From an uncultured Actinomycetes bacterium (GTDB taxonomy: Bacteria > Actinomycetota > Acidimicrobiia > Acidimicrobiales > Microtrichaceae), in NCBI GenBank assembly GCA_903852755.1, contig CAINRS010000139.1, forward strand, positions 1-64,000: a stretch of DNA of 64,000 nt, in the 5' to 3' direction. Shown here piece after piece: positions 1 to 64,000 of this stretch. The notes under the pieces were generated by a model. The model had not been told where the DNA came from. It made no database searches and saw only the letters and a program-made list of their open reading frames with translations. Positions within the stretch are counted from its first letter, which is position 1. Each line of letters opens with the position of its first letter. A program made the translations under genes and the position numbers.

Positions 1-9
1 GTTCAGGCC

Positions 10-45
10 GTGCCGGGTCGGGTGCCGGGTCGGGTGCCGGGTCGC
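10..45. repeat. 12-bp tandem repeat, about three copies
   Basis: The unit GTGCCGGGTCGG occurs at 10-21 and 22-33 and again with one change at 34-45. It lies at the window edge, downstream of the minus-strand sigma factor gene. I see no convincing gene in 1-192: open frames there have no recognisable protein content. The unit length is a multiple of three, like the other tandem arrays in this window. Confidence 0.7.
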
Positions 46-192
46 GTCGTGCCACGAGCCAGCGGTCGTCGGCACGTCGGGCCGCTCCTGCCGGTCCGGG
101 CCGACGGGGCCGGGGTCGCTGAGCCGCTCCGACGACCGGTCGCACGCCCGACGACCGTCAGCGCGACCGCCGGACGCGACCCTCAGGACCCG

Positions 193-882
193 TCAGTACG
201 GGAGCGTGTCCAGCCAGCCCCGGAGCAGCGTGAGTGCCTGGGTGCGGAGTTGGGACACCCGAGCCGGGCTCACACCCATCGACGCAGCCACGTCCACTCC
301 CGTCCGACCGTCGATGAACGTGCGGATCAACGCGTTCCGTTGCGGCTCGCTGAGGGACTCGATCAACGAGCGGACCCGTTCCAGGGTGCTCCGGTCCACC
401 GTCGCCTGTTCGGGCTGCTCGTCACCACGCGTCGATGGCGGCAGGGCCGAGCGCGCACCGGTGACGTCCAGGTGGACGGGGTGTGCATCGGCGACCTGGT
501 GCAGGGTGTGTCGCAGCAACTCGACCGTGATCCCCGCAGCAGCAGCGACGACCGACGCGGTGGCCACCGGTGCCGAGCTGCTGCTCGCGTCGTCGGCGGC
601 AGTGTCGATCCGCCGCTGAATCGCGCGGGTCCGGGGGGTCAGTGGGTCGTTCGAACGCAGGCTGTCGGAGATGGCGCCGTCGATCCGGAACTGGGCGAAC
701 GCGGCGAAGGGAACGCCGAGCGTCGAGTTGAACCGGCCTGCGGCCTGCACCAGGCCGAGCATCCCGCACCCGACCAACTCGTCGCGTTCGATCCACTGCG
801 GGAGCGAACGAAGTCGTCGGTCGACCGACTGCTCCACCAGATCCGTGTGCTGGTCGATCAGCGCCAGCTGTTCTGCGTTCAT
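193..882 (-). CDS. Sigma-70 family sigma factor, FliA/WhiG type
   Basis: A 229-residue RNA polymerase sigma subunit. Region 2 is recognisable at residues 38-80, with the FRIDGAISDSLR stretch that matches the conserved RIRGAI-DxLR core of FliA/WhiG sigma factors. A low-complexity Ala/Ser/Val middle (95-118) replaces most of a clear region 3. Region 4 (about 168-222) carries a helix-turn-helix with recognition helix VSPARVSQLR. The family directs RNA polymerase to motility or sporulation promoters, but no such genes are nearby, so the regulon is unknown. ATG at 882 is preferred: homology begins there and a weak GGGGC lies upstream. The 175-bp gap before it (883-1057) is less GC-rich than its surroundings and probably holds its promoter. 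Confidence 0.85.
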   Translation of the reverse strand: MNAEQLALIDQHTDLVEQSVDRRLRSLPQWIERDELVGCGMLGLVQAAGRFNSTLGVPFAAFAQFRIDGAISDSLRSNDPLTPRTRAIQRRIDTAADDASSSSAPVATASVVAAAAGITVELLRHTLHQVADAHPVHLDVTGARSALPPSTRGDEQPEQATVDRSTLERVRSLIESLSEPQRNALIRTFIDGRTGVDVAASMGVSPARVSQLRTQALTLLRGWLDTLPY

Positions 883-1057
883 CGGTTGCCCCAGTGTGTT
901 CGACCGATTGGTGTGCCCGGCCGTCACGAACGTGTCGTGCCACCGGCTGCGCATCCCCGAATGGAGAGACGGGCCACCGTGTCCCATCGTCGCTCCGGGG
1001 GCCGGGTGAACCGCAGCGAGATGAATTGATGGAAACTTGAGTCTCCGAGGGCTCCGT

Positions 1058-1819
1058 TCACGGGGACACGGGTCCCCGGAACAGGTCGGTGGTCGCCGCC
1101 GTGTCGATGCGGTGCACCACGGCGGTGGCCGTGTCGACCAACGTCGCACCCACGACGGTGCTGGCCCGTCTGAGGCGACCCAGCGCCTCCGGGAACGAGC
1201 AGTCGAAGCGCGCCGCCACGATGCCGATGGCCTGCTCGACGACGTTGCGCGCGGCGACCGTCTCGACGACTCGCCGGGCGATGGTGTCGGCGTCGAGCTC
1301 GGGATCGGCCTGGAGCAACGCAACGGTCGCGGCGTCGGCGAGTGCCTGCGCCACCTCGAGGTCCGGGGCGGGCAGCGGGACCGAGCAGAAGGTGTTGAGC
1401 GCACCGAGCGTCGTCCCCCGGGTGCCGAGCGGGACCGCGGCGACCGAGGTGAACCCCCGGGAGCGGGTCGCTGCAGCGAACCGTGGCCACGGTCCGTCGG
1501 GTGCGAGCTCGTCGTCGCGCACCAGCTCACCGGTCCGGCAGCACTCGAGGCACGGCCCCTCCTCCGCCTGGAGCTGGAACAGGTCGAGCAGGTAGGCCGC
1601 TGAGTCCGACGCTCCGACGACCTCGAGTCGGCCGTTGTGGTCGACCAGCAGGATCCCGCACGCGTCGATCGGCAGCAGCTCGGTGCAGCGCTCGGCGAGC
1701 AGCATGAACACCTCTGCTGCGGGAGCGCCGCCTGCGACGGACCGGGTCAGCTCGATGAACGTCGTTGCGAGTGGATCGACCACAGGTCCGGATGGTCCGG
1801 TTGCTCGGGGTTCATTCAC
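1058..1819 (-). CDS. GAF-ANTAR domain regulator (first of pair)
   Basis: A 253-residue protein with a GAF sensor domain at about residues 20-155, containing the EEGPCLECCRTGE stretch common in actinobacterial GAF-ANTAR proteins. A C-terminal ANTAR domain follows at about 165-225 (NVVEQAIGIVAARF, then a three-helix pattern). ANTAR domains bind paired hexaloop hairpins in nascent RNA and antiterminate transcription; the GAF domain presumably gates this with an unknown ligand. Translation starts with GTG whose bases overlap the stop of the upstream gene (GTGA), so the two are translationally coupled. The two adjacent Cys in the GAF core could be redox sensitive, but that is only inference. Confidence 0.85.
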   Translation of the reverse strand: MNEPRATGPSGPVVDPLATTFIELTRSVAGGAPAAEVFMLLAERCTELLPIDACGILLVDHNGRLEVVGASDSAAYLLDLFQLQAEEGPCLECCRTGELVRDDELAPDGPWPRFAAATRSRGFTSVAAVPLGTRGTTLGALNTFCSVPLPAPDLEVAQALADAATVALLQADPELDADTIARRVVETVAARNVVEQAIGIVAARFDCSFPEALGRLRRASTVVGATLVDTATAVVHRIDTAATTDLFRGPVSP

Positions 1820-2502
1820 GTTGATGTTCCTCTCCCGAAGTCGATCGAGCGGTCGAGCACCAGGGCGGCGACCATCCCGACCGTCGTGCCGTTGGCGAAC
1901 GCGTGGCTGCGGAGGATGACGAGCGCGTCGGCGACCGTCACCCCGAGCTGCTCGGACACCATGCCTGCGGCCCGGTGGACCGCCGCTCCGTCGTCCGGCC
2001 CGGAGACCGACTCCGGGACCTCGGAGAACTGGGTGAGCAGCAGGAGCGTCAACAGGGTCGACAGCACCAGTCCGTCGGCGTACTCCACCTCGGTGAGCGG
2101 GCCCGGGCGGTCCCGGTACCCCGTCACCGTGCCGATCCGGCCGGTGCCGACCCGGAGCGGGAACGAGAACGCCGCGAGGATTCCGCAGGACTCAGCGGCA
2201 TCCGCGAATCCGGGTCGTTCGGCCCGCGTGGCGGTGACGTCGGCGATCATGACGGGCCAGTTGCTCGTCGCGCAGTCCCGGACCGGACCGTCACCGACGA
2301 CGAGCTGTTGCTCCTCGAGGGTCCTGGCCAGCTGGTCGCTCGCCGTCACCCGGCCCGGCGCGTCGCCCATCGTCACCGTGAGCCCGGCGTGGTCCACGCC
2401 GAGCACTCCGGTCGCGATTCTGCAGCCCCGCTCCTCGAGCCGGTCGCCGAGCGCGGGGTCGGCAAGATCGTCGGCGATCTGCTTCCATCGGTCCCCGCTC
2501 AC
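1816..2502 (-). CDS. GAF-ANTAR domain regulator (second of pair)
   Basis: A 228-residue paralogue in domain order of its downstream neighbour: GAF at about 20-150 (LEEQQLVVGDGPVRDC resembles the LxxLQxxxGEGPC core of this group), then ANTAR at about 160-222 (AAGMVSEQLGVTVADALVILR). It is the promoter-proximal gene of a two-gene unit and may be followed by the sigma factor. The start is GTG at 2502. It faces the CocE-type hydrolase gene across a 128-bp divergent region. The two ANTAR proteins could act as a pair of RNA-level switches with different inputs; the target RNAs are not identifiable from this window. Confidence 0.82.
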   Translation of the reverse strand: MSGDRWKQIADDLADPALGDRLEERGCRIATGVLGVDHAGLTVTMGDAPGRVTASDQLARTLEEQQLVVGDGPVRDCATSNWPVMIADVTATRAERPGFADAAESCGILAAFSFPLRVGTGRIGTVTGYRDRPGPLTEVEYADGLVLSTLLTLLLLTQFSEVPESVSGPDDGAAVHRAAGMVSEQLGVTVADALVILRSHAFANGTTVGMVAALVLDRSIDFGRGTST

Positions 2503-2618
2503 GGGCGATCCGTCACGTGCGCACCATCACCCGTCCACCGTACCGGCCGGGGGTGGGGACCCCGACGCAACGTGCGCTCGACAGCCGCAGCGGTGGTGGG
2601 CCGTCGCGGACGGACGGC

Positions 2619-2624
2619 TAGGTT
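2619..2624 (+). promoter_or_regulatory. -10 box for a leaderless mRNA (TAGGTT)
   Basis: TAGGTT ends six bases before the ATG at 2631, placing the expected transcription start on or next to the A of the start codon. No Shine-Dalgarno sequence is present upstream of this ATG. Confidence 0.6.
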
Positions 2625-2630
2625 TCGTCG

Positions 2631-4985
2631 ATGCGCACCGGGGGACTCCGCAGGACGATCGTCGACGGCTGGCGGCAGGGGGCGCTCGTCGCCACGCTGG
2701 TGGTCGCGCTGCTCGCCGGGGCGTGCACCGACGACTCGGGGACCGAGTGGGCCGAGCCGCCGTCGACCGCCAACGCACCCTTCACCGCCTACGGCGGTAT
2801 CGGACAGGCGACCGTCGTCGCCGCCGAACCCGGGTCGGTCGTCACGCTCCTCGATGCCGATGGTGTCGAGGTCGCGAGCGGCACGACCGACGCGTACGGG
2901 TCGTTCATCTTCCGGGAGCTCACGCCGGGCGACGGCTACCGGGTGGTGGCGGCGGGCGGCGGTGAGGACCTGCGCACGGTCGAGTTCCGGGTGCTCGCCG
3001 AGTCCGACACGCCGCCGCAGGAGTTCTACGACTCCCAGACCTTGGTCGAGGGACTCAACTACCTCGAGATGCGCGACGGCGTGACGCTCGCCGCAACCGT
3101 CCGGCTGCCACCGGGCAAGGACATCGACGACGGGCCGTTCCCCACGGTGATCGAGTACTCGGGCTACGAGATCGCGGCACCCGGTGACCTGCTCGCGGCC
3201 TTCGGTGGCGGCGCCCCGGACCCCCTGGCGCCGAGCGGGGCCACGGCCGTGGGCTCGGTCGTCACACCGGTGCTCGGCTTCGCGACGGTGAGCCTGCAGA
3301 TCCGCGGCACCGGCTGCTCGGGAGGCGACTTCGACCTGTTCGGCCTGCCGACGGTCCACGACGGCTACGACGCCGTCGAGGCCGTCGCAGCGCAGCCGTG
3401 GGTCAAGGGCGGCAAGGTCGGGATGGTCGGCATCTCCTACTCGGGGATCAGTCAGCTGTTCGTGGCCGGCACCCGGCCGCCGAGCCTGGCGGCGATCGCC
3501 CCCATGTCGGTGCTGGCCGATCTGTACGACGGTGTCGGGTTCCCCGGTGGGATCTTCAACGACGGGTTCGCCAAGAGCTGGCTGACCGAACGGCAGCAGG
3601 ACGCGCGTCCGGCCGTGGAGGGCGGCCAGGACTGGGCGAAGGTCCTCATCGAGCAGGGGGACCGGACGTGTGAGCGGAACCAGCGGCTGCGCCTGCAGAC
3701 CCGGGACGTGCTGGATCTCGTGGACTCCGAGCCGTTCCGCAACCCGGTGCTCTACGACCGTCGGACCCCCCTGGACTGGGCCGAGCGGATCGACGTGCCG
3801 GTGTTCCTGGTCGGCGCCTTCCAGGACGACCAGCTCGGCGGTCACTGGGTGAACCTGGTGGAGGCGCTCGAGGGCAACCCCGACGTCTGGGTGACGATGT
3901 ACAACGGCAACCACAACGACGCGCTCGGCCCCGAGATCCTGCCGCGGTGGGTGGAGTTCCTCGACCTGTTCGTCGCCGACGAGGTGCCGGAGATCCCGGC
4001 CGACGTGCTGGCGCTCGCCGGAGGACTGTACGGGACCATCGGGTCGGCCGCCGCCCCGCCGTTGCAGCAGACACGGTTCGCCGGGACCACGGACCTCGCT
4101 GCGGCCAGGGCCACGTTCGAGGAGGACCCGAGGGTCCGTCTGCTCGTGGAGGTCGGTGCGGGACCGCTCGGGCCGCGGTCGTTGCAGTCGGTGGCCGAGC
4201 TCGACTTCGACGAGTGGCCACCGGCCGGGACCGAGGCCACGAGCTGGACGCTGTCTGCAGACGGTGCACTGGTCGACACCGGCGACGGTGCGGCCGGTGC
4301 CGGGGCCGAGGTGGTCGAGGGCACGGCGGAGTACGTGGCCGACCCGTCGGCCCGGCCCGAACGGAACGTCGACAGCGGGAGCGTGGCCTACTCCGCCGAC
4401 GAGCCCTACGACTGGCAGCCGGTCGCTGCCGGCAAGGGGCTCGGGTACGTCACCGGTCCGCTCGCCGAGGACCTGCTGGTCGACGGAGGCGGCAGCCTGG
4501 ACCTGCGGGTCGCGGCCTCGGCCGAGGACACCGACCTGCAGGTGACGCTCAGCGAGGTCCGTCCGGACGGGCGGGAGACCTACCTGGCCTCGGGCTGGCT
4601 GCGCGCGTCGCAGCGAGCGCTCGACGAGGAGCGGTCGACCGAGGTGTACCCGGTGCAGACGCACCGGCGCGAGGACCGTGCACCGCTCAGCCCGGGCGAG
4701 TTCGTGGACGTCCGCGTGCCGATCAACCCGGTCGTCGCGTGGGTCCGCGCCGGGTCGCGACTCCGGGTGACGGTGCTGGCACCGGGTGGTGACGTGCCGC
4801 TGTGGGAGTTCGACACCATCGAGGACGGCTCGACCACGGTGACGGTGCTCCACGGGTCCGACGTGCCCTCCCGGCTGGTGCTGCCGACGGTGCCGGCCAC
4901 GCCGGCGGTGACGCCGCTGCCGGCGTGCGACACCCTCCGCGGCCAGCCGTGCCGGGACTACGTTCCCGCGTCGAACGGCGGCTGA
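2631..4985 (+). CDS. CocE/NonD family (X-Pro dipeptidyl-peptidase S15-like) hydrolase, lipoprotein
   Basis: A 784-residue secreted serine hydrolase. The N-terminus has a basic start, a hydrophobic core and lipobox LLAGAC with Cys at residue 32, so it should be lipid-anchored outside the membrane. A short beta-rich carboxypeptidase-regulatory-like segment (about 45-125: VVTLLDADGVEV, AYGSF) precedes the alpha/beta hydrolase domain with nucleophile elbow GISYSG (Ser near residue 269). A C-terminal jelly-roll domain (about 545-770) contains the RVPINPVVAWVRAGSRLRV pattern typical of S15/CocE enzymes. The family cleaves esters or Xaa-Pro dipeptides; the substrate cannot be told here. The Gly-rich DUF-like insert 175-200 is unusual. 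Transcription is probably leaderless. Confidence 0.85.
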   Translation: MRTGGLRRTIVDGWRQGALVATLVVALLAGACTDDSGTEWAEPPSTANAPFTAYGGIGQATVVAAEPGSVVTLLDADGVEVASGTTDAYGSFIFRELTPGDGYRVVAAGGGEDLRTVEFRVLAESDTPPQEFYDSQTLVEGLNYLEMRDGVTLAATVRLPPGKDIDDGPFPTVIEYSGYEIAAPGDLLAAFGGGAPDPLAPSGATAVGSVVTPVLGFATVSLQIRGTGCSGGDFDLFGLPTVHDGYDAVEAVAAQPWVKGGKVGMVGISYSGISQLFVAGTRPPSLAAIAPMSVLADLYDGVGFPGGIFNDGFAKSWLTERQQDARPAVEGGQDWAKVLIEQGDRTCERNQRLRLQTRDVLDLVDSEPFRNPVLYDRRTPLDWAERIDVPVFLVGAFQDDQLGGHWVNLVEALEGNPDVWVTMYNGNHNDALGPEILPRWVEFLDLFVADEVPEIPADVLALAGGLYGTIGSAAAPPLQQTRFAGTTDLAAARATFEEDPRVRLLVEVGAGPLGPRSLQSVAELDFDEWPPAGTEATSWTLSADGALVDTGDGAAGAGAEVVEGTAEYVADPSARPERNVDSGSVAYSADEPYDWQPVAAGKGLGYVTGPLAEDLLVDGGGSLDLRVAASAEDTDLQVTLSEVRPDGRETYLASGWLRASQRALDEERSTEVYPVQTHRREDRAPLSPGEFVDVRVPINPVVAWVRAGSRLRVTVLAPGGDVPLWEFDTIEDGSTTVTVLHGSDVPSRLVLPTVPATPAVTPLPACDTLRGQPCRDYVPASNGG

Positions 4986-5043
4986 GGATCCCGGAGGCCC
5001 GCTCGTGGTCACCCCCGTCGGGTGCTCGTCCGGCCACGGGCGG

Positions 5044-5049
5044 TAGTCT
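5044..5049 (+). promoter_or_regulatory. -10 box for a leaderless mRNA (TAGTCT)
   Basis: TAGTCT ends seven bases before the GTG start at 5057. It also supports choosing that GTG over the much longer upstream open frame, which would overlap the preceding gene. Confidence 0.6.
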
Positions 5050-5056
5050 CTCGCCC

Positions 5057-6700
5057 GTGCGGCGCCTCCTCCTGGTCCTCGGACTCTGCATCGTCGCGAC
5101 CGCAGGTCTGGCGACGCCGGCAGGTGCCCACGCCGAGCTGACCTCGACGGACCCGGAGAACCTGTCAACGGTGACGACTCCGGTGCAGGAGGTGCGCTTC
5201 ACCTTCACCAAGGCCTCGGAGCCCGTCGCCGACCGGTTCTCGGTCCGGGGACCCGACGGGCCGGTGCCGGTGGCCGGGGTCGAGTCGCTCGAGGGTGGCA
5301 CGGTGGTGCTGCTGCGGGTGGCCGAGCCGCTGGACTCGGGCCGCTACCGGGTGGCCTGGGGGATCCGGGCGGGGGACTCGCACTCGATGAACGGTGCGAT
5401 CGCCTTCACGGTCGAGGTGCCCGGCTCCACCGACGTGGCGGCGGACGCATCGGCCTCGCTCGCCCCCGCACCTCCGGCGTCGTCCCCGTCGACCACCGAA
5501 CCGGTGCCGACCAGCGCCCCGTCGCGGTCCGACGCACCGGCCGCGGACGACCAGCAGGGCGCGGTGCCCGTGTCGGACGAGCAGGCCGCCGTCGCCGAGG
5601 GCACGTCGATCGCCGACGAGGTTGCGATACCGGTCCCCGGTGCCACCGAGGAACGGATCGCGGACGTGGTGCGGGGACTCCTCTACCTGGCACTGCTCGG
5701 CGCGGTGGGCGGTGTCGCCTACCTGGCTGCGGTCCACCGGGGGAGCCGCTCCGAGAGCGACCGGATCGTGCGCATGGTGCGCGGCGCAGGTGTGGCGGTG
5801 GCCCTGCTCGCGGTGGCCGCCGTGGTGCTCGAGGTGGTCGTGTCCGCCGGCGGCGGGTGGTCGTCGCTGGTCGATCCTGCGGCGTGGACCGACGCCCTGT
5901 CCGGCGGGTTCGGGATCGCCACGCTGCTGCGTCTCCTCGGCGCCGCCGGGGTGGTGCTGTTCGTGTCGGGCCACGTGGAGCGGGTCCGGATCACCACCCC
6001 ACCGGGTGACACGACCGAGCCGGGTCCGACCGAGGTGCCCGGGGTCCCGGGTGCGACCATCGAACCGCTCGTCGAGGAACCGGTGCCCGACGGGGGCGGT
6101 GTGGCGGTCGCGCGGCGAGTGGTGCGTCGTCGTCGGAGTCGCGACGAGGTGGTCCGGGTCGTCCCGTCTCCGATCGCGTGGCTCGGCGTCCTGGCGCTGC
6201 TCGCCTCGGAGACCTTCACCGGCCACACGGCGTCGACGGACCCACGCTGGCTGGTCGCCACCTCGGACGTGGTGCACCTCGCCGCGGGAGCGGTCTGGGC
6301 CACGGGAGCCGTCCTGTTGTGCTGGACCCTGTGGCAGCGCGGCCGGGTGCGGCCGGGTGACCCGGTGTCGCCGTCGGTGCTGCGGTTCTCGACCCTCGCC
6401 GGATGGGCGCTGCTCGCCGTCGCCGTCACCGGAGCGATCCAGTCCGGACTGATCCTCGGTTCCGTCGAGGCGCTCGTGACGACCACGTTCGGCCGGGTGC
6501 TCGGAGCGAAGGTCCTCGTCGTCGCAGCGATCGCCTGGACCGGATGGTGGAACCGTCGCCACCTCGTCCCCGAGTTCGCCTCGGGTGCTCCCTCCGCAGC
6601 CGATGTCCGCCGGCTGCGCGCCTCGCTCACCGTCGAGGGTGTAGGCTTCCTGATCGTCGTGGCGCTCACGGCGGTCCTCGTCGTCTCGTCGCCCGTGTGA
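5057..6700 (+). CDS. CopC-CopD fusion, copper resistance/uptake protein
   Basis: A 547-residue membrane protein. Residues 1-24 form a signal peptide ending just before AHAEL, so the mature N-terminus would expose a His, a known copper ligand in CopC. The CopC beta-domain spans about 25-122, with a second expected ligand in GDSHSMNG. A Ser/Pro/Ala-rich linker (about 125-200) leads to a CopD domain with eight or so membrane segments (about 205-545). CopC binds copper outside the membrane and CopD is thought to move it inward. The DUF305 lipoprotein next door belongs to a family often found with copper genes, which supports the role. GTG start chosen from signal peptide position and the -10 box. 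Confidence 0.88.
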   Translation: MRRLLLVLGLCIVATAGLATPAGAHAELTSTDPENLSTVTTPVQEVRFTFTKASEPVADRFSVRGPDGPVPVAGVESLEGGTVVLLRVAEPLDSGRYRVAWGIRAGDSHSMNGAIAFTVEVPGSTDVAADASASLAPAPPASSPSTTEPVPTSAPSRSDAPAADDQQGAVPVSDEQAAVAEGTSIADEVAIPVPGATEERIADVVRGLLYLALLGAVGGVAYLAAVHRGSRSESDRIVRMVRGAGVAVALLAVAAVVLEVVVSAGGGWSSLVDPAAWTDALSGGFGIATLLRLLGAAGVVLFVSGHVERVRITTPPGDTTEPGPTEVPGVPGATIEPLVEEPVPDGGGVAVARRVVRRRRSRDEVVRVVPSPIAWLGVLALLASETFTGHTASTDPRWLVATSDVVHLAAGAVWATGAVLLCWTLWQRGRVRPGDPVSPSVLRFSTLAGWALLAVAVTGAIQSGLILGSVEALVTTTFGRVLGAKVLVVAAIAWTGWWNRRHLVPEFASGAPSAADVRRLRASLTVEGVGFLIVVALTAVLVVSSPV

Positions 6701-6725
6701 GCCGGCCGGGCATCTCGGCCCCGAG

Positions 6726-6770
6726 CCGCCAGTCCCCGGACAGCCAGCCCCCGAACAGCCAGCCCCCGAA
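6726..6770. repeat. 15-bp tandem repeat, two perfect copies and one imperfect
   Basis: The unit CAGCCAGCCCCCGAA is repeated exactly at 6741-6755 and 6756-6770, preceded by a diverged copy at 6726-6740. The array fills most of the gap between the CopC-CopD gene and the DUF305 gene and ends four bases before that gene's GAGGAG ribosome binding site. Confidence 0.75.
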
Positions 6771-6784
6771 CCGAGGAGACCACC

Positions 6785-7486
6785 GTGATCGCGCACCACC
6801 CCCTGCCGATGACCGAACGGGACGCCCGCCTGCGCCGCCCGGTGTGGCGCCGCGTCGCCGTGGTCGCCGCTGTGCTCACCGTCCCGTTCGCCGCCGCCTG
6901 CGGTGGTGAGGAGACCGCATCCTCCACCACGGCACCGGCCACCACGGCACCGGCCACCGCACCGTCCACCACGGCCACCGGCGGCGGCGAGGCCGGGGCG
7001 GCCCACAACTCGATCGACGTGGCGTTCGCCCAGGGGATGATCCCGCACCACGCCCAGGCGGTGGAGATGTCGGAACTGGCGGCCACCAACACCTCGAATC
7101 CCGAGGTGCAGTCGCTCGCAACCGAGATCATCGCCGCCCAGCAGCCCGAGATCGACCTCATGACCGAGTGGCTCACCAGCTGGGGGGCCGAGGTCCCCGA
7201 CCCGTCCGCCAGCATGGAGGAGAACATGGAGGTCGCCGGCGGGATGATGATGTCGGGGATGATCTCGGACGCCGACTTCGACCGGCTGCGCGCCGCCCGC
7301 GACGCCGAGTTCGACCGGCTGTACCTCGAGCTGATGATCCTGCACCACGAGGGTGCCATCGAGATGGCCCAGCAGGAGCTCGACGGCGGTGACTCGGCCG
7401 AGGCGATGGCGCTCGCACAGCGGATCATCGACACCCAGCAGGCCGAGATCACCCGCATGGAGGAGCTGCTCGCCCGCGCCGGGTGA
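6785..7486 (+). CDS. DUF305 family lipoprotein
   Basis: A 233-residue exported protein. A Tat-less lipoprotein signal ends at Cys 39 (FAAACG) and is followed by a Thr/Ala/Pro linker (about 45-65). The DUF305 domain (about 70-230) has the family's paired metal-binding-like motifs: GMIPHHAQAVEM near residue 84 and MILHHEGAIEM near residue 184, plus a Met-rich loop (MMMSGM) that could hold soft metals such as copper. DUF305 proteins resemble ferritin-like helical bundles and often sit beside copper genes; here the CopC-CopD gene is immediately upstream. The GTG start has GAGGAG seven bases before it. Biochemical function of the family is not settled. Confidence 0.87.
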   Translation: MIAHHPLPMTERDARLRRPVWRRVAVVAAVLTVPFAAACGGEETASSTTAPATTAPATAPSTTATGGGEAGAAHNSIDVAFAQGMIPHHAQAVEMSELAATNTSNPEVQSLATEIIAAQQPEIDLMTEWLTSWGAEVPDPSASMEENMEVAGGMMMSGMISDADFDRLRAARDAEFDRLYLELMILHHEGAIEMAQQELDGGDSAEAMALAQRIIDTQQAEITRMEELLARAG

Positions 7487-7614
7487 ACCGTGTCGTTCAC
7501 CCCGAGTTCACCCCGCGACGCTGGTGGGCGGGGGAGGAGCTGGGTACCTTGCCCCCAGGGATCCGGCCGTGCGGGCGCCGGGTCCACCACGAGGCGGCGC
7601 CCCGGAGGACACCA

Positions 7615-9174
7615 GTGGATCGACGGACGTTCCTGACGGCGAGCGCAGCCGGTGCCGGAGGCCTCCTGCTCGCCGGTTGCTCGCCACCGGCCCCGTCCTA
7701 CCCGCCCCAGACCGGTCTGGCGTTCGAGGGCACCGGTCCCTACCCGTCGGGGGTCGGCTCCGGTGACCCGACCCCCACCTCGGTGCTGTTGTGGACCCGG
7801 ATCCACCCCGAACGTGACGGCGGCACCGGTGTGCCGGTGTCGGTGGAGGTCGCGACCACTCCGACGTTCAGCCGGGTGGTCTGGTCGGGTGCGGCGACGG
7901 CGACCGGCCTGCGGGACCACTGCGTCACGGTCGACGCCACCGGGCTCGAGCCGGGCACGACGTACTGGTACCGGTTCCGCTACGACTCGACCACCAGTCC
8001 GCTCGGCCGCACCCGCACCCTGCCCGTCGGTGACGTCAGCAGGTTCCGGGTGGCCGCGTTCTCGTGCCAGCGCTGGACCCACGGGTTCTTCACGGCGCAC
8101 GCCGACCTGGCCGCGCTCGCCGACGACCCCGACACCGACGTCGACCTGGTGCTGTCGCTCGGCGACTACGTCTACGAGACGGGCTACGCCAACCGGGTCG
8201 TGATCCCGGGCCGGCACGACCCGATCCAACAGGCGGTCACGCTCGAGCAGTTCCGGTCCAAGTACCGCATGTACCGGTCGGACCCGGACCTGCAGGCGAT
8301 GCACGCCGCCTACCCCGTGGTGCACATCTTCGACAACCACGACGGGCTCTCCCAGCCCGGGGATCCGCAGGCCGCAGGTGCCCTGGCTGCGTTCGACGAG
8401 CACCTCCCGGTGCGCCGCCGCCTGCCCGGCCGGATCGACCGGTCGCTCCGGTGGGGTGACCTGGCCGAGGTGTTCGTCACCGACCAGCGGTCGTTCCGGT
8501 CGCCGACCCTGCCCGATGCCACCCCGCTCGGCACCTCGACCGCTGACGAGCCCGGCATGCTCGACCCGGCGCGGACCATGCTGGGTCTCGAGCAGCGGGA
8601 CTGGCTGGTCGGCGGTCTCACCGCCTCGAGCGCACGCTGGAAGGTGCTCGGCAGTCAGCTCATGTTCTGGCCGTGGCGGACGGTCGGGACGTTCCCCGGC
8701 CAGCCACGCGGGTCCGGCGTCTACTTCAACACCACCCAGTGGGACGGCTACATCGGTGAGCGCCACCACATCCTCGACGCGCTCGCCGCGGCCGACACCC
8801 GGGACGTCGTCGTGCTCTCGGGGGACAGTCACATCTTCTCGGCCGCCCAGGTGAGCCCCGACGTGGAGGATCCCGACGAGACGCCACGGGTGCTCGAGTT
8901 CGGGACCGGGTCGCTCACCTCGAGCAACGCGGACGAGGACGGATTCCCCCGTGACGAGGTCACCGCTCCGCTGCTCGCCCTGTCGAGCTCCAACCACCTG
9001 CGCTGGTTCGAGTCCGACCGGCACGGCTACGTGCTCGCCGAGTTCACTCCCGGAGCGGTCACCGCCGAGGCCCGCTCACCCCGGACGATCCGCCAGCCGG
9101 GCTCGGGGACCGACGTGCTCATCCGCTTCACCGCCGCCAGCGGTGCCCAGCGGCTGGAGCGGCTGTCGGTCTGA
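7615..9174 (+). CDS. PhoD-type alkaline phosphatase/phosphodiesterase, Tat-exported
   Basis: A 519-residue metallophosphatase. The start DRRTFLTASAAG is a twin-arginine signal, and Cys 22 in LLAGC makes it a Tat lipoprotein candidate. An N-terminal fibronectin-like domain (about 35-140: SGDPTPTSVLLWTRI) is followed by the PhoD catalytic domain with metal-site motifs SLGDYVYE, IFDNHD and VLSGDSH. The usual WDDHE block reads FDNHD here. PhoD enzymes cleave phosphomono- and diesters using Ca/Fe and are usually induced by phosphate limitation; I see no clear PHO box. GTG 7615 is chosen because GGAGG lies six bases upstream and the signal peptide begins there, although the frame stays open further 5 prime. 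It converges on the TadG gene. Confidence 0.87.
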   Translation: MDRRTFLTASAAGAGGLLLAGCSPPAPSYPPQTGLAFEGTGPYPSGVGSGDPTPTSVLLWTRIHPERDGGTGVPVSVEVATTPTFSRVVWSGAATATGLRDHCVTVDATGLEPGTTYWYRFRYDSTTSPLGRTRTLPVGDVSRFRVAAFSCQRWTHGFFTAHADLAALADDPDTDVDLVLSLGDYVYETGYANRVVIPGRHDPIQQAVTLEQFRSKYRMYRSDPDLQAMHAAYPVVHIFDNHDGLSQPGDPQAAGALAAFDEHLPVRRRLPGRIDRSLRWGDLAEVFVTDQRSFRSPTLPDATPLGTSTADEPGMLDPARTMLGLEQRDWLVGGLTASSARWKVLGSQLMFWPWRTVGTFPGQPRGSGVYFNTTQWDGYIGERHHILDALAAADTRDVVVLSGDSHIFSAAQVSPDVEDPDETPRVLEFGTGSLTSSNADEDGFPRDEVTAPLLALSSSNHLRWFESDRHGYVLAEFTPGAVTAEARSPRTIRQPGSGTDVLIRFTAASGAQRLERLSV

Positions 9175-9197
9175 TCCTCGGAGCCCGGTCCGGTCGG

Positions 9198-10934
9198 TCA
9201 GCGGATCAGCAGGCCGGGTTTCTCCACGACCCGGCCGACGAGCCGTTCGTCGGGCACCAGAGTCGCCGTCCCTCCACCGCTCACGGCGAGCTGGTACGAG
9301 ATGAACTGCGCCGACTGCTGGCCCCACGTGCCGCCGCCCGTGAGCGAGAACGGCTGTGCGTTGGGCGTGAAGAACACGCCCGAGAGCATCACGCCGGCAC
9401 CGCCCGCCATGGAGAACTTGCTGGAGGTGAGCTCCGACCAGTACGCGAGCCCACTGAAGGGCCCCTCGGTCGGTGCCAGCCAGATCGGTGGTGCGCCACC
9501 GGCGACCTGCAGGTACCCGTTCGCCATGATCACCGCCGTGCGGTTGACGTTGAGCACGCCGCCGGTGACCTTCCACTCGCCGTCCCGCTGGTAGACCCAC
9601 GCGGCCCGGGCACTCGAGGAGGTGGTGCACGGGGTGGTCACCAAGGGCGGCAGGCACGATGCCGACATGGTGCTCGTCGGGTTGGCCGTGTTGAAGTTCA
9701 GCGCCCCGCCCGTCATGTTGAGCGCGTTGTCCATCACCACGTTGCCCCCGGCGAAGGTGACGGTGGTGCCGTTGCCGATGGACAGGCCGTTGTTGCAGTC
9801 CACCCACCAGTTGCCGGTCACGGTGATGGTGCCCGTCGGGTTGCAGCTGTAGGAGGCCCTCCACCGCTGGAACCCCGAGGGTGCGCCGCTCGTCCCCACG
9901 GCGGTGCGCAGATTGTCCAGGTAGGGCGGCGCAGCGGTCGGGCAGCCCTCGATGGCGAGCGAGTAGAAGTTCGGGTAGGTCGACTTGCAGTTGAACCGCC
10001 AGTCGACCGGGGCGCGTGTGGCCCGGGCCGGCTGGTTGGTGGGGGAAGGTGCGAGTCGGCCGGCACTCACGTCGGCCGACGAGCACGCCGGTGGCGAGCA
10101 CGAGGTCGACCCCGGCGGTTGGGCGAACAGGGTGATCTGCCCCGGGGAGTCGCCCGAGGTCGGGACCGCCTCGAGCTTGGAGCCGGTGCCGCTCGCCGAG
10201 ATGGTGACCTGGTTCGACGAGCACGCGCTGCCGTCGGAGTCGACGGCGATGAGTCCGGGCAGGTCCGAGGTGCCCGCGGTCAGCTGCGACCCGCCCGTCA
10301 CGCTGAGCGGTGTGCACCCGGTCGGGTCGAGGAGCCACAGCGCCGGGACGTCGGCGGTGGTGACCGGCCTGCCCAGCACGGTGGCCGACCGGGTCACCGA
10401 GGTCTCGTCGTTGCCGGTGATCCCCCCGAAGGCCGTGGACTGCTCCGACGTGACCTCGACGGTCATGCGTCGGCACGCGGCACCGTCGTTGGGCCACGGT
10501 CCCGTGGTGCCCGACACCGCGATGGCCGTGTCGGTGACGGGGTAGCGGATGCGCAGCGTGACCCCACCCGAGGTCGTGGTGGCCGTGCTCACGGTCCCGG
10601 GGCTGCTGCACGCCGCAGCGGGGATGGCGGCGCAGAGCCCGCTCGCCGAGGTCGACGAGAGCTGGGCGATGTTCGAGCGGAGGTTGTCCACCGCGGCCTC
10701 GCAGCCGTCCCTCGGGTCGTCCCGCCCCAGGGCCGGTCCGGCGGCGAGCGCGGCGAGGTCCACCGAGGACTGCGCCGAACCGGCCCGGGACCGGGCCACG
10801 CCCAGGTCGAGCACGAACGCCGCAATGAGCAGCAGCGCGACCATGCTGATCGCCACCAGGGGGACGACGGCGCCCCGTTGGTCACGCCCTCCGGCCCGTC
10901 GGTGCAACCACCGGGCGGGGAACGACCGGCTCAC
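9198..10934 (-). CDS. TadG-like pilus assembly protein with long C-terminal extension
   Basis: A 578-residue protein. Residues 10-45 contain the TadG/TadE-type segment: RDQRGAVVPLVAI followed by one transmembrane helix. The outer part contains many Cys and, at about 330-500, Gly/Asn-rich stretches such as GNGTTVTFAGGNVVMDN and TGGALNFNTAN that look like beta-helix rungs. TadG-like proteins belong to the Flp/Tad pilus system, where they act as minor pilins or envelope components. The GTG start overlaps the TadE stop (GTGA). No TadA ATPase, CpaB or TadB/C gene is in the window. The large beta-helix-like ectodomain suggests adhesion; that is inference. Confidence 0.75.
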   Translation of the reverse strand: MSRSFPARWLHRRAGGRDQRGAVVPLVAISMVALLLIAAFVLDLGVARSRAGSAQSSVDLAALAAGPALGRDDPRDGCEAAVDNLRSNIAQLSSTSASGLCAAIPAAACSSPGTVSTATTTSGGVTLRIRYPVTDTAIAVSGTTGPWPNDGAACRRMTVEVTSEQSTAFGGITGNDETSVTRSATVLGRPVTTADVPALWLLDPTGCTPLSVTGGSQLTAGTSDLPGLIAVDSDGSACSSNQVTISASGTGSKLEAVPTSGDSPGQITLFAQPPGSTSCSPPACSSADVSAGRLAPSPTNQPARATRAPVDWRFNCKSTYPNFYSLAIEGCPTAAPPYLDNLRTAVGTSGAPSGFQRWRASYSCNPTGTITVTGNWWVDCNNGLSIGNGTTVTFAGGNVVMDNALNMTGGALNFNTANPTSTMSASCLPPLVTTPCTTSSSARAAWVYQRDGEWKVTGGVLNVNRTAVIMANGYLQVAGGAPPIWLAPTEGPFSGLAYWSELTSSKFSMAGGAGVMLSGVFFTPNAQPFSLTGGGTWGQQSAQFISYQLAVSGGGTATLVPDERLVGRVVEKPGLLIR

Positions 10935-11470
10935 TGCTCGAACCGGCTGACCGCCGTGCTGGTCAGCGACAGGGTCTGGGTGGTGATGATCGCCTGGATC
11001 TCGGCCGGCTTGGTCACCGTGACCTGCACGCGACGGCCCGAACCGGTCGAGCTGTCGGTGGCGCAGGTCGCAGTGCCCCCGGCCGTGGTGAACCCGGTGC
11101 CGATCGCGGCGGTCTGGGCACCAGTGCCCGAGACGAGCGCCACGCAGACCTGATCGGTGGACAGCGACCCGTCCGAGTTGGCGACCACCTGTGCCCGTAC
11201 GTACTGCGCCCACGTGGATCCGCCACAGCGGTCCGTCGGCGTGCACTGGGTGGTGGGCAGGACCGCGCCCAGGCGCGCACCCTCACGGGCCGCTCCGGTC
11301 AGGGTGATCTTCTGGTACACGGCGATGCCGCCGGTGGTGATCCCGAGCATCAGGGCCAGGAGGACGGGCAGGATCAGGGCGAACTCGACCAGCGCCGCGC
11401 CGCGTTGCTCGCGGCGGGCCGCCACGAGTCGACGTCGGACCATGCGGTGGACGGGCGTCTCGGCGGGCAC
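10931..11470 (-). CDS. TadE-like pilus assembly protein
   Basis: A 179-residue protein with the motif RGAALVEFALILPVLLALM at residues 23-41, a prepilin-like junction (Gly-Ala followed by Glu in the hydrophobic stretch) that defines TadE and TadG proteins. An external domain with paired Cys (TQCTPTDRC; about residues 75-80) follows. It is translationally coupled to the TadG-like gene downstream. TadE is thought to be cleaved by the TadV peptidase and to help pilus assembly. GTG 11470 is the longest start; a shorter ATG start at MVRRRL is possible without affecting the domain. Confidence 0.82.
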   Translation of the reverse strand: MPAETPVHRMVRRRLVAARREQRGAALVEFALILPVLLALMLGITTGGIAVYQKITLTGAAREGARLGAVLPTTQCTPTDRCGGSTWAQYVRAQVVANSDGSLSTDQVCVALVSGTGAQTAAIGTGFTTAGGTATCATDSSTGSGRRVQVTVTKPAEIQAIITTQTLSLTSTAVSRFEQ

Positions 11471-11534
11471 CCGGTCCCATCGGCAGATCCGGGCCCCGGA
11501 TTGAGCAATCAGTGGGCCGGACGACCCAGTCGGC

Positions 11535-12137
11535 TCAGGTGTCGAGCACCGCAGTTGCGATCAGGGCCACGCCGAACAGGGCGAACATCGCAGCGGCGAC
11601 GAAGCGGATCACGTTCCGGGGCAGGCGGGCCCCGGCGACGGCGCCGACGACGACCGCCAGGGCGTCGGCGAGCACCATGCCGGCGCTCGCCCCCAGCCAG
11701 GTGCCGAGCGCTCCGTTCTGGGTGGCGAGGGTGACGGTGGCGAGCATGGTCTTGTCGCCGAACTCGGAGACGAAGAACGCCATGCCGGCGGTGAGCAGTC
11801 CGGAACGTCGCCCGGTGCCGGTGTCACCCGAGGCCGCTGGTTCGTCGGCCACGTCCGGGTCCGGATGGTCGTCGTCACGGTCGAGCAGGGTCCAGAGTGC
11901 GAACCCCAGGAAGGCCACCCCGGCGACGACCTGGATGGGTCGGGTCGGGAGGCGGTCGCCGACGAAGGAACCGATGCCCACCGCCAGGCCCTGCAGCACC
12001 AGTGTCGCCGCGGCGATGCCGGCGAGCACCGCCCACGGTCGGTAGCGGGCCGCGAGCGTCATGGCGAGCAACTGGCTCTTGTCGCCCAGCTCGGCGACGA
12101 ACACGACACCGAACGCCACGGCGAGACCCTGCAGCAT
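11535..12137 (-). CDS. GDT1/TMEM165 family (UPF0016) cation transporter
   Basis: A 200-residue six-helix membrane protein built from two inverted repeats. Each repeat carries the family motif E-x-G-D-K-S/T: ELGDKS near residues 16-21 and EFGDKT near 124-129. Members export Mn2+ or exchange Ca2+/Mn2+ for protons. An acidic, soluble loop (DRDDDHPDPDVADE, near 85-98) joins the halves. ATG at 12137 with a -10 box nine bases upstream. Only 30 bp separate it from the upstream DMT transporter gene, leaving no room for the yybP-ykoY manganese riboswitch that often controls this family. Confidence 0.9.
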   Translation of the reverse strand: MLQGLAVAFGVVFVAELGDKSQLLAMTLAARYRPWAVLAGIAAATLVLQGLAVGIGSFVGDRLPTRPIQVVAGVAFLGFALWTLLDRDDDHPDPDVADEPAASGDTGTGRRSGLLTAGMAFFVSEFGDKTMLATVTLATQNGALGTWLGASAGMVLADALAVVVGAVAGARLPRNVIRFVAAAMFALFGVALIATAVLDT

Positions 12138-12146
12138 GCGGGTGTG

Positions 12147-12152
12147 ACCCTA
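12147..12152 (-). promoter_or_regulatory. -10 box (TAGGGT) before the GDT1-type gene
   Basis: On the minus strand TAGGGT ends nine bases before the ATG at 12137. It sits in the short space after the DMT transporter stop codon, so the GDT1-type gene may have its own start site within the tandem pair. Confidence 0.5.
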
Positions 12153-12167
12153 CTGTTGGCCGGCCCG

Positions 12168-13085
12168 TCAGGTGCTGGTCGACTCGAGGGTCGTGGCGTG
12201 CTCCTCGGGTTCGCCCGGATCCCTGGCCAGCCACACGCCGACGGCGACGCCCACGACGACCATGCCGAGCACCTGGACGGGGCCGATCGGCTGGTCGAAC
12301 ACGATCGCAGCGCCGATCGCCACGGCGAGCACCTCGCCGAGCGACAACGCCGAGGAGGCGGCCACCGACAGGTGGCCCTGGGCGAGCGAGAACAACAGGT
12401 GGCCGGTTCCGCCGACCAGCACCATCGCCGCGACCGACCGCCAGCCGGGCGCCGTCGGCACGAACGCATCGTTCCCGACCACCACCGCGATCGGGAGCAC
12501 GGCGACCGCTGCGATCCAGAGCATCGAGGCCTGGAACTCGAGTGGTGACTGCGTGGCGCGGGCGCGCTTGGTGCCGAGCACGTAGACGATGTTCGCCGCC
12601 ACGCCGGCGACGGCGAACAGGTCGCCCCGGAGCGACCAGTCGCCGGAACGGGACGAGGAGCCGAGCACGACGAGCACCGTCCCGAGCACGGCGACGGCGC
12701 TCGAGGCCCAGAGCAGCCGTCCCAGTCGGTGGGAGGTGCGGTGGGTCACAGCCGCGAGCACCAGCGGCTGCAGGCTGCCGATCACCGTGGCCGAGACCAG
12801 CGTGGTCGTCTGGAACGCCACGAACAGGAACACGATCGACAGGCCGAAGCCGACGCCGCCGAGCGCTCCCGTGCGGAGGTGCGCCCACGACGGGCGGCGA
12901 CCCTGCAGCAGGAGGATCGACTGGTAGACGACCGCCGCCAGCAGGCAGCGCCAGAAGGCCAGCACCGGACCGTCGAGCGGCGAGGCCCGGGCGATGAGTC
13001 CGCCGCCGGCCCAGCAGATCGTGCCCACCAGCAGGATCGGGCCCGCCCAGCGGGCGGCGAAGCTGCGCGTCGTCGTGGCGGTCAC
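12168..13085 (-). CDS. EamA/DMT family transporter
   Basis: A 305-residue membrane protein with about ten hydrophobic helices in two EamA repeats (residues about 10-145 and 160-295). The second repeat ends with VQVLGMVVVGVAVGVWLA, a usual final-helix pattern. DMT exporters move metabolites or amino acids; the substrate is unknown. A short acidic/Thr/Ser tail ends the protein. The frame remains open for 75 more codons upstream, but that part is Arg/Pro-rich with no helices, and a -10 box six bases before GTG 13085 favours the shorter form. Confidence 0.85.
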   Translation of the reverse strand: MTATTTRSFAARWAGPILLVGTICWAGGGLIARASPLDGPVLAFWRCLLAAVVYQSILLLQGRRPSWAHLRTGALGGVGFGLSIVFLFVAFQTTTLVSATVIGSLQPLVLAAVTHRTSHRLGRLLWASSAVAVLGTVLVVLGSSSRSGDWSLRGDLFAVAGVAANIVYVLGTKRARATQSPLEFQASMLWIAAVAVLPIAVVVGNDAFVPTAPGWRSVAAMVLVGGTGHLLFSLAQGHLSVAASSALSLGEVLAVAIGAAIVFDQPIGPVQVLGMVVVGVAVGVWLARDPGEPEEHATTLESTST

Positions 13086-13091
13086 CGACGC

Positions 13092-13097
13092 ACGGTA
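13092..13097 (-). promoter_or_regulatory. -10 box for a leaderless mRNA (TACCGT)
   Basis: On the minus strand TACCGT ends six bases before GTG 13085 of the DMT transporter gene. Confidence 0.6.
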
Positions 13098-13150
13098 CCG
13101 ACCATCCCGGTTGTGCCCGAACCCAGATGGCGTGGGGCCGGTCCGGCGGT

Positions 13151-13156
13151 CAGACT
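13151..13156 (+). promoter_or_regulatory. -10 box for a leaderless mRNA (CAGACT)
   Basis: CAGACT ends six bases before the GTG at 13163. It lies inside the longer reading that begins with ATG 13127, so it argues for the internal start. Confidence 0.45.
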
Positions 13157-13162
13157 CCGGTG

Positions 13163-14269
13163 GTGGTGCGACTCGAGACGCTCGGCGCCCTCGTGCCCGG
13201 GCCGGCCGCGGCCGGTGTGGACTGCCTGCAGGCGAACAACAACCTGGACCTGGTCCGGTTCCGGGATCGACTGTGGCTGGTGTGGCGGACGGCGCCGAAC
13301 CACTTCGCATCCGGCGCAGCGCGTCTCGAGGTCAGCTCCGCCCCCGGGCCCGACGGACCGTGGCGCCACGAGCACACGATCCACCTGGGCGCCGACCTGC
13401 GCGAGCCCCGGTGGTTGGTCGACGGGGACCGTCTGCACCTGTGGTTCATGCGGTTGGGCACCGACCCCAAGCGGTTCCAGCCGAGTGGGGTGTTCCAGGT
13501 CTCGACCGACGGCCGCGTCGCCGCCGGCGCGTCGGGGACCTCGTGGAGCGACCCGGAACTGGTCGTCGGACCGGACTCGGTGCCGTGGCGGGTGCGTCGA
13601 CTCCGGGGCCGCTGGGCGATGGTCGGCTACCGGGGAGCGGAGCGCATGTACGGACCCCGTCCGGTCGACCCGACGGTCGAGGTCCGCTGGAGCGACGACC
13701 TGGCGACGTGGTCGGAACCGGTGGAGATCCACCACGGCGGGACCGAGTGCGAGCTCGTGGAGCTCGCTGACGGCCGGATCGTCGGGGTGACCCGCAACGA
13801 GGGGCCCTCCCGCCGGGGCGGCGACCTGCTCGTCGGCGACGATGTGGGGTCGCTGACGGTGACGCCGATCCGGCGGAAGCCGGACTCGCCGAACCTCGTC
13901 CTCTGGGGGGGTGAGCCGTACCTGTTCGCCCGTCGGCAGGTGGCCCACGACGGCGCCTACGACCTGACACCCGACCGGGTTCCCGGAGCGCTGGCGATCC
14001 GGTTCGACCAGGCGGTGTGGTCGCTCACCCGGAAGCGCAGCGCGCTCTACCGGATCCACCCGGACGGACCGTCCCTCGAGTGGGTGCTCGACCTGCCGTC
14101 CCGCGGGGACTGCGCGTTCACCGCCGTGGTCGAGGAGCCCGACGGGTCGCTGCTGGTGGCCGACTACAGCTCACCGGCGGGTGCGGGCGACGTGGCGTGG
14201 ATCCGTGGGCAGCTCCGGCCGACCGGGATCGCCCTGCACCGGCTCACCCGCGACGACCCCGCGGGCTGA
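13163..14269 (+). CDS. Beta-propeller protein, sialidase/glycosidase-like
   Basis: A soluble protein of about 368 residues without signal peptide or membrane helix. It reads as repeated four-stranded blades, each with a Trp-rich pattern of the kind seen in five-bladed glycosidases and sialidases: LDLVRFRDRLWLVWRT, EPRWLVDGDRLHLWFMR, SWSDPELVV, VEVRWSDDLATWSEPV, GEPYLFARR. No complete catalytic set (sialidase RIP motif or Asp-box repeats) is certain, so it may bind rather than cleave sugars. Three consecutive GTG codons (13160, 13163, 13166) follow an ATG at 13127; 13163 fits the upstream -10 box. It is divergent from the DMT transporter and convergent with the ABC permease. Confidence 0.6.
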   Translation: MVRLETLGALVPGPAAAGVDCLQANNNLDLVRFRDRLWLVWRTAPNHFASGAARLEVSSAPGPDGPWRHEHTIHLGADLREPRWLVDGDRLHLWFMRLGTDPKRFQPSGVFQVSTDGRVAAGASGTSWSDPELVVGPDSVPWRVRRLRGRWAMVGYRGAERMYGPRPVDPTVEVRWSDDLATWSEPVEIHHGGTECELVELADGRIVGVTRNEGPSRRGGDLLVGDDVGSLTVTPIRRKPDSPNLVLWGGEPYLFARRQVAHDGAYDLTPDRVPGALAIRFDQAVWSLTRKRSALYRIHPDGPSLEWVLDLPSRGDCAFTAVVEEPDGSLLVADYSSPAGAGDVAWIRGQLRPTGIALHRLTRDDPAG

Positions 14270-14306
14270 GCTGCGACCGCACATCGCCCGGGAGTGGCGT
14301 CACCGG

Positions 14307-15098
14307 TCAGCCGCCGGACAGGTCGCGCCGGTCGAACACCGGTGCCGCTGCGGCGACGGCCGCGATCGCCACGAGCGGCATGAGCGCTGCGAGCTCGGGC
14401 AACGACGGGCCGATCGGTCCGTCGACGATGGCCTGGTACACCGGCGACAACCACCGGTAGGGCCGTACCCCCTCGACCAGCTGGCCGACCAGGTAGAGCA
14501 GGTAGGCGGCGACCGCCAGACCTCCTCCCGCTGCCACCGCCGCACTGCGTCGGCCGGTCGCCGCCCCCACGGCGAGTGCCACGGCGCCGAACTCGATGCC
14601 GAGCAGCGTGACGAGCACGGCCGCCCGTGCCGCCGGGATCACGCCGACGTCCATGCCGGCCAGCGCCGAGCCGACCAGGATCGACGCCCACAGGACGGCA
14701 CCGAGCACGGCGACGCCCACGGCGAGCGCCGCCGCCTTCTGCAGCAGCACCGACGTCCGGGACGTCGGGGTGACCACCACCAGCTCGAGCAGTCCGTCCT
14801 GCTCCTCGCCGGCGACGAGCCGGGCGCCCCGGCCGATGCCGTAGACGGCGAAGATCGCCGGGATCACGATGCTGAACAGCTCGCCGTTGAGGAACCCGGT
14901 CCCGGTGCCGTAGTCGGCGACGTTGAACGCCTCCTTGAGCGGCTCCGGGTACTGGGCCAGCAGGGCGTCGATGTCCATCGACTGCATCGACGGCCAGATC
15001 GCCGCCATGACCCACACGCACACCGCCACGCCGATGCCCCATCCGACGAGCCCGCGACGCATCCCGTACAGCGACCGGCCCAGGGTCGTCCGCAGCAT
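14307..15098 (-). CDS. ABC-2 type transporter permease
   Basis: A 263-residue permease with six hydrophobic helices and the ABC-2 pattern of a large extracytoplasmic loop after helix 1 (about residues 40-70: SMDIDALLAQYPEPLKEAF) and the conserved GEEQDGLLELVVVTPTSR coupling segment near 105-125. It pairs with the ATPase encoded directly upstream; the start codon shares a base with that gene's stop (TGATG). Such pairs export drugs, lipids or polysaccharide precursors. The substrate is unknown. Confidence 0.88.
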   Translation of the reverse strand: MLRTTLGRSLYGMRRGLVGWGIGVAVCVWVMAAIWPSMQSMDIDALLAQYPEPLKEAFNVADYGTGTGFLNGELFSIVIPAIFAVYGIGRGARLVAGEEQDGLLELVVVTPTSRTSVLLQKAAALAVGVAVLGAVLWASILVGSALAGMDVGVIPAARAAVLVTLLGIEFGAVALAVGAATGRRSAAVAAGGGLAVAAYLLYLVGQLVEGVRPYRWLSPVYQAIVDGPIGPSLPELAALMPLVAIAAVAAAAPVFDRRDLSGG

Positions 15099-16033
15099 CA
15101 GTGGTCCTCGTACAGGTGGAGGAACACGCCGGCCAGGTCGACCTCGTCGGCCACCACCCGGTCGACACCCCAGGGTGCGGCCAGCTGGAACAGCGCCGCC
15201 ATCGACCCCTCGACGACGACCTCGACCCCACCGTCGGACGGTGCTGCGCTGATGACGCCCTCGGTCGCGCGCAGCGCATCGAGGTCGGCGGGGGAGTGCG
15301 TGGTCAGCACGACGCGACGTCGGGTCCGGTCGGTCAGCTCGGCGACGCTCGTGGTGGCGACCAGTCGACCACCGCGCACCACGGCCACCACGTCGGCGAC
15401 GTCCTCGACCTCGCTCAGGACGTGCGAGCTCAGGAACACCGTCCCGCCGCGGTCCCGGGTCTCCCGCAGCAGGTCCAGGAAGGTCCGCTGCACGAGCGGA
15501 TCGAGCCCCTGGGTCGGCTCGTCGAGGACCAGAACCTGCGGCCGGTGCATGCAGGCCTGGACGATGGCGACCTTCTGCCGGTTGCCGTGCGACAGCGTCC
15601 CGATCCGTCGGCCGAGGTCCAGGTCGAACCGCTCGACCAGCTCGTCGCGGGCCTGCGGGTCGACCCCGCCCCGCAGCGCCGACAGGTGGTCGAGGTACTG
15701 CCGGGCGGTCAGGTCCGGATCGATCGAGACGTCCCCGGGGAGGTAGCCGACGACCCGGTGGACCTGCCTCCGGTCGCGCACGACGTCGTGGCCGAGCACC
15801 TCGGCGCGTCCCGACGTGGGTCGCAGCAGGCCGAGCAGGAGCCGGATGGTCGTCGACTTGCCCGCACCGTTGGGCCCGAGGAAGCCGAAGATGCACCCTG
15901 GTCCGACCTCCAGGTCGAGGTGGTCCAGGGCGACGGTGTCGCCGAACCGCTTGGAGAGCCCCACGGTCCGGATCACCGGGGCACCGGTCCTCCCCGGCCC
16001 GGCCGGTGCTGCAGCGGACCGGGTGGGGCTCAC
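15098..16033 (-). CDS. ABC transporter ATP-binding protein
   Basis: A 311-residue ATPase of the drug/natamycin-type exporter group. Walker A GPNGAGKST (near residue 53), signature LSHGNRQK in place of LSGGQ (near 147), Walker B VLVLDEPTQGLDP (near 166) and the switch His in LSSH are all present. A C-terminal domain of about 75 residues, with beta-rich THSPADLDAL and VEVVVEGS segments, is typical of the CcmA/DrrA type. It powers the permease encoded next. A leaderless start at GTG 16033 is indicated. Confidence 0.92.
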   Translation of the reverse strand: MSPTRSAAAPAGPGRTGAPVIRTVGLSKRFGDTVALDHLDLEVGPGCIFGFLGPNGAGKSTTIRLLLGLLRPTSGRAEVLGHDVVRDRRQVHRVVGYLPGDVSIDPDLTARQYLDHLSALRGGVDPQARDELVERFDLDLGRRIGTLSHGNRQKVAIVQACMHRPQVLVLDEPTQGLDPLVQRTFLDLLRETRDRGGTVFLSSHVLSEVEDVADVVAVVRGGRLVATTSVAELTDRTRRRVVLTTHSPADLDALRATEGVISAAPSDGGVEVVVEGSMAALFQLAAPWGVDRVVADEVDLAGVFLHLYEDH

Positions 16034-16039
16034 CCCGTC

Positions 16040-16045
16040 ACGCTA
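16040..16045 (-). promoter_or_regulatory. -10 box for a leaderless mRNA (TAGCGT)
   Basis: On the minus strand TAGCGT ends six bases before GTG 16033, at the head of the two-gene ABC exporter operon. Confidence 0.6.
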
Positions 16046-16095
16046 CCGGCACCGTCGGCTGCGCCCTCCGGGACCAAGGGCCGTCCGGAGTCGGG

Positions 16096-16890
16096 TCAGC
16101 GGGTGACGTCGGCGACGACCTGCACGGCGTGGTACTCCCACTCGACACCGGGATCGCGCGCCGCGCGGGCGAGGTCCGACTCGAGTTCGTCGAGCTCGTG
16201 CTGCTCGGCGGCGCCGGCGGCGATCATCGAGCGCGCGCCGGAGCGGAGCAGGTCGGTGACGTACTCGATCAGGACGTGGCGACGGTGCGGTTCCTCGGCG
16301 CTCGTCACGACCGCCACGTCGTGTCGGTGGCGCAGCTCGGCTCCGGCGTCGGTGACGAGCCCGCCGAGTCGGCGACCCACGTACGGGTCGCCACCGCCAT
16401 CGGCCTGCACCCGGCAGAACCGGTCCCACCAGCGGGTGACGGAGGGAAGCTCCGGGTGGAACGCGAACGTGGTGTTGTCGACCTCGGTGCACACCAGGAC
16501 ACCGCCGGGCCGTACGACCCGCACGGCTTCGGCGAGCACCGCTGCGGGGTCGGGGACGTGCTCGAGGACCCAGATGGTGACGGCTGCATCGACCGAGTCG
16601 GCCGCCAGCGGGAGTCGGGTGGCGTCGGCGCGCAGCACCCCGGCGGTGGACCCGACGCGGCGGCGCGCCGCAGCGGCGTGCGACGGCGACAGTTCGACGC
16701 CGAGCAGGTCGAGTCGGGGACGACGGTGGTGGATCTGTGCGAGCTGCGCCCCGACCCCGCAGCCGAGCTCGAGCAGGCGACCCCGCTCGGGGAGGGGCAG
16801 GTCGGCGAACACGGCGTCCGCCAGCACAGCGGCCTGGTCCCAGAGCCGCTGCTCCTCGTCGGCACCGAACCCGTGGATGTACCCGCTCAC
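16096..16890 (-). CDS. Class I SAM-dependent methyltransferase
   Basis: A 264-residue Rossmann-fold methyltransferase. Motif I LLELGCGVGAQ (near residues 40-50), an acidic residue ending strand 2 (LLGVELSP), motif for strand 4 VDAAVTIWVLEHVPDP and post-motif VVRPGGVLVCTEVDN are clear. The C-terminal half is less conserved and should hold substrate specificity. The target is not identifiable; small-molecule or lipid methylation is most usual for this group. GTG 16890 is supported by a -10 box eight bases upstream. Confidence 0.87.
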   Translation of the reverse strand: MSGYIHGFGADEEQRLWDQAAVLADAVFADLPLPERGRLLELGCGVGAQLAQIHHRRPRLDLLGVELSPSHAAAARRRVGSTAGVLRADATRLPLAADSVDAAVTIWVLEHVPDPAAVLAEAVRVVRPGGVLVCTEVDNTTFAFHPELPSVTRWWDRFCRVQADGGGDPYVGRRLGGLVTDAGAELRHRHDVAVVTSAEEPHRRHVLIEYVTDLLRSGARSMIAAGAAEQHELDELESDLARAARDPGVEWEYHAVQVVADVTR

Positions 16891-16898
16891 GGCGAGGG

Positions 16899-16904
16899 AA
16901 TCTA
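16899..16904 (-). promoter_or_regulatory. -10 box for a leaderless mRNA (TAGATT)
   Basis: On the minus strand TAGATT, a near-consensus hexamer, ends eight bases before GTG 16890 of the methyltransferase gene. Confidence 0.6.
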
Positions 16905-16961
16905 CGCATCGGTGGCCCGGCCGGGTGATCGGCCCGGTGCCCCGTGGTCGACGAGCAGCGG

Positions 16962-17717
16962 TCAGCGGGCGGCGTCGACGAGCCGGGCGACGGCGTCGAG
17001 GTCGAATGGGTCGCCCGTCATGACGATCAGGTGGTCGGCGCCCGCCGCTGCGTACGCCTCCCACCGCTCGTCGGTGGGTTCGATGGCGACGGTGCGCTCG
17101 ATCTCGGTCGGGTTCCGCCCGACCCGTTCGCACCACTCGTCGAGGACGCCGTTCAACTCGGCGAAGTGCTCGGGAGGGCCGAAGGTGTTCCAGCCGTCCG
17201 CGTGCTCGGCGACGAGCCGCAGGGTGACCTTGCGGCCCGATCCGCCGATCAGGACGGGGAGTGGACCGATGGGGCCGGGTTCGAGGGCGCCGAGCCGGGC
17301 CCGGATGACCGGCAGGTCTCGCTCGAGGTCGGCGAGCCGGCCGCGGGCGGTGCCGAACTCGTAGCCGTACTCGTCGTAGTCGCGCTCGAACCACCCGGAC
17401 CCGATGCCCAGGGTGAACCGGCCGCCACTGATGTGGTCGATGGTGCGCGACATGTCGGCGAGCAGGTTGGGGTTGCGGTACGAGTTGCAGGTGACGAGCG
17501 CACCGAGCTGCACCCGCTCGGTGCGTGCCGCCGCAGCGGCCAGCAGCGTGTACGCCTCGAAGTGGGCGGCGTCCGGGTCGCCGTAGAGCGGGTAGAAGTG
17601 GTCCCAGTACCAGACCGAGTCCACACCGATCTGCTCGGCGGCCACGGCACCGTCGAGCAACCGCTCGACGGTCGTGGCCTGGGGGTGGAGCTGGACACCG
17701 ACTCGGAGGTTGGTCAC
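16962..17717 (-). CDS. LLM class F420-dependent oxidoreductase
   Basis: A 251-residue TIM-barrel flavoenzyme-like protein of the luciferase-like monooxygenase superfamily. Recognisable elements are LRVGVQLHPQ at strand 1, VWYWDHFYPLYGDP (the D-H-F pattern of F420-using members), LVTCNSYRNPNLLADM, and ISGGRFTLGIGSGWFERDY near residues 95-115. It is shorter than the usual 290-340 residues but runs through the last helix, so it may be a compact subtype. The coenzyme assignment comes from family resemblance. The GTG start is 28 bp from the TetR regulator stop, so the two may be cotranscribed. Confidence 0.85.
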   Translation of the reverse strand: MTNLRVGVQLHPQATTVERLLDGAVAAEQIGVDSVWYWDHFYPLYGDPDAAHFEAYTLLAAAAARTERVQLGALVTCNSYRNPNLLADMSRTIDHISGGRFTLGIGSGWFERDYDEYGYEFGTARGRLADLERDLPVIRARLGALEPGPIGPLPVLIGGSGRKVTLRLVAEHADGWNTFGPPEHFAELNGVLDEWCERVGRNPTEIERTVAIEPTDERWEAYAAAGADHLIVMTGDPFDLDAVARLVDAAR

Positions 17718-17745
17718 CCGCGGGCCAACCCAGCGGTGCGGCCGG

Positions 17746-18390
17746 CTATTCCGACGGGGCGTCAGGCCGGCGGAACGGGGGCGGTGGATCCAGGGCTGCG
17801 GCGAACACGGCCATCACGTCGGCGCCGTGCTGGGCGACACCCGAGCGACCGAACTGCAGCACCGACATGAGCACCGTGAGGATGATGGTCACAGCACCGT
17901 TGCCGACCGACTCCGCGTCGATGTCGGCCCGCACCAGTCCCGCCGCCTGGTCGGCGCGCAGTTGCTCGACCACGGCCTTGCGCAGCTCGAGCATGGCGGG
18001 GATGTCCTGGACCCGGTCGGTCACCTCGGGCTCGAGGCCGGCGAGCACCCGGCGTGCGAGCGGGTGACGGTCGAGCGCGTCGATGAGCGTGAGCACGAGC
18101 TGCTCCCGCCACTGTGGCGGACGGTCGTCACCGGTCAGCTGGACGAGGCCCTCCTCCATGACCGCCGCTGCGTCGTCGTCGAGCGCAGCGAGGAACAGGG
18201 CCTCCTTGTTGGCGAAGTACGCGTACGGGACGGTGCCCCCGACGCCGGCGTCACGGGCGACGTCGGCGACCGAGGTGACCCGGAACCCGTCACGGCCGAA
18301 CCGGGTGATCGCAGCGTCGAGCACGGTCCGGCGGGTCTGCTCGCCCTTGCTCGTGCGTTCGGTGCTGGTCGGTTCGTGGTCGTTCCCCAC
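17746..18390 (-). CDS. TetR family transcriptional regulator
   Basis: A 214-residue repressor-type protein. The N-terminal HTH (about residues 18-62) includes TRRTVLDAAITRFGRDGFRVTSVADVARDAGVGGTVPYAYFANKEALF, abbreviated here by its recognisable ends TRRTVLDAA and YAYFANKEALF. The C-terminal ligand domain (about 65-214) is helical. The gene is divergent from the diiron-like/BVMO/SDR operon, and a perfect palindrome lies between them. The longest reading begins with GTG 18429, which is inside that palindrome; GTG 18390 is preferred. The expected model is repression of both directions, relieved by a lipophilic substrate of the operon. Confidence 0.88.
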   Translation of the reverse strand: MGNDHEPTSTERTSKGEQTRRTVLDAAITRFGRDGFRVTSVADVARDAGVGGTVPYAYFANKEALFLAALDDDAAAVMEEGLVQLTGDDRPPQWREQLVLTLIDALDRHPLARRVLAGLEPEVTDRVQDIPAMLELRKAVVEQLRADQAAGLVRADIDAESVGNGAVTIILTVLMSVLQFGRSGVAQHGADVMAVFAAALDPPPPFRRPDAPSE

Positions 18391-18416
18391 GTGACGAGAG
18401 TAACAGAATTGAGAGG

Positions 18417-18433
18417 TTGAGTGAATCACTCAA
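18417..18433. promoter_or_regulatory. Palindromic TetR-type operator
   Basis: TTGAGTGAATCACTCAA is an inverted repeat with 8-bp arms around one central base. It lies in the 61-bp space between the divergent TetR and operon genes. Its left half coincides with the -35 element of the plus-strand promoter and its right half (read on the minus strand, TTGAGT) can serve as -35 for the regulator, so one bound dimer would block both. AT-rich sequence of this kind is rare in this window. Confidence 0.75.
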
Positions 18434-18445
18434 ATCCTTTAGTGT
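18417..18445 (+). promoter_or_regulatory. Promoter of the BVMO operon
   Basis: -35 TTGAGT (18417-18422), a 17-base spacer and -10 TAGTGT (18440-18445). The -10 ends six bases before GTG 18452, so the mRNA is expected to be leaderless. The -35 overlaps the palindrome, which fits repression by TetR. Confidence 0.65.
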
Positions 18446-18451
18446 GAGCTC

Positions 18452-19372
18452 GTGGACATCACAACCGAGTCGACCAGGGCATCGAACGACCGGCACGGAG
18501 GGGCTGCGACGGCGGCCGATGCGGGTGGGGCCCGCAGGGTCCCGACCCGGCGGATCTCCTTCGAGCAGGCGGTCGCCGACCTGCCGCGGCACTTCGCCGC
18601 CGAGGAGGACCTGATCCTCAGTCACTTCTTCGCGACCCTCTCGTCGGTCTTCCCCGACGGCGAGGAGTACTTCGTCCGGTCGGTCCGCCACCACCGCGAC
18701 CGGGTGAGCGACCCCGAGCTCCGACGACAGGTGGCCGGCTTCATCGGTCAGGAGTCGGTGCACGGCAGGGAGCACCGGGTGCTCAACGACCGTCTGGACG
18801 AACTCGGCTACCCGACGAAGCGCTACGAACGACTCACCCGGTGGGCGCTCACGACCCGGGAGCGCATCGCCCCGCCGATCGCCAACCTGGCCGCCACCGC
18901 AGCGATGGAGCACGTCACGGCGACCCTCGCCGAGCTGGCACTGAGCAACGACGAGGCCCGTCGGCTGCCGGGACCCGTCGTCGGCGACGTGTTCACCTGG
19001 CACGCGCTCGAGGAGTCGGAGCACAAGGCGGTCGCCTTCGACGTGTACCGCGCCGCCGGGGGGTCGGAGCGGATGCGCATCTGGACGATGAAACTGGTGC
19101 GGTTCGGGCTCGTCGTGTCGATGACGTTCCTGACCGCGGTGTCGCTCCTGTCGGACCGTGCGACCTACCGGCCGGGTCGCCTCCGGCGCAGCTGGCAGCA
19201 CTTCCGCCGGACCCCGATGTTCCGCCGCGAGGTGTGGGACCAGCTGTGCGCGTACGACCGGGTCGGCTTCCACCCCGACGACGTCGACACCGACGAGCTG
19301 GTCGCCCGGTGGCGGGACGAGCTGTTCGGTGACGGCGGTCGGCTGACCCCGATGCTCGCAACGGGAGCCTGA
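18452..19372 (+). CDS. Predicted metal-dependent hydrolase, PF10118-like
   Basis: A 306-residue protein matching the putative metal-dependent hydrolase family PF10118. Residues expected to bind metal are spread as in that family: EEDLILSHFF near 50, GQESVHGREH near 97, MEHVTATLAE near 150 and HALEESEHKAVAFDVY near 188-203. The E-x2-H spacing resembles ferritin-like diiron proteins more than classical hydrolases. A hydrophobic helix (VSMTFLTAVSLL) sits near residue 220. It opens a TetR-controlled operon with a BVMO and an SDR, so a role in ketone, sterol or fatty-acid oxidation is plausible; the reaction is unknown. Confidence 0.8.
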   Translation: MDITTESTRASNDRHGGAATAADAGGARRVPTRRISFEQAVADLPRHFAAEEDLILSHFFATLSSVFPDGEEYFVRSVRHHRDRVSDPELRRQVAGFIGQESVHGREHRVLNDRLDELGYPTKRYERLTRWALTTRERIAPPIANLAATAAMEHVTATLAELALSNDEARRLPGPVVGDVFTWHALEESEHKAVAFDVYRAAGGSERMRIWTMKLVRFGLVVSMTFLTAVSLLSDRATYRPGRLRRSWQHFRRTPMFRREVWDQLCAYDRVGFHPDDVDTDELVARWRDELFGDGGRLTPMLATGA

Positions 19373-19373
19373 G

Positions 19374-20948
<1,575 letters not shown>

Positions 20949-20981
20949 GCACGGCACGAACGGAACGGACAGGAGGAGCAC

Positions 20982-21821
20982 GTGGAGCTGCGACGAGGAG
21001 TGGTGTCGGTGGTGACCGGGGCAGGTTCGGGTATCGGACGGGCCCTGGCCGTCGAGCTCGCCGGTCGGGGCTCGCACCTGGCCCTGTGCGACGTCGACGT
21101 CGAGGGCCTGGCCGAGACGGTGGGGCGGTGCGAGGGCCGGGGCGTCAAGGTGACCTCGACGACCCTCGACGTGGCGGACCGTGCGGCGGTGTTCGCCTGG
21201 GCCGAGGATGTGCTCGCCGAGCACGGTGCCGTGGACCTGGTGGTCAACAACGCCGGGGTGGCGCTCAGCGCCACCGTCGAGGAGATGTCGTTCGACGACG
21301 CCCGGTGGCTCGTCGACATCAACTTCTGGGGTGTCGTGCACGGCACCCAGGCGTTCCTGCCGCACATGGTCGCCGCCGGCCGAGGGCACGTCGTCAACAT
21401 CTCGAGCGTGTTCGGCCTGATCGGCATCCCGTCGCAGTCCGCCTACTGCGCTGCGAAGTTCGCCGTGCGTGGGTTCACCGACTCGCTGCGTGTCGAGCTC
21501 GAGGCCGGGGGATCGGGCGTGTCGTGCACGACGGTCCACCCCGGGGGGATCCGGACGAACATCGCACGCAACGCCCGCACCAGTGGTGCCGCCGAGGCCA
21601 TCGCCGGACCGCGGGACGAGATGGTCCGGAACTTCGACCGCGCGGCCCGGACCTCCCCGGAGCGGGCGGCCCACCGGATCGTCCAGGCGGTCGAGCGGGA
21701 CCGCCGCCGGATCCTGATCGGGGCCGACGCCCGGGTCTTCGAGGTGCTCGCCCGGCTCCCGGCGGGGGTCGGCCAGCGGCTGATGGTGCGTGGCCTCGGG
21801 CGCTGGCGCCCTGGCCGCTGA
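20982..21821 (+). CDS. SDR family oxidoreductase
   Basis: A 279-residue short-chain dehydrogenase. Cofactor motif TGAGSGIG at residues 12-19, acidic CDVD after strand 2 (favouring NAD+), NNAG near 88, catalytic Ser in ISSVFG and Y-x3-K as YCAAK near 153-157. Residues after the active site (HPGGIRTNIARNART) and the C-terminal helix-rich tail resemble the SDRs that accompany BVMOs in mycobacterial mymA-like clusters. It would oxidise an alcohol or reduce a ketone in the same pathway as the preceding enzyme. Third and last gene of the TetR-controlled operon; AGGAGG lies 5 bases before the GTG. Confidence 0.9.
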   Translation: MELRRGVVSVVTGAGSGIGRALAVELAGRGSHLALCDVDVEGLAETVGRCEGRGVKVTSTTLDVADRAAVFAWAEDVLAEHGAVDLVVNNAGVALSATVEEMSFDDARWLVDINFWGVVHGTQAFLPHMVAAGRGHVVNISSVFGLIGIPSQSAYCAAKFAVRGFTDSLRVELEAGGSGVSCTTVHPGGIRTNIARNARTSGAAEAIAGPRDEMVRNFDRAARTSPERAAHRIVQAVERDRRRILIGADARVFEVLARLPAGVGQRLMVRGLGRWRPGR

Positions 21822-21869
21822 GCCGGACGGACACGGTTGGTCCGACGCCGACAGGTCCCACATCGAGTC

Positions 21870-21897
21870 TTGCATTCGCCACGCTGAGTGGTACCGT
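21870..21897 (+). promoter_or_regulatory. Sigma-70-type promoter of the small-protein gene
   Basis: -35 TTGCAT (21870-21875), a 16-base spacer and -10 TACCGT (21892-21897). The expected start site is just before the purine-rich GGGGAGGG at 21905, which would serve as ribosome binding site for the ATG at 21915. Confidence 0.55.
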
Positions 21898-21914
21898 CTC
21901 GAACGGGGAGGGTG

Positions 21915-22238
21915 ATGGAAACACCACTCTACGATGGGATTCAGATGAGGGCGATGGGGGCGGTGAGGTTGTACACCGGCGACGCGGACTTCCCGCACCG
22001 CGTCGTGGCGAGGGTCGGCGTGAAGGCGGTGCGGAACCGCAACATCCTGTTCAGCATGTGGACGTCGTCCGATTCCGTCGAGTCCGAGCTGGCCGAGACC
22101 CTCTGCGCGCGGGCCGCCGAGCTCGGCGCCGACGACGTCGTCGAGGTGACGTTCGCGAAGCGCCGGCAACTGCGGAAGGTGTCGTACAAGCTCAGCGGCG
22201 TGGCAGTGGCACGCTTGGAGCCGGTGCCGGACCACTGA
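21915..22238 (+). CDS. Conserved small protein of unknown function
   Basis: A protein of about 107 residues that I do not recognise with confidence. It has alternating beta and helix segments (AVRLYTGDADF, RVVARVGVKAV, ELAETLCARAAELGADDVVEVTF, KLSGVAVARL), loosely like the small alpha/beta fold of YbjQ- or DUF4156-type proteins, where a conserved A-x4-GA-DAV block marks the core. No signal peptide or membrane helix. GTG 21888, GTG 21912 and ATG 21915 are possible starts; the promoter and GGGGAGG fit 21915. Its last 47 bp overlap the 3 prime end of the convergent ECF S-component gene. Confidence 0.6.
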   Translation: METPLYDGIQMRAMGAVRLYTGDADFPHRVVARVGVKAVRNRNILFSMWTSSDSVESELAETLCARAAELGADDVVEVTFAKRRQLRKVSYKLSGVAVARLEPVPDH

Positions 22239-23028
22239 ACTCGACCGGCGCCCCGAACGACGCCCGTCGGATCGCCCGGCGCACGACACTGAGCACGGCG
22301 GGTCCGGCCAGCACGAGCAGCACGCTGGTGGTGATCGCCCGGCCCGTGTCCCAACCGAGCGACGTGGCGAGCACGTAGACGCCGAAGCGGTGCAGGTTGT
22401 CGACGACCGGTGCCCCGGCGAGGTAGGAGAGCTCCGAGCCCGAACCGATGGCGAACGGCCAGAACCACAGGTTCATGAGCAGGCCGTACCCGAACGAGGC
22501 GACCACGCCGTAGGCGACGAGCAGTCCCAGCTCCCGTCGACCCCGGGCGGGGGGCAGGAGTCCGGCGCCCAGACCGACCCAGCCGGCGGCGAGCATCTGG
22601 AACGGCAGCCACGGCCCCACGCCCCCGGTGACGACCGCAGAGGCGAACAGCGTCGTGGTCCCGAGCAGGAAGCCGAACCCGGGACCGACCGCCCGGCCCC
22701 CGACGACCAGCAGGAAGAAGACCGTCTCGATCCCGGCCGTCCCGGCGCCGAGCGGTCGCAGCGCTGCGCCGACGGCGGCGAGCACGGCGAGCACGGCGAG
22801 GGTGCGCGCGTCGATCCCACCGTCTGCGAACTCGGCGAGCACCACGGCGAGCAGCAGCGGCAGGACCGTGATGAACACCAGCGGTGCGTCTCCCACGTGC
22901 CCGGTCGCACCGGGGTCGACCCGCAGGAGCAGCGGCCAGGCGAACGCGGCGAGTCCCACGAACGACACCAGAGTCAGCGTCAGGGCGCTGCGACGGCCGA
23001 GCACCAGCGCGCCGGCGGTCCCGCTCAC
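22192..23028 (-). CDS. ECF transporter S component-like membrane protein
   Basis: A 278-residue membrane protein with about seven hydrophobic helices, last in a five-gene ECF operon. Position after the T and A genes, size, and the Gly-rich helices (VVGGRAVGPGFGFLLGTTTLFASAVVTGGVGPWLPFQ, seen as separate blocks GRAVGPGFGFLLG and GVGPWLPFQ) fit a substrate-binding S subunit. Longer than the usual 180-200-residue S proteins because of an extra N-terminal pair of helices. The substrate is not given by the sequence; the operon context suggests a corrinoid. The GTG start overlaps the ATPase stop as GTGA, and the 3 prime end overlaps the opposing small gene. Confidence 0.75.
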   Translation of the reverse strand: MSGTAGALVLGRRSALTLTLVSFVGLAAFAWPLLLRVDPGATGHVGDAPLVFITVLPLLLAVVLAEFADGGIDARTLAVLAVLAAVGAALRPLGAGTAGIETVFFLLVVGGRAVGPGFGFLLGTTTLFASAVVTGGVGPWLPFQMLAAGWVGLGAGLLPPARGRRELGLLVAYGVVASFGYGLLMNLWFWPFAIGSGSELSYLAGAPVVDNLHRFGVYVLATSLGWDTGRAITTSVLLVLAGPAVLSVVRRAIRRASFGAPVEFSGPAPAPSVPLPRR

Positions 23029-24668
23029 CCGTCGACCCCCGTCGCCCCGTCCGCCACTCCGGCCCGCAGGGCGGCGTCGATCAGGTCGTCCACGTCGACC
23101 CAGTGCGACGGCGCCATGATCCGGGCGACCTGGGGGGCGAACGTCGGCGACGGACACAACAGCTCGGCGGTGGCACCGTGGGCGACCACCTCGCCCTGGG
23201 ACAACAGGACGGTGCGGTCGCACGTCGTGGCGGCGAACTCGACGTCGTGGGTGGCGACCAACACGGTCGCTCCTGCGCCGGCACGGCGACGCAGCGCGGC
23301 GCCGAGCGCCCGCTTGGCGTCGTAGTCGAGTCCGCGGGTCGGCTCGTCGAGCAGGACGACGCCCGGTGACGCGGTCAACTGGATGGCGAGCACCAGGGCG
23401 AGTCGCTGGCCCTCGGACAGGTCACGGGGGTGGAGCCCCCCGTCGACGCGGCCGGATGCCGACCCGGACATCAGGTCGTCGAGGACGCCCCGGCAGGTGC
23501 CGGGCGTCGCCGCCGACTCGGCGTCGGCCTGGGCGCACTCGTCGTCGACGGTCTCGAGGTAGAGCAGGTCGCCGGGTGTCTGGGGGACGAGCGCGACCAC
23601 GGCGCGCCGGGCCGACGGGTCGAGGTCCCCGGTGTCCTGCCCGTGGACGTCGGTCGTTCCGGCGTCCCGGGTCCCGCTGCCCTGCACCGCCCACAGCAGG
23701 GAGCTCTTGCCCGAGCCGTTCCGGCCGATCAGCGCCGTGGTGGTGCCTCCGCCGAGGTCGAGGTCGACGCCGTCGACGGCGAGGACCGAGCCGTGGCGGA
23801 CGGTCAGCCCCCGGACGGCGACGGCGGTCGACGCCGGGGCGTCCCGTGGCCCGGGCGGCCGCAGACCGGCGGCCCGGAGCGGAGCGGCGTGCCGGCGGGC
23901 GTCGCGCACCGAGCGGGGCAGCGGATGCCAGCCGCAGCGACGACCGAGCTCGACCACCGGCGGCACGACGGGGCTGTCGGCCACGAGCTCGCTCGGATCG
24001 CCGGCACGCACGGAGGTGCCCTCGACCACGACGAGCTGGTCCGCGAACTGCAGCGCCCGCTCGAGTCGGTGCTCGGCGAGCACGACGGTGATCCCGAGGT
24101 CGTGCACGAGACGCGACAGCGCGGCCAGCACCTCCTCGGCGCCGGTCGGATCCAGGGAGGACGTCGGTTCGTCGAGCACGAGCACACGCGGCCGGGTCGT
24201 CAGCGCCGCTCCGATGGCGACGCGCTGTTGCTGTCCGCCCGAGAGGTCGCGCAGCGGCCGGTCCCGGAGGTCGGCGAGGCCGAGCAGGTCGAGGATCTCC
24301 TCGACGCGCACGCGCATGACGGTGGGTGGCAGGGCGAGCTGTTCCGGTCCGAAGGCGAGCTCCGCCTCGACCGTGTCGGTCACGAAGCCGGCGAGCGGAT
24401 CCTGACCGACCCACCCGACGGTGCCCGCCAGGTCGCGTGGCGCCACGTGCGCCGTGTCGAGGCCGGCGACGGTCACCCGGCCGGCGAGGTGTCCGCCCGT
24501 GGCCCTGGGGACCAGGCCGACGACGGCCTGCAGCAACGTCGACTTGCCCGACCCCGTCCGGCCGGTCACGAGGCACGTCGTCCCCTCGTCGACCACCAGG
24601 TCGACCGCAGCGAGCGTGGGCTCCGATGCGTCCGGGTAGGTGACCGTCACCCGGTCGAACCTGATCAC
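23025..24668 (-). CDS. ECF transporter ATPase, two ATP-binding domains fused
   Basis: About 547 residues with two complete ABC ATPase domains. Domain 1: Walker A TGRTGSGKST, signature LSGGQQQR, Walker B VLVLDEPTSSLDP and switch His in AEHR. Domain 2 (from about residue 290): Walker A IGRNGSGKSS, signature LSEGQRLA, Walker B VVLLDEPTRGLD and THD. This is the fused EcfA-EcfA' form common in Actinomycetota. It powers substrate import together with the T and S subunits. The frame opens to GTG 24701, but GTG 24668 gives the same 4-bp GTGA overlap seen at every other junction of this operon and begins right at the first beta strand (IRFDRVTVTYP). Confidence 0.92.
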   Translation of the reverse strand: MIRFDRVTVTYPDASEPTLAAVDLVVDEGTTCLVTGRTGSGKSTLLQAVVGLVPRATGGHLAGRVTVAGLDTAHVAPRDLAGTVGWVGQDPLAGFVTDTVEAELAFGPEQLALPPTVMRVRVEEILDLLGLADLRDRPLRDLSGGQQQRVAIGAALTTRPRVLVLDEPTSSLDPTGAEEVLAALSRLVHDLGITVVLAEHRLERALQFADQLVVVEGTSVRAGDPSELVADSPVVPPVVELGRRCGWHPLPRSVRDARRHAAPLRAAGLRPPGPRDAPASTAVAVRGLTVRHGSVLAVDGVDLDLGGGTTTALIGRNGSGKSSLLWAVQGSGTRDAGTTDVHGQDTGDLDPSARRAVVALVPQTPGDLLYLETVDDECAQADAESAATPGTCRGVLDDLMSGSASGRVDGGLHPRDLSEGQRLALVLAIQLTASPGVVLLDEPTRGLDYDAKRALGAALRRRAGAGATVLVATHDVEFAATTCDRTVLLSQGEVVAHGATAELLCPSPTFAPQVARIMAPSHWVDVDDLIDAALRAGVADGATGVDG

Positions 24669-25864
24669 CGCGCCGCTGCCTGCGTCCCGGACTGCGACCA
24701 CCGGTCACCCGGCGTGTCGGTCGGCGACGGACGGAGCTCGAGGAGTGGATCCGGACGCGGTTGCGGGGACCGGGTCCGGGTGTCGGACCGGGCTCGGGCG
24801 CCGTGACGGGCCGGGGTGGCGACCGCTGCCGGCGCCAGTGCGACCAGCACCGAGAGGGCGGCGACGAGCGGCAGGCTCGGCCAGCCGAGCGGGTCGGGGC
24901 TCGGCACGACCATGTCCGGGTCGAGACGCGACGCCACCACGGTCCCGACGCCCGCGGCCACCCCCGACGCGCCGACCGCCCAGGCCCGGCCGTCCCAGCG
25001 GTCGGGGCGGTGGGCGGTGGGACGGACCCGGCCGCGGGCCGAGAGGAGCCCGGCGGCCGCCAGCGCGGTCCCGGCGAGGAGGAGGGGGAGTCCGAGCGCT
25101 GGTGGCGTGGTCCCGTCCAGCGAACCGTACGTCCCGACGACGACCCCGAACAGGCCGCCGATGACGAGCGCTCCGGTGATCCGACGGACCTTCGGGTCGA
25201 CGTCGCCGGTGCGCCCGTAACCGCGCACGTCCATCGACGCCGCCAGGGCGAGGGACCGGTCGAGCGCGTCGGCGAGCACGGGGACGGCGACGGCCCGCAC
25301 GGCGCGGCGTCCCGTGGTCCGACCGGCGCGCAGCGTGCGGGCGCGTCGGACGCGGGCGACGCTCTCGACCAGCTGCGGGGCGATGGTCAGGGTGACCACC
25401 ACGGCGGTCCCGATCTCGTACAGCGAGGTGGGCACGCACCGCAGCAACCGTCTGGAGTCGGCGAGCGAGTTGGCCGCACCGAGGCAGACGATCACCGTGG
25501 CCAGGCGCAGCCCGTCGGTCGCTGCGGCGACCAACCCCTCGAGCGTCACCTGTCCGCCCAGGCGGACCCCGGCCGCCCAGTCGCCGAGCCGCACCTCGGG
25601 CAGGGTGACGAGGACGGTCGACCCGCTCCTGCTCCCGAGCAGCACGTCGGCGACCACCCGGACCGCCACCACGGCCAGCCCGAGCCAGAGGTACGAGCGG
25701 AACGCCCGGGCCCAGGGGGCGTCGGTCCGGCACGACGCGACCACGGTGGCGGCCACGGTGACGATCAGTCCCAGCAGCAGGGGGTTCGTGGTGCGGGACG
25801 CAGCCACGGCCAGCCCGGCGGCCCAGACCCACCACGCAGCAGGGTGGACCGGTCGTCCGATCAC
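24665..25864 (-). CDS. ECF transporter transmembrane (T) subunit, CbiQ/EcfT family
   Basis: A 399-residue membrane protein. The N-terminal 260 residues form the CbiQ/EcfT domain, with hydrophobic helices and the two cytoplasmic coupling signatures: VRRARTLRAG near residue 185 and MDVRGYGRTG near 235, equivalent to the ATPase-contacting motifs of EcfT. About 130 residues follow: two or three more helices and a Pro/Arg-rich cytoplasmic tail that is not usual in stand-alone EcfT. It joins the ATPase and the S component. The GTG start overlaps the preceding gene by GTGA. Confidence 0.88.
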   Translation of the reverse strand: MIGRPVHPAAWWVWAAGLAVAASRTTNPLLLGLIVTVAATVVASCRTDAPWARAFRSYLWLGLAVVAVRVVADVLLGSRSGSTVLVTLPEVRLGDWAAGVRLGGQVTLEGLVAAATDGLRLATVIVCLGAANSLADSRRLLRCVPTSLYEIGTAVVVTLTIAPQLVESVARVRRARTLRAGRTTGRRAVRAVAVPVLADALDRSLALAASMDVRGYGRTGDVDPKVRRITGALVIGGLFGVVVGTYGSLDGTTPPALGLPLLLAGTALAAAGLLSARGRVRPTAHRPDRWDGRAWAVGASGVAAGVGTVVASRLDPDMVVPSPDPLGWPSLPLVAALSVLVALAPAAVATPARHGARARSDTRTRSPQPRPDPLLELRPSPTDTPGDRWSQSGTQAAAR

Positions 25865-26853
25865 GACCCCTCCGGTCCGGCGCGTCGCCGCCGGACCGTG
25901 ACCACGGCGGCCGTGGCCACCGCGGCCACCACGCCGAGCCCGAGCAGGGTCGCCGCGGGCGAGCCCGCAACACCCGGATCGTCCCCGGGGCCCGGAGCCG
26001 TCGCCTGCTCGTCGACGGGCGCACGGGTGTCGGTCCCGCTCGGGCCGTCGGCCCCGGCACCGGCTCCGGCACCGGCTCCGGCCCCGGCTCCGGCTCCGGC
26101 ACCGGCTCCGGCTCCGGCTCCGGTGTCGTCCGTCGTCGCCCCGCCGTCCGGACCGGTCCCGGCCACCGGTGTCGACTCCGGCCCGGTCGGTGGCGCTGCG
26201 AGCGGCGCACCGGGCGCACCACTCCCCGGGACCGGTCCACCGGTGGGGGAGGGAACGAGACCGGTGGTGGGCGGTGTCGGAGCGCCGGGTGCGGGCAGGG
26301 TCGTGACGCCGGCCACCGCGACGGGCGCCGGCGGCGGTGCCGTGACGGGTGCCGGCGGTGTGGTGACGGGAGGAGCGGGTGCCGGGGGGGCGAGTGCCGG
26401 ACTGCGACCGCTGCCGTCGGAGAACACCCAGCCCTCGACCGTCCCGACGGGCGGGATCCGATCGGCCGCTCCCGTGTCGCTGTAGGTCCAGCCGCCGCCC
26501 CGGGAGGCGTGCCAGTACGACCAGTAGGCGTCTGCGGCCGCAGTGTCGAGACAGGGGTCCGCTGCCGGCGCACCGTCGATCCGGCACACGAACCCGGGGA
26601 ACCGGGCCGTGCCGCGCACCTCGAAGCCGGCGGCTCGGAGCGCGGCGAGCCCGGAGGCCGGTGACCCGGGGGCGCACCCCACCCGCACGCCGCCGCCGAG
26701 CATCGTTGCGTCGACCACGACGGTCACGCCGTCGGCCCCGGCGCACGGCCCCGGTGTCGCCCCCGGGGTCGCCCCTGCGGACGCGTGCGGAGTGACCACC
26801 GCCAGTCCGATGGTCCCGGCGGTGAGCAGCGCCACGATCCACCGGCGCCTCAC
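25861..26853 (-). CDS. Cell-surface protein with DUF4430/transcobalamin beta-domain-like fold, membrane-anchored
   Basis: A 330-residue exported protein. Signal peptide at 1-28, a globular domain at about 35-135, Pro-rich linker (140-240), an Ala-Gly run encoded by a hexamer repeat (about 245-267), then a transmembrane helix near 300-320 and a basic tail. The globular part follows the DUF4430 order: a first strand VTVVVD, a helix SGLAALRAAGF, GFVCRIDG, then YWSYWHAS and a terminal GTVEGWVF strand. DUF4430 is the family that includes the C-terminal domain of intrinsic factor and transcobalamin. Two Cys pairs (PCAGAD/RVGCA and VCRIDG/DPCLD) could form disulphides. Cotranscribed with an alpha/alpha-barrel partner and an ECF importer. 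Ligand is inferred, not shown. Confidence 0.72.
   Translation of the reverse strand: MRRRWIVALLTAGTIGLAVVTPHASAGATPGATPGPCAGADGVTVVVDATMLGGGVRVGCAPGSPASGLAALRAAGFEVRGTARFPGFVCRIDGAPAADPCLDTAAADAYWSYWHASRGGGWTYSDTGAADRIPPVGTVEGWVFSDGSGRSPALAPPAPAPPVTTPPAPVTAPPPAPVAVAGVTTLPAPGAPTPPTTGLVPSPTGGPVPGSGAPGAPLAAPPTGPESTPVAGTGPDGGATTDDTGAGAGAGAGAGAGAGAGAGAGAGADGPSGTDTRAPVDEQATAPGPGDDPGVAGSPAATLLGLGVVAAVATAAVVTVRRRRAGPEGS
26054..26119 (-). repeat. Hexamer repeat encoding an Ala-Gly linker
   Basis: Eleven consecutive copies of CCGGCN (as written on the plus strand) encode alternating Gly and Ala residues in the stalk of the DUF4430-like surface protein. Such repeats change length easily and would vary the distance of the domain from the membrane. 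Confidence 0.85.
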
Positions 26854-28373
26854 CGCCCGCGCTCCCCTCGGCCCGTCCGTACCCGGGTGAGTCCGGTCGT
26901 GGCGAGGCCGCCGACGAGCAGTCCGAGACCGACGAGGACAGGTGCGATCGGGGTGCCGCCGGTGACGGCGAGCCGGGTGCCCGAGCCGGCCACGACCCCG
27001 GAACCAGCCGGCGTCCGCGTGACGGAGACACCGAGCACGGCCGCCGTCGTCGGGACGCTGCTGGCGGGAGCGGTGCTCGAGGTGTCGGTGCTGATCGGGA
27101 CGGTGCTCTTCGGGACGGTGCTGGCCGGAATCGCGGTGTTCGGGACGGTGCTGCTCGGAACGGTGCCGGTCGGGCTCGTGGTGGTGGGGGAGGTGGGGAC
27201 GGTGCTCGTCGTCGGGGTCGTGTCGCACGGTGCCCCGGTCCCGGGCGCTGCGGCGCCGGCCGATCCGATGGGGACGGTCGTGAACGCCAGCAGCGCCTGG
27301 GAGGTGCTGCGACGGAACTGGTCACGTGCGGTCGCCGGGATACCGGTGGCGGCCGCGGCCTGGGCTGCAGCGGTGAACGCCACGGCGCCGACGTCGGTCG
27401 CCCCGGCACCGCAACCGAGCTGCCGTGCGACGATCCACGCCCGGGCACGCGCCGCCGCCTCGGTGCGGCCGCCGATGGTGAACGCAGCAGCGGCGAGTCC
27501 CGTCGAGTTGGCGTTCGCCACGGCTCCGGGACCGGAGCTCGCCAGTGACCCGTCGGCCTGTTGTGCCCGCTCCAGCCAGTCGAGCGCCCGCGTGGTCGTC
27601 GAATCCGGGGAGCCGTTCGCCTCCAGGAGCGCGAGCACCGACAGCGCCGTGGTGTCGGCATCGGCCGAGACGTCGCTCGTGCAGCCCCGGCCGCCGGTCA
27701 GGAAGAGCCGGAACCCTCCCGCGGGACACTGCTGGGCGATCAGGAAGGAGACGGCGCTCCCCGGCGTGGAGCCGGACCGGGCGAGCGCCAGCACGCCGAG
27801 CGCCTGGGTGAAGGAGTTCGATCGATCCGCCAGTGTCGGTGCCGCCGCAGGTGGGAGGTCGCGCAACCGGCCGTCGTCGGTCGCCCCCGGCGCGTCGACC
27901 CGGCGTCCGAGCAGCAGGTCGACGAGGTCCTCACCCCCGAGGTCGCCGGGGTCACCGCCGCGGGCGACGGCGAGGAGCACGAGCTTGGCCGTTCCTCCAG
28001 CGAGGACCTGCCCGGGCCCACCGGGTCGCACCGAGGTGTCCGGTCGGTCGAACAGTCGCTGCGCCAGCCGGCCCGCTGCGGTGGGGTGACGGCCCGTGGC
28101 GGTCAGGGCCAGCGCCGCGTCGGCGGCGAGTCCCGGATCGGGCGCGCCGCCGGTCGTGATGGTGTCGTCGCTGATCTCGCCGACGAGCCAGCGGGCCGCC
28201 CGGTCGGCCGGGCCGGGCGGTGGCAGCGGCTCCGCAGCGGCGAGGGGTGTCACGAACGGACCGGCCGGGATCACCGACCCGGCCAGGAGTGAGGCGGAGG
28301 CGGCCAGGACGACGGCCACAGCGGTGGCGAGCGGGCGCCGCCGGGGCGCGCCGGGTGAGCCTGCGGCCAGCAC
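26850..28373 (-). CDS. Surface alpha/alpha-barrel protein (prenyltransferase/transcobalamin alpha-domain-like) with LAxTG sorting signal
   Basis: About 507 residues. Signal region with hydrophobic core ATAVAVVLAASASLLAG, then about 330 residues of helical repeats (LAADAALALTATG, NSFTQALGVLALARSG, DTTALSVLALLEANG, NSTGLAAAAFTIGG) of the kind shared by terpene cyclases and the alpha domain of intrinsic factor. Cyclase active-site DxDD is not evident. A Thr/Ser/Pro stalk (about 385-450) carries near-repeats of STVP. The end has LAVTG (bases 26958-26972), a hydrophobic stretch and an Arg-rich tail, fitting class E sortase anchoring. First gene of the ECF operon. GTG 28373 is preferred over TTG 28409, which coincides with a -35-like TTGACC. 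Confidence 0.72.
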   Translation of the reverse strand: MLAAGSPGAPRRRPLATAVAVVLAASASLLAGSVIPAGPFVTPLAAAEPLPPPGPADRAARWLVGEISDDTITTGGAPDPGLAADAALALTATGRHPTAAGRLAQRLFDRPDTSVRPGGPGQVLAGGTAKLVLLAVARGGDPGDLGGEDLVDLLLGRRVDAPGATDDGRLRDLPPAAAPTLADRSNSFTQALGVLALARSGSTPGSAVSFLIAQQCPAGGFRLFLTGGRGCTSDVSADADTTALSVLALLEANGSPDSTTTRALDWLERAQQADGSLASSGPGAVANANSTGLAAAAFTIGGRTEAAARARAWIVARQLGCGAGATDVGAVAFTAAAQAAAATGIPATARDQFRRSTSQALLAFTTVPIGSAGAAAPGTGAPCDTTPTTSTVPTSPTTTSPTGTVPSSTVPNTAIPASTVPKSTVPISTDTSSTAPASSVPTTAAVLGVSVTRTPAGSGVVAGSGTRLAVTGGTPIAPVLVGLGLLVGGLATTGLTRVRTGRGERGR

Positions 28374-28379
28374 CCGACC

Positions 28380-28409
28380 ATCCCACCGGGTGCCGGGCGG
28401 CCGGGTCAA
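28380..28409 (-). promoter_or_regulatory. Putative promoter of the ECF/surface-protein operon
   Basis: On the minus strand: TTGACC (28409-28404), an 18-base spacer and TGGGAT (28385-28380), which ends six bases before GTG 28373. The -35 is good; the -10 lacks the usual A at position 2, so the promoter may need help or be weak. Confidence 0.4.
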
Positions 28410-28430
28410 CGCCGACGTGCGGTGGTCATT

Positions 28431-28490
28431 GGGTGCGACAGGTCCGGGTGCGACGGGTCCGGGTGCGACGGGTCCGGGTGCGACAGGTCC
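28431..28490. repeat. Four perfect 15-bp direct repeats between divergent promoters (candidate operator)
   Basis: GGGTGCGACRGGTCC occurs four times end to end at 28431, 28446, 28461 and 28476; only the R position varies (A, G, G, A). The array fills most of the space between the B12-domain regulator and the ECF operon, ending four bases from the regulator's expected -35 position and 22 bases from the operon's -35. B12-binding CarH regulators bind several direct repeats as a tetramer, so this could be the operator. Similar-sized arrays elsewhere warn that it may instead be a chance minisatellite. Confidence 0.6.
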
Positions 28491-28516
28491 GTGGGGTCGC
28501 CTCCGGGGCCCACGGC

Positions 28517-28522
28517 TACCAT
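28517..28522 (+). promoter_or_regulatory. -10 box for a leaderless mRNA (TACCAT)
   Basis: TACCAT ends six bases before GTG 28529 of the regulator gene. The -35 position (about 28494-28499) has no TTGACA-like sequence and touches the end of the direct-repeat array, as expected if a bound protein controls initiation. Confidence 0.6.
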
Positions 28523-28528
28523 CGAGAC

Positions 28529-29368
28529 GTGGCGATGAACCTCAAGCAGGTGGCGCAGCGCCTCGGGGTCCACTACACGACCGCGTACCGCTGGGTCCGG
28601 ACCCACCAGCTCGAGGCCGACCGCACCTCGACCGGCTGGGAGGTCACCGAGGCACAGCTCCGCCGGTTCGAGGCGTCCCGGCGTCCCGACGGCCCGGTGC
28701 GGCGCTCCCGGGTGGCGTGGTCCGACCGGCTCCGCCCCGCCCTGGAGCGTGGTGACGAGGTGGCAGCGTGGCGGGTGCTCGAGGATGCGCTCCGCTCCGG
28801 CATGGAGCCGGAGGCGTGCTACCTCGACGTCCTGGTGGAGGCGCTCCGCTCGCTGCCGGCCGAGGGGGACCACGTCGACGGGTACCTGGCGGCTGCAGTG
28901 GCCGACCGGATCGTGGCCCGTCTCGGTGCCCGGCTGCGCCGTCCGGGGCGGACGCGGGGGACCGTCGTCGTCGCGGCGCCCCTGGGGGAACGTCACTCCC
29001 TGTCGACCTCGATCCTCGCCGACCTGATCCGGCTCCGCGGGGTGGCCTGTACCGAGCTCGGTGTCGACGTGCCGCCCGAGGTCGTCGTCGCCGCCGCCCG
29101 TTCGGCCCGCAACCTGCGACTCGTGGCGCTCGCCGTGAGCGGCGCCGACCACCTCGGCTCGGTGGCCCTGACCACCGCACGGCTCCGCGCCGAGCTCCCC
29201 GACGTCGTGGTGCTCGTCGGCGGCCCGGGTGTCCTCAACGACGACGTCGCCGGCATGGTCGGTGCCGACCGCTGGGCCTCGGACCTGCGCGAGGCGGTCG
29301 CCGTGGTCGACTCGGTCGTCGATGCGCCCCGACCACGCCGACGTGCGGCGCACGACGCCCGTGGCTGA
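28529..29368 (+). CDS. HTH regulator with C-terminal B12-binding domain
   Basis: A 279-residue protein in three parts. Residues 3-55 form an excisionase/MerR-like HTH (LKQVAQRLGVHYTTAYRWVR, then a wing ending TGWEVTEAQL). Residues 65-140 are helical, in the place of the four-helix cap of CarH. Residues 144-262 form a Rossmann domain with GERHSLS (153-159) matching the D/ExHxxG cobalamin loop, His 156 being the expected cobalt ligand, then AVSG and VVLVGG in the positions that contact the cobalamin tail. The CarH cap signature W-x9-EH is missing. It is divergent from the ECF operon and heads its own operon. A cobalamin-responsive repressor is the natural reading; not proven. Confidence 0.8.
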   Translation: MAMNLKQVAQRLGVHYTTAYRWVRTHQLEADRTSTGWEVTEAQLRRFEASRRPDGPVRRSRVAWSDRLRPALERGDEVAAWRVLEDALRSGMEPEACYLDVLVEALRSLPAEGDHVDGYLAAAVADRIVARLGARLRRPGRTRGTVVVAAPLGERHSLSTSILADLIRLRGVACTELGVDVPPEVVVAAARSARNLRLVALAVSGADHLGSVALTTARLRAELPDVVVLVGGPGVLNDDVAGMVGADRWASDLREAVAVVDSVVDAPRPRRRAAHDARG

Positions 29369-30347
29369 CGTCGATCCCGTCGACCCGCAGTTCCAGTTCC
29401 TCGTCGAGGTGATGGCGGGGATGACGATCGACGACGACTCGCTCGCCGACCAGCGGGCGGCGTTCGAGGCGCTCTCGGTCTCGCTGCCGCCGCCTGAGAT
29501 CCCCGGGCTCCTCGTCGAGGACCGGCGGGTCCCGGGTGCCGTCGGTGCTCCCGAGGTCGGCGTCCGCCTGTACCGGATGGAGGATCCGGATCGGTCTGCG
29601 GGGGTCGGGTCGCCGACACCCGGTCTGCTCCTGATCCACGGCGGGGGGATGGTCCTCGGCGGACCGAACGCGTGCGACCTGCTCGCACGGCACCTCGTGT
29701 CCCACCTGCGGTGGCCGGTGGTGTCGGTCGACTACCGGCTCGCTCCCGAGGTGCCCTACCCGGGCCCGCTCGACGACTGCGCCGCAGCGCTCGAGTGGTT
29801 CGTCGGGGCGGCGGAGGACCTCGGTGTGGACCCGCAGCGGATCGGCGTGGTGGGCGAGAGCGCCGGCGGCGGTCTGGCTGCGGGGCTGGCACTCCGCTGC
29901 CGCGACAGCGGTGGGCCGCGCGTCGCCTGCTCGGTGCTGATCTACCCGATGCTCGACGACCGGACCGTGCTGCGACCCGATCCCCGGCCCCACGTCGGCG
30001 GCGACGTGTGGACGCCCGAGTTGAACCGCTACGCGTGGGGCGCCTACCTGAGAGCCGACCCGGGTTCGGACGGCGTGTCCGAGCAGGCTGCGCCCGCCCG
30101 GGCGGTCGAGCTGTCCGGACTGCCGCCGACGGTGGTCACGGTGGGTGCGCTCGACCTCTTCCTCGACGAGGACGTCGAGTACGCACGCAGGCTCGCACTG
30201 GCGGGGGTGCCCGTCGAGCTCCACGTGTTCCCCCGGACGCCGCACGGTTTCGCCGGGCTCGTCGACGTGGCTCCCCTCGCCGGTGAGCACGCACTGGTGT
30301 TGATCGAGGCCCTCCGGAGGGAACTCGGGGGCACGTCGGTAGCGTGA
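29361..30347 (+). CDS. Alpha/beta hydrolase, hormone-sensitive lipase family
   Basis: A 328-residue esterase. Oxyanion motif HGGGM (near residue 93), nucleophile elbow GESAGG (near 171), an acid in VGALDLFLDE and the final catalytic His in PRTPHGF are present, so the triad is complete. HSL-family enzymes hydrolyse short to medium acyl esters. The start overlaps the regulator's stop by 8 bp (GTG 29361; an earlier GTG at 29343 is possible), indicating translational coupling. Its place between a B12-domain regulator and a FIST sensor is unusual and gives no clear substrate. Confidence 0.87.
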   Translation: MADVDPVDPQFQFLVEVMAGMTIDDDSLADQRAAFEALSVSLPPPEIPGLLVEDRRVPGAVGAPEVGVRLYRMEDPDRSAGVGSPTPGLLLIHGGGMVLGGPNACDLLARHLVSHLRWPVVSVDYRLAPEVPYPGPLDDCAAALEWFVGAAEDLGVDPQRIGVVGESAGGGLAAGLALRCRDSGGPRVACSVLIYPMLDDRTVLRPDPRPHVGGDVWTPELNRYAWGAYLRADPGSDGVSEQAAPARAVELSGLPPTVVTVGALDLFLDEDVEYARRLALAGVPVELHVFPRTPHGFAGLVDVAPLAGEHALVLIEALRRELGGTSVA

Positions 30348-31558
30348 ACGTGGCCGACGGTGGAACGACGGAGGTGGTGGACGTGGCTGACGGTGCGGAC
30401 GGTGGACGGTGGGTCGGTGCCGGAGGGTCGACGACCCCGGACGTCACCGCTGCGGTCGACGAGGCCCTGGCCTCCGCCCTGCAGGGGCGGGCGCCGTCGC
30501 TGGTGGTCGCCTTCGTCTCGCCCGTCTACCCGCTCGACCGCGTGGCCGAGGTGCTCGCCGACCGGCTCGGCGAGGTCCCGGTGCTCGGCTGTTCGACCGC
30601 CGGTGAGGTCGCCACGTCCGGGGTGAGCGACTCGGGAATGGTCCTGTGGGCCATCGGCGGTGCCGGCTTCGACGTCGCCGTGGGCTTCGGCGAGGGCGAC
30701 GAGGAGGGGCTCCGTGCCGCAGCCGCCGAGGCCGCCGGCTGCGCCCTCACCGTCGAGCAGCAGGCCAGTCAGGTGCTGGTACTGCTCGCCGACGGGCTCT
30801 GCGGGAACCAGGTCGAGGTGGTCCGCGGTGCCTACTCGGTGGTCGGCGCCGCCGTTCCGCTCGTGGGTGGTAGCGCAGGTGACGACCTGGCGATGGAGCG
30901 GACGCAGGTCCTGTCGGGCACGGTCGCGACCTCCGAGGCGGTGGTGGCCGCGGCGATCAGCTCGCCGGCTCCGATCGGGATCGGTGTGGCCCACGGCTGG
31001 CGGGAGGTGGGCGACCCGATGCTCGTGACGGCGAGCGACGAGGTGATCGTCGAGACCCTCGACGACCGGCCGGCGCTCGACGTGTACCTCGACGCATTCG
31101 GCGCGCCGGACGAGGTGCGCGCCGACGAGACGCAGTTCGTCGAGTTCGCGGTCACCCGACCGCTCGGACTCGTCCGCAGGGGGCGGACCGAGGTCCGCTA
31201 CGTGGCCGGAGCCGACTACGGGCGCCGGACGCTGCGCTGCATCGCCGAGGTGCCCCAGGGGGCGGCGGTCCACCTGCTCGAGGGAGACGAGGCGACGGTG
31301 CTCGACGCCACCGACGCGGCGTGCGCGGCTGCGGTCGACGGGCTCGAGGGCCGGCCGCCCATCGGCGTGCTCGCGTTCGACTGCGTCGCCCGACGGTCCG
31401 TGCTCGCCGAGGGCGGCGTGCAGGTCGAACTCGACCGCATCTCGGCGGCGACCGGCGGGGTGCCGGTGGCCGGTTTCTACACCTACGGCGAGATCGCCCG
31501 GACGAGCGGCTCCGGGGGGTTCCACAACCAGACGCTGGTGGTCGTCGCCTTCGCATGA
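30344..31558 (+). CDS. FIST domain sensor protein
   Basis: A 404-residue protein with FIST_N (about 45-235) and FIST_C (about 240-385) domains. Typical blocks are VPVLGCSTAGEV near residue 83, VPLVGGSAGDD near 175, and GVPVAGFYTYGEIAR near the end, where the last is the hallmark of FIST_C. FIST proteins are thought to bind small ligands such as amino acids and pass signals to partner output domains. Here the partner is encoded in the next gene, whose ATG overlaps the FIST stop (ATGA). No membrane helices, so a cytoplasmic sensor. GTG 30344 overlaps the previous stop; GTG 30350 is an alternative. Confidence 0.9.
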   Translation: MNVADGGTTEVVDVADGADGGRWVGAGGSTTPDVTAAVDEALASALQGRAPSLVVAFVSPVYPLDRVAEVLADRLGEVPVLGCSTAGEVATSGVSDSGMVLWAIGGAGFDVAVGFGEGDEEGLRAAAAEAAGCALTVEQQASQVLVLLADGLCGNQVEVVRGAYSVVGAAVPLVGGSAGDDLAMERTQVLSGTVATSEAVVAAAISSPAPIGIGVAHGWREVGDPMLVTASDEVIVETLDDRPALDVYLDAFGAPDEVRADETQFVEFAVTRPLGLVRRGRTEVRYVAGADYGRRTLRCIAEVPQGAAVHLLEGDEATVLDATDAACAAAVDGLEGRPPIGVLAFDCVARRSVLAEGGVQVELDRISAATGGVPVAGFYTYGEIARTSGSGGFHNQTLVVVAFA

Positions 31559-33372
31559 GTGGACCCGATCCCGAGCGGCACCCGGCCTGGGCGCTCCACG
31601 TCCTGACCGAGGTGCTCTCGTCGCTCTCGGCCGCCGACGGACGATCGGTGGAGCGGGCCGCCGAGCGGGTCGCCGAGTCGCTCGACGCCGAGGTGGTGCT
31701 CGCGCTGCGGGACGGTCAGGTCGTGGCCTCCGCAGGCCTCACCGCCGACGACCGTGCGGCGCTCGTGGACTCGGCCGTCGAACAGCCGAGTTCGCTGGAG
31801 TTCCCGATCGGACCGACGGGTTCCGGCCGGATCGACCTGTGCTGGTCACCGCTCGAGGGCGACGACGTGCTCGTCGTCGGGCGGTTCGGTGGCTCCTTCG
31901 ACCTCGAGGAGCGGTCGCTGCTGCGCTCGATCGGACGGGCGCTGGCGCTCAACCTCCGGGTGCTCGACGCGCTCGACGCCGAGCGCTCTGCCCGGCGGGA
32001 ACTCGACGACGCGCTCGACGTCGTCACCCACCGGGCGACCCACGACCCGCTGACCGGTCTGCCGGGCCGCGAGCTCCTCCTCGAGCGGCTCGACCGGAGA
32101 CTGCTCGAGGCGGAGCCGGCGCGGCGGCACCAGGTGTTCGTGCTGTTCATCGACGTGGACCGCTTCAAGCAGGTCAACGACGTGCACGGTCACGCCGTCG
32201 GCGACCTGTACCTGCGGGCGATCGCCGTCCGCCTGAACGACTTCGCTGCGCCGGACGAGATCTGCGCCCGACTGGCGGGGGACGAGTTCGTGCTGATGAC
32301 CGTGCGACCGTCGCTCGAGGCGGCCCGGCAGGTCGCCGACTCGTTGCTCGCCGAGCTGGTCGCTCCCGTCGACCTGGACGGCCACGTCCTCGTGCCGTCG
32401 GTGTCGGTCGGGCTCGCCCAGGGAACCCCGGGGTACCGGGCCGAGGCGCTGATCGACGACGCCGACCTGGCGATGTACCGGGCCAAGCAGGAGGGTCGGG
32501 GCCGGGTCGTCGTGTTCGACCCGGCGCTGCGCCTCGAGACCGAGCGTCGGGCCCAGGTCGAGGCCGACCTCCGTCACGCCGTCCGTTCGGTCGGAGGCTT
32601 GGTCCCGTACTACCAACCGGTGGTCAACATGGTCACCGGGGGTGTGGTCGGTTTCGAGGCGCTCGTGCGCTGGGTCCACCCGGAGCGGGGACTCGTCCCG
32701 CCGGACGAGTTCGTGCCGGTCGCCGAGGAGACGGGCCTCATCGTCGAGATCGACTCCCGCATGCTCCGGGCGGCGTGCGCACAGGTCGCCGAGTGGCGGC
32801 GACGCCCGGGATGGGAGCACCTCACGGTGTCGGTCAACTCCTCCGCACGTTCCTTCGCCGACCCCGGTCTCCCCGCCAGGGTGGCCGAGGCGCTCGAGCT
32901 GTCCGGACTGCCGCCGTCGGCGCTGCTGCTCGAACTGACCGAGACCGTGCTCATGGACGAGTCCCGGTCGGGCGAGCAGATGCGAGAGCTCGTCGACCTG
33001 GGGATCCGACTGGCGGTGGACGACTTCGGCACCGGGTTCTCGTCGCTGCGGTACCTGCGGGAGTTCCCCGTCGCCGTGCTGAAGGTCGACCGGTCGTTCG
33101 TGGACGCCCTCGAGGGGACGGGTGACGTGATCGTGCGGACGGTGGTCGGTCTGGCCGAGTCGCTCGGCCTCGCCGTCACCGCCGAGGGAGTGGAGACCGA
33201 GCAGCAGCGGGAGCGACTGGTCGAGCTCGGCTGCGGGTACGCACAGGGGTACCTGTTCGGCCGACCCGCCGACGCCGACGCTGCGACGTCCGCGCTCCTC
33301 GGCTCGGTCGAGGTCTCCTCGCCGGGGGCCGACCGCGACGGATCGGTCGGCGCTCCCTCCAGCAGTCGGTAG
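31555..33372 (+). CDS. GGDEF-EAL c-di-GMP protein
   Basis: A 605-residue cytoplasmic protein. An N-terminal GAF-like segment (about 5-145) is followed by a GGDEF domain (about 155-325) whose signature reads AGDEF, a variant found in some active cyclases. The EAL domain (about 345-590) keeps EALVRW, VNSS, LTETVLMD, DDFGTGFSSL, LKVDRSFV and AEGVET, so the phosphodiesterase catalytic set looks complete. It probably makes or degrades c-di-GMP according to the FIST partner and its own N-terminal domain. Last gene of a four-gene overlapping set that begins with the B12-domain regulator. Confidence 0.9.
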   Translation: MSGPDPERHPAWALHVLTEVLSSLSAADGRSVERAAERVAESLDAEVVLALRDGQVVASAGLTADDRAALVDSAVEQPSSLEFPIGPTGSGRIDLCWSPLEGDDVLVVGRFGGSFDLEERSLLRSIGRALALNLRVLDALDAERSARRELDDALDVVTHRATHDPLTGLPGRELLLERLDRRLLEAEPARRHQVFVLFIDVDRFKQVNDVHGHAVGDLYLRAIAVRLNDFAAPDEICARLAGDEFVLMTVRPSLEAARQVADSLLAELVAPVDLDGHVLVPSVSVGLAQGTPGYRAEALIDDADLAMYRAKQEGRGRVVVFDPALRLETERRAQVEADLRHAVRSVGGLVPYYQPVVNMVTGGVVGFEALVRWVHPERGLVPPDEFVPVAEETGLIVEIDSRMLRAACAQVAEWRRRPGWEHLTVSVNSSARSFADPGLPARVAEALELSGLPPSALLLELTETVLMDESRSGEQMRELVDLGIRLAVDDFGTGFSSLRYLREFPVAVLKVDRSFVDALEGTGDVIVRTVVGLAESLGLAVTAEGVETEQQRERLVELGCGYAQGYLFGRPADADAATSALLGSVEVSSPGADRDGSVGAPSSSR

Positions 33373-33408
33373 AGTCGGCCGCTGCGTCGGATCGACGAGG
33401 GGTGGGCG

Positions 33409-34230
33409 GTGGCAGGAGTGCAGGTGCGGATGGTCGTGAGCGACGTCGACGGCACGCTGCTCGACGCCGACCGTCGGCTCCGGCCAGCGACACTCGGGGT
33501 CGCTGCGGCACTGCACGACGCGGGCATCCTCCTGGCACTCGTGAGCAGTCGTCCGCCCAGGGGCATGGCCATGTTCGTCGACCCGCTCGGCCTGACCGCC
33601 CCGCTCACCGGGTTCAACGGGGCGGCGACGGTCACCCCGACCATGCGGCCGCTCTGCGAGACCCCGATCCCCGCACCGGTCGCCGCGACGGTGCTCGACG
33701 CCCTGGTCGACACGCCGGTCTCCCTGTGGGCGTTCGAGGGTTCCCGCTGGTTCGTGTCGGACCCCGACGGTCCGCGGGTGCTGCACCACGCCGCCGACGT
33801 GGGCTACGAACCCGAGGTGGTCGACGACGTCACGGCTGCAGTCGCCGACCGCTCGGTGACGAAGCTCGTCGCAGTGAGCGACGACCACGACGCGGTGGCG
33901 ACGGCCGAGCGCCGGGTGCGCTCGGCGTGCGGTGGCTCGGTGTCGGCCACCCGCAGTCAGGCGTGCTACCTCGACGTGACGGATGCGGCGGCCGACAAGG
34001 GCGCCGCCGTGCGGTGGCTGTGCGGTGAGCTCGACGTGCCGGCCGAGGCAGTCCTCGCGATCGGTGACGGGGCCAACGACGAGGCCATGTTCCGGGTGGC
34101 GGGCACGGGTGTCGCCATGGGGAACGCCCATTCCGACGTCCGGGCGGTGGCCGACGTGGTCACCGGTGCCAACTCCGACGACGGTTGGGCCGATGCCGTC
34201 GATCGCCTCGTGCTCACCGGCCTGACCTGA
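33409..34230 (+). CDS. HAD-IIB (Cof-type) phosphatase
   Basis: A 273-residue HAD hydrolase. Motif I SDVDGTLLD is near residue 11, motif II Ser in LVSSRP near 46, the Lys in ADKGAAV near 202, and motif III/IV IGDGANDEAMF near 222-232. A cap of the C2B type lies between. Cof-type enzymes dephosphorylate sugar phosphates, flavin precursors or similar compounds. It precedes the sugar phosphate operon with only the repeat array between, so a sugar phosphate substrate is plausible. Starts at GTG 33409, 33418 and 33424 and ATG 33430 are all possible; the first is given. Confidence 0.88.
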   Translation: MAGVQVRMVVSDVDGTLLDADRRLRPATLGVAAALHDAGILLALVSSRPPRGMAMFVDPLGLTAPLTGFNGAATVTPTMRPLCETPIPAPVAATVLDALVDTPVSLWAFEGSRWFVSDPDGPRVLHHAADVGYEPEVVDDVTAAVADRSVTKLVAVSDDHDAVATAERRVRSACGGSVSATRSQACYLDVTDAAADKGAAVRWLCGELDVPAEAVLAIGDGANDEAMFRVAGTGVAMGNAHSDVRAVADVVTGANSDDGWADAVDRLVLTGLT

Positions 34231-34303
34231 TCCGACCAGCACCGATCCGACCAGCACCGATCCGACCAGCACCGATCCGACCAGCACCGATCCGACCAGC
34301 ACT
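34229..34303. repeat. Five 15-bp tandem repeats upstream of tal
   Basis: GATCCGACCAGCACC is repeated five times from 34229 (units start at 34229, 34244, 34259, 34274 and 34289); only the last base of the final unit differs. The array begins inside the HAD gene's stop codon and ends two bases before AGGAGG, the ribosome binding site of tal at 34305-34310. It therefore forms nearly the whole spacer between the two genes. Confidence 0.9.
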
Positions 34304-34316
34304 CAGGAGGAACACC

Positions 34317-35390
34317 GTGACCCGACCCACCCAGCAGCTGCACGACATGGGCCAGAGCCTCTGGATCGACAACATCACGCGGACGCTGCTCGACGACGGC
34401 ACCATCGAGCGGTACATCCGGGAGTACTCGGTCACCGGGCTGACCTCGAACCCGTCGATCTTCGACAAGGCGATCGGCTCCGGGGCCTACGACGACGTGA
34501 TCGCCGCAGCCCCGGCCGACGCCTCCGACGAGGACGTGTTCTTCACGCTCGCCATCGAGGACCTGCAGCGCGCCGCCGATCTGTTCGCGCCGATCCACGC
34601 CCGGACCGACGGCGTCGACGGCTGGGTGTCGCTCGAGGTGTCCCCTGAGCTCGCCTACGACACCGCTGCGACCGTCGCCGCCGCAGTCGACCTGCACCGT
34701 CGGGCCGGGCGGGACAACCTGTTCATCAAGATTCCCGGGACTCCCGAGGGCCTGCCGGCGATCACCGAGGCGATCGCGTCGGGCGTGCCCGTCAACGTGA
34801 CGCTCCTGTTCGACGCCGCGCAGTACCGCGCCGCTGCGGACGCCTACCTCGACGGGATCGAGCGCCGGATCGACGCCGGTCTGGACCCGGCGGTGGAGTC
34901 GGTCGCCTCGGTGTTCATGTCCCGGTGGGACACGGCCGTGGCGAACCAGGTCGGTGATGACCTCCGCAACACCCTGGGGCTGACCATCGGCCTGGACGTC
35001 TACCGGGCCTACCGTGAGCTGCAGGACTCGGAGCGGTGGCAGCGCCTCTCGGGCCAGGGGGCCAGGCTCCAGCGCCTGCTGTGGGCGAGCACGAGCTCCA
35101 AGGATCCGGCTGCACCCGACACTCTGTACGTGAGCGGCCTGGCGGCGCCGCTGACGGTCAACACCATGCCCGACGTCACGCTGCTGGCGTTCGGCGACCA
35201 CGGCGAGCTGGGGGATCCGCTCCCCGCCGACGGGGGCGACGCCGGTGGACGTCTGGCGGCCTTCGCCGCCGCCGGCGTCGACGTGGTGGCCCTCGCCGCC
35301 AAGCTCCAGAGCGACGGCGCCGAGGCGTTCGTGGCGTCGTGGCGGGAGCTCATCGGCCGCATCCGGACGCAGCGCCGGAGCGTGGGCTGA
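34317..35390 (+). CDS. tal: Transaldolase
   Basis: A 357-residue enzyme of the pentose phosphate pathway that transfers a dihydroxyacetone unit between sugar phosphates. The Schiff-base lysine is in LFIKIPGT (near residue 142), preceded by the strand VSLEVSPELA; substrate-site blocks TSNPSIF near 43 and PVNVTLLF near 160 are present. Length matches the actinobacterial type of about 360 residues. GTG 34317 has AGGAGG seven bases upstream; the frame continues 5 prime only through the tandem repeat. First gene of the tal-pgi-gnd-pgl-rpiA set. Confidence 0.96.
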   Translation: MTRPTQQLHDMGQSLWIDNITRTLLDDGTIERYIREYSVTGLTSNPSIFDKAIGSGAYDDVIAAAPADASDEDVFFTLAIEDLQRAADLFAPIHARTDGVDGWVSLEVSPELAYDTAATVAAAVDLHRRAGRDNLFIKIPGTPEGLPAITEAIASGVPVNVTLLFDAAQYRAAADAYLDGIERRIDAGLDPAVESVASVFMSRWDTAVANQVGDDLRNTLGLTIGLDVYRAYRELQDSERWQRLSGQGARLQRLLWASTSSKDPAAPDTLYVSGLAAPLTVNTMPDVTLLAFGDHGELGDPLPADGGDAGGRLAAFAAAGVDVVALAAKLQSDGAEAFVASWRELIGRIRTQRRSVG

Positions 35391-35432
35391 GCTGCCCCGG
35401 TGGAGGCCCCGATCGAGCGTGAGGAGACCGAC

Positions 35433-37070
35433 GTGAGCGACACACCGGGCACCATCCCACCGGCGAGCCTGCCCGAGTGGCGGGCGCTCGACGATCATCG
35501 CGTCGCACTCGACGCTTTCGACCTCCGCACCGCGTTCGCCGAGGACCCGTCGAGGGTCGAGCGCATGTCGCTCGACGTCGTCGGCCTGCACGCGGATCTG
35601 TCCAAGCACCTCGCCACACCGGAGACGCTCGGGTTGCTCGTGGAGCTCGCCGAGGCCTGCGGTCTCCGCGAGCGGATCGCCGCGATGTTCTCGGGTGAGC
35701 ACATCAACGTCACTGAGGACCGGGCGGTGCTGCACGTGGCGCTGCGCATGCCCCGGTCGACGTCGCTGACCGTCGACGGGGTCGACGTCGTCGCCGAGGT
35801 CCACCGGGTGCTCGACCGCATGGGTGCCTTCGCCGACTCGGTGCGCTCAGCCTCGTGGGTCGGACACACCGGCCGACCGATCCGCAACGTCGTCAACATC
35901 GGAATCGGTGGTTCCGACCTCGGGCCCGTGATGGCGTACCGGGCGCTCCGGCACGTCAGTGACCGCGACCTGACGTTCCGGTTCGTGTCCAACGTCGACG
36001 GCACCGACTTCGTCGAGGCGACCCGGGACCTCGACCCGGCCGAGACCCTGTTCATCATCTGCTCCAAGACGTTCACGACGCTCGAGACCATGACCAACGC
36101 CCGCTCGGCACGCGAGTGGGTGGTCTCGGCGCTCGGTTCCGAGGACGCCGTCGGGAGGCACTTCGTCGCCGTGTCGACGAACGCCGCGGGCGTGGCCGAG
36201 TTCGGGATCGACACCGACAACATGTTCGGCTTCTGGGACTGGGTGGGCGGCAGGTACTCGATGGACTCGGCGATCGGCCTGTCGACCATGGTCGCGATCG
36301 GACCGGAGGCCTTCGCCGACCTGCTCGCCGGGTTCCACGCCGTCGACGAGCACTTCCGGACGGCGCCGATCCGCGAGAACCTGCCGGCCCTGATCGGGCT
36401 GCTGGCCGTGTGGTACCGGAACTTCTGGGGCTGCCAGACCATCGCCGTCCTGCCCTACGACCAGTACCTCGAGCGGTTCCCCGCCTACCTCCAGCAGCTC
36501 ACGATGGAGTCCAACGGCAAGCACGTCACGTTGGAGGGGGCACACGTCGAGGTCGACACCGGTGCCATCTACTGGGGAGAGCCGGGCACCAACGGCCAGC
36601 ACAGCTTCTACCAACTCATCCACCAGGGGACGACGATCGTCCCGGTCGACTTCATCTGCTTCGCCCGGACGCCCAACCCGCTCGGAGACCACCACGACCT
36701 GCTCTCGGCGAACGTGTTCGCCCAGTCGGCCGCCCTGGCGTTCGGGCGGAGCGCCGAGGAGGTGGCCGCCGACGGGACACCGGCGGCGAGGGTGCCCGCC
36801 AAGGTCATGGAGGGCAACCGTCCGAGCACGACGATCCTCACCGACGAGGTGTCGCCGTTCCGGCTGGGGACCCTCGTGGCGCTCTACGAGCACTCGGTGT
36901 TCACCCAGGGGGCGATCTGGGGAATCGACTCGTTCGACCAGTGGGGGGTGGAGCTCGGCAAGCAGCTCGCCGCCCGGATCGCCCCGCAGCTGCTCGCCGA
37001 GGACGAACCCGAACTCGACCACGACCCGTCGACCAACGACCTGATCCGTCGCTACCGTTCGATGTCGTGA
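35433..37070 (+). CDS. pgi: Glucose-6-phosphate isomerase
   Basis: A 545-residue enzyme interconverting glucose-6-phosphate and fructose-6-phosphate. Family signatures include [11 protein letters not shown] near residue 156, SKTFTTLET near 212, the catalytic Glu in ESNGKHV near 356-362, His in [15 protein letters not shown] near 389-403 and the terminal Lys in GVELGKQLA near 515. GTG 35433 is preceded by GAGGAG. In the operon it links the glucose-6-phosphate entry point with transaldolase products. Confidence 0.96.
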
Positions 37071-37118
37071 TCCGGCTGACCTGCCGGCACGCCCGCACAC
37101 ACCCGCAGGAGGACCACC

Positions 37119-38150
<1,032 letters not shown>

Positions 38151-38156
38151 CCGGGG

Positions 38157-38828
38157 GTGCAGCACCACCTCGAGGTGTTCGACGACGGCGACGCGCTCGC
38201 CCGGGCCGCCGCCGGGTTCGTGGCCGAGCGGGCGCAGGCGGCGACGGCGGCCGGTGGGAGCTTCGTCCTGGCGGTGAGCGGTGGCCGGACCCCGTGGATC
38301 ATGTTCGCCCACCTGGTCGAGCTCGACGTCCCCTGGGACCGGACCGTCGTGTACCAGGTCGACGAGCGGTGCGTGCCCGCCGACGATCCCGACCGCAACC
38401 TGGCCCACCTGCGCGCCGCCCTCGGTGACGTACCCGCCGACGTGCGGCCCATGCCCGTCGAGTCCGAGGACCTCGAGCTCGCCTGCCGTGCGTACGGCTC
38501 GATGCTCCCGGACTTCTTCGACCTGGTGCACCTCGGTCTGGGTCCCGACGGCCACACGGCGTCGCTCGTCCCCGGTGACCCGGTGCTCGACGTCGCCGAC
38601 CGTCTGGTCGCCCCGACCGGTGCGCGCTACCAGGGCCGACGTCGCATGACGCTCACCTACCCGGCCCTGGCCCGGGCCCGGCAGCTGCTGTGGCTCGTCG
38701 AGGGGGAGTCCAAGCGGGCCCCGCTCGCCGCGCTCCTCAGTGGGGACCGGAGCATGCCCGCCGGGCGGGTCCACGCCGACGCCTCGTTGATCCTGGCCGA
38801 CCGGGCCGCAGCCGGTAGCGTCACGTGA
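38157..38828 (+). CDS. pgl: 6-phosphogluconolactonase
   Basis: A 223-residue DevB-type lactonase. The phosphate-binding SGGRTP is near residue 41, DERCVPADDPDRN near 67 and the family signature GLGPDGHTASL near 131. It hydrolyses 6-phosphogluconolactone to the substrate of the preceding enzyme. The lactone is made by glucose-6-phosphate dehydrogenase (Zwf), whose gene is not in this window. Six-base gap after gnd implies coupled translation. Confidence 0.93.
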   Translation: MQHHLEVFDDGDALARAAAGFVAERAQAATAAGGSFVLAVSGGRTPWIMFAHLVELDVPWDRTVVYQVDERCVPADDPDRNLAHLRAALGDVPADVRPMPVESEDLELACRAYGSMLPDFFDLVHLGLGPDGHTASLVPGDPVLDVADRLVAPTGARYQGRRRMTLTYPALARARQLLWLVEGESKRAPLAALLSGDRSMPAGRVHADASLILADRAAAGSVT

Positions 38829-38868
38829 GCGTCCTGCGTCGCCGGGCGCGTCCAGCTGGGGAGGCCGG

Positions 38869-39531
38869 GTGAGCACGCAGGACGACGAGAAGCGCATCGC
38901 CGCACACGCAGCGGCCGAGGTCGTCGAGGACGGCATGACGGTCGGACTGGGCACCGGCTCGACGGTGGCCCACCTCCTGGACGCGCTGGCCGAGCGGTCC
39001 CTCGACATCCGTTGCGTGTCGACCTCGGTCCAGACCGAGGAGACCGCCCGGCGGCTCGGGATCCGGACCGAGTCGTTCGACGTGGTCGACCGGTTCGACG
39101 TGGCCATCGACGGTGCCGACCAGGTGTCGCCCGACTTCTGGCTGGTGAAGGGCGGGGGTGCGGCGCACACTCGGGAGAAGGTCGTGGCGTCGAGCGCCGA
39201 CCGGTTCGTGGTGATCGTCGACGGATCCAAGCTGGTCGAGCGGATCACGGCCCCCATCCCCATCGAGCTCCTGCAGTACGGGTTCGCCTCGACGGTGCGC
39301 CGGCTGACGGCACACCTCGACGGTCCGGTGGTGCGGCGCGACGTCCCGGTGAGCCCCGACGGTGGGGTGATCGTCGACTTCACGGGCGCCGTCGCCGATC
39401 CGGCCGACCTGGCCGCCGCCATCTCGGCCACCCCCGGGGTGGTCGAGCACGGGCTGTTCGGCCCTGAACTCGTGAGTGCCGTGGTCGTTGCCTCGGGCAC
39501 CGAGGTCCGCTGGCTCGACGCAACGGCCTGA
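38869..39531 (+). CDS. rpiA: Ribose-5-phosphate isomerase A
   Basis: A 220-residue isomerase of ribulose-5-phosphate and ribose-5-phosphate. It shows GLGTGSTVAHL near residue 26, IDGADQV near 79, the catalytic block KGGGAAHTREKVVA near 91-104 and VDGSKLV near 114. RpiA, not RpiB, is the less usual form in Actinomycetota, so its place here may mark the lineage. Last gene of the sugar phosphate operon. Confidence 0.95.
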   Translation: MSTQDDEKRIAAHAAAEVVEDGMTVGLGTGSTVAHLLDALAERSLDIRCVSTSVQTEETARRLGIRTESFDVVDRFDVAIDGADQVSPDFWLVKGGGAAHTREKVVASSADRFVVIVDGSKLVERITAPIPIELLQYGFASTVRRLTAHLDGPVVRRDVPVSPDGGVIVDFTGAVADPADLAAAISATPGVVEHGLFGPELVSAVVVASGTEVRWLDATA

Positions 39532-39576
39532 GGCGGCCCCACCGCCTGCCGACGTCGCGGATGCGGGGACCCCGAC

Positions 39577-39582
39577 TACCGT
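39577..39582 (+). promoter_or_regulatory. -10 box for a leaderless mRNA (TACCGT)
   Basis: TACCGT ends eight bases before GTG 39591, indicating that the LppM-like gene is transcribed separately from the operon before it. Confidence 0.55.
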
Positions 39583-39590
39583 CGGCGGTC

Positions 39591-40697
39591 GTGAAGGGGC
39601 GACGAGTCGCTGCGGTGCTGGTGGCCATCGTGGTGGCCGTCGGCCCCGGGTGCCTGCAGGCCGACTACGGCTACGAGCTCACTGCCGACGGCGGTGGCAC
39701 GGTCGAGCTGCAGATCCGGTTCCGGGACGAGCTGGTCCGGACGCTCGAGCAGCTGGGTCTGGGCGACGTCGTGCGAGGTGACGTGTCGATCGTCGAGGAC
39801 CAGCTCGACCGCCTGCCGGCCGGATGGCGTGAGCGCATCGACGTCGAGTCGGTCGAGGACGGTGCCGGCATCGACGTGAGCATCCGGTTCGACGACCTCG
39901 AGCAGCTCGAGGAGCTCCGGACGATCGGTGACATCGGCGTCCCGGTGGTGACCCGCACCGAGGGTCGGTGGCGCGTGGACCTCGACTTCACGTCGATGGT
40001 CGGCGCTGCGGGCACGCTCGCTCCGGCGGCCGACGAGCTGACCTCGAGCGACCTCGGATCGGTCCTCTCCGATGCGCTCGGAGCACTCGCCGGCGAGCCG
40101 GAGCTGGTGGTCCGGGTCACCATGCCGGGCGAGATCACCGGCGCTGACGCCGCCGCGGAGGTGGACGGTCGCACGGCCACGTGGACCGTCGTCGCCGATG
40201 CGGCCGGGGTCGGGTTCGTCGAGTCGGGCACCGGCCCGGCCGGGTTCCTCGCTGCGTCGGTCGGTGGTGCGCCGCTGTGGGGACTGCTCCTGCTCGGCGT
40301 CGTGGTCGCCGCTGCGGTGGTCGTCGTGGTGGCGCGCTCCAGGCGCGGTGACCGGATGCCGGCGCTCGCCGGTCCCGGTCCCGTGTCACGTCCCGGTCCG
40401 GCCCCGTGGGAGCACGTCCCGCCGACCTCGGCCGCCGTCCCGCCGCTGGGCGGGTGGGCACCGATCGCACCGGTGACCCCGCAGCTACCACCGTCGGCAC
40501 CGACCGCGCCCCTGGCGCTCCCGCCGCTGCCCGGTCCGGTCGGCCCCGGCAGCTCCGAGACCGCTCCGGTCCCGGTGGTGGACGAACCGACCGAGGTGCT
40601 GGCGGCGGTGCCGGTTGGTGGCTGGCATCCGGACCCGTGGGGCCGGGCGACCTGGCGGTGGTGGGACGGCCGGGAGTGGACGGAGCACACGGCCTGA
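39591..40697 (+). CDS. LppM-like lipoprotein with transmembrane helix and C-terminal DUF2510 domain
   Basis: A 368-residue envelope protein. A lipoprotein-like signal (VAIVVAVGPGC) leads to an LppM/DUF3153-type beta-rich domain (about 20-205: YGYELTADGGGTVELQI). A transmembrane helix lies near 225-250, then a Pro-rich cytoplasmic stretch and, at the very end, the DUF2510 motif GWHPDPWGRATWRWWDGREWT. DUF2510 is a short C-terminal domain of actinobacterial membrane proteins with unknown function. LppM in mycobacteria affects cell envelope and phagosome traffic, but that role should not be assumed here. GTG 39591 chosen from the signal and the -10 box. Confidence 0.75.
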   Translation: MKGRRVAAVLVAIVVAVGPGCLQADYGYELTADGGGTVELQIRFRDELVRTLEQLGLGDVVRGDVSIVEDQLDRLPAGWRERIDVESVEDGAGIDVSIRFDDLEQLEELRTIGDIGVPVVTRTEGRWRVDLDFTSMVGAAGTLAPAADELTSSDLGSVLSDALGALAGEPELVVRVTMPGEITGADAAAEVDGRTATWTVVADAAGVGFVESGTGPAGFLAASVGGAPLWGLLLLGVVVAAAVVVVVARSRRGDRMPALAGPGPVSRPGPAPWEHVPPTSAAVPPLGGWAPIAPVTPQLPPSAPTAPLALPPLPGPVGPGSSETAPVPVVDEPTEVLAAVPVGGWHPDPWGRATWRWWDGREWTEHTA

Positions 40698-40715
40698 CGG
40701 CCCCCGGCCGGGGGG

Positions 40716-40988
40716 TCAGGGTCCGGTCGAGGGGACGAGGTGGGGAGCCCGTCGACCGACGAGCTCGACCACGGCGTCGAGCCGTGGGTTGACCAGGAAC
40801 TCGTCGCCCACCGCGACGGTGGGCACCGTCTCGTTGCCCCGGGCAGCGGCCCGCACGGTCGCTGCAGCGTCGGGGTCGGCCCAGATGTCGTGCAGCCGGA
40901 GCGGCAGGCCCGTCCGCTCGAGCTGGCGGAGCAGCACCGTGCAGAACCCGCAGCCCTGGCGCCAGTAGACGTCGACCGCGTCGATCAC
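40716..40988 (-). CDS. Mycoredoxin-like glutaredoxin
   Basis: A 90-residue thioredoxin-fold protein with active-site CGFC at residues 13-16, the cis-Pro block TVPTVAVGDEFLVNP near 54-68 and a final helix. This is the mycoredoxin size and pattern; such proteins reduce mixed disulphides with mycothiol in Actinomycetota. The GTG start is one base after the stop of the YceI-cytochrome-copper gene, so the two are cotranscribed. A possible job is keeping Cys or metal sites of that partner reduced before export, which is inference. Confidence 0.88.
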   Translation of the reverse strand: MIDAVDVYWRQGCGFCTVLLRQLERTGLPLRLHDIWADPDAAATVRAAARGNETVPTVAVGDEFLVNPRLDAVVELVGRRAPHLVPSTGP

Positions 40989-40989
40989 G

Positions 40990-43149
40990 TCAGCCCTGCC
41001 GGGGTCGGGTCGTCACGGTCGAGAAGCACATCTCATCGTCGGTGCCCTCGGCGAAGACCAGGTAGCGCATCGGCATGGTCGGCCGCAGGCTCCGGTCCCA
41101 GCTGCACTCGACCCTGATCGTGTCGCCCACTGCGATCGGCACCGGGTCCACCGGCTGGTAGTTGAGCTGCCAGTCGAAGTCCCACGTCGGGATGTCGAGC
41201 AGCACCGTCTCCCGGTCGGTCCCGGGGTGCAGCGTCATCCGGTACGTCGCCCCGTACTCGTGCATGTGTCCGAGCACGTCGACGATCTCGGCGTCGTTGC
41301 GCACCCGGTAGTCGCAGGTGGTGCGAGCCGTGTTGCCGTCGGACAGAGCGGCCAGCTGTTCCGGTGTCGTCCGGCAGACCCGGTGGAGGGCGTTGGCGAT
41401 CCCGGCGCCGCCCGGTCCGAACCGGGCGCGGACATCGGCGATCGCAGCGTTCCGGTCGCACAGCGGTTCGGTGCGGCCGGGGGGACACGGCAGCTCCACC
41501 GGCCCCACCAGTTCGGTCGTCTCGAGTGCGACGAGCTCGGCCCCGGGCTGGGCGAGCTCGAAGGTCATCCGGGACTGGTCGGCCGGCCGGGCGTCGTCGT
41601 AGTGGTAGTGGATCTGGGCGACCAGGACGTCCCCCGGCTGGAACCGGAATCCGGCGCCCTCGCCGAAGTCCTGGGGGCGCTGGCCCGGCACCCATCCGGC
41701 GACCAGGTCGCCACCGCCACCCGGGCCCATGCCGACCGCGCAGTTCCACCCCGATCCGGCGTCACGTGCCTCGGCGGCGTCGAGCTTCGCCCGCTGCGCC
41801 GCCGGCGCCCGGTAGACGAGGGCGTGGTGGACCACGTCGAGCCGGTCGGGTTCGAAGGTGTACCCCGTGACGAACCGTGGCTCGGTGAGCGCCGGATCCA
41901 GGATGAAGCACCGGTAGTCGTCCCGCAGGCCCGACTCACCGGCGTACGGCTGGGGGAGTGCGATCGTGAGGTCGGCCCGTGGGGTCACCACGTCGGACTC
42001 GGCAGGCGCCGGGTCGACCGGTGTGTCGGCCGGGACGTCGAGTGGGCCACCGGCGTCGGCCCACTCGCGGATCGTGCGGATCTGGTCGTCGCTCAGGCGC
42101 CGGACGTGCTGGAGCGGGACTCCAAGGTCCGATGCGTGCCACGGCGGCATGTACCGGTTGCCGGTGACCACGGCGAGACCCCGGGCCACGGACTGGGCGT
42201 CGCCGGCCGTCTCGAGGACCCAGTGGGCCGCACCGATCTGGCCCTCCTGGTGGCACGAGGCGCAGTTGGTCGACAGGATCGGGGCCACCTGCGTCGAGAA
42301 CGACGGACCGCCACCCGTGGCTGCGGTCCGCACCGCGACCTGTCGGGCTGCAGGAGGGCTGTAGTCGCGACCGTCGACGGCGACGACCCGCAGGGTGAGT
42401 CGGGCCTCGTCGCCGGTCCGGACGAGGCCGGCCTTGGAGATCGGGCCGACGCCGTGGGCCGACAGCAGCACCGTCCCGGTCGCCTCGGCCCGGAGCGTGT
42501 TGCCGTCGAGGCGGGCGGTGCCGGTGAAGCGCACCGGGGCCGGGACGTCCCGGACGGTGAGCATCCCGGCGAGCGTCACCGGGACGTCGGTGCCGTCGCC
42601 GGGTACCGGACCGTCGGGGAGGTCCAGGGTCGCCTGCTCGAGACGGGCCTCCGGGTGGTCGTGCGAGTCCAGGTAGTCGTGGTGGAGGGCCTTGTCGCGC
42701 AGGGAGTTGTCGCTCTCGAGCTGCTCGACGTTGACCACCAGGTCGCCGACCCGGGTCGAGGCCAGGTCCGTTCCCACGCCGAAACTGCCGGCGATCCCGC
42801 TCGTGGTGAGCACCGCGGTGCCGTCGACGCCGGCGAGCGTCTCGTCGACCTCCACGGTGACCGACGACTGCGACGCGTCGATGCGGTACACGGTCTCGCC
42901 CGGTCCCGCCTCGAGCGGGGCGACCAGAGGGAGCGAGCGGTCGACGGTCGGCTCGGGGGTGAGGACCAGTTCGATCAGGTCCCGGTTCGCCACGGCGAGA
43001 CCCCCGGCGACCACGAGCAGGGCCGCCGCTGCGCTCCGCCACGGGTGCCGTGCGATCGCAGCGAGGGGGCCGGTCCGGTGCGTACGCGACGGTGTCGCCT
43101 GCACGTCGGACGGGACGTCGACCGGGTCCGGTTCGCGGTGGTGCTGCAC
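40990..43149 (-). CDS. YceI - cytochrome c - copper type II monooxygenase fusion, membrane-anchored
   Basis: A 719-residue extracytoplasmic multidomain protein. A signal-anchor helix is near 33-52. A YceI-like lipocalin domain (about 70-270) starts ETVYRIDASQSSVTVEV. A single heme c site CASCH near 296-300 follows, with MPPWH about 35 residues later as probable axial Met. The last 320 residues resemble peptidylglycine/dopamine hydroxylase-type copper monooxygenases: VVHHALV near 438 (CuH), IHYHYDD near 512 (CuM His-x-His) and a late Met in RPTMPMRYLVF. Cytochrome-copper fusions of this class occur in several phyla; the added YceI domain is unusual. Substrate unknown, perhaps an isoprenoid or other lipid held by YceI. 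Confidence 0.82.
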   Translation of the reverse strand: MQHHREPDPVDVPSDVQATPSRTHRTGPLAAIARHPWRSAAAALLVVAGGLAVANRDLIELVLTPEPTVDRSLPLVAPLEAGPGETVYRIDASQSSVTVEVDETLAGVDGTAVLTTSGIAGSFGVGTDLASTRVGDLVVNVEQLESDNSLRDKALHHDYLDSHDHPEARLEQATLDLPDGPVPGDGTDVPVTLAGMLTVRDVPAPVRFTGTARLDGNTLRAEATGTVLLSAHGVGPISKAGLVRTGDEARLTLRVVAVDGRDYSPPAARQVAVRTAATGGGPSFSTQVAPILSTNCASCHQEGQIGAAHWVLETAGDAQSVARGLAVVTGNRYMPPWHASDLGVPLQHVRRLSDDQIRTIREWADAGGPLDVPADTPVDPAPAESDVVTPRADLTIALPQPYAGESGLRDDYRCFILDPALTEPRFVTGYTFEPDRLDVVHHALVYRAPAAQRAKLDAAEARDAGSGWNCAVGMGPGGGGDLVAGWVPGQRPQDFGEGAGFRFQPGDVLVAQIHYHYDDARPADQSRMTFELAQPGAELVALETTELVGPVELPCPPGRTEPLCDRNAAIADVRARFGPGGAGIANALHRVCRTTPEQLAALSDGNTARTTCDYRVRNDAEIVDVLGHMHEYGATYRMTLHPGTDRETVLLDIPTWDFDWQLNYQPVDPVPIAVGDTIRVECSWDRSLRPTMPMRYLVFAEGTDDEMCFSTVTTRPRQG

Positions 43150-43234
43150 GTGGACGTGATCCCCCTGGTTCCGGCATCCGCCCGGTACGTCGTGAGGCTA
43201 GCGCGGGTCGCACCGGGTCCCCGGCCGCGTGGAC

Positions 43235-43240
43235 CAGACT
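43235..43240 (+). promoter_or_regulatory. -10 box for a leaderless mRNA (CAGACT)
   Basis: CAGACT ends six bases before ATG 43247. It overlaps codons of a longer reading from GTG 43229, favouring the ATG start. Confidence 0.5.
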
Positions 43241-43246
43241 CGGCGC

Positions 43247-44056
43247 ATGCTCGAGCACTTCTCCGACCGATTCCCCAGCCTCCGGTTCGACGAGCCGGCC
43301 GAGCACGTGCTCCGGATCACGCTCGACGGCCCCGGACTGAACGCCGTCGACGCCTCGGTGCACCGGGACCTCGCCGACGTCTGGACGGCGGTCGACCGCG
43401 AACCCCGGGTGCGGGTCGCGCTGCTCGCCGGTGCGGGCCGGGCCTTCTCGGCCGGTGGCAGCTTCGAGCTCCTCGAGGAGATGCTGGGCGACTACGCCGG
43501 CCGCACCAGGGTCCTGCGCGAGGCGCGGGACCTGGTGTTCAACATCGTCGACTGCTCCAAGCCCGTCGTGTCGGCGATCCACGGACCGGCGGTCGGTGCC
43601 GGGCTGGTCGCGGCGTTGCTCGCCGACGTGTCCGTGGCCGCCCGGTCGGCCCGGATCATCGACGGCCACACCCGCCTCGGCGTCGCCGCCGGCGACCACG
43701 CCGCCGTGTGCTGGCCATTGCTGTGCGGCATGGCGAAGGCCAAGTACTACCTCCTGACCTGCGAGCCCCTCACGGGCGAGGAGGCCGAGCGGATCGGCCT
43801 CGTCTCGTTGTGCGTCGACGACGACGTGGTCCACGACCGGGCGCTCGAGGTGGCGGTCGGACTGGCCGAGGGTGCCCAGTCGGCGATCCGGTGGACCAAG
43901 CACGCGCTCAACAACTGGTACCGGGACCACTCGTCGATCTTCGACGCATCCTGGGGGCTCGAGTTCTACGGGTTCGGCGGGCCGGACGCCGCCGAGGGTC
44001 TGGCCTCGCACCGGGAGAAGCGCCCGCCGCGCTTCAGCGGCCCGACCTCGGAGTGA
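43247..44056 (+). CDS. Enoyl-CoA hydratase/isomerase family protein
   Basis: About 269 residues of crotonase fold. The oxyanion-hole segments are [16 protein letters not shown] near 65-80 and [21 protein letters not shown] near 110-130. The first catalytic Glu of classical hydratases (in the GA-Exxxx segment) is not obvious, so another crotonase reaction such as isomerisation is possible. Late residues HREKRPPRF are typical of the C-terminal end. It may act in fatty-acid or aromatic acid breakdown; no pathway partner is adjacent. Divergent from the YceI-cytochrome-copper gene. Confidence 0.88.
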
Positions 44057-44075
44057 GTCCGGGGCGGACGCGGCC

Positions 44076-44882
44076 TCAGCCGGCCGGGGCGAAGATCGCC
44101 GCCCCGGCGATCCCGGCGTCGTTGTGCATCTCGGCCGGGACCACGGTGGTCCGGGTCTCGATCCGGGGGAGGAACCGCTCGGCGTGCTTCGACACGCCGC
44201 CGCCGACGATGATCAGGTCGGGCCACAGGAGCCGTTCGAGGAGCTGCAGGTAGCGCTCGACCCGGCGGGCCCACTCCTTCCACCCGAGGTCCTCCTCCTC
44301 CCGCACCGACGCCGCTGCGTAGTCCTCGGCGTCACCGCCGTGGAGGTGGAGGTGGCCGAGTTCGGTGTTGGGCACGAGTCGTCCGTCGACGAACACGGCG
44401 CTGCCGATGCCGGTACCGAGCGTGACCATCACCACGACGCCGTCGACGCCCCGCCCGGCACCGAAGCGCATCTCGGCCACACCCGCTGCGTCGGCGTCGT
44501 TGATGACCGCGACCTGGCGTCCGGTCGCCGAGGCGAGCAGTCCGGCGGCGTCGGTGTCGACCCATCCGCCGTCGATGTTGGCGGCGGTCCGGGCGACTCC
44601 GTGCTGCACCACGGCCGGGAGCGTCACACCGAGGGGTCCGGGGTGCCCGATCTGCTCCACCAACTCGGCCACGGTCCCGGCCACCGCCTGTGGAGTCGCC
44701 GGGTGGGGTGTCAGCAGGCGGATGCGTTCCCGGGTGAGGTGGCCCGTCGAGGTGTCGACCGGCGCACCCTTGATGCCGCTCCCGCCGATGTCGATCCCCA
44801 CCACCACACGACCCTCCGTCGACTCTGGTCCGACCACGGTGGCGTCCTCCTCGGGTCCGGGTGTCGCGGTCCGGCCCGTCAC
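44076..44882 (-). CDS. ppgK: Polyphosphate glucokinase
   Basis: A 268-residue ROK-fold kinase of the actinobacterial polyphosphate-dependent type. Phosphate motif [12 protein letters not shown] is near residue 29-40, the catalytic Asp in INDADAAG near 121, [10 protein letters not shown] near 148-157 and NTELGHL near 165. The block [18 protein letters not shown] near 188-205 is characteristic of PPGK. It phosphorylates glucose with polyphosphate or ATP. The gene is divergent from a sugar porter, which suggests uptake and trapping of glucose as one unit. The N-terminal 22 residues are nonconserved, so an internal GTG start is possible. Confidence 0.93.
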
Positions 44883-44951
44883 GGGACCGCGTCGTTACTG
44901 TAGGTCCCGCCCCGCCGGGAACCGGGCCCGGCTGCGCCACCGGAGGGACCG

Positions 44952-46412
44952 ATGAGCACGACCGACACGACCGTTGCGAGCGCGGACGATCGGGGCCCCG
45001 TGCCGATCAGCAGGTGGCTGTGGCTCGTCGGCGCCGTCATCCTGACCGCCGGCGTCCTGTTCGGCTACGACCAGGGCGTCATCGCCGGGGCGCTGATCGG
45101 GATCGAGAAGGAGTGGGACGTCTCGACCCGGCTCACCGAGGTGATCACGAGCTGGGTCACGCTCGGTGCCCTGGTCGGGGCCCTCGTCGCCGGAACCCTC
45201 GCCGACCGGATCGGTCGCCGAGCGGCCGTGACGGTGGCGGCCGTGCTGTTCGTGGCGGGTGCCCTGATCGAGGCGGCGGCACCCTCGCCGGCGGTCCTCG
45301 TCGTGGGTCGCCTCGTCGTGGGCTTCGGCGTCGGGGTGGCCTCGGTGGCCGCCCCGCTCTACGCCGCCGAGATGGCCCCCACCCGGGTCCGGGGCCGGTT
45401 CGTGTCCTGGTACCAGTTCGGGATCACCTTCGGCATCTTCCTCGCCTACCTCGTCGACCAGCTGCTCTCGAGCGGGGACCGGTGGCGGTTGATGCTCGGG
45501 GTCTCCGCCGTGCCCGCCCTGCTGCTCGTCCTCCTGATCCTCCCGTCCAGTGACACGCCGCGCTGGTACCTGACCAAGGGCCGCCGGGAGGATGCGGTCC
45601 GGGCGGTCGAGCGGATCCGGCCGGACGACCCCACCGCCGGCATGGCCGAGATCGAGGCCTCCATCGCGGAGGACGTCCCGCAGGCGTCGTGGGGGCAGGT
45701 CTTCAGCCGGCGCTGGCGCACGCCGCTCCTGCTCGGGGTCGGCCTGGCCGTCTTCCAGCAGGTCACCGGGATCAACGCGATCATCTACTACGCCAACAAG
45801 ATCTTCGCCGCCGCCGGGTTCGAGTCCGTGGCCGACCAGACCGCTGCCACGACCTGGGCGATCGGCGCGGTCAACGTGGTCGCCACGCTGATCGCCGTGG
45901 CGTTCGTCGACCGTCTCGGCCGGCGACCACTGCTGCTGGCGGGACTGGTCGGCATGGGGCTCAGCCTGACGGCCGTCGGCTTCGCCTTCCGGTCGCTCGC
46001 CGACATCCCCGAGGACCCCGTGACCCAGACCGCCCGGGTCTCCAACTCCGGGGTGATCGCGCTCGTCGGGCTCGTCGTCTACATCGCGTCGTTCGCGTTC
46101 TCGCTCGGGCCGGTGGTCTGGACCGTGATCAACGAGATCTTCCCCCGCGACATCCGGGGGCGCGGCGTGTCGGTGGCCACGGCGTTCAACTGGGGGAGCG
46201 CCTGGCTCGTGAGCCAGTTCTTCCTGAGCCTGACGGATGCCATCGGGCAGGCCGCCACCTTCTGGCTGTTCGCAGCGCTGTGCCTGGTGGCGTTCGTGTG
46301 GATCTGGCGGTTCGTCCCCGAGACCAGGGGACGGTCCCTCGAGGAGATCGAGGCGATGTGGGTCGAGCGTGCCGGCGATCCCCAGCACGTCGTCCCCGGA
46401 TCAGCCCGCTGA
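44952..46412 (+). CDS. Sugar porter, major facilitator superfamily
   Basis: A 486-residue twelve-helix transporter. Sugar porter signatures: [11 protein letters not shown] near residue 39, [10 protein letters not shown] near 83, [24 protein letters not shown] near 117-141, [12 protein letters not shown] near 270-281, DRLGRRPLL near 318 and [12 protein letters not shown] near 460. This pattern matches proton-coupled glucose/xylose/inositol transporters. ATG 44952 has GGAGGG upstream. Its partner ppgK is read in the opposite direction from the same 69-bp space, consistent with glucose as substrate. Confidence 0.94.
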
Positions 46413-47429
46413 GGCCGGACCCACCGAGTCGAAGAAGTCCAGCACGACCTGCGTGGCCGACACGTCGGTGTTGGTCGGACCGGCGAACAGGTCCAACAGT
46501 CCCGGAGTACCGGCCCACGTGTGGCCGCTGCCCAGCAGCGACCAGTACTCGACCCGGTGGGATCCGCATCCGCTGAACACCGACACCCGGACGGTGGGCG
46601 CCCGGTCCTGCACCGTCGGCGCGGTGTCGCAGCCGGCCCGGGCGGCGTCGGTGGCGACCACCGAGGCCAGCGGAAGGCCGAGCGGGGGAGCGAAGGGCAC
46701 CTCGGACCCGGTGAGCGGTGCGATCGGGTCGGCCGTGCCGTGGAGGATCATCACGCTCGTCGGCGGTGAGTCCGGGCACAGGTCGGTCAGGTTGGTGCCT
46801 CCGGAGCCGGCGACCGCCCGGAACCGCCACGGCACCGTGCAGCTGAGCGCCTGCGCCATGGCCGCCCCGGCGGAGAAACCGGCGGCGACGATCCGGTTGC
46901 GGTCGATGCACCCCTGGTCCTCGAGGTCGTCCACGAGCCGGTTGAGCAGACCCACGTCGTCGATCCCGGTCCGCAGGCCACCGGGCACGGCCCACCGTGG
47001 CCCGGGTTCGCTCCCGAGCGGCGTGAGCACCACGTAGCCCCGTGCGACCGCAGCCGCGGCCAGCCCCGAGTAGGCCTCCCAGGCGTCGGGGCCGAGGGCG
47101 AACGGGTGCAGCGAGACCAGCAGCGGCCGGGGACCGGTCCCCGTGCTGGGGACGTCGAGCGTCGCCGTCCGGGCGAGCCCCTGCCACGCGAGCGTGACCG
47201 TGGTGCGGCCCGGTGGGAGTCCCGACCCGGTGGTGCAGCCGGCTGACGGGGCCACGTCCTGTCCGGGCACGATGCCGCGTCCGGGAGGCTGGGGCAGGAC
47301 CGACGGGGCCGGCGAGGTCGGGATGGTGCAGCCAACGGCGGCGAGCAGGCCGATCGCCAGCGTGGTGGCGAGGACTCCCGCCCTCCGGCTCCGACGGCGC
47401 AGCCGCCCGGTGTGTCCCTCGAGTGTCAC
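46401..47429 (-). CDS. Secreted esterase/PHB depolymerase-like lipoprotein (LpqC type)
   Basis: A 342-residue exported hydrolase. A basic N-terminus and hydrophobic core end at lipobox AAVGC (near residue 34). The alpha/beta hydrolase core carries LLVSLHPFALG as oxyanion strand, nucleophile elbow GFSAGAAMA near 203, an acid in LHGTADPIAP near 240 and His in GSGHTWAG near 305. This arrangement is that of feruloyl esterase/poly(3-hydroxybutyrate) depolymerase family CE1. GGAG lies before GTG 47429. The last 12 bp overlap the end of the convergent sugar porter gene. Confidence 0.85.
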   Translation of the reverse strand: MTLEGHTGRLRRRSRRAGVLATTLAIGLLAAVGCTIPTSPAPSVLPQPPGRGIVPGQDVAPSAGCTTGSGLPPGRTTVTLAWQGLARTATLDVPSTGTGPRPLLVSLHPFALGPDAWEAYSGLAAAAVARGYVVLTPLGSEPGPRWAVPGGLRTGIDDVGLLNRLVDDLEDQGCIDRNRIVAAGFSAGAAMAQALSCTVPWRFRAVAGSGGTNLTDLCPDSPPTSVMILHGTADPIAPLTGSEVPFAPPLGLPLASVVATDAARAGCDTAPTVQDRAPTVRVSVFSGCGSHRVEYWSLLGSGHTWAGTPGLLDLFAGPTNTDVSATQVVLDFFDSVGPASAG

Positions 47430-47568
47430 TGGTCGCTCCGATCCTCCGCCGCCCGTGGCCGGTCGCCGCCGGGTGATCCGGGGCCCATCGGCCGAGGGTA
47501 CCGCAGGCGCCGCCCGCCGTTCCCGGCCGACACGTGGGTCGATCCCCCGGTCCGCCACCGCTGGCCGG

Positions 47569-47599
47569 TACGGTTCGAACGGGCCAGTGGACCAGGAGG
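47569..47599 (+). promoter_or_regulatory. -10 box and ribosome binding site of the HdeD-like gene
   Basis: TACGGT (47569-47574) is followed about 20 bases later by AGGAGG (47594-47599), seven bases before GTG 47607. Unlike most heads in this window, this gene should have a short leader. CTGGCC/GGCCAG arms flank the -10 and might form a hairpin. Confidence 0.5.
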
Positions 47600-47606
47600 T
47601 TCCCCA

Positions 47607-48194
47607 GTGAGCGACGACGTGACCGAACAGGACATCCGGGACGGCGTGCAGGCGGTCACCGGCATGTGGTGGATCTTCCTGGTGACCGGGATCGCGTGGC
47701 TCGTGATCGCCCTGCTGGTGCTGCGGTTCAACGAGACGTCGGTCGACACCGTCGGGCTCATCCTCGGCCTCGTGTTCCTCGGGGCGGCCATCAACGAGTT
47801 CGTGCTGTTCGCCGTGGTCCGGGGCGGGTGGCGGGTGTTCCACCTGATCCTGGCGGTGGTGTTCGTCGCCGGGTCGATCTACTGCTTCGTGTCACCCCAG
47901 AACGCCTTCTGGGAACTGGCCAGCGTCCTGGGTCTGCTGCTGGTGCTCATGGGGGCGTTCCAGATCGTTGCGGCGGTGCTCTCGCGGGACACCAACGAGG
48001 TCTGGTGGCTCGGGCTCATCGTCGGCATCATCGAGCTGCTGCTCGGCTTCTGGGCGTCGCAGCAGTACTACCCGGCCCGGGCCGCACTGATCCTGCTGTG
48101 GGTCGGGTTCTTCGCCCTGTTCCGGGGGATCACCGAGATCGTGACCGCCTTCCAGGTCCGTGCGGTCGGTCGGGAGCTCGCCGCCGAGGGTTGA
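47607..48194 (+). CDS. HdeD/DUF308 family membrane protein
   Basis: A 195-residue protein with six closely spaced membrane helices arranged as three pairs, ending in the family block LLWVGFFALFRGITEIVTAFQVR. The family is named for an E. coli acid-resistance protein; in Actinomycetota the role is unknown. Helix spacing and the repeated G-x-xxG patterns (LILGLVFLGAAINEF, LIVGIIELLLGFW) fit DUF308 repeats. It stands alone with its own promoter. Confidence 0.87.
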   Translation: MSDDVTEQDIRDGVQAVTGMWWIFLVTGIAWLVIALLVLRFNETSVDTVGLILGLVFLGAAINEFVLFAVVRGGWRVFHLILAVVFVAGSIYCFVSPQNAFWELASVLGLLLVLMGAFQIVAAVLSRDTNEVWWLGLIVGIIELLLGFWASQQYYPARAALILLWVGFFALFRGITEIVTAFQVRAVGRELAAEG

Positions 48195-48234
48195 GCACGG
48201 GGTCGTCGCTGGGGCACGCACCCCGCCGGTCTGC

Positions 48235-48240
48235 CAACCT
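48235..48240 (+). promoter_or_regulatory. -10 box for a leaderless mRNA (CAACCT)
   Basis: CAACCT ends six bases before GTG 48247 of the PAS-GGDEF gene, supporting that start over an upstream one inside the HdeD-like gene. Confidence 0.45.
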
Positions 48241-48246
48241 GTCGAG

Positions 48247-49536
48247 GTGGAGACGGACCTCCCCGACGGCGTGGCCCAGGTGATCGTTGAGCACATGTCG
48301 GACATGGTGCTCGTGATCGACTCGCTCGGTCGGATCGCGTACGCCAACCACACGGGGGAGCTCATCCTCGGCTGGCGCCGTGAGGACTGGATCGGCCGCA
48401 GCGCCTTCGACCTGGTCCACCCGGACGACGTCGGGAGCGCGGCCGAGTCGCTCGCAACGGCGTCGACCTCGGGCCGGGGGATCAAGCAACCGATCGAGCT
48501 CCGGGTCCGGCGTGCCTCGGGAGCGTGGCACCCGGTCGAGATCATCACGTCCAACCTGCTCGACGAGCCGTCGGTCCGCAGCCTGGTCGTCGTGGCGCGC
48601 GACCTCTCGGCGCGCGCCGAAGGTCTCGCCGTGGCGGCATCGGAGCGGAGGCGCTTCGAGCGGGTCTTCGACCAGTCACCGATCGGTCTGGCGCTCATCG
48701 GCCGGGACGGCCGGATCGTCCGACCCAACGAGGCGCTGGCCCGGCTCGGGGGCCGTCCGCAGGAGGACCTGGCCGGGTCCGAACTGGTCGACCTGGCCGT
48801 CGCCGACGACCGCGACCGGCTGGCGGACCTCCTCGATCAGGAGGGCGCCGCCGATGGGGCCGCCCCGGTGGAGGTGCGGTTCACCGACGTCGAGGAACGG
48901 GTCCGGTGGGTCCGGGTGTCGGTCTCGGCGATCGGGGACGGGGACCGGGCCGGCGACGGAGCCGGTGCGTCGAACCTCGGGCTGGTGCGCTGCGAGGACG
49001 TGAGCGAGGAGCACGCGCTGCGGGAGCAACTCCTCTACGCGGCGACGCACGACGACCTCACGGGACTCCTCAACCGGTCCGGGTTCCGGAGCGTCTACGA
49101 CCACGTGGCGGGCCGCGACCGCGGTACCGAGACCGCAGCAGCGCTCGTGTTCATCGACCTCGACGACTTCAAGGAGGTCAACGACCGGTTCGGCCACGAG
49201 GTGGGCGACCTGCTGCTCGAGGTGGTGGCCACCCGGATCCGTCGGACGGTGCGCACCACCGACGCCGTCGCCCGGATCGGTGGCGACGAGTTCCTGGTGC
49301 TCCTCGATCCCATCCACGACGTCGCCGCGGCGACCGACCTCGCGGACCGCATCCTGGCCACGGTCAGGGAGCCGGTCGAACTCCCGGTCGCGACGGTGCG
49401 GGTCGGCGCGTCGATCGGGGTGGCACCGGTCGAGGTCGGCGCACCGCTCTCGACCACCCTCAACCGGGCCGACGCCGCTGCGTACTCCGTCAAGCACGCC
49501 GGCGGGAACGCCGTGGCGGTCGCGTCGAGCCCGTGA
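48247..49536 (+). CDS. PAS-PAS-GGDEF diguanylate cyclase
   Basis: A 429-residue cytoplasmic sensor enzyme. PAS1 (about 8-120) begins IVEHMSDMVLVIDSLGRI and includes HPDD; PAS2 (about 135-255) begins FDQSPIGLALIGRDGRI. The GGDEF domain (about 265-428) keeps THDDLTGLLNRSGF, FIDLDDFKEVND and an intact GGDEF followed by LVLL, so it should make c-di-GMP. No RxxD inhibitory site is obvious upstream of GGDEF. Its stop overlaps the following SDR start (GTGA). Confidence 0.9.
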   Translation: METDLPDGVAQVIVEHMSDMVLVIDSLGRIAYANHTGELILGWRREDWIGRSAFDLVHPDDVGSAAESLATASTSGRGIKQPIELRVRRASGAWHPVEIITSNLLDEPSVRSLVVVARDLSARAEGLAVAASERRRFERVFDQSPIGLALIGRDGRIVRPNEALARLGGRPQEDLAGSELVDLAVADDRDRLADLLDQEGAADGAAPVEVRFTDVEERVRWVRVSVSAIGDGDRAGDGAGASNLGLVRCEDVSEEHALREQLLYAATHDDLTGLLNRSGFRSVYDHVAGRDRGTETAAALVFIDLDDFKEVNDRFGHEVGDLLLEVVATRIRRTVRTTDAVARIGGDEFLVLLDPIHDVAAATDLADRILATVREPVELPVATVRVGASIGVAPVEVGAPLSTTLNRADAAAYSVKHAGGNAVAVASSP

Positions 49537-50339
49537 CCGGGGTCCCCACCGCGACGCCCCGGCCGGAGGACGTCTCGCTCGCGGGCCGCGTCGTGGTGGT
49601 GACGGGTGCTGCCCGGGGGATCGGTCGGGCCGTCGCCGAGACGGCCGCCTCGTTCGGTGCGGACGTCGCCCTGCTGGATCGTGACCCGGCCGTCGACGAG
49701 GTCGCCGAACGGATCGTGTCCGCCGGTCGGCGGGTGGTGGTCGGACACCTCGACGTGCGGGACCGCCCGGCGGTGGTCGAGGTCACGCAGCGGATCGACG
49801 CAGAGTTCGGCGGGGTCCACGGGCTCGTCAACAACGCCGGTGGCACCTTCGTGGCCGAGTTCATGTCGAGCAACGAACGCGGGGACGCGGCACTGGTGGC
49901 CGAGAACTTCACGAGCGTGCTCGACGTGACGCGTGCCGTCGTCCCCCTCATGCGCTCCGGCGGGTCCATCGTGAACGTCACGTCGAGCGAGGCGTTCCAG
50001 GCGGCTCCGGGGTTCGCCGTGTACTCGGCGATGAAGGCGGCGACGGAGCAGCTCACGAGGACGCTCGCGCTCGAGCTCGCGGCGTCGGGGATCCGGGTCA
50101 ACGCAGTGGCGCCCGACGGGATGCCGACACCCGGCGACGAGTCGCTCGCCGCCGAGGTCGCCGAGCGGTCCCGGTTCGTGCCGCCGCCCCGTCCGCCGTC
50201 GGGTGACTTCGCCCCGCCCGAGGCGGCCGCCGGGGTGGTCGCCTTCCTGCTCGGGGACCTGGCGGGGTTCGTGACCGGGGCGTCGATCTCGGTCGACGGC
50301 GGGCTGCGGGCGGCCGGGGGCTGGCACCTGCGCTCCTGA
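49533..50339 (+). CDS. SDR family oxidoreductase
   Basis: A 268-residue short-chain dehydrogenase. TGAARGIG is near residue 26, LDRD after strand 2 suggests NAD+ preference, NNAG near 105, catalytic Ser in NVTSSEAF and Y-x3-K as YSAMK near 166-170. The C-terminal TGASISVDGGL block is the classical SDR ending. It is translationally coupled to a diguanylate cyclase gene, an odd pairing that may be only compact packing. Confidence 0.9.
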   Translation: MTGVPTATPRPEDVSLAGRVVVVTGAARGIGRAVAETAASFGADVALLDRDPAVDEVAERIVSAGRRVVVGHLDVRDRPAVVEVTQRIDAEFGGVHGLVNNAGGTFVAEFMSSNERGDAALVAENFTSVLDVTRAVVPLMRSGGSIVNVTSSEAFQAAPGFAVYSAMKAATEQLTRTLALELAASGIRVNAVAPDGMPTPGDESLAAEVAERSRFVPPPRPPSGDFAPPEAAAGVVAFLLGDLAGFVTGASISVDGGLRAAGGWHLRS

Positions 50340-50368
50340 CCCGCGGACCGGGTGGCGGTGGTCTGGGG

Positions 50369-50374
50369 GAGACT
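50369..50374 (+). promoter_or_regulatory. -10-like box (GAGACT)
   Basis: GAGACT ends six bases before GTG 50381 of the FtsX-type permease gene. The first base differs from the usual T, so it is weaker evidence than the TANNNT boxes. Confidence 0.4.
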
Positions 50375-50380
50375 GCGGAC

Positions 50381-52930
50381 GTGCTCCGCCTGACGATCCG
50401 CACTGCCCGGGTGCACTGGCGCCGGTTCGTCCTGACGGCGAGCGCCGTGGTCATCGGCGTCGCCTTCGTCGTCGGCTCGTTCGTGCTGACCGACAGCCTG
50501 TCGACCTCGATCACCTCGCTGCTCGAGGAGTCCTCCACCAGCAGCGACCTGGTGGTGCGACCTGAGGGTGCCGGTGGTGGACGCGGGCCCCGGGGGGTCT
50601 TCGGCGGCCCCCGTTCGGGGATCCCGCTGGACCTGGCCGACCGTGTGGCGGCCGTCGAGGGGGTCGCTGCGGCCGCACCGGTCGTCTCGGGACCGTCGCA
50701 GCTCCTCGAGGACGACGGTTCCGCCGGGGCGTTCGACTTCGCCCTGGTCAGCAACTGGCCGGCGGATCCCGGGGCGTTCGGTGTCCGTCTGTCCGAGGGG
50801 CGGGCCCCCGAGCGGCGGGGGGAGCTCGTGGTGGACGTCACGACGGCAGCGGATCGTGGACTGCGTGTCGGGTCCGTGGTGCGGCTCGCAACCGGTCGGG
50901 GCGTGCAGGAGCTCACGGTGGTGGGTATCGCCACCCAGCAGGCCGGCTCGTTGCTCGCCGCCGCACCCGTGATCGCCGTCACCCTGGAGCAGGCCACCGA
51001 GCTGGTCGGAGTCGCCGGTTCGGTGGGCTTCGTCAACGTCCGTCTCGACCGGGGTGTCGACCCCGTGGGGGCCGCAGCCACCGTCGCCGCCGCCATCGGA
51101 CCGGGGTACGCGGTCGTGACCTCGGCGGACCTGCTCGCCGAGGCGAGGGAGCAGGTCGACGAGGTGCTCACGACCTTCGTCGGGCTCCTGCTCGGGTTCG
51201 CCGCCGTGACCCTGTTCGTCAGCGGGTTCCTGGTCTGGAACACCTTCACCGTCGTGCTCGCCCAGCGCACCCGCGAGCTGGCGCTCCTCCGGGCGGTCGG
51301 GGCGAGCCGTCGGCAGGTGCTCGCGACCGTGGTCGGCGAGGGTGTCGTCGTCGGTGTCGTGGCCTCGGCGATCGGCATCGGGCTCGGGGTGGTGCTCGCA
51401 GCGGGTCTCCGCCGTCTGGTCGGCGTCCTCGGGGTCGAACTCCCCGAGGCGCCGCTGGTCCTGGCGCCGCGCACGGTGGCCGCGGCCCTCACCGTCGGAG
51501 TCGGGGTCACGCTCGTGTCGGTCCTGGGACCGGCGCGACGCGCCACCACCGTGCCGCCCGTCGCCGCGGTCGCCGCCGTCGATGCCACCCCGGGGCGCCG
51601 GACGCTCGGACGTCCGATCCTGGGGTCGGTGCTGCTCGTCGCCGGGCTCGTCGTCGCAGCGCGCTCCGGTTCGGTCCCGGCCGAGCAGGTCGAGGATCGG
51701 GTCCGACTCGTGGCGATCGGGGGACTGCTCGTCTTCCTCGGGGTCGTGGGTGTGGCCCGGTTCCTCGCCGGACCCATCATCCGGATCGTCGGCTGGCCCT
51801 GGCGTCGGTGGGGAGGTGTCGCGAGCCGGGTCGCCGCCGCCAACGCGGTGCGCAACCCGCGACGCACCGCATCGACGGCCTCGGCCCTCATGATCGGACT
51901 CGCACTCGTGACCACGACGCTGGTGGTCGGTGAGTCGGTGCGGACGGCCGTGCGGTCGGGTCTGGCCCGGTCGGTGACCGCCGACGTCGTGGTCGACTCG
52001 GGCTCCATCGCCCCGCTCGACGACGACGCCGTCGCTGCGGTCTCGGGGACCCCCGGGGTCGAGCGCGCGGTCCCCCTGGGGATCGCCCGCACCGACACCG
52101 TCGGTGGGCCCGGTCGTCTCACGATGACCACGGGCGACCTGGACCAGCTCGTCGGCCTGGTCGACCCGGAGCTCGTCGACGGCCGTCTGCCGGCCGATCC
52201 GGGGGAACTGGCCGTCGCCACCCGGTGGGCCGAGGACAAGGGCGTGCGGATCGGTGACACGTTCGACCTGCGGTCGGGCACCGAGCGTCGCCCGGTCCGG
52301 GTCGTGGGCACCTACCAGCGCCGGGAACTCTGGGACGACTCGATCGTCGGTCCCGGCACCCTGGACGGCCTGCCCGGTGTGGACGCCGTGGCACGGCTGG
52401 TGTTCGTCGAGTCGGCACCGGGGGTCGACCCGACGGCACTCGCCGGGCAGCTGGCCGAGGTGGTCGCCACGGTGCCCAACAGCTCGGCCCGCACCACCGA
52501 GCTGTTCGTCGAGCGACGCACGTCATCCGTCGACATCATCCTCGGCATCGTGAGCGTCCTGCTGTTGTTCGCCGTCGCCGTGGCGGCGCTGGGCATCGCC
52601 AACACGCTCGCCCTGTCGGTGGTGGAGCGGACCCGGGAACTCGGTCTCTTCCGGGTCACGGGGATGACGCGGCGCCGGACCCGGCGGATGGTCCGGGTCG
52701 AGGGCGTCCTCATCGCCGGATTCGGTTCGGCGCTCGGACTCGTGCTCGGTGTGGCGTTCGCCGCAGCACTCGTGGCGGTCCTGCCACCGGAGACGGTCGA
52801 GTTCGGGCTCCCGTGGGTGCGGTTGGCCGCCGTGGCTGCGGCCGGCGCCGTGATCGGCGTGCTCGCTGCGGTCCTGCCCGCCCGGCGGGCGGCTCGCCTC
52901 GACCCGCTCGCCGCGGTCGCCCCGACCTGA
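50381..52930 (+). CDS. FtsX/MacB-type ABC transporter permease, large two-module form
   Basis: An 849-residue membrane protein with two FtsX modules. A first helix (about 18-38), a MacB-type periplasmic domain (about 40-255), three helices (about 265-390), a second start helix (near 500), a second periplasmic domain (about 525-715) and three last helices (about 725-845). The FtsX motif RTRELALLRAVGASRRQV near 290 is repeated as ERTRELGLFRVTGMTRRRT near 750. Such permeases work with LolD/MacB-like ATPases to move lipids or lipoproteins or to transmit force. No ATPase gene is adjacent, so the partner must be elsewhere. Confidence 0.87.
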   Translation: MLRLTIRTARVHWRRFVLTASAVVIGVAFVVGSFVLTDSLSTSITSLLEESSTSSDLVVRPEGAGGGRGPRGVFGGPRSGIPLDLADRVAAVEGVAAAAPVVSGPSQLLEDDGSAGAFDFALVSNWPADPGAFGVRLSEGRAPERRGELVVDVTTAADRGLRVGSVVRLATGRGVQELTVVGIATQQAGSLLAAAPVIAVTLEQATELVGVAGSVGFVNVRLDRGVDPVGAAATVAAAIGPGYAVVTSADLLAEAREQVDEVLTTFVGLLLGFAAVTLFVSGFLVWNTFTVVLAQRTRELALLRAVGASRRQVLATVVGEGVVVGVVASAIGIGLGVVLAAGLRRLVGVLGVELPEAPLVLAPRTVAAALTVGVGVTLVSVLGPARRATTVPPVAAVAAVDATPGRRTLGRPILGSVLLVAGLVVAARSGSVPAEQVEDRVRLVAIGGLLVFLGVVGVARFLAGPIIRIVGWPWRRWGGVASRVAAANAVRNPRRTASTASALMIGLALVTTTLVVGESVRTAVRSGLARSVTADVVVDSGSIAPLDDDAVAAVSGTPGVERAVPLGIARTDTVGGPGRLTMTTGDLDQLVGLVDPELVDGRLPADPGELAVATRWAEDKGVRIGDTFDLRSGTERRPVRVVGTYQRRELWDDSIVGPGTLDGLPGVDAVARLVFVESAPGVDPTALAGQLAEVVATVPNSSARTTELFVERRTSSVDIILGIVSVLLLFAVAVAALGIANTLALSVVERTRELGLFRVTGMTRRRTRRMVRVEGVLIAGFGSALGLVLGVAFAAALVAVLPPETVEFGLPWVRLAAVAAAGAVIGVLAAVLPARRAARLDPLAAVAPT

Positions 52931-52942
52931 GGCCGACGGGGC

Positions 52943-54031
52943 TCAGGCGGGCCGGGATCGGCCCGGGTTCGCCGGGAGCCCCTCGAAACGCCCGCCCGGC
53001 CGGATCGACCGGTACGCCTCGACCACCGGGGCGAGTTCGTCGGGAGTGGCACCGTGCAGGATCACGCTGTCGGCGCCGTGGTCGAACTGTCCGAGTACCC
53101 GTGCGGCGCACTGCTCGGGACTCCCGACCGCTGCTGCGTCGAGCCACTCCTCCGGCAGGAGACCGGCGACGTGCTCGAGGACGTCGACCGTTCCCGTGGC
53201 GTCGAGCGCTCCCGGCGTCGACCCGACGACCGGATCGGCACGGAACCGTTCGAGCACCGCCGGGTCCCACCCGTTGACCCGTACCATCAGGTCCCCGTAG
53301 CCCTGCAGGTAGGTGGCGAGGCGACCGACGGTCTTGCGCAGGCGCAGCTCCTCGGGGAGGTGGTCGCCGACCGTGGCGAGCACCGACCACACGCGCACCG
53401 TCGCCGGGTCGCGCCCGGCCCGTTCGGCGCCCCGACGCACGGCGGCGACCGAGCGTTCGAGCGTCTCGTCGGTGAAGTAGGTGTGGAGCACCACGCCGTC
53501 GAACACCCGGCCGGCGAACTCGAGGGAGCGTTCGCCCATGGCGCAGAGGATCACCGGGATGTCCTCGTCGAAGGTGCTGGCCTGGTGCAGGAACGGGTAG
53601 CTGCCCGCCGGACCGTCGTGGCCGACGACCACCTCGCCGCGCCACAGCCGCCGGAGCAGGTCGACGGTGTCGGCGAGCTGGGCGCTGGTCGCCTCGCCGA
53701 GCCCGTACAGGCCGTTGAGCAGGCCGATGCCCCTCCCCAGTCCGAGTGCGAACCGGCCGCCGGTGAGCCGGTGGGCGGTGGTCGCCACCGTCGCCGTGAC
53801 GAGCAGGTGCCGCGTGGTCACGTTGGTGGCCGCGGTCGCCACGCCGAGCGTGGAGCTCACCGCTCCGGCGGCTCCGGAGAGGACGGCGGCATCCTTGACG
53901 TTGAACCGCTCCGAGACGAACAGGGACCCCAGCCCGAGCTCCTCGGCCGTGCGGACCTCGTCGACGAGGTCGCGCGGCTGTTCCGTGTGCCCGGCGAGCG
54001 CGTAGAACCCGAGCTCGGCGAGTTGGCTCAC
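52943..54031 (-). CDS. LLM class F420-dependent oxidoreductase
   Basis: A 362-residue TIM-barrel enzyme of the luciferase-like superfamily. Blocks: AEELGLGSLFVSERF near 30, TRHLLVTATVATTAHRLTGGRFALGLGRG near 75-102, and IPVILCAMGERSLEFAG near 155-171. TIGR03857-type actinobacterial F420 enzymes share this order. The GTG start overlaps the stop of the carboxylesterase gene upstream (GTGA), so both belong to one operon and may act on the same ester-containing substrate. Coenzyme assignment is by family only. Confidence 0.86.
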   Translation of the reverse strand: MSQLAELGFYALAGHTEQPRDLVDEVRTAEELGLGSLFVSERFNVKDAAVLSGAAGAVSSTLGVATAATNVTTRHLLVTATVATTAHRLTGGRFALGLGRGIGLLNGLYGLGEATSAQLADTVDLLRRLWRGEVVVGHDGPAGSYPFLHQASTFDEDIPVILCAMGERSLEFAGRVFDGVVLHTYFTDETLERSVAAVRRGAERAGRDPATVRVWSVLATVGDHLPEELRLRKTVGRLATYLQGYGDLMVRVNGWDPAVLERFRADPVVGSTPGALDATGTVDVLEHVAGLLPEEWLDAAAVGSPEQCAARVLGQFDHGADSVILHGATPDELAPVVEAYRSIRPGGRFEGLPANPGRSRPA

Positions 54032-55575
54032 CGCTGCTCGTACCAGAACCGGAGCGTCGTGGACTGCGGATCGACGAGCAGCTCCGAGGTGGTGTCGAGG
54101 CGGAGCACCGTCCGGGCCGAGCCGTCGACGGCGGGCCACTCGGGGAGGTCGTCCGCTGCCGGGACGCCGTGGGTTGCGAACGCCACCCACGCCTCGTGGA
54201 CCGCCCGGGCGAGCGACTTGGGGGCCTCGGGGCCGACGAACACGTGCAGGCGCTGGTCCTCGACGAGGTCGAACACGAACGGGATCTCGATCGCGTGCGA
54301 CGCTCCGATCAGGCCGCCCATCGCCGGGCTCGGCCAGTCCCAGCGGTACTGGTACACGGGAGCGTGCGGCGCCTGCGCGTCGACCAGCTCCGATGCGGGC
54401 ACCCGGAACACGACGTCGGTGAGGACGGCGGTCTCGATCTCGGCAGCGGAGGCGTCGGGGAGCTCCGACCGGTAGGCCTCGAGTGCGCCACCGGGATCGA
54501 CGCCGAGCAGTTCGAGGCGTTCGAGCAGTTCGCCGTCCGATGATGCCGACGGGCTCATGAGGGCGAAGAGCTTCCACTCCTCGAGGGTCGTGCCGACCAC
54601 CATCGGGATCCCGGCGGCGGCGCCGTCGGCGATGGCGGCGAGCGGGTCGACGGGGACCTCACCCCCGTCGGCGACGGGGCGGAACGCCAGGAAGGCGAGC
54701 GGGCTGTCGTGCTCCCGGAGCGCCGCCTCGGGGTCTGCGATCCGTCGGGCGTTGATCCGGGCGTGGGCCCCGAGCAGCGAGGGGAGGTCGGCCACGAGGA
54801 GGTCCTCGATGCTCGAGGCGCCGACCTCGGCGAGGAACGCCTCGGTGTCGGCCCGGGCATCGGCGACCGGCCGGGCCGCCGAGGCCGCCCCGGACTCGGC
54901 GACGACCTGGTGGAACAGCCCCCGGGCCCGCGGCATCGATGCGAGCAGCGACACGCTCATCGCTCCGGCCGACTCACCGAAGATGGTGACCCTCCCCGGG
55001 TCGCCGCCGAACGCTGCGGCGTTGTCCCGCACCCACTCCAGCGCGGCGATCTGGTCGAGCAGGCCGACGTTGCCCGAGCCGGCGTACGCCGGGTCGAGGC
55101 CGCCGAGTTCCAGGAACCCCAGCGAGCCGAGTCGGTAGTTGAGCGTCACCAGGACCACACCGGTCCGGGCGAAGGACTCCCCGTGGTAGAGCGGCGACGA
55201 TCCCGACCCCATCTCGAAGCCGCCGCCGTGGACCCAGACCATCACCGGGCGCGGCGTCTCGGGTTCGACGTCCGCGGTCCAGACGTTCAGGTAGAGGCAG
55301 TCCTCGTCCCAGACCTCGGACTCACCGCCGAAGAGCGCGTCCATCATCGACGGGTTCTGCGGACAGATGGGTCCGAACTCGTGTGCAGGTCGCACACCGG
55401 CCCACGGCTCCACCGGCTGGGGCGGTCGGAACCGCAGCGGGCCGACCGGCGGTGCGGCGAACGGGACGCCGGCGAACCGGAGGACACCGTGGTGCCAGGA
55501 GCCCTCGATCGTGCCGTGGGAGGTGTCGACCTCGACGGCCGTGCCGTCGACGGGGGCCGTGTCGGTGCGTGCCAT
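54028..55575 (-). CDS. Carboxylesterase type B
   Basis: A 515-residue alpha/beta hydrolase. Signatures: FAGVPFAAPPVGPLRF near 34, EDCLYLNVW near 95, oxyanion VWVHGGGF near 115, nucleophile elbow FGESAGAMS near 200, and the Glu/His region later with SHAIEIPFVF near 428. Type B enzymes hydrolyse a wide range of carboxylic esters. No signal peptide, so cytoplasmic. First gene of a two-gene unit with the LLM oxidoreductase. ATG 55575 lies seven bases after a TAGTCA sequence that could be a poor -10. Confidence 0.9.
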   Translation of the reverse strand: MARTDTAPVDGTAVEVDTSHGTIEGSWHHGVLRFAGVPFAAPPVGPLRFRPPQPVEPWAGVRPAHEFGPICPQNPSMMDALFGGESEVWDEDCLYLNVWTADVEPETPRPVMVWVHGGGFEMGSGSSPLYHGESFARTGVVLVTLNYRLGSLGFLELGGLDPAYAGSGNVGLLDQIAALEWVRDNAAAFGGDPGRVTIFGESAGAMSVSLLASMPRARGLFHQVVAESGAASAARPVADARADTEAFLAEVGASSIEDLLVADLPSLLGAHARINARRIADPEAALREHDSPLAFLAFRPVADGGEVPVDPLAAIADGAAAGIPMVVGTTLEEWKLFALMSPSASSDGELLERLELLGVDPGGALEAYRSELPDASAAEIETAVLTDVVFRVPASELVDAQAPHAPVYQYRWDWPSPAMGGLIGASHAIEIPFVFDLVEDQRLHVFVGPEAPKSLARAVHEAWVAFATHGVPAADDLPEWPAVDGSARTVLRLDTTSELLVDPQSTTLRFWYEQR

Positions 55576-55646
55576 GCGTACTGACTACCACGAGCCGCCG
55601 CCCGGAGGTCGACCGTTCGTCCGTTCACGCGTCGTGGCCGAACCAC

Positions 55647-55652
55647 TACGCT
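55647..55652 (+). promoter_or_regulatory. -10 box for a leaderless mRNA (TACGCT)
   Basis: TACGCT ends eight bases before GTG 55661 and supports that start for the large GGDEF-EAL gene. Confidence 0.55.
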
Positions 55653-55660
55653 CGAAGGTC

Positions 55661-58321
55661 GTGGACGATCGAGTCTCGAGCGGTTCGCCGACGTCGGCGG
55701 CCGAGCACCTCGTCCCGGTGCGCGTCCGGGAGTTCACGGCGCTGGTCGAGCAGCTGTTCCAGGACCTGATCGAGACCCCGCTCGACCGGATCGACGACGG
55801 TCTCGTCCGGATGCTCGGCGCCGTCAGCCGGTTCCTCGGCACCGACCGGGGGTTCGTGATCCGCTACGACCACGACAGCCGGACCATCTCGATGACCCAC
55901 GAGTGGTGCGCGCCCGGGATCGACTCCGCCATGGAGAGCGAGCAGGCCAGGTCCTTCGACGAACTCCCCCGGGAGCAGGCCCGCCTGCTGCGCCACGAGA
56001 TCAACGAGATCCGCGACACGAGCGACCTGCCCGAGGGCTGGGAGCTCGACGCTGCGTACCTCGCCGCCGAGGGCATCACGTCCATCATCGAGCTGCCGTT
56101 CTTCGCCGACGGCCGGGTCGCCGGTCTGGTGGGCTTCGACCGCCTCACCGGTCCGGCAACCTGGATCGACCAGGACATCCCCGTGCTCCGCAGCGTGGCG
56201 GCACTCGTCGAGCACGCCTTCAACCGGACCGGTCGTCGACCCGAGGGAGAGGACCTCGCCGGGCGACTCGGGGTCTTCGAGCGTTCCCCGATCGCGATCG
56301 TGGTGGTGGACGCCGACGGGAACGTGGTGGACGCCAACCAGCAGGCGGCGTCGGTGCTCGATCGACCACGGGAGGAGCTCTCTGGAGTCGATCTCGTGGG
56401 GTTCCTCGACCCCGGGGATCGCCCAGCGTTCCTGGAGGAGTGGGAGGCGCTGCGCAGGGGTGCGGGCGACTCGTGCTCGGTCGAGGTCCGGCTGTCCGTC
56501 GGCGGACCCGCCCGACCGGCACGCCTCGACGTGCTCGCCAACCGGCCCGACGACGGCTCGTTCGTCGGCGGCACCATCCACATCTGGGACCTGGTGGACC
56601 AGCGGCAGGTCGTCGACGAGCTCGCCCGGACCGAGGCCCGGTACGCGTCACTCGTCGAGGCCCTGCCCGAGGGGATCATCCAGGTCGGTCCTGACGGTGT
56701 GCCGCACCTGGTCAACCGTGCGGCCGTCGACCTGCGCGCCCGGATGATGGCGGCCGGTGTCGCCGAGGTCGGGGGGTGGCCCGAGCTCCCGGCGGAACTC
56801 GCCGTCCGACTCGACGGCCGCATCCGGAACGCGTCGCGCAACGGTGATGCCAACGTGGTCGAGTTCCCCGTCACCACCACCGACGGGGAGATGTGGCTCG
56901 AGTGCACGATCCTGGCCCAGGACCCGGCCGACCCCGGGGCCCCGCTGCAGCTCGTCGTCCGCGAGACCACCGAGAGTCACCGGCACCGGGCGGAGCTCGA
57001 GTACCAGGCCAACCACGACCACCTGACCGGACTCCCCAACCGGGTGGCGTTCCTGCGGCAGCTCAGTGCGGCGTGCGATTCGGTCGGGGAGTCCGTGGAC
57101 TCGGTCGCCGTCCTCTTCGTCGACCTCGACGACTTCAAGGTGGTGAACGACTCGCTCGGTCACGACGCCGGCGACGCGCTCCTGCAGATCGCCGCCGGTC
57201 GGCTGCGGAGCCGTCTCGGACCCGAGTGGACCGTCGCCCGCTTCGGAGGTGACGAGTTCACGGTCCTCGCCACCGATGCCTCCGACGACGAGGTGCTCGA
57301 CCTCGCCGGGCTCGTGCGCGACATCCTCGCCCAGCCGGTCGACCACGAGGGCCGCCGGTTCGTCCTCGCGGCCTCGGTCGGAGTGGTGCGGACCGACCGT
57401 CGTTCGGAGCCGGCCGACCTGCTCCGCTGGGCCGACGCCGCGTTGTACGAGGCCAAGTCGGGTGGCCGGGACCGGATCGTGGTGGTCGACGACGACCTCC
57501 GTGTCCGAGTGGCCGACCGCACCGCGCTCGGGCTCGACCTCAAGGTCGCCGCCGCCGCCGAGCAGCTGGTCGTCCACTACCAGCCCGAGGTCGACGTCCC
57601 GTCCGGCCGTGTCGTCGGCGCCGAGGCGCTCGTTCGCTGGCAGCACCCGGTCCGGGGCCTGCTCCAGCCCGGCTCCTTCATCGGACTGGCCGAGGACAAC
57701 GGGTCGATCGGGGCGATCGGACGGTCCGTGCTCCTCGACTCGTGCCGGGACGTGGCGGGGTGGTCCGCTCGCGGTCTGCTCCCCGACGAGTTCGTGCTCC
57801 GGGTCAACGTCTCGGTGCGCCAGCTGGAGCTCCCCGACTTCGTGGAGTCGGTCGCCGAGGTCCTCGAGCGGACCGCCCTGGATCCGGCCAGGCTCACGCT
57901 CGAGGTCACCGAGACCACGGTGATGCGCGACGCCGAGCTGGGACTCGACGCAGTGGACCGTCTGCGCAAGCTCGGGGTGCGTCTCGCGATCGACGACTTC
58001 GGCACGGGTTACAGCTCGCTGCAGGTGCTCAAGAGCCTGCCGATCGACGTGGTGAAGATCGACCGCAGCTTCGTCACGGGACTCCCGGACGATCCGGAGG
58101 ACCGGGCCATCGTCGAGACGATCCTCCGGCTCGCCGAGGTGCTCGGGCTCGGGGTGACCGCCGAGGGGGTCGAGCGTCCGGACCAGCTCGACGCGCTGCT
58201 CGAGATGGGGTGCCGCTCGGTCCAGGGGTTCCTCTACTCCCGGCCCGTGCCGCGTGCCGACTTCGAGCGGATCCTCACCACGGTGGACTGGCCGGACCGA
58301 CGGTACCCGTCGACCCGCTGA
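55661..58321 (+). CDS. GAF-PAS-PAS-GGDEF-EAL c-di-GMP protein
   Basis: An 886-residue cytoplasmic sensor. GAF (about 22-188), PAS1 (about 200-320: FERSPIAIVVVDADGNV), PAS2 (about 325-450: LVEALPEGIIQVGPDGV), GGDEF (about 455-615) and EAL (about 630-880). GGDEF is intact (RFGGDEFTVL) with LFVDLDDFKVVND before it. EAL keeps EALVRW, VNVSVRQ, EVTETTVM, DDFGTGYSSL, VKIDRSFV and AEGVE, so both activities look possible. Such composite proteins often work in one direction only. It is the third c-di-GMP gene in the window. Confidence 0.92.
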   Translation: MDDRVSSGSPTSAAEHLVPVRVREFTALVEQLFQDLIETPLDRIDDGLVRMLGAVSRFLGTDRGFVIRYDHDSRTISMTHEWCAPGIDSAMESEQARSFDELPREQARLLRHEINEIRDTSDLPEGWELDAAYLAAEGITSIIELPFFADGRVAGLVGFDRLTGPATWIDQDIPVLRSVAALVEHAFNRTGRRPEGEDLAGRLGVFERSPIAIVVVDADGNVVDANQQAASVLDRPREELSGVDLVGFLDPGDRPAFLEEWEALRRGAGDSCSVEVRLSVGGPARPARLDVLANRPDDGSFVGGTIHIWDLVDQRQVVDELARTEARYASLVEALPEGIIQVGPDGVPHLVNRAAVDLRARMMAAGVAEVGGWPELPAELAVRLDGRIRNASRNGDANVVEFPVTTTDGEMWLECTILAQDPADPGAPLQLVVRETTESHRHRAELEYQANHDHLTGLPNRVAFLRQLSAACDSVGESVDSVAVLFVDLDDFKVVNDSLGHDAGDALLQIAAGRLRSRLGPEWTVARFGGDEFTVLATDASDDEVLDLAGLVRDILAQPVDHEGRRFVLAASVGVVRTDRRSEPADLLRWADAALYEAKSGGRDRIVVVDDDLRVRVADRTALGLDLKVAAAAEQLVVHYQPEVDVPSGRVVGAEALVRWQHPVRGLLQPGSFIGLAEDNGSIGAIGRSVLLDSCRDVAGWSARGLLPDEFVLRVNVSVRQLELPDFVESVAEVLERTALDPARLTLEVTETTVMRDAELGLDAVDRLRKLGVRLAIDDFGTGYSSLQVLKSLPIDVVKIDRSFVTGLPDDPEDRAIVETILRLAEVLGLGVTAEGVERPDQLDALLEMGCRSVQGFLYSRPVPRADFERILTTVDWPDRRYPSTR

Positions 58322-58357
58322 GCCCGGCCACCCCGGGGCCGACGCCACCGGTGCGGC

Positions 58358-58363
58358 TACGGT
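58358..58363 (+). promoter_or_regulatory. -10 box for a leaderless mRNA (TACGGT)
   Basis: TACGGT ends seven bases before GTG 58371 of the acyl-CoA dehydrogenase gene. Confidence 0.6.
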
Positions 58364-58370
58364 CGGCACC

Positions 58371-59621
58371 GTGAGCATCGACTTCTCCCTCTCGCCCGAG
58401 CTCGAGGCGATCCGGGCCCGGGTCCGGACGTTCATCACCGACGTCGTCCAGGTCGGCGAGGCCCGGATCGCCGAGGAGCGGCTCGAGTCCGAGGACCGAG
58501 ACGAGTACCTCCGCACCCTGATCGGCATGCGGGTCCGCGCCCAGGAGGAGGGTCTCTGGCTCCCGCACATGCCCGAGGAGTGGGGCGGGATGGGCCTGGG
58601 TCACGTCGAGCTCGCCATGGTGCAGGCCGAGGCCGCCAAGAGCTACTACGGCCCGTGGGTCCTCAACTGCCAGGCGCCCGACGAGGGCAACATGCACACG
58701 CTCCTGCACTGGGCGACCGAGGACCAGCAGGAGCGGTACCTCCGTCCGCTGTGCGAGGGGCGGGTCTGGAGCTGCTTCGCGATGACCGAGCCCGAGGTGG
58801 CCGGGTCGGACCCCACGCTGATCCGGACCCACGCCTACTCCGACGGCGACGAGTGGGTGATCAACGGTCACAAGTGGTTCATCTCCAACGCCCACCGGGC
58901 GAACTTCGCGATCCTCGTCGCCCGCACCGAGGACGACCCCGACCTGCCGCAGGCGGCGAACACGGCGTTCATCGTCGACATCCCGTCCGAGGGGTGGAAC
59001 GAGGTGCGCCAGATCGAGACCATGCACGGCTCGACCGGGCACTCCGAGATCCTCATCGAGGACCTGCGGGTCCACGAGTCGCAGATGCTCGGTGGCCGCG
59101 GCCAGGGGCACCTGCTCGGCCAGTACCGGCTCGGCCCGGCCCGACTGGCCCACTGCATGCGGTGGATCGCCCAGGCCGAGGTCGCCCTGGACATGATGGT
59201 CGACCGCTCGCTCCACCGGTTCGCCCACGGTTCGCTCCTCGCCGAGAAGCAGGGGGTGCAGTGGATGATCGCGGACTCCACCGTGGAGCTGTACCAGGCC
59301 AAGCTCATGGTGCTGCACGCCGCCTACAAGGTCGACCAGCACCGGCTCGACGAGTCGGTGGACTTCAAGTCGGAGGTCTCCATGGCCAAGCACTTCGTGG
59401 CCAACATGCTCAACCGTGTGATCGACCGGTCGATCCAGGTGCACGGTGCACTCGGGTACTCGACCGACACCCCGCTCGCCCACATGTACCAGCACGCCCG
59501 TTGGGCCCGGTTCGCCGACGGGGCCGACGAGGTCCACCAGATGCGGATCGCGCAGCGCACCATCGCAGCGTGGAAGGACTCGGGTTCCACCAACGCGGCG
59601 ACCGGCGGCCTCCCGATCTGA
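58371..59621 (+). CDS. Acyl-CoA dehydrogenase
   Basis: A 416-residue FAD enzyme. CFAMTEPEVAGSDPT near residue 140 is the first family signature, WVINGHKWFISNA near 163 follows, and QVHGALGYSTDTPLAHMYQHAR near 352-373 closes the flavin site. The catalytic base region is HGALGYS-like without a clear Glu in the common place, so this may be a member acting on branched, aromatic or steroid CoA esters. Some relatives act as ACAD10/11-like or FadE-type enzymes. GTG 58371 with a leaderless -10 box; the gene stands alone. Confidence 0.92.
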   Translation: MSIDFSLSPELEAIRARVRTFITDVVQVGEARIAEERLESEDRDEYLRTLIGMRVRAQEEGLWLPHMPEEWGGMGLGHVELAMVQAEAAKSYYGPWVLNCQAPDEGNMHTLLHWATEDQQERYLRPLCEGRVWSCFAMTEPEVAGSDPTLIRTHAYSDGDEWVINGHKWFISNAHRANFAILVARTEDDPDLPQAANTAFIVDIPSEGWNEVRQIETMHGSTGHSEILIEDLRVHESQMLGGRGQGHLLGQYRLGPARLAHCMRWIAQAEVALDMMVDRSLHRFAHGSLLAEKQGVQWMIADSTVELYQAKLMVLHAAYKVDQHRLDESVDFKSEVSMAKHFVANMLNRVIDRSIQVHGALGYSTDTPLAHMYQHARWARFADGADEVHQMRIAQRTIAAWKDSGSTNAATGGLPI

Positions 59622-59638
59622 GCCACCCTGGTCCGGTC

Positions 59639-60079
59639 TCAGCGCCGGCGCCCCCACCGGATCGCCACCGGGACGGCGCACACCACCGCGTACACGGCGA
59701 CCACCGTCCAGAACAGCCGGTCGCCGGGTGACTCCAGGTAGCGGGCCAGGCCCACCCCGACCGCCGGTGCGGCGACCAGCGACAACAGGACCTGTCGGAC
59801 CGGTGCGTAGCGGACGAGGCCGAGCTGCTCGCACCACCACTCGACGACGACCGGCACCGGCAGGAGCACCAGCAGGAGCGGGTCCGCAGCGGCCGGCCAG
59901 CGGATCCCGGCGAGCGTCAGGACGGTGATCCCGACGGTCGCCGGCCAGAACCAGAGGCATCGGCGACACACGTGCCGCCCACCGATGACGGCACACCGGT
60001 CGAGCTGGTCCGCGTGGTGGTGGCTGAGCCAGAGACGGGGCTCCGACCCGGGGGTCTGCTGCCCGGGAGTGTGCTGCAC
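59639..60079 (-). CDS. DUF2085-like small membrane protein
   Basis: About 146 residues with four hydrophobic helices. The N-terminal soluble part has WLSHHHADQLDRCAVIGGRHVCRRCLWF, shown by its key elements: a His cluster, then R-C and C-x2-C in a pattern like DUF2085 proteins, which may bind metal. The function is unknown. The start is uncertain: GTG 60079 is given, because the frame further upstream enters the hydrolase gene. Seventeen bp separate it from that upstream gene, so cotranscription is likely. Convergent with the acyl-CoA dehydrogenase gene. Confidence 0.62.
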   Translation of the reverse strand: MQHTPGQQTPGSEPRLWLSHHHADQLDRCAVIGGRHVCRRCLWFWPATVGITVLTLAGIRWPAAADPLLLVLLPVPVVVEWWCEQLGLVRYAPVRQVLLSLVAAPAVGVGLARYLESPGDRLFWTVVAVYAVVCAVPVAIRWGRRR

Positions 60080-60096
60080 GGGGGAGTGATCGGCGC

Positions 60097-61134
60097 TCAG
60101 GTCCGGAACATGAGCTTGCCGGTCGCGGCGCAGATCTCGGAGATGACGGCGACGCCGTCGGGGAGGACACCCATCCCGAAGAACCCGTGGACCATGTCGT
60201 CGTAGCACCGGTACTCGCAGGGGACGCCGGCGTCGGAGAGCCGTTCGGCGTAGGCGGCGCCCTCGTCACGCAGCGGGTCGAACCCTGCGGTCACGACCAG
60301 GGCGGGGGCGAGGCCGCCCAGATCGGGGGCGAGCAGTGGCGACGCTGCGGGTGCGTCCCAGGTCGCGACCTCGGGCAGGTACTGGGCGCGGTACCACTCC
60401 ACGTCGGCCCGCGTCAGGAGGAACCCCTCGGCGAACAGCTCGTGCGACCTCGAGTCGAAGTGGGCGTTGGTCGCCGGGTAGACGAGGGACTGCGCAACCG
60501 GCGGGTCCTCGTCACGGCACTGCTGGGCCACCACGGCGGCCAGGTTCCCTCCGGCGCTGTCACCCATGACGCCGACACGCCCCGGCAGCACCCCGATCTC
60601 GCGGTGGTGCTCCTGGACCCACCGGAACGCAGCCACGGCGTCGTCGACCGCGGCGGGGAACCGGTGCTCCGGCGCGAGTCGGTAGTCGACCGAGACGACC
60701 ACGCACCCGGACACCTCGGCGAGCACGCGACAGCAGCCGTCGTGGGTGTCGAGGTCGCCGACCACCCAGCCGCCTCCGTGGTAGTAGACGATCGCCGGGG
60801 CGAGGCTGGGTCCGCCGAGCCTGCGGTACACCCGGACCGGCAGGTCGCCGCCCGGCCCGGCGAGGATCCGGTCCGCGGTGTGGATGCCCAGTCGGGTCGG
60901 CATCCCGAGCGCCGCGGCACGGCGGAGGTCGCGCCGTCGGGTCTCGACGTCCGTCGCCCCCAGTCCCGCACCGGTGCGCTCGCCCAGCGACAGGATCGCC
61001 TGGACCTGCCGGGACAGCACCCGCCCGTCGATCGTCACGGGCGGTGCCCCGATCAGACGGTCCAGGACCGGACGGGGGAGCCCCAGCACCCGTCGCGCCA
61101 GCCTGGTGGGGATCGTCGCCCGTTCCGTCCGCAC
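60097..61134 (-). CDS. Alpha/beta hydrolase, hormone-sensitive lipase family
   Basis: A 345-residue esterase. YHGGGWVVGD near residue 119, nucleophile GDSAGGNLA near 192, acid in TAGFDPLRDEG near 285 and His in MVHGFFG near 316, so the triad is complete. N-terminal 70 residues form the usual helical cap. GGAGGG lies 8 bases before GTG 61134. A block of three hairpin repeats separates it from the amidohydrolase gene upstream. It is distinct in sequence from the HSL-family gene near 29.4 kb. Confidence 0.9.
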   Translation of the reverse strand: MRTERATIPTRLARRVLGLPRPVLDRLIGAPPVTIDGRVLSRQVQAILSLGERTGAGLGATDVETRRRDLRRAAALGMPTRLGIHTADRILAGPGGDLPVRVYRRLGGPSLAPAIVYYHGGGWVVGDLDTHDGCCRVLAEVSGCVVVSVDYRLAPEHRFPAAVDDAVAAFRWVQEHHREIGVLPGRVGVMGDSAGGNLAAVVAQQCRDEDPPVAQSLVYPATNAHFDSRSHELFAEGFLLTRADVEWYRAQYLPEVATWDAPAASPLLAPDLGGLAPALVVTAGFDPLRDEGAAYAERLSDAGVPCEYRCYDDMVHGFFGMGVLPDGVAVISEICAATGKLMFRT

Positions 61135-61147
61135 CCTCGGTCCCTCC

Positions 61148-61228
61148 GTTCATCTCGGCCGGTCGCACCGGCCGGTTCATCTCGGCCGGTCGCACCGGCC
61201 GGTTCATCTCGGCCGGTCGCACCGGCCG
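61148..61228. repeat. Three perfect 27-bp tandem repeats, each a hairpin
   Basis: Identical units run from 61148, 61175 and 61202. Each contains an inverted repeat with 8-bp arms CGGCCGGT and ACCGGCCG around a CGC loop, so three strong stem-loops can form in a row. The array occupies most of the space between the stop of the amidohydrolase and the start of the hydrolase, both read on the minus strand. It might reduce read-through, protect an mRNA end or bind a protein. Confidence 0.9.
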
Positions 61229-61241
61229 GTCACCCCGGCCG

Positions 61242-62906
61242 TCAGCCCCGCAGGACCGTACCTGCTCGACGCTCGAGGGCCTCGTCCGACGGGGTGCCGT
61301 CGACCCGGGTGGGGACCCCGTTGACGAGCGTGTGGGTGACCCCGGTCGGGGCATCGGCGGTGAGCCGTTCTCCGTCGGCCGGGAAGTCCACGATGCGACG
61401 CAGCGGACCCGGACCGACCGTGCCGGGGTCGAACACGCACAGGTCGGCCGCCATGCCCTCGGCGACGCGTCCCCGGTCGGTCAGGCCGAACACCGCGGCG
61501 GGCTCGCCGGTGAGCTTGTGCACCGCCCGTTCGAGTGGCATCACACCCCGTTCGCGCACCCAGCGTCCCAGGAGGTCGGTCGAGAAGCACGCGTCGCAGA
61601 GCTGGCTGACGTGCGCTCCGGAGTCGGCGAGACCGATCAGGACTCCGTCACGGGGCAGCAACCAGGCGATCGCGTCCTCGTCGTCGTTGGCGAGCACGGA
61701 CCAGAAGCGGGTGCGCAGGTCCTCCTCGAGCGAGAGGTCGAGCACCACGTCGAGGGGGGTCACCCCGCGCGTCGCCGCCAGGTCGACCACGGAGGCCCCC
61801 ACCAGTTCGGGGTGCCGGGCCGACTCGGCCACCCGGAGGGATGCGAAGTTGAACGGGATGGCGCCCCGGCCCTGGAGGTCCTCCCAGGCCCGCTCGCGCC
61901 ACGCCGGGTCCGAGTAGGCGGCGATGCGCTCGTCCCGGCTCACGTCCATGAGCTGACGGAACGAGGCCCGCATGTTGAACGTGAACGGCTCGGCGAGGTG
62001 CATCTGGAACACGAGCGGCCGGCACGACACCTGCGGCCAGACCTCGACGCCGGCGGCCCGGGCCTCGTCGTGCTCGGCGATGACCCGCTCGTGGTAGGGG
62101 AGACCGGCGATGGTGAGCAGGGCCGTCCAGGTGATCGGCCTCCCGATCTCCCGCTGCAGTTCGAAGACCTGCTCGTTGGTGAACACGCCGCCCGGCAGCA
62201 TGGCGACGACGCCCCGCCCGGCGGAGCGGAGCGGCGCCGTGAGGGAGCGGAGCTCGTCGAGGTCGGCGCGGCGGCTCGGGACCGGCCGGCCCCGGTCACC
62301 GTTGTGCGTGGGCGAGGCGCTCGTGGCGAACCCGATGGCCCCGGCGTCGAGGGCCTCGGCCACGGCCCGGACCATCCGGTCGAGTTCCTCCGGTGTCGGG
62401 TCCCGGTCGTAGCCCTCGTCCCCCATGGCCCACAGCCGCAGCGCCGTGTGACCGACGTAGCAGGCGTAGTTGAGCGCAGGGCCGACACGCTCGACGGCGT
62501 CGAGGTACTGCGGGAACGTCTCGAACGAGTCCCACGGGACGCCGACGGTCAGGGTGTCCAGGCTCATGTCCTCGACGTGCTGGAGCGTCCGGGCGAGCAG
62601 GCCCACGCCCTCGGGTCGGACCGGGGCGATGCTGAACCCGCAGTTGCCGGCGACCACCGTGGTCACGCCGTGCTGGCTCGACGGCGTCAGACGGGGGTCC
62701 CAGAAGACCTGCGCGTCGTAGTGGGTGTGCACGTCGATGAACCCGGGGCTCACGACCTGACCCGTGGCGTCGAGCACCCGATCGCCGGCGAGACCCACGC
62801 CGACTCCGGAGATCACCCCGTCGGTGACCGCAACGTCGGCGATCCGGCCCGGGGCACCGGTGCCGTCGACCACGGTGCCACCCCTGATGACGATGTCAGC
62901 AGCCAT
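61242..62906 (-). CDS. N-acyl-D-amino-acid deacylase-like amidohydrolase
   Basis: A 554-residue metal-dependent amidohydrolase. The N-terminal strand set IVIRGGTVVDGTGAPGR and metal site SPGFIDVHTHYDAQ near 50-65 are clear, with NCGFSIAP near 90, YVGHTALRLWAMG near 148 and SDSGAHV-like LADSGAHVSQL near 428 holding the catalytic Asp. The C-terminus returns to the beta sandwich (LVNGVPTRVDG). Family members remove acyl groups from D-amino acids or act on other cyclic amides. ATG 62906 is favoured by sequence and a -10 box. Confidence 0.88.
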   Translation of the reverse strand: MAADIVIRGGTVVDGTGAPGRIADVAVTDGVISGVGVGLAGDRVLDATGQVVSPGFIDVHTHYDAQVFWDPRLTPSSQHGVTTVVAGNCGFSIAPVRPEGVGLLARTLQHVEDMSLDTLTVGVPWDSFETFPQYLDAVERVGPALNYACYVGHTALRLWAMGDEGYDRDPTPEELDRMVRAVAEALDAGAIGFATSASPTHNGDRGRPVPSRRADLDELRSLTAPLRSAGRGVVAMLPGGVFTNEQVFELQREIGRPITWTALLTIAGLPYHERVIAEHDEARAAGVEVWPQVSCRPLVFQMHLAEPFTFNMRASFRQLMDVSRDERIAAYSDPAWRERAWEDLQGRGAIPFNFASLRVAESARHPELVGASVVDLAATRGVTPLDVVLDLSLEEDLRTRFWSVLANDDEDAIAWLLPRDGVLIGLADSGAHVSQLCDACFSTDLLGRWVRERGVMPLERAVHKLTGEPAAVFGLTDRGRVAEGMAADLCVFDPGTVGPGPLRRIVDFPADGERLTADAPTGVTHTLVNGVPTRVDGTPSDEALERRAGTVLRG

Positions 62907-62912
62907 GCCGAC

Positions 62913-62918
62913 AGTATC
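62913..62918 (-). promoter_or_regulatory. -10 box for a leaderless mRNA (GATACT)
   Basis: On the minus strand GATACT ends six bases before ATG 62906. It lies between the DUF1501 stop and the amidohydrolase start, so the latter can be expressed independently. Confidence 0.5.
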
Positions 62919-62950
62919 GCCGCGTCGTTGCGCTCCTGCCCGGGCTGCGC

Positions 62951-63982
62951 TCAGGCGAACAGGCCGAACCGACCGGACGGCGCACCGGGAGCGACCCGGT
63001 TCGCGTCCACCCCGAGCACCCGCTCGCCGATCTCGGCGACGACGCACCTGAGGTCGTTGACCGTGCGGACGTCGCCGTCGACCCGGTCGTCGAGGCCGGG
63101 CCAGTCGCCGAGCACCCCACCCCGGATCCGCTCACCGGCCACGATCGCCAGTCCGCCGCGGCCGTGGTCGAACCCGCCGGAGCTGTTCGGTGCGACCCGG
63201 CGGCCGAACTCGCTCAGCACGAGCACGGTCACCCCGGGGATCCCGGCCACCAGCGTCTCGATCGTGCGGTCGAGCTGCTCGACGAGCCGGGCGAAGGCGC
63301 CGTCCTCGACGCCGATCTGGTCGTGGTGGTCCCAACCGCCGATGTTGATGACGCCGACCTCGGCGCCGACGTCGGCGGCGAACAGGGCGACGAGCTGCTC
63401 GCCGTCGTCGGCACCGGGCGGCACCGGGATCGTCGTGATGCGACCGAGCGAGGTCAACGCCGAGGTGGCCGAGGCGGCGAGCGGTCCGCGATCGCCGCTC
63501 CACAGTGATGCCATGGATGCCTGGTTCACCCCGGCACCGGGTCGGAGGCGGATCTGGGACAGGCTCGACGCTGCGAGCACGTCGGTGGATCCCCGGAGCA
63601 TCGCCGGTGTCTGGGGCTGGCCGACGGCGACGCCGCGGAACGGGCTGCTGCCCACGCGGCCGGCTGCGAGCGCCCGGCCCAGGAAGCCCGTGGACTCCGT
63701 GGTCGGCGCGCACCGCTCGACGGCGGCCTGCGCGTCGAAGTGGGAGCGCGAGGCCCCCGGGAGGCCACTCGCCGGGACGAACGCCACGTGGCCGGCGGTC
63801 GACCGGGTGGCCAACCGGCTCGCCGCGGGGTGCAGGGACCAGCCGCCGGGGACGGGCAGCGCGACTGCCGCGGCGAGGGCACTGTCCCCGCGGGCCCGGT
63901 CGAGTTCGTCGCCGGGCGGACGGAGCAGGGACAGGCCGTCGAGACCGCCCCGGAGGAACACGACGACGAGGGGTGCGTTCAC
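62951..63982 (-). CDS. DUF1501 family protein
   Basis: A 343-residue protein of the DUF1501 group, which is related to sulfatase/alkaline-phosphatase folds. Typical blocks are LVVVFLRGGLDGLSLL at the N-terminus, SHFDAQ near 80, INIGGWDHHDQ near 218, VLVLSEFGRRVAPN near 254 and DHGRGGLAIVAG near 273. Family proteins are usually exported by Tat, but no signal peptide is visible here. The GTG start overlaps the likely stop of an upstream gene as GTGA. Function of the family is not established. Confidence 0.87.
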   Translation of the reverse strand: MNAPLVVVFLRGGLDGLSLLRPPGDELDRARGDSALAAAVALPVPGGWSLHPAASRLATRSTAGHVAFVPASGLPGASRSHFDAQAAVERCAPTTESTGFLGRALAAGRVGSSPFRGVAVGQPQTPAMLRGSTDVLAASSLSQIRLRPGAGVNQASMASLWSGDRGPLAASATSALTSLGRITTIPVPPGADDGEQLVALFAADVGAEVGVINIGGWDHHDQIGVEDGAFARLVEQLDRTIETLVAGIPGVTVLVLSEFGRRVAPNSSGGFDHGRGGLAIVAGERIRGGVLGDWPGLDDRVDGDVRTVNDLRCVVAEIGERVLGVDANRVAPGAPSGRFGLFA

Positions 63983-64000
63983 CGGACCTGGAACTCCGGT
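63979..64000 (-). CDS. C-terminal end of a probable DUF1800 protein (partial)
   Basis: The last seven codons before the window edge read PEFQVR and a TGA that overlaps the DUF1501 start. DUF1800 proteins commonly end with a similar SPEFQ stretch and are almost always encoded just before DUF1501 genes. Only this tail is visible, so the identification rests on context. Confidence 0.45.

Follow-up and report, generated by a model that had tools for sequence, protein, structure and literature searches.

A candidate corrinoid ECF importer with a putative split transcobalamin-like surface capture module in Actinomycetota

To our knowledge, vitamin B12 capture is poorly understood in bacteria that lack an outer membrane, and the S components of ECF importers are generally assumed to be the direct binders of their vitamin, with no capture protein outside the cell. 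A locus from an uncultured member of the Acidimicrobiia (genome 3.16 Mb, 96.5% complete) raises the question of whether two exported proteins encoded beside an ECF core could act as such a capture device for corrinoids. Within the window, by which we mean the whole stretch of 64,000 nucleotides that was analysed, the minus strand carries five genes in the order toroid-beta-T-A-S, where toroid and beta denote the two exported proteins. All five are present as open reading frames, and a GTGA stop/start overlap is found at every junction, so that the genes read as a single transcription unit. The initial annotation of this DNA had proposed one operon at 22192-28373, and the overlaps, together with the recurrence of the same gene order in other species, bear this out for the genes, although 28373 is one of several possible starts and the longest reading frame begins at 28409.

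Genome searches with the toroid family and with the S component as queries brought up relatives, those of S being encoded in at least 587 stretches of other genomes. The operon occurs in Streptomyces, Knoellia, Janibacter, Amycolatopsis, Lentzea, Nocardioides, the Acidimicrobiia and further Actinomycetota, amounting to hundreds of genomes in which it has so far been labelled by locus tags only. The five genes did co-occur as had been supposed: for 50 well-covered loci of other species, each containing T, A and S with 3 kb or more of sequence ahead of T, all five were found in 39 and the exact order toroid-beta-T-A-S in 37, with 11 loci carrying beta-T-A-S without a nearby toroid gene. The toroids of Streptomyces (SCO2321 family; L118, L132, L149 and other loci) were circularly permuted relative to those of the window, the Acidimicrobiia and Knoellia, as expected when helical hairpins form a closed ring. 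In eight Streptomyces genomes the toroids scored above the cut-off of SCO2321_fam, and there too the order was toroid-beta-T-A-S.

The importer core was recognised by Pfam and NCBIfam as it had been annotated. The T component (24665-25864, 399 aa) belongs to the EcfT/CbiQ family (PF02361 CbiQ; 41 bits, cut-off 25, E 2.1e-10), and the A component (23025-24668, 547 aa) carries two ATPase domains on one chain, with PF00005 (ABC ATPase) and TIGR04520 (ECF ATPase, 246 bits) each matching in two stretches. The S component (22192-23028, 278 aa), in the alignment of which we noted the conserved motif GG[VI]GPW[LM]PFQM, matched PF12822 ECF_trnsprt (31.9 bits, cut-off 30.7, E 1.6e-7). Encoding of S, T and A together is the mark of a dedicated (group I) ECF transporter. 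The general family PF12822, to which we take the S component CbrT to belong as well, was the sole family matched by S, and neither BioY (biotin) nor ThiT (thiamine) was hit; the FolT family came in below threshold, a relative giving the best E at 0.0024, and a profile of S recovered no S chain up to E 10 among PDB chains, that of CbrT included.

The beta protein (25861-26853, 330 aa) is exported and consists of a domain at approximately residues 38-150, a low-complexity linker and a C-terminal transmembrane helix. A predicted structure of the domain, built on 34 aligned homologues, had a mean pLDDT of 91 and a pTM of 0.86, and the first eleven Foldseek matches of the model were all transcobalamin, the best with an E of 0.009 and a probability of approximately 1. 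With VIA-align, the beta domains of transcobalamin, haptocorrin and intrinsic factor were matched at Z 9.6-10.2, a range that also took in a Ruminococcus gnavus structure (3u7z), and the best unrelated fold reached Z 5.4; the top matches of the small domain were thus the B12 carriers rather than unrelated folds. Sequence searches gave a different picture. The beta protein scored 25 bits against SCO2322_fam (NF040672; cut-off 85), the Pfam DUF4430 model did not match it, PF14478 matched one of the 34 homologues at E 0.17, a profile of the domain found nothing relevant among PDB sequences, and a Pfam search with PF01122 and PF14478 matched none of the exported proteins of the window. The DUF4430 pattern read in the initial annotation was therefore upheld by fold but not by Pfam sequence search, and the likeness of a predicted fold does not by itself establish the function of the domain.

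The toroid protein (26850-28409, 519 aa) comprises a signal region, the toroid at approximately residues 60-385, a Ser/Thr/Pro linker and an anchor region with an LAVTG sorting-like motif at residue 480, a transmembrane helix and a basic tail. It scored 87 bits against NF053823 (SCO2321_fam), below the threshold of 300, and matched Prenyltrans (PF00432) weakly; PF01122, the model of eukaryotic cobalamin-binding proteins, matched 3 of 20 toroid relatives (best E 0.0092), and the toroid alignment used as a profile against PDB sequences found squalene-hopene cyclases at E 8e-32. We modelled the fold on the homologue L087, a natural beta-toroid fusion of 501 residues (pLDDT 87, pTM 0.77), in which the toroid part follows a linker and has twelve helices. 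Its closest folds were class II terpene cyclases (Z 24), with some resemblance to GH76, and transcobalamin was absent among the 50 matches listed in these toroid-dominated searches. The model of this homologue confirmed a predicted alpha6/alpha6 barrel, in line with the alpha/alpha barrel claimed for the exported protein; terpene cyclases were closest in both fold and sequence, and likeness to the transcobalamin alpha domain is only compatible with these results.

We also considered whether the beta protein and the ECF core might form a B12 importer on their own, with the toroid being an exported enzyme of terpene-cyclase fold or an accessory protein (a wall anchor, or a binder of glycans or of a partner) that never contacts the corrinoid. 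The cyclase likeness, the 11 loci without a nearby toroid gene and the crystal structure of the human transcobalamin beta domain alone with cyanocobalamin (5np4) would all suit such a role, which we nevertheless consider unlikely. In most species the toroid gene belongs to the operon, and where it stands apart from it (L032, L082) it is still under riboswitch control; the protein is exported, and by our own reading of the sequence the DxDD motif of the cyclases is DADT in the window protein. Two relatives moreover join toroid and beta domain in a single protein, as a beta-toroid chain continuing into SLH-like repeats (L087:1-2053) and a beta-toroid chain with an LAYTG anchor (L090:2234-4261). 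These clean fusions place beta first, the reverse of the order in transcobalamin, and a third chain reads toroid-TM-beta (L086:2785-5217).

Both proteins bear signs of attachment to the cell surface. Most toroids examined had a transmembrane-like C-terminal stretch, as did 82 of 89 beta proteins at their end, and LAxTG was found in 13 of 78 toroids and LPxTG in 5, against a background of 8 LAxTG motifs in 3584 open reading frames. Because the window toroid carries LAVTG and its genome encodes two sortases, this protein may be attached to the wall, and the beta protein may be attached to the membrane.

The association with corrinoids came from the regulation of the relatives, in which riboswitches adjoined the operon already in the first set examined. 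We scanned 40 genomes reached via the S search in full with the cobalamin riboswitch model RF00174, mapping positions by coordinate, verifying them by sequence and dropping candidates on other contigs. In 35 of the 40 genomes, against 0.008 expected by chance, the coding strand carried a riboswitch no more than 420 nt before the first conserved toroid or beta residue; these genomes are not independent, many being related, but the linkage covers several orders. Where a genome had exactly one riboswitch, it was linked to the operon in 16 of 17 cases. Riboswitches also preceded toroid or beta genes that lie apart from T-A-S (L032, L043, L045, L082 and L037). L082 has two, one ahead of beta-T-A-S and another ahead of the displaced toroid gene; L032 has one that serves a toroid gene distant from the importer; and in L037 (3899-4663, plus strand) a riboswitch at 3899-4039 stands directly ahead of a second, free-standing beta-like gene (169 aa, 4154-4663) that is convergent with the operon. 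Since displaced toroid and beta genes have riboswitches of their own, both exported proteins belong independently to the corrinoid regulon. This linkage is corrinoid-responsive control, which importers of cobalt or of corrinoid precursors share.

The gene content of the genomes bears on the same question. We found no CbiC and no CobS in the 96.5% complete window genome, which does carry genes of the methylmalonyl-CoA mutase family, and judged by these genes the source organism seems unable to make vitamin B12. As FecCD (BtuC-type) gave a marginal match only, and given the missing CbiC and CobS and the mutase genes, the operon may be the only corrinoid importer of this genome. Among 148 genomes of the order, CbiC was present in 2 of 24 with S and in 47 of 124 without it (Fisher p 0.004, uncorrected for relatedness). 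The corrinoid ligand, which had been put forward by inference, is strongly supported by the riboswitches of the relatives, the toroid/beta fusions and the missing markers of corrin biosynthesis.

Could the substrate be an incomplete corrinoid, such as cobinamide or cobyrinate diamide, to which the surface proteins would then bind? Salvage, and not uptake alone, comes under cobalamin riboswitches, cobyrinate diamide/B12 is the annotated substrate of the named ECF system CbrUVT, and the operon is carried by Streptomyces, which generally produce B12. In the window genome, however, a precursor could not be finished without CobS, and the animal relatives of the beta domain have complete cobalamin as their ligand, so we regard this substrate as quite improbable. 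Import of cobalt or another metal, suggested by a T component in PF02361, a family that includes the cobalt protein CbiQ, and by the B12 riboswitches under which cobalt uptake also stands, is very improbable: the operon has no CbiM or CbiN, its S component is PF12822, B12-controlled cobalt import would be pointless in a genome without corrin synthesis, and an exported B12-carrier fold speaks against a metal. Least probable of all is a vitamin other than a corrinoid, with exported partners sharing the carrier fold by coincidence, for although a shared fold proves no function and FolT gave its sub-threshold match, the riboswitch linkage and the correlation with auxotrophy speak against it.

In the window itself, no cobalamin riboswitch reached the gathering score, nor did one appear with the E limit relaxed to 5, and none was found in the whole window genome, the sister species or the closest relatives (L080 and L081). 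Divergent from the operon, across an intergenic region common to both (28410-28537), lies a regulator gene (28538-29368, plus strand) with a MerR-like HTH (PF12728, just below its cut-off), a four-helix B12-binding_2 domain (PF02607) and a B12-binding domain (PF02310). The protein matched corrinoid proteins and CarH in the PDB, and it combines a MerR-type HTH with both B12-binding domains as CarH does, but it fell far below the CarH cut-off (NF052513; 30 bits against 400). In its helical bundle it reads GYLA where the CarH-type alignment has EHAA, leaving no upper-ligand His, and with EH replaced by GY the photochemistry of CarH is not predicted; EEH is kept in one relative. The sister species has the same divergent pair, on a contig (C206) whose start falls within the toroid gene. 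In the genus of the window the riboswitch would have been lost and the divergent B12-binding HTH regulator has probably replaced it, with the operon as its presumed target.

A 15-bp tandem array at 28431-28491 in the intergenic region was considered as the operator of this regulator and rejected, as the sister species lacks the array and the window has further arrays of 15-bp units at 34229-34302 and 6719-6771. All three arrays lie at or near gene borders, and their unit sequences differ from one another. HTH/B12-binding regulators that are convergent with S and lie 1-2 kb downstream of it were also seen in G053:C19, G095:C1 and G127:C1, three genomes from a different family, as well as in L140 and L153, both of which keep the riboswitch despite the nearby regulator; in L140 and L187, S and the regulator are separated by a gene for a D-2-hydroxyacid dehydrogenase. 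A paralog of the regulator (42% identical) was matched at approximately 24900-25739 of G000:C73, the match reading through two TGA codons; this may represent either a broken copy or an alignment that overruns its end. In the downstream direction, beyond the regulator and a gene for Abhydrolase_3, the window encodes a FIST-domain sensor (NosP-like; 30344-31558) followed by a GGDEF/EAL-type protein (31321-33372).

Based on these sequence comparisons, we consider it very likely that the operon encodes a dedicated corrinoid importer, most likely for complete cobamide/B12, with two-chain surface capture. The toroid and beta proteins would be exported and held at the surface by transmembrane helices, that of the toroid accompanied by a sortase-E-like LAVTG motif. 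We infer that the two chains assemble into the alpha-barrel/beta-domain clamp seen within the single chain of transcobalamin or intrinsic factor, and that the pair would hold the corrinoid and pass it to the membrane-embedded S component, with T and the double ATPase A energising uptake; in most relatives B12 would repress the operon through the cobalamin riboswitch. A more specific picture, about which we are evenly divided, is that of a split transcobalamin, in which the separately anchored halves would close over the corrinoid at the cell surface, the toroid presenting it from the wall and the beta protein, anchored in the membrane, delivering it directly to S, and in which the fused cousins are perhaps related to the origin of the animal carriers. 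If dedicated corrinoid import with two-chain capture is correct, the Actinomycetota gain a surface B12-capture module, two orphan protein families gain a function, and transcobalamin and intrinsic factor gain a bacterial counterpart that is possibly their evolutionary source.

Among known systems, transcobalamin, intrinsic factor and haptocorrin share the beta fold (Z approximately 10) and an alpha6/alpha6 barrel partner, joined in one chain in some relatives of the operon. The animal carriers are single chains, alpha then beta, that feed an endocytic receptor, whereas the window encodes two separate anchored chains that would feed a transporter; the window toroid is moreover nearer to terpene cyclases than to transcobalamin, and there is no sequence match above Pfam cut-offs. 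In Streptomyces the same operon holds SCO2321_fam and SCO2322_fam, families that carry no function, and the window proteins fall below both cut-offs and differ in the permutation of the toroid. A literature search, with subscription papers and preprints outside its scope, returned nothing relevant on SCO2321-2325 and no paper tying SCO2321/2322 proteins to bacterial B12 uptake; DUF4430 was named in six papers, none of which, at the level of titles and abstracts, ties it to B12 in bacteria. BtuFCD and BtuM also take up B12, but their architecture is unrelated, the former working with a soluble binding protein and a classical ABC permease and the latter as a lone membrane protein (PMC6072759). 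ECF-type import of B12 is described for ECF-CbrT of Lactobacillus delbrueckii (PMC5997447), and CbrUVT is a predicted corrinoid ECF system annotated for cobyrinate diamide/B12 (PMC8123684, PMC6593275). With these the window operon shares ECF-based B12 import as predicted here and a B12-linked gene context, in its case the riboswitches of its relatives rather than of its own genome. It differs in that it has dedicated T, A and S components sharing an operon with two exported proteins, and exported capture proteins go unmentioned in the consulted parts of the three papers. ECF import of B12 is thus known in itself, and what appears to be new is an ECF corrinoid importer equipped with an exported, split, transcobalamin-like capture module.
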